From the NCBI GenBank assembly GCA_036381125.1, contig DASVDK010000152.1, positions 1 through 8,402 of the forward strand: a stretch of 8,402 nucleotides of DNA, in the 5' to 3' direction. Source of the DNA: DASVDK01 sp036381125 [NCBI: Thermodesulfobacteriota bacterium]. GTDB lineage: Bacteria; DASVDK01. The notes under the pieces are model-generated. The model ran no database searches. It had not been told where the DNA came from and was given only the letters and a program-made list of their open reading frames with translations. Position 1 is the stretch's first letter. Each line of letters opens with the position of its first letter. Made by a program: the position numbers and the translations under genes. Below, piece after piece: positions 1 through 8,402 of this stretch.

Positions 1-117
1 GAGGTCGCGGCGGCCATCCTCGGTCTCGGCAGCGCCGCCGGCCTGCGCGTCCGCAAGACCGCCGTCCGCCTTCGGGACGCGGCGGTCGTCCAGGCTACCG
101 AGACGCCCGGGGCGTAA
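1..117 (+). CDS. C-terminal end of an unrecognised protein (5' end outside window)
   Basis: Frame 1 is open from the window edge to a TAA at 115-117 and gives 38 residues: a short alanine/leucine-rich stretch with LGLGSAAG, an arginine-rich part (RVRKTAVRLRD), and an ATETPGA tail. The codon pattern (G or C in nearly all third positions) matches the genes downstream, which supports real coding. I do not recognise the family from this fragment. In several bacteria a radical-SAM protein sits just upstream of RNase E/G, but nothing in these residues confirms that here. The gene runs in the same direction as rng but is separated from it by about 540 bp of repeat-rich DNA, so the two need not share a transcript. 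Confidence 0.5.
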   Translation, partial: EVAAAILGLGSAAGLRVRKTAVRLRDAAVVQATETPGA

Positions 118-128
118 GGAGCGACTCC

Positions 129-161
129 GCCCCTCCCCCGACAACCCCTCCGGGTCGTCGG
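129..161 (+). repeat. Repeat block B, copy 1
   Basis: This 33-bp block matches positions 361-393 at 30 of 33 bases. Its core CCGACAACCCCTCC is close to the reverse complement of the GGGGAGGTTGTCAGG core of block A. B and A therefore behave as imperfect inverted repeats at the two ends of each module. Confidence 0.75.
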
Positions 162-191
162 CTGGCGCGGCCAGGCCGAGCCTCCCGCCGG

Positions 192-231
192 CAGGACCGG
201 GGACGGCGCGCAGGAGAGGCGTCGGCAGGGG
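192..231 (+). repeat. Repeat block C, copy 1
   Basis: About 40 bp, starting CAGGACCG and ending GTCGGCAGGGG, matches 463-503 with a handful of substitutions and a one-base length difference. It lies between blocks B and A in both modules, which is why the pair is read as a diverged tandem duplication. Confidence 0.6.
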
Positions 232-265
232 CGCGATGCTCCGGTGACCGGGCGAGCGCATCCGG

Positions 266-333
266 AGCGGAGGCCCGGCTTTGCCGGGCCGGAGCGCGCG
301 AGAAAGGGGAGGTTGTCAGGAGGGGGGCGGAGC
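266..333 (+). repeat. Repeat block A, copy 1
   Basis: This 68-bp block is identical to 581-648 except for C at 299 versus T at 614. It contains a perfect hairpin (272-290, 8-bp stem, TTT loop) and then GGTTGTCAGG at 311-320. Unlike copy 2, the arm that would complete a hairpin after position 333 is missing; the flank continues with unrelated sequence. Confidence 0.9.
272..290. repeat. Perfect hairpin inside block A, copy 1
   Basis: GGCCCGGC (272-279) and GCCGGGCC (283-290) are perfect inverted copies around a TTT loop. There is no T-run after it, so it is not a classical terminator. The same hairpin recurs at 587-605. Confidence 0.85.
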
Positions 334-341
334 GGCGTGGA

Positions 342-374
342 GTCAGGGGAGGGACCTGCGGCCCCTCCCCTGAC
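342..374. repeat. 12-bp perfect inverted repeat overlapping block B, copy 2
   Basis: GTCAGGGGAGGG (342-353) pairs perfectly with CCCTCCCCTGAC (363-374) across a 9-nt loop. The right arm can instead pair with 311-320 of block A copy 1: GGTTGTCAGG is complementary to 369-378. The two foldings exclude each other. Confidence 0.85.
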
Positions 375-393
375 AACCCCTCCGGGCCATCGG
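361..393 (+). repeat. Repeat block B, copy 2
   Basis: Second copy of the 33-bp block at 129-161, with three differences. Its CCTGACAACC (369-378) is the exact reverse complement of GGTTGTCAGG in both A copies (311-320 and 626-635). Together with A copy 2 it brackets the second module (361-648) with imperfect inverted ends. Confidence 0.75.
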
Positions 394-405
394 TTGCCTG
401 GATCA

Positions 406-432
406 CCCCGCGAAGCCTTCGGCTTCGCGGGG
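406..432. repeat. Perfect 12-bp hairpin with TTC loop
   Basis: CCCCGCGAAGCC (406-417) and GGCTTCGCGGGG (421-432) are exact inverted copies around TTC. This would be very stable as RNA. No T-run follows. It has no counterpart in module 1, so it is an addition to module 2. Confidence 0.85.
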
Positions 433-455
433 GCCCCGATCAGAAGCCGCGGCGC

Positions 456-473
456 CCTCGGTCAGGACCGAGG
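456..473. repeat. Palindrome at the start of block C, copy 2
   Basis: CCTCGGTC (456-463) and GACCGAGG (466-473) are exact inverted copies separated by AG. The right arm overlaps block C copy 2. An 18-bp palindrome like this can be a small hairpin or a dyad for a dimeric protein; nothing visible decides between them. Confidence 0.65.
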
Positions 474-503
474 ACCGTGCGCAGGAGACCTTGTCGGCAG
501 GGG
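463..503 (+). repeat. Repeat block C, copy 2
   Basis: Diverged second copy of the block at 192-231. It shares CAGGACCG, GCGCAGGAGA and the terminal GTCGGCAGGGG. The spacing to the neighbouring A block is longer than in module 1 because of a large extra hairpin at 499-539. Confidence 0.6.
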
Positions 504-539
504 GCCGGCGCGCCGCCGACGGCCAGGCGCCGGCCCCCT
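499..539. repeat. 13-bp perfect inverted repeat with 15-nt loop
   Basis: Positions 499-511 (AGGGGGCCGGCGC) pair perfectly with 527-539 (GCGCCGGCCCCCT). The 15-base loop is itself GC-rich and could form a short inner helix. It is one of the most stable predicted structures in the leader and is absent from module 1. Confidence 0.85.
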
Positions 540-580
540 CTCGGGACCGGGCGGCCCGCTCGTCGAAGCGGCCCCTCTGA

Positions 581-648
581 AGCGGAGGCCCGGCTTTGCC
601 GGGCCGGAGCGCGTGAGAAAGGGGAGGTTGTCAGGAGGGGGGCGGAGC
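581..648 (+). repeat. Repeat block A, copy 2
   Basis: Copy of 266-333, 67 of 68 bases identical, exactly 315 bp downstream. Near-identity in a non-coding region where flanking blocks have diverged suggests a recent duplication, gene conversion or a conserved element. Copy 2 runs directly into the hairpin preceding rng. Confidence 0.9.
587..605. repeat. Perfect hairpin inside block A, copy 2
   Basis: GGCCCGGC (587-594), TTT loop, GCCGGGCC (598-605). Identical to the hairpin at 272-290. Confidence 0.85.
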
Positions 649-660
649 CCCCCTCTTGAC
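630..660 (+). promoter_or_regulatory. Start-proximal hairpin of the rng leader, burying a Shine-Dalgarno-like AGGAGG
   Basis: Positions 630-643 pair with 647-660 over 14 positions, one of them a G-T (G-U) pair, around a GGA loop. The only strong Shine-Dalgarno-like string near rng, AGGAGG at 633-638, lies in the left arm and is paired. It is also 26 nt from the ATG at 665, which is too far for normal use. Four bases separate the hairpin from the start codon. E. coli rne is known to be autoregulated through a structured 5' leader. A comparable role here is an inference from position, and the hairpin could instead be only a repeat that landed there. Confidence 0.55.
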
Positions 661-664
661 TCGT

Positions 665-2295
<1,631 letters not shown>

Positions 2296-2299
<4 letters not shown>

Positions 2300-3171
2300 C
2301 CCCTGCGGCCCGGGGGTCCTGCCTCGTCGCCGCCGCGGCGGTCTGCTGGGGCGCCCAGCCGACGCTCACGAAGCTCCTCTTCGTGCAGCGGCTCGGGCCG
2401 GTGGAGCTGTCGGCGCTTCGCGCCGTCATCGCCCTCGCCCTTCTCGCCGGCCTGCTGGCCGCGGCGGCGCCGAAGCGGCTCCTGGTCGCCCGCACCGACC
2501 TCCCCCTCCTCGCCCTCTTCGGCGTGGCCGGCATGGCGCTCGTCAACTGGGCCTACTTCGTCAACATCCGCCACAACACCGTGGCGACCGCCGTCCTGCT
2601 CGCGCAGACCGCGCCGGTCATCGTGGCGCCGCTCTCGGCCGTCCTCTTCCGGGAGCGGATCGGCCGTCGCGTCCGGGCCGCCTGCGCCCTCTCGGTGCTC
2701 GGCGCCCTCGTCATGGTGAGCGGAGGCGGCGCCGGGCCCCTGGCGCTCAACGTCACCGGGCTGGCCGCCGGCCTCTTCTGCGCCCTCGCCTACGCCGTCT
2801 ACACGCTCCTCGGCAAGCGGGTGCTCGTGCGTCACGACGCCTCGACGGTGCTCGTCTACGCCCTCCTCTTCGCGACCCTCTTCTGGGGGGTCGTCGCCCC
2901 GCGGGCCTACCGGGACGTGCCGGACCTGACGCGGGACGCCTGGGCCGGGCTCCTCGCCCTCTCGACCGTGTCGACGCTCGTCCCCTTCGCCCTCTCCCTG
3001 CGCGGGATGTCGCTCCTTGCGCCGACGCGCGCGGCGATCATGCTGACGCTCGAGCCGGTCGCGGCGATCGTCATCGCCTGGCTCGCGCTCGGCGAGCCGC
3101 TCGGCCCCTTCGAGGCCGCCGGCGGCGCCCTCGTCGTCGGCGCCGCCCTCCTCGTTCAGAGGCAGGCGTGA
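2296..3171 (+). CDS. EamA/DMT-superfamily membrane transporter
   Basis: 291-residue integral membrane protein with about ten hydrophobic segments in two repeated halves, the layout of the drug/metabolite transporter (EamA, RhaT-like) family. The first half ends with APVIVAPLSAVLFRERIG (106-123) and the second with LEPVAAIVIAWLALGEPLG (252-270). These are the paired family signatures in which a charged residue or a glutamate follows the ninth or fourth helix. Such proteins usually export amino acids, metabolites or drugs by exchange with ions; the substrate cannot be read from the sequence. The ATG at 2296 overlaps the rng stop as ATGA, and the reading frame stays open far upstream only because of the GC-rich composition. 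Its TGA overlaps the GTG of the next gene. A family call is secure, a function beyond small-molecule transport is not. Confidence 0.93.
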
Positions 3172-3905
3172 GTCTGCCGATGCGATCGGCCCTGCTCCTC
3201 CACGGCTTCACGGGCGACCCCTGGGAGATGGGCCCCCTCGGCGCCGCCCTCGCGGCGGCCGGCTTCCGCGTCGAGACGCCGCGGCTGCCTGGGCACGACG
3301 GCACCCCGGAGGCGCTCGAGCGGGCGACGCGGGCCGACTGGACGCAGGCCGTCGGCAACGCCTTCGATCGCCTGGCCGCCTCCGGCGGGCCGGTCTGCGT
3401 GGCGGGGCTCTCGATGGGCGCCTTGCTCGCGCTGGAGCTGGCGGCCGGGCGCGGCCTCGCCGTGGCGGGCCTCGCCCTCATGGCCACGCCGCTCCGGTTC
3501 GTCGGGCGGTCCCGGCTCTACGGCTGGCTCCTGCCGCGCCTCGGCGTGCGCGAGCGCTGGCGCTTCGCCGACAAGGGACCGCGCGACGTGCTCGACCAGG
3601 CCGCGGTGGCCGGCTCGCCCCACACGCCGAAGATCCCGGCGCGGGCGTTCATCGAGCTGGAGGCGCTCCGCCGCAGCGTCGTGCGGGGCCTCGCCGCGGT
3701 GCGCTCCCCCGCGCTCGTCGTCCACGCCCGCAGGGACCACACCGCCTGGCCGGGGAGCGTCGAGGTGCTCGAGCGGCGCCTCGGGGGCCCGGTCGAGACG
3801 CTCTGGCTCGACCGGGCCCATCATCTCGTAACCGTGGACGTGGAGAAGGACCTCGTATGCGAGTCCGTGGTGCGCTTCTTCGATCGCGTCGCCGGGGGCC
3901 GATGA
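3168..3905 (+). CDS. Alpha/beta-hydrolase, Est30-like carboxylesterase
   Basis: 245-residue cytoplasmic alpha/beta-hydrolase. It has the oxyanion-hole motif LLHGFTG (10-16), the nucleophile elbow GLSMG with Ser82, an acid residue at Asp190 (VVHARRD) and a histidine at 219 followed by LVTVD, which together give the Ser-Asp-His triad of the Est30/monoacylglycerol-lipase group. Length is normal for Est30-type enzymes (about 250). It likely hydrolyses medium-chain or short-chain carboxyl esters; natural substrate unknown. The GTG at 3168 overlaps the transporter stop as GTGA; an in-frame ATG at 3180 is an alternative that would lose four residues. The stop codon overlaps the nth ATG. Being third in an operon with RNase and DNA repair genes does not reveal its role. 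Confidence 0.92.
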   Translation: MSLPMRSALLLHGFTGDPWEMGPLGAALAAAGFRVETPRLPGHDGTPEALERATRADWTQAVGNAFDRLAASGGPVCVAGLSMGALLALELAAGRGLAVAGLALMATPLRFVGRSRLYGWLLPRLGVRERWRFADKGPRDVLDQAAVAGSPHTPKIPARAFIELEALRRSVVRGLAAVRSPALVVHARRDHTAWPGSVEVLERRLGGPVETLWLDRAHHLVTVDVEKDLVCESVVRFFDRVAGGR

Positions 3906-4558
3906 CGACGCGCGAGGCGACCGCCGCCCTCCGGGTGCTGCGCGCCGCCTCCGCCGCCTGGGACGTGCCGTCGGTCTCGTTCGTCGCCGAGAACTCCGGG
4001 TCCCCTTTCCAGATCCTGATCGCGACGGTCCTCTCGCTCAGGACCCAGGACTCGACGACCATCCACGCCGCGCGTCGGCTCTTCGCGCTCGCCTCCGACC
4101 CGCGGGCGATGCTCGCCCTCGACGAGGCGACGATCGCGAAGGCGATCTACCCGGTCGGCTTCTACCGGCAGAAGGCCGGCCAGATCCGGGAGATCTGCCG
4201 GATCCTCCTCGAGCGATACGGGGGCGAGGTGCCGCGCGACCTCGACGCGCTCCTCGAGCTGCCGGGGGTCGGGCGCAAGACCGCGAACCTGGTCGTGAGC
4301 CTCGGCTACGGCCTGCCCGGCATCTGCGTCGACACCCACGTCCACCGCATCACCAACCGGTGGGGGTACGTCGAGACCCGGACGCCGGAGGAGACGGAGA
4401 AGGCGCTCCGGGCGAAGCTGCCTCGACCCTACTGGATCGAGATCAACCGGCTGCTCGTGCAGTTCGGCCAGGGGATCTGCCGTCCGATCTCGCCGCGGTG
4501 CTCGACCTGCCCGGTGGCGAGGTGGTGCCGGCGGGTAGGCGTGACGCGCGCGCGCTGA
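3902..4558 (+). CDS. nth: Endonuclease III (DNA glycosylase/AP lyase)
   Basis: 218-residue bifunctional base-excision repair enzyme that removes oxidised pyrimidines and cuts at the abasic site. The helix-hairpin-helix LPGVGRKTANLV (120-131) contains the expected catalytic lysine K126, and VDTHVHRI (143-150) contains the catalytic aspartate D144. The [4Fe-4S] ligands C193, C200, C203 and C209 show the exact C-x6-C-x2-C-x5-C spacing. The motif near the N-terminus reads LSLRTQD (45-51-ish), where E. coli Nth has LSAQATD; this variant form is known in other Nth branches. ATG 3902 is chosen because it overlaps the esterase stop (ATGA), has GGGGG just upstream and gives the usual length; an upstream ATG at 3857 would add 15 arginine-rich residues. 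Last gene of the plus-strand operon. Confidence 0.96.
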   Translation: MTTREATAALRVLRAASAAWDVPSVSFVAENSGSPFQILIATVLSLRTQDSTTIHAARRLFALASDPRAMLALDEATIAKAIYPVGFYRQKAGQIREICRILLERYGGEVPRDLDALLELPGVGRKTANLVVSLGYGLPGICVDTHVHRITNRWGYVETRTPEETEKALRAKLPRPYWIEINRLLVQFGQGICRPISPRCSTCPVARWCRRVGVTRAR

Positions 4559-4560
4559 CG

Positions 4561-4592
4561 GGCGGCCCGGCGCGCCGCTCGCACCGGGCGCC
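4561..4592. terminator. Possible bidirectional terminator hairpin between convergent operons
   Basis: In the 35-bp gap between nth and the glutaredoxin-like gene, GGC-G-GCCCGG (4561-4570) can pair with CCGGGC-GCC (4584-4592): nine base pairs with one bulged G and a 13-nt loop. No T-run follows on either strand, so any termination would be through a GC hairpin alone or Rho. The position between two converging transcripts is the main support. Confidence 0.3.
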
Positions 4593-4593
4593 G

Positions 4594-4836
4594 CTACCCC
4601 TCGAGCAGCTCGGCCCAGGCCGCCTCGTCGTAGCCGGCCGCGTACGCGCGGCCGCGGACGAGCGTGGGGATCCGCTGCTGCCCGGTGAGCGCGATCAGCT
4701 CGCTCATCGCCTTGTGGTCGGCGACCACGTTGCGCACCTCGTACGGCACGCCGCGCGCGTCGAGGAAGCGGAGCGCGCGGTCCCGCCAGGTGGGGGTGTT
4801 CGAGACGTAGACGGTCACGGGTGCGGTCGGTGCCAT
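4594..4836 (-). CDS. Glutaredoxin-fold protein without any cysteine
   Basis: 80-residue small protein of the glutaredoxin/NrdH type: beta strand VTVYVS (7-12), helix RALRFLDARG (20-29), strand VPYEVRNV, and the cis-proline loop QQRIPTLV (53-60) that normally contacts the thiol substrate. Aligned without gaps, the redox CxxC falls on P15-T-W-R18, and no cysteine occurs anywhere, so it cannot act as a thiol oxidoreductase by the usual mechanism. It may bind a partner or a thiol compound, or be a decayed copy kept in an operon. The ATG at 4836 is supported by GGAGGA at 4848-4853, directly after the stop of the cytochrome gene. It is the last gene of the minus-strand operon. Confidence 0.8.
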   Translation of the reverse strand: MAPTAPVTVYVSNTPTWRDRALRFLDARGVPYEVRNVVADHKAMSELIALTGQQRIPTLVRGRAYAAGYDEAAWAELLEG

Positions 4837-4847
4837 CGCGAGTCGTG

Positions 4848-4856
4848 TCCTCCCTA
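4848..4856 (-). promoter_or_regulatory. Ribosome binding site overlapping/abutting the cytochrome stop
   Basis: On the minus strand, TAG (stop of the cytochrome gene) runs straight into GGAGGA, 11 nt before the ATG at 4836. It is one of the clearest Shine-Dalgarno sites in the window and fixes the start of the glutaredoxin-like gene. Confidence 0.65.
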
Positions 4857-6359
4857 GAGGGTTCTCAGGTACGCGAGGAGATCCTCGATCTGCGCCGCCG
4901 TCAGGTCGAAGAAGGCCGGCATCCCCCGGGCGCCGGCGCGGATCGTTCGCACGACGGCCTCCGGCTCGCGTGGGCCTCCCGCGCGCGGCCGCTCGAAGAG
5001 GCCGGCCAGGCCGGGCCCGAGCGGCCCAGGCCCTCGTCCCCGCGGGTCGTGGCAGATGGCGCAGCGTAGCTCGAAGATCTCCCGTCCGAGCTCGGCCGAG
5101 CCGCGGGTCCGCGCGCCCGGAGGGCGGCCCATGTCCACCAGGCGGTCGCGGGCGAGCCAGGCCAGGTACGCGCCGACCGCCACCGAGTCGGGGCTCGCGG
5201 GCGGCCCCAGGCGCGGGGCCCCGAGCGGGTCCTCCCGGTCCACCGTGGCGAGGTGCCCGGTCAGGAACTCCTCGAGCGTGGCCACCCGTCCCAGCTCCGG
5301 CACGAACCGGGGAAAGAGCGCCGCGCTCCCGACGATCTCCGGCGCCGACCCGCCGGCGCCGCCGGCGCCGTGGCAGCCGCCGCAGGCGCCCCGATCGGCC
5401 CGGCCCGGCGCGCCGTCCGCCACGACGCGGCCGCGGGCGACCACCGCTTCGAGCCGCTCGAGGTCCTCGGCCGGCGGGAGCGGGTACGCCCGGCCGGGCG
5501 CCATCGGCGCCCCGTCGGCGCGCCAGGCGAGGTAGCTCACCAGGTCGTCGTTGCCGGGCGCCGGGCCGGCGCCGGTCACGGGGCCGCCCGACCGCCGGCG
5601 CCAGTACGCCACGGCCTGCTCGAAGCTCACCACGCCCGCCTCGGGCCGGAAGAGCGGCACCTGGGGGAACGCCCCCCACCAGGCGCGCACCTCGACGTCG
5701 CTGCGATGACAGGCGGGACAGCCCTCCGCCTCCCAGCGCTCGGCTCCGCGCTCCACCGCGTCGCGCACCCGCGAGTCGAGCGCGGCGAGCGGCTTGCCGG
5801 GGCGTCCCTCGCCCAGGACCGGGTCGGGTCCCGCGGGCATGCGCTCGGCGGCCCCCGGCTGCGCGTCCGCCGCCGCGGACGGTTCGGTCCGGGGCTCCCT
5901 CGGCCCGGGCCCGCCGCTCTGCGGCGGCGACGCGGACGGCCGCAGGACGACGGCCGAGGCGCGAAGCGGACGACGTGCGGGGTCGGGCGGGCGCACGGCC
6001 GCGAGGTACGACACGATGGTCGACCGATCGGCGTCGGTCAGGCCGGTGACCTCGCCGACGGCGTACCGTGACACGTGCCGCGCGACGGTCGCCGCCCACT
6101 CGTCCTCGGTGCCGCCGGCCGCGAGCGTCCGGTCGAGCGCGTGACAGGTCGTGCAGTGCCGGTCGAGCAGCGCGAGGCCGGGCGGCGCCGCCGCCGGACT
6201 CCCGGCGCCCCCCGGCACCGGGCGCGCCCCGCACCCGCCGGCGACCCAGGCCGCCGTCACGAGGAGGACGGCCGGCACGAGACGGCCGGACCGCCGGAGT
6301 CGGCGGGCGAGGCCCGCAGCGGGCGGAGGCCGGTCCGCCCGCCGTCGAAGCCGCCTCAG
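4854..6359 (-). CDS. Tetrahaem cytochrome c lipoprotein with SoxA/TsdA-like middle domains
   Basis: Exported electron carrier with four CxxCH haem sites. Numbered from the GTG at 6278 (474 residues) they are C42-TT-CH, C187-PA-CH, C299-GG-CH and C406-AI-CH. A hydrophobic stretch ending in VAGGC (12-16) is a lipobox, so the mature protein should be anchored to a membrane facing the periplasm. Domain 1 resembles small sulfite-dehydrogenase-type cytochromes; domains 2 and 3 share FP...G-V-(S/T)-(F/L)-E and YLAW patterns with SoxA/TsdA; domain 4 is class I-like with GMPAF (M453 as likely sixth ligand). A proline/alanine-rich linker lies at about 98-160. The start is uncertain: GTG 6278 leaves no positive n-region, whereas CTG 6359 overlaps the preceding stop as CTGA and adds an arginine-rich n-region. 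No ATG fits. The extent given uses CTG. Confidence 0.85.
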   Translation of the reverse strand: MRRLRRRADRPPPAAGLARRLRRSGRLVPAVLLVTAAWVAGGCGARPVPGGAGSPAAAPPGLALLDRHCTTCHALDRTLAAGGTEDEWAATVARHVSRYAVGEVTGLTDADRSTIVSYLAAVRPPDPARRPLRASAVVLRPSASPPQSGGPGPREPRTEPSAAADAQPGAAERMPAGPDPVLGEGRPGKPLAALDSRVRDAVERGAERWEAEGCPACHRSDVEVRAWWGAFPQVPLFRPEAGVVSFEQAVAYWRRRSGGPVTGAGPAPGNDDLVSYLAWRADGAPMAPGRAYPLPPAEDLERLEAVVARGRVVADGAPGRADRGACGGCHGAGGAGGSAPEIVGSAALFPRFVPELGRVATLEEFLTGHLATVDREDPLGAPRLGPPASPDSVAVGAYLAWLARDRLVDMGRPPGARTRGSAELGREIFELRCAICHDPRGRGPGPLGPGLAGLFERPRAGGPREPEAVVRTIRAGARGMPAFFDLTAAQIEDLLAYLRTL

Positions 6360-6823
6360 CGCCCCGCCCCGGGCGCGGCCGGCACGCCGGAAACGCCACG
6401 GATGACGGCGAGGTCTCCGGGCCTCACGTCGTGGGCCGCGCAGAAGCCGGCGTTCACCTCGAGCACGTAGCGGACCGGCACCGGCACCGACCGGGGTGTC
6501 TCCGTGAAGGGCTCCGCCCGCTCGACGCACCCCCGAATGCGGCCGTCGCCGCCGATGAAGAGCATGTCGAGCGGGATGCGGGTGTTCTTCATCCAGAAGC
6601 TCTGCACCGCCTCGTCCTCGAAGACGAAGAGCATGCCGGCCGAGGCCGGCAGGTGGTCGCGATGCATGAGGCCGACCTGCCGCTCCTGCGGCGTGTCGGC
6701 CACCTCGACCGTCACCGTCACCGGCCGGCCGCCCGAGGGGCGGACCTCGACCGTCGGCCGCCACTGGGCCGATGCCGCGGGCGGGAGCGCGAGGAGCAGG
6801 ACGAGCGCCGCGAGGGCGCGCAC
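6356..6823 (-). CDS. Secreted DUF192 family protein
   Basis: 155 residues with a Sec signal peptide (MRALAALVLLLALPPAASA, cleavage about 19/20) and one DUF192 domain. Family signatures are clear: QVGLMHRDHLP (49-59), GMLFVF (63-68), SFWMKNTRIPLDMLFI (75-90), then the P-rich segment and YVLEVNAG (119-126). DUF192 proteins are small beta-barrel proteins, commonly exported; their biochemical role is not established. The start is GTG at 6823, two bases after the stop of the regulator gene; this gives a well-formed signal peptide. Its TGA at 6356-6358 sits inside a CTGA that may start the cytochrome. Its tight position between a Crp-type regulator and a cytochrome hints at a role in the cell envelope under the same control. 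Confidence 0.92.
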   Translation of the reverse strand: MRALAALVLLLALPPAASAQWRPTVEVRPSGGRPVTVTVEVADTPQERQVGLMHRDHLPASAGMLFVFEDEAVQSFWMKNTRIPLDMLFIGGDGRIRGCVERAEPFTETPRSVPVPVRYVLEVNAGFCAAHDVRPGDLAVIRGVSGVPAAPGAGR

Positions 6824-6825
6824 GT

Positions 6826-7503
6826 TCAGCGCTCGCCCCCCGACGGCGACCCTCGCCCCACCAGGCGCGACAGGCCGTCGGGCGCCGTGATGATGATCTG
6901 CCGGCCGCTACGCGCGATGAGCCGGTCCCGCGCGAAGAGCGTGAGCGTCTGGCTCACCGTCTCGCGCGACGAGCCGATGCAGGCGGCCAGCTCCCGGTGG
7001 GTGATCTTGAACGGGAAGCGGGTGCCCCGCTCGCCGCCGACCCCGAAGTCGCTCGCGAGCGCGAGGAGGAGGCCGGCGAGGCGCGCCGGCACGTCGCGGA
7101 AGACCAGGTCCTCGACCTTGTCGGCCATGACCTTGTTGCGCTGGCCGAGGAGCTTCGTGAACTTGATGGCGAGGGCCGGCCGTCGCGCGAGGAGCGCCTC
7201 GAGGTCGTCCACGCGGACGACCGTCACCTCGCTGTCCTCCACCGCCTCGGCCACCGTCTCCCGCGGCGCGCCGTCGACGAGCGCCAGCTCGCCGAACGGC
7301 TCGCCCGGCTTGAGGTAGGCGAGCGTGAACTCGCGCCCGTCGTTGGTGATGCGGGACAGGCGCACCCGCCCGGACCGGAGCACGAAGACGCTGTCGCCCG
7401 GATCGCCCTGCAGGTAGCAGAACTCGCGCGCGCGGTACTGCACCCGCCGGCCGGCCCGGTCGAGCTCCGCAAGCTCCTCGGGGGCGAACGTCACGCGAGC
7501 CAC
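6826..7503 (-). CDS. Crp/Fnr-family transcriptional regulator
   Basis: 225-residue one-component regulator: an N-terminal cyclic-nucleotide-binding-type beta barrel (about 5-105), a dimerisation helix (about 106-136) and a C-terminal winged helix (about 138-212). The recognition helix reads SSRETVSQTL (178-187); R180 and E181 match the DNA-contacting residues of E. coli CRP, while Q185 replaces its arginine, so the operator may differ from TGTGA. In the effector pocket GEL (71-73) and R81 are kept, but the following residue is Glu where cAMP-binding proteins usually have Ser. Only two cysteines (C29, C175) are present, so an FNR-type iron-sulfur cluster is unlikely. GTG 7503 follows a GGGGGG ribosome-binding stretch that overlaps the moeA stop. 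The signal sensed is unknown. Confidence 0.93.
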   Translation of the reverse strand: MARVTFAPEELAELDRAGRRVQYRAREFCYLQGDPGDSVFVLRSGRVRLSRITNDGREFTLAYLKPGEPFGELALVDGAPRETVAEAVEDSEVTVVRVDDLEALLARRPALAIKFTKLLGQRNKVMADKVEDLVFRDVPARLAGLLLALASDFGVGGERGTRFPFKITHRELAACIGSSRETVSQTLTLFARDRLIARSGRQIIITAPDGLSRLVGRGSPSGGER

Positions 7504-7510
7504 CGGTCGT

Positions 7511-7518
7511 CCCCCCTA
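7511..7518 (-). promoter_or_regulatory. G-rich ribosome binding site at the moeA-regulator junction
   Basis: The minus strand reads TAGGGGGG: the moeA stop codon runs into a G6 stretch seven bases before the GTG of the regulator. This supports the GTG start at 7503 and close coupling of the two genes. Confidence 0.5.
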
Positions 7519-8402
7519 CTCGAGCAGCACCACCGGCAACCGGTCGCCCACGCGGACCTCGCGCCGGTCCTCGGGCACCACGAGGAGCCCGTCGGCCCGC
7601 ACGAGCGACGTGAGGACGGCCGAGTCCTGGTTGCCGGTCGTCACCGCGGCGTAGCCCCCCTCGGGCGTTCGCGAGAGGCGGCAGCGCAGATAATGGCGGC
7701 GCCCGGGAGGCACCGTGAAGCGCTCGCGCACCTCGGCCTCGACCGTGGGGCGGAAGCGCCGCCCGCCGCCGAAGCCCATCATCTGGCGGAGCGCCGGGCG
7801 GACGAACAGCTCGAACGTGACGAGCGAGGAGACGGGATTGCCCGGCAGCCCGAAGTACGGCCGCCCCTGGACGAGCCCGAAGACGAGCGGCTTGCCGGGC
7901 CGGACGGCGATCTTCCAGAACCGGACATCGGCGCCGAGGTCGTCGAGGACGTCCTTCACGAAGTCGTAGTCGCCCACCGAGACGCCACCGGTCGACACGA
8001 GGCAGTCGGCCACCCGGAGGCCGTTCTCCACCTTCGCCCGGATCGCCTCGTGCCGGTCCTCGGCGACGCCGAGCTGAACCGGCCTCGCCCCGGCCTCGGC
8101 TACGGCCGCGGCGAGCTGGTACGCGTTGGAGTTGACGATCGTGGCCCGGTCCGGCCGCGCGCCGGCCGGCTCGTCGACCTCGAGCAGCTCGTCGCCCGTG
8201 GAGACGATCGCCACGCGAGGCGCCGCGCCGACGGTCACGAAGCTGCGCCGCAGCTGCGCCAGCATGCCGACGACCGCCGGGGTCACCGGCGTGCCGGCGG
8301 GCAGCACCCGCTCGCCGGCCCGCACGTCCTGGCCCGCCGGCCGGACATGGGCCCCCCGCTCGGCCCCCGCGAGCAGCCGCACACTGCCACCCCGCGGCTC
8401 CG
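7516..8402 (-). CDS. moeA: Molybdopterin molybdotransferase MoeA, 5' end beyond the window
   Basis: Inserts molybdate into adenylylated molybdopterin, the last common step of molybdenum cofactor synthesis. The visible 294 residues are the C-terminal part of a protein usually near 400 long; the frame is open to the window edge, and upstream of an internal GTG (8382) the residues still look MoeA-like (GGSVRLLAGAERGAHVRPAG). Family motifs follow in order: IVSTGDEL, TIVNSNAYQLAA, STGGVSVGDYDFVKDVL, WKIAVRPGKPLVFG, GLPGNPVSSLVTFELFVRPA, and a C-terminal domain IV. The stop codon abuts the ribosome binding site of the regulator. As first visible gene of the minus operon it suggests that the operon promoter and any molybdate-responsive element lie outside the window. 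Organisms often carry a second MoeA homologue specialised for tungsten, which cannot be excluded here. Confidence 0.96.
   Translation of the reverse strand, partial: EPRGGSVRLLAGAERGAHVRPAGQDVRAGERVLPAGTPVTPAVVGMLAQLRRSFVTVGAAPRVAIVSTGDELLEVDEPAGARPDRATIVNSNAYQLAAAVAEAGARPVQLGVAEDRHEAIRAKVENGLRVADCLVSTGGVSVGDYDFVKDVLDDLGADVRFWKIAVRPGKPLVFGLVQGRPYFGLPGNPVSSLVTFELFVRPALRQMMGFGGGRRFRPTVEAEVRERFTVPPGRRHYLRCRLSRTPEGGYAAVTTGNQDSAVLTSLVRADGLLVVPEDRREVRVGDRLPVVLLE

What the first reader, a model, noticed from the sequence alone, without database searches (positions are those of the whole stretch)
118..664. Duplicated B-C-A module with inverted ends in front of rng
Three blocks recur in the same order: B (129-161 / 361-393, 30 of 33 identical), C (192-231 / 463-503, diverged) and A (266-333 / 581-648, 67 of 68 identical). 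The B core is the near-reverse complement of the A core (CCTGACAACC against GGTTGTCAGG), so each module is bracketed by imperfect inverted repeats, like a small non-autonomous mobile element or a BIME. A is almost unchanged while B and C have drifted, which hints at conversion or selection on A.
Basis: partly seen in the sequence, partly recalled or inferred. Interest (0 to 1): 0.6.

Follow-up and report, generated by a model that had tools for sequence, protein, structure and literature searches.

The report
Duplicated GC-rich leader before rng
Just in front of the gene for the RNA-cutting enzyme RNase G, a GC-rich non-coding stretch has been duplicated and one 68-base part of it is almost letter-for-letter the same in both copies; it probably folds into hairpins in the messenger RNA, and since no copy turned up in the limited searches possible it looks more like a local duplication than a proven mobile element.

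Summary
The direct repeats are real at the stated coordinates: B 30/33, A 67/68, C 78% over 58 columns; the best scores 65 against a maximum of 15 in 200 shuffles. Block A is far more alike (1 of 68 columns differs) than the aligned sequence 5' of it (41 of 148; Fisher p = 5e-7; block chosen after the fact). The inverted ends are mixed: not above the best inverted match anywhere in shuffles, p = 0.0025-0.014 with short ends fixed, and, over about 75 nt, 0 of 500 shuffles for module 1 but p = 0.026 for module 2. Predicted folding of the whole leader keeps the B:A bracket only in module 1. The stretch fills a 547-nt non-coding gap between a gene end resembling TIGR03936 proteins and rng; in 22 of 32 loci with that gene order the gap is at most 50 nt. 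No copy was found by one exact 23-mer in 84,980 species genomes, by core patterns in IMG/VR, by BLAST in phages and plasmids, or in 441 genomes of two phyla, but no close relative of the host was found, so power is low. Best reading: local tandem duplication in the rng leader. Mobile-repeat reading: open, not supported.

The parts
1..117 (+). 3' end of the upstream gene, stop TAA 115-117; by eye its C-terminus resembles TIGR03936 radical-SAM-associated proteins
   Evidence: translation; similar C-termini lie directly before rng in L010, L085 and L153; the 38-aa fragment alone hits no NCBIfam model and only weakly L010 by BLAST (10 residues, E 0.42)
129..161 (+). B1, left block of module 1
   Evidence: 30/33 with 361-393
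175..231 (+). C1, middle block of module 1
   Evidence: 77.6% with 446-503
266..333 (+). A1, right block of module 1; holds hairpin GGCCCGGC-TTTG-CCGGGCC and the core GGTTGTCAGGAGGGG
   Evidence: 67/68 with 581-648
342..374 (+). linker hairpin GTCAGGGGAGGGACC/GGCCCCTCCCCTGAC, -27.2 kcal/mol, uses the left part of B2
   Evidence: (I12)
361..393 (+). B2, left block of module 2
405..443 (+). extra stretch of copy 2 with a perfect 12-bp hairpin (406-432)
   Evidence: (I16)
446..503 (+). C2, middle block of module 2
499..539 (+). imperfect 20-nt-arm hairpin of copy 2; its 3' arm lies mostly in the extra stretch 521-563
   Evidence: (I7)
581..648 (+). A2, right block of module 2
630..660 (+). 14-pair hairpin ending 4 nt before the rng ATG; pairs the purine-rich AGGAGG 633-638; -28.4 kcal/mol
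   Evidence: (I14)
665..2299 (+). rng, RNase G of the RNase E/G family
   Evidence: TIGR00757 E 4e-158, above its cut-off; PRK11712 E 1e-170, below its cut-off (568 of 594 bits); PF10150 2e-108

Best explanation
A GC-rich non-coding spacer between the upstream gene and rng was duplicated in tandem (unit about 118-340, second copy about 348-648). The copies drifted and differ by two hairpin-related stretches in copy 2, while block A was kept nearly identical by recombination (conversion) between copies or by selection. Shown: the repeats, their uneven divergence, lack of codon periodicity, and predicted folding stronger than shuffles. Inferred: the stretch is transcribed as the rng leader, and its hairpins, above all the one that ends 4 nt before the ATG and buries AGGAGG, dampen or tune rng translation or mRNA decay. 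A feedback loop through RNase G itself would be the analogue of the E. coli rne leader, but nothing here tests it.
For: Repeats far above chance and beginning directly at the upstream stop codon. A 1/68 against 41/148 differences 5' of it, p = 5e-7. No module copy found elsewhere. Codon-position GC is flat in 118-664 (0.79/0.74/0.76) against 0.68/0.38/0.98 in rng, so it does not look coding. Folding energy is below shuffles: z -5.4 for 361-665 (0 of 100 as low) and -3.4 for 121-340 (1 of 200). In the ensembles of 118-720 and 118-760, AGGAGG 633-638 is unpaired with probability 0.00. Of 34 loci with a TIGR03936-like gene before rng, 2 with a failed stop search were dropped; 22 of the other 32 have a gap of at most 50 nt (most overlap) and the largest is 492, against 547 here.
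Against: No relative was found to carry the stretch, so neither conservation nor covariation supports a function. A is invariant while B1 has a change that breaks a core pair (C against A). Long gaps before rng are not unique: 5 of 88 loci have more than 500 nt to the nearest same-strand ORF of 150 aa. Both C copies put CAGG in a predicted hairpin loop, but with stems one base out of register (CAGGA in C1, CAGG in C2). No promoter or U-tailed terminator by consensus scan; no U-rich site like the one reported in the Synechocystis rne leader. GC of 76% makes stable folds easy. The A/non-A test uses a block picked for its similarity, and A against B alone gives p = 0.10.
Confidence: 0.45

Rival explanations
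1. The modules are two neighbouring copies of a genome-wide non-autonomous or REP/BIME-like palindromic repeat family of a poorly sampled lineage, inserted between the upstream gene and rng. The core GGTTGTCAGGRGGGG occurs in alternating orientation four times, plus two half-sites.
For: Inverted cores at 129, 311, 361 and 626 with half-sites at 342 and 647; outer 75 nt of module 1 complementary beyond 500 of 500 shuffles; near identity of A; a gene pair that is close-set in 22 of 32 loci with that order; module size of 200-290 nt, near the about 100-200 bp given for bacterial MITEs (PMC2229807 section 4).
Against: No module copy in the searches made or elsewhere in the window; no GTAG tag; no TSD or TA end seen by eye; inverted ends of module 2 only marginal. 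Few intergenic gaps in the window, exact patterns only, at most 2 scored candidates per genome, and no host genome make the copy search weak.
Confidence: 0.28
2. Neutral debris: a slippage or recombination duplication of GC-rich spacer DNA with no role, whose folding merely follows from its composition and history.
For: No conservation found in any relative; unequal drift; a change that breaks the core pair in module 1; C hairpins out of register; module 2 ends near chance.
Against: Folding is stronger than dinucleotide shuffles, though the inverted repeats themselves contribute to that; A is unusually well kept.
Confidence: 0.2
3. A tandem structured regulatory RNA (riboswitch-like or protein-binding leader) with two aptamer-like modules: conserved strings (B, C, A) alternate with hairpins of variable length, and B:A stems compete with local hairpins 342-374 and 630-660 before the rng start.
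For: Alternative pairings of B2 and A2: bracket, linker hairpin, or start hairpin, shifting with transcript length; variable hairpin stretches between conserved strings; CAGG in a loop in both C copies.
Against: No Rfam family at gathering score; at E up to 10, 30 sub-threshold matches, 21 of them microRNA models, best E 0.017 at the linker hairpin; no homologue; the identical stem and loop of the A hairpin is more than structure alone would demand; no covariation.
Confidence: 0.06

Closest known systems
REP/BIME repeats (GTAG and CGTC palindrome families)
   Same: Short palindromic units in an intergenic space, able to form RNA hairpins (PMC3733652, start of abstract and passages seen); alternating orientation is recalled for BIMEs.
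   Different: No GTAG or CTAC in 118-664; CGTC occurs at 156, 220 and 561 and its complement at 202 and 518, not examined for position at a palindrome end; high copy number not shown; the repeating module is 200-290 nt, not 20-40.
Bacterial MITEs (ERIC, Correia/NEMIS, RUP)
   Same: Roughly 200 nt, imperfect inverted ends, transcripts predicted to form long stems (PMC2229807 abstract and section 4).
   Different: No second locus found, no target duplication, no TA ends seen.
E. coli rne 5' UTR (361 nt, feedback regulation in cis)
   Same: Long non-coding stretch before a gene of the RNase E/G family, predicted to be structured (rne facts from PMC10989929 passages).
   Different: No Rfam match; tandem duplication; transcription start unknown; very GC-rich and without a U-rich site.

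Membership tests
REP/BIME | many extragenic copies in the genome | not testable with these tools
   host genome not held; the 8.4-kb window holds no further exact core
REP/BIME | GTAG tetranucleotide at one end of the palindrome (GTAG super-family) | tested here: not met
   no GTAG or CTAC in 118-664; definition from PMC3733652 passages
REP/BIME | CGTC tetranucleotide at one end of the palindrome (CGTC super-family) | tested here: inconclusive
   CGTC at 156, 220, 561 and GACG at 202, 518; position relative to palindromes not analysed
MITE | terminal inverted repeats | tested here: inconclusive
   present; module 1 strong over 75 nt (0 of 500 shuffles), module 2 p = 0.026, short ends p 0.0025-0.014, not above the best-anywhere in shuffles
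MITE | target-site duplication | tested here: inconclusive
   none by eye at the flanks of 125-332 (GAGCGA / CGGCGT) and 361-643 (CCTGCG / GGAGCC); the true element ends are uncertain
MITE | copies at unrelated loci | tested here: inconclusive
   none, but no close relative was searchable
rne-type autoregulatory leader | match to a leader RNA family in Rfam | tested here: not met
   gathering: 0 matches; 30 sub-threshold matches at E up to 10, none to an rne leader
rne-type autoregulatory leader | cleavage or binding of the leader by its own nuclease | not testable with these tools
   needs experiment
structured RNA | compensatory base changes across homologues | tested here: inconclusive
   only two copies; B1's change breaks a core pair and A is nearly invariant

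The most novel reading that the evidence does not exclude
A tandem, two-module switch RNA in the rng leader of a poorly sampled high-GC lineage. Each module's closing stem (B:A) competes with a local hairpin, and the last hairpin hides the ribosome-binding purines, so RNase G or a ligand could set rng output; block A is held constant because it is the recognised part.
Probability: 0.06. Interest if true: 0.6.

Novelty: new member of a known kind. Interest (0 to 1): 0.27.

Why it matters
If the leader does control rng, it would add a case, outside the E. coli and cyanobacterial rne examples, of an RNase E/G gene governed by its own structured leader. If it is a repeat family, it would mark a new intergenic palindromic element in a poorly sampled lineage. 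As it stands it is mainly a well-documented local duplication with one homogenised block.

Tried and rejected
Coding explanation: disfavoured, no codon periodicity. Rfam family: none at gathering score, 30 sub-threshold matches. Promoter or U-tailed terminator in 1-760: none by consensus scan.

Copies in IMG/VR: three core patterns gave 2, 9 and 3 contigs and a fourth gave 0. BLAST of the region against these 14 contigs finds the core stretch (16-50 nt) in each and no contig with blocks A, B and C in order. The strongest, L001 and L002, two near-identical phage-like contigs, align with A over 50 nt at 78% (E 1e-4 among these 14); I take this as chance because B and C are absent, but have not proved it. 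Plasmids: 4 records, all partial, one of them over C1 (170-234, 79%, E 0.04); phages: 1 record, 520-566.

DNA search of 395 genomes of the G139 phylum (at most 2 candidates scored per genome in the rows shown): 3 matches in 2 genomes, two to 402-442 in G163 and one to 502-559 in G252, none to A or B. The 46 genomes of the G001 phylum gave none (the tool warns that an empty answer without a positive control shows nothing).

Placing the host: RNase G searches of 18, 4, 46, 297, 191, 198, 235 and 2 genomes (the last 2 were already; 46, 47 and 55 used a cut-off of 1e-165 and 60 one of 1e-180) gave, in the rows listed, at best 61% over the full length (G866) or 66% over part (G275). The tree, made, left the window unplaced. 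A methylomirabilotal (Rokubacteria-like) origin was my guess from GC and gene content only and was not tested.

Direct repeats of at least 25 nt (E up to 1e-4) in the 600 nt upstream of rng: 2 of 100 loci (L010, L047), not examined further; some loci are the same genome fetched twice. One search's gap measure (88 of 104 loci) counts any same-strand ORF of 150 aa and is background only. In one search, L153's value of -104 (a long overlap) was kept as computed and not checked.

Full report
Observation. Self-BLAST of 118-664 gives A at 67/68, B at 30/33, and C, extended to 175-231/446-503, at 77.6%. The best direct repeat scores 65 against a maximum of 15 in 200 dinucleotide shuffles. The alignment shows that similarity in copy 1 begins right after the stop codon of the upstream gene and that copy 2 has two long extra stretches, 405-443 and 521-563, so offsets grow 232, 271, 315. 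The first holds a perfect hairpin; the second supplies most of one arm of another. Between 118 and A, 41 of 148 aligned columns differ; inside A, 1 of 68 (Fisher p = 5e-7). A was singled out because it is alike, so this p is optimistic; A against B alone gives 0.10, A against C 0.0008.

Inverted ends. B and A cores are reverse complements (exact for B2, one mismatch for B1). Scored with composition weights, B1:A1 and B2:A2 reach 19.3 and 20.9; the best inverted match anywhere in shuffles of the same region averages 20.1. With short ends fixed beforehand p is 0.0025-0.014; with ends of about 75 nt module 1 pairs more strongly than any of 500 shuffles, module 2 only at p = 0.026. Both modules descend from one ancestor, so these are not independent. 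Without weights, the best inverted match in the region is the hairpin 499-539, score 20, equal to the highest of 200 shuffles.

Folding. The same sequences also form local hairpins, 342-374 (-27.2 kcal/mol) and 630-660 (-28.4), which compete with the module-2 bracket. In the predicted structures of 118-664 and longer transcripts, module 1 forms the B1:A1 rod, B2 pairs with the linker, and A2 pairs with 647-660. When the transcript ends at 645, B2 splits between linker and A2 (13.7 and 7.1 expected pairs). Module 2 folded alone (361-665) has a shifted bracket, 364-371 with 620-627 and parts of 376-383 with 606-614, beside the start hairpin. Both modules fold better than shuffles (z -3.4 and -5.4), in part because they contain inverted repeats.

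Context. The stretch is 547 nt long and lies between a gene end (stop at 115-117) and the RNase G gene (ATG 665). The upstream C-terminus resembles those of TIGR03936 proteins that precede rng in other lineages. This is by eye; the fragment has no NCBIfam hit and BLAST support is weak. In 32 usable loci of that gene order (34 found; genomes G032 and G034 appear twice), 22 gaps are at most 50 nt and the largest is 492. With any upstream gene, 5 of 88 loci exceed 500 nt, so a long gap alone is not unique. Codon-position GC is flat in the gap. No promoter or U-tailed terminator was seen. AGGAGG at 633-638 is 26 nt before the ATG and buried in the last hairpin.

Search for relatives. The host genome is not held. 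An exact 23-base core found nothing in the collection of 84,980 species genomes, contigs under 3,000 bases not held. Core patterns in IMG/VR found 14 contigs without a module or none. BLAST found no module in plasmids, phages, or 441 genomes of two phyla (few candidates were scored per genome). RNase G relatives reach at most 61% over the full length or 66% over part in the rows listed, so no close relative of the host was in reach, and the absence of copies weighs little against a lineage-specific repeat family.

Mechanism. Most likely (0.45): local tandem duplication of the rng leader with later homogenisation of A, giving a hairpin-rich 5' region that may lower or tune rng expression. Duplication, unequal divergence, non-coding character and strong predicted folding are shown or computed; transcription, effect on translation, and any feedback by RNase G are inferred. 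Rivals: a REP/BIME- or MITE-like family (0.28), neutral debris (0.20), a tandem structured regulatory RNA (0.06).

Known relatives in kind. REPs are 20-40 bp palindromes in high copy, most sorted into families tagged by GTAG or CGTC (PMC3733652: start of abstract and passages seen); GTAG is absent here, and CGTC occurs without a test of its position. Bacterial MITEs are about 100-200 bp; most of those tabulated have inverted ends and four of seven a target duplication (PMC2229807: abstract and section 4 read); no target duplication is seen here. The E. coli rne leader is 361 nt and mediates feedback in cis (PMC10989929: passages seen); no Rfam match exists. Paper searches with 'Rokubacteria, intergenic, repeat' and 'rng, RNase G, leader, repeat, intergenic region' listed 2 and 1 papers, none of them on such a leader by title and abstract start.

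Noticed in passing
window 890-1095: RNase G carries a low-complexity insertion rich in D, E, R, G and A, where many matches to relatives break in two.
   Followed up: no
window 4594-6823 (-): Frame 4854-6764 has a cytochrome c domain at its C-terminus (PF13442, PF00034) and weaker haem-domain matches; next to it or overlapping are a glutaredoxin-like frame (4594-4863) and a DUF192 frame (6356-6823).
   Followed up: partly
window 402-442: The hairpin stretch of module 2 has two close matches (88-90%) in genome G163, suggesting a common hairpin type unrelated to the module.
   Followed up: partly
L089/L093 (G032) and L090/L095 (G034): Two genomes of a phylum with four held genomes have long gaps (492 and 442 nt) between a TIGR03936-like gene and rng; no direct repeats of 25 nt or more were reported there.
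   Followed up: partly
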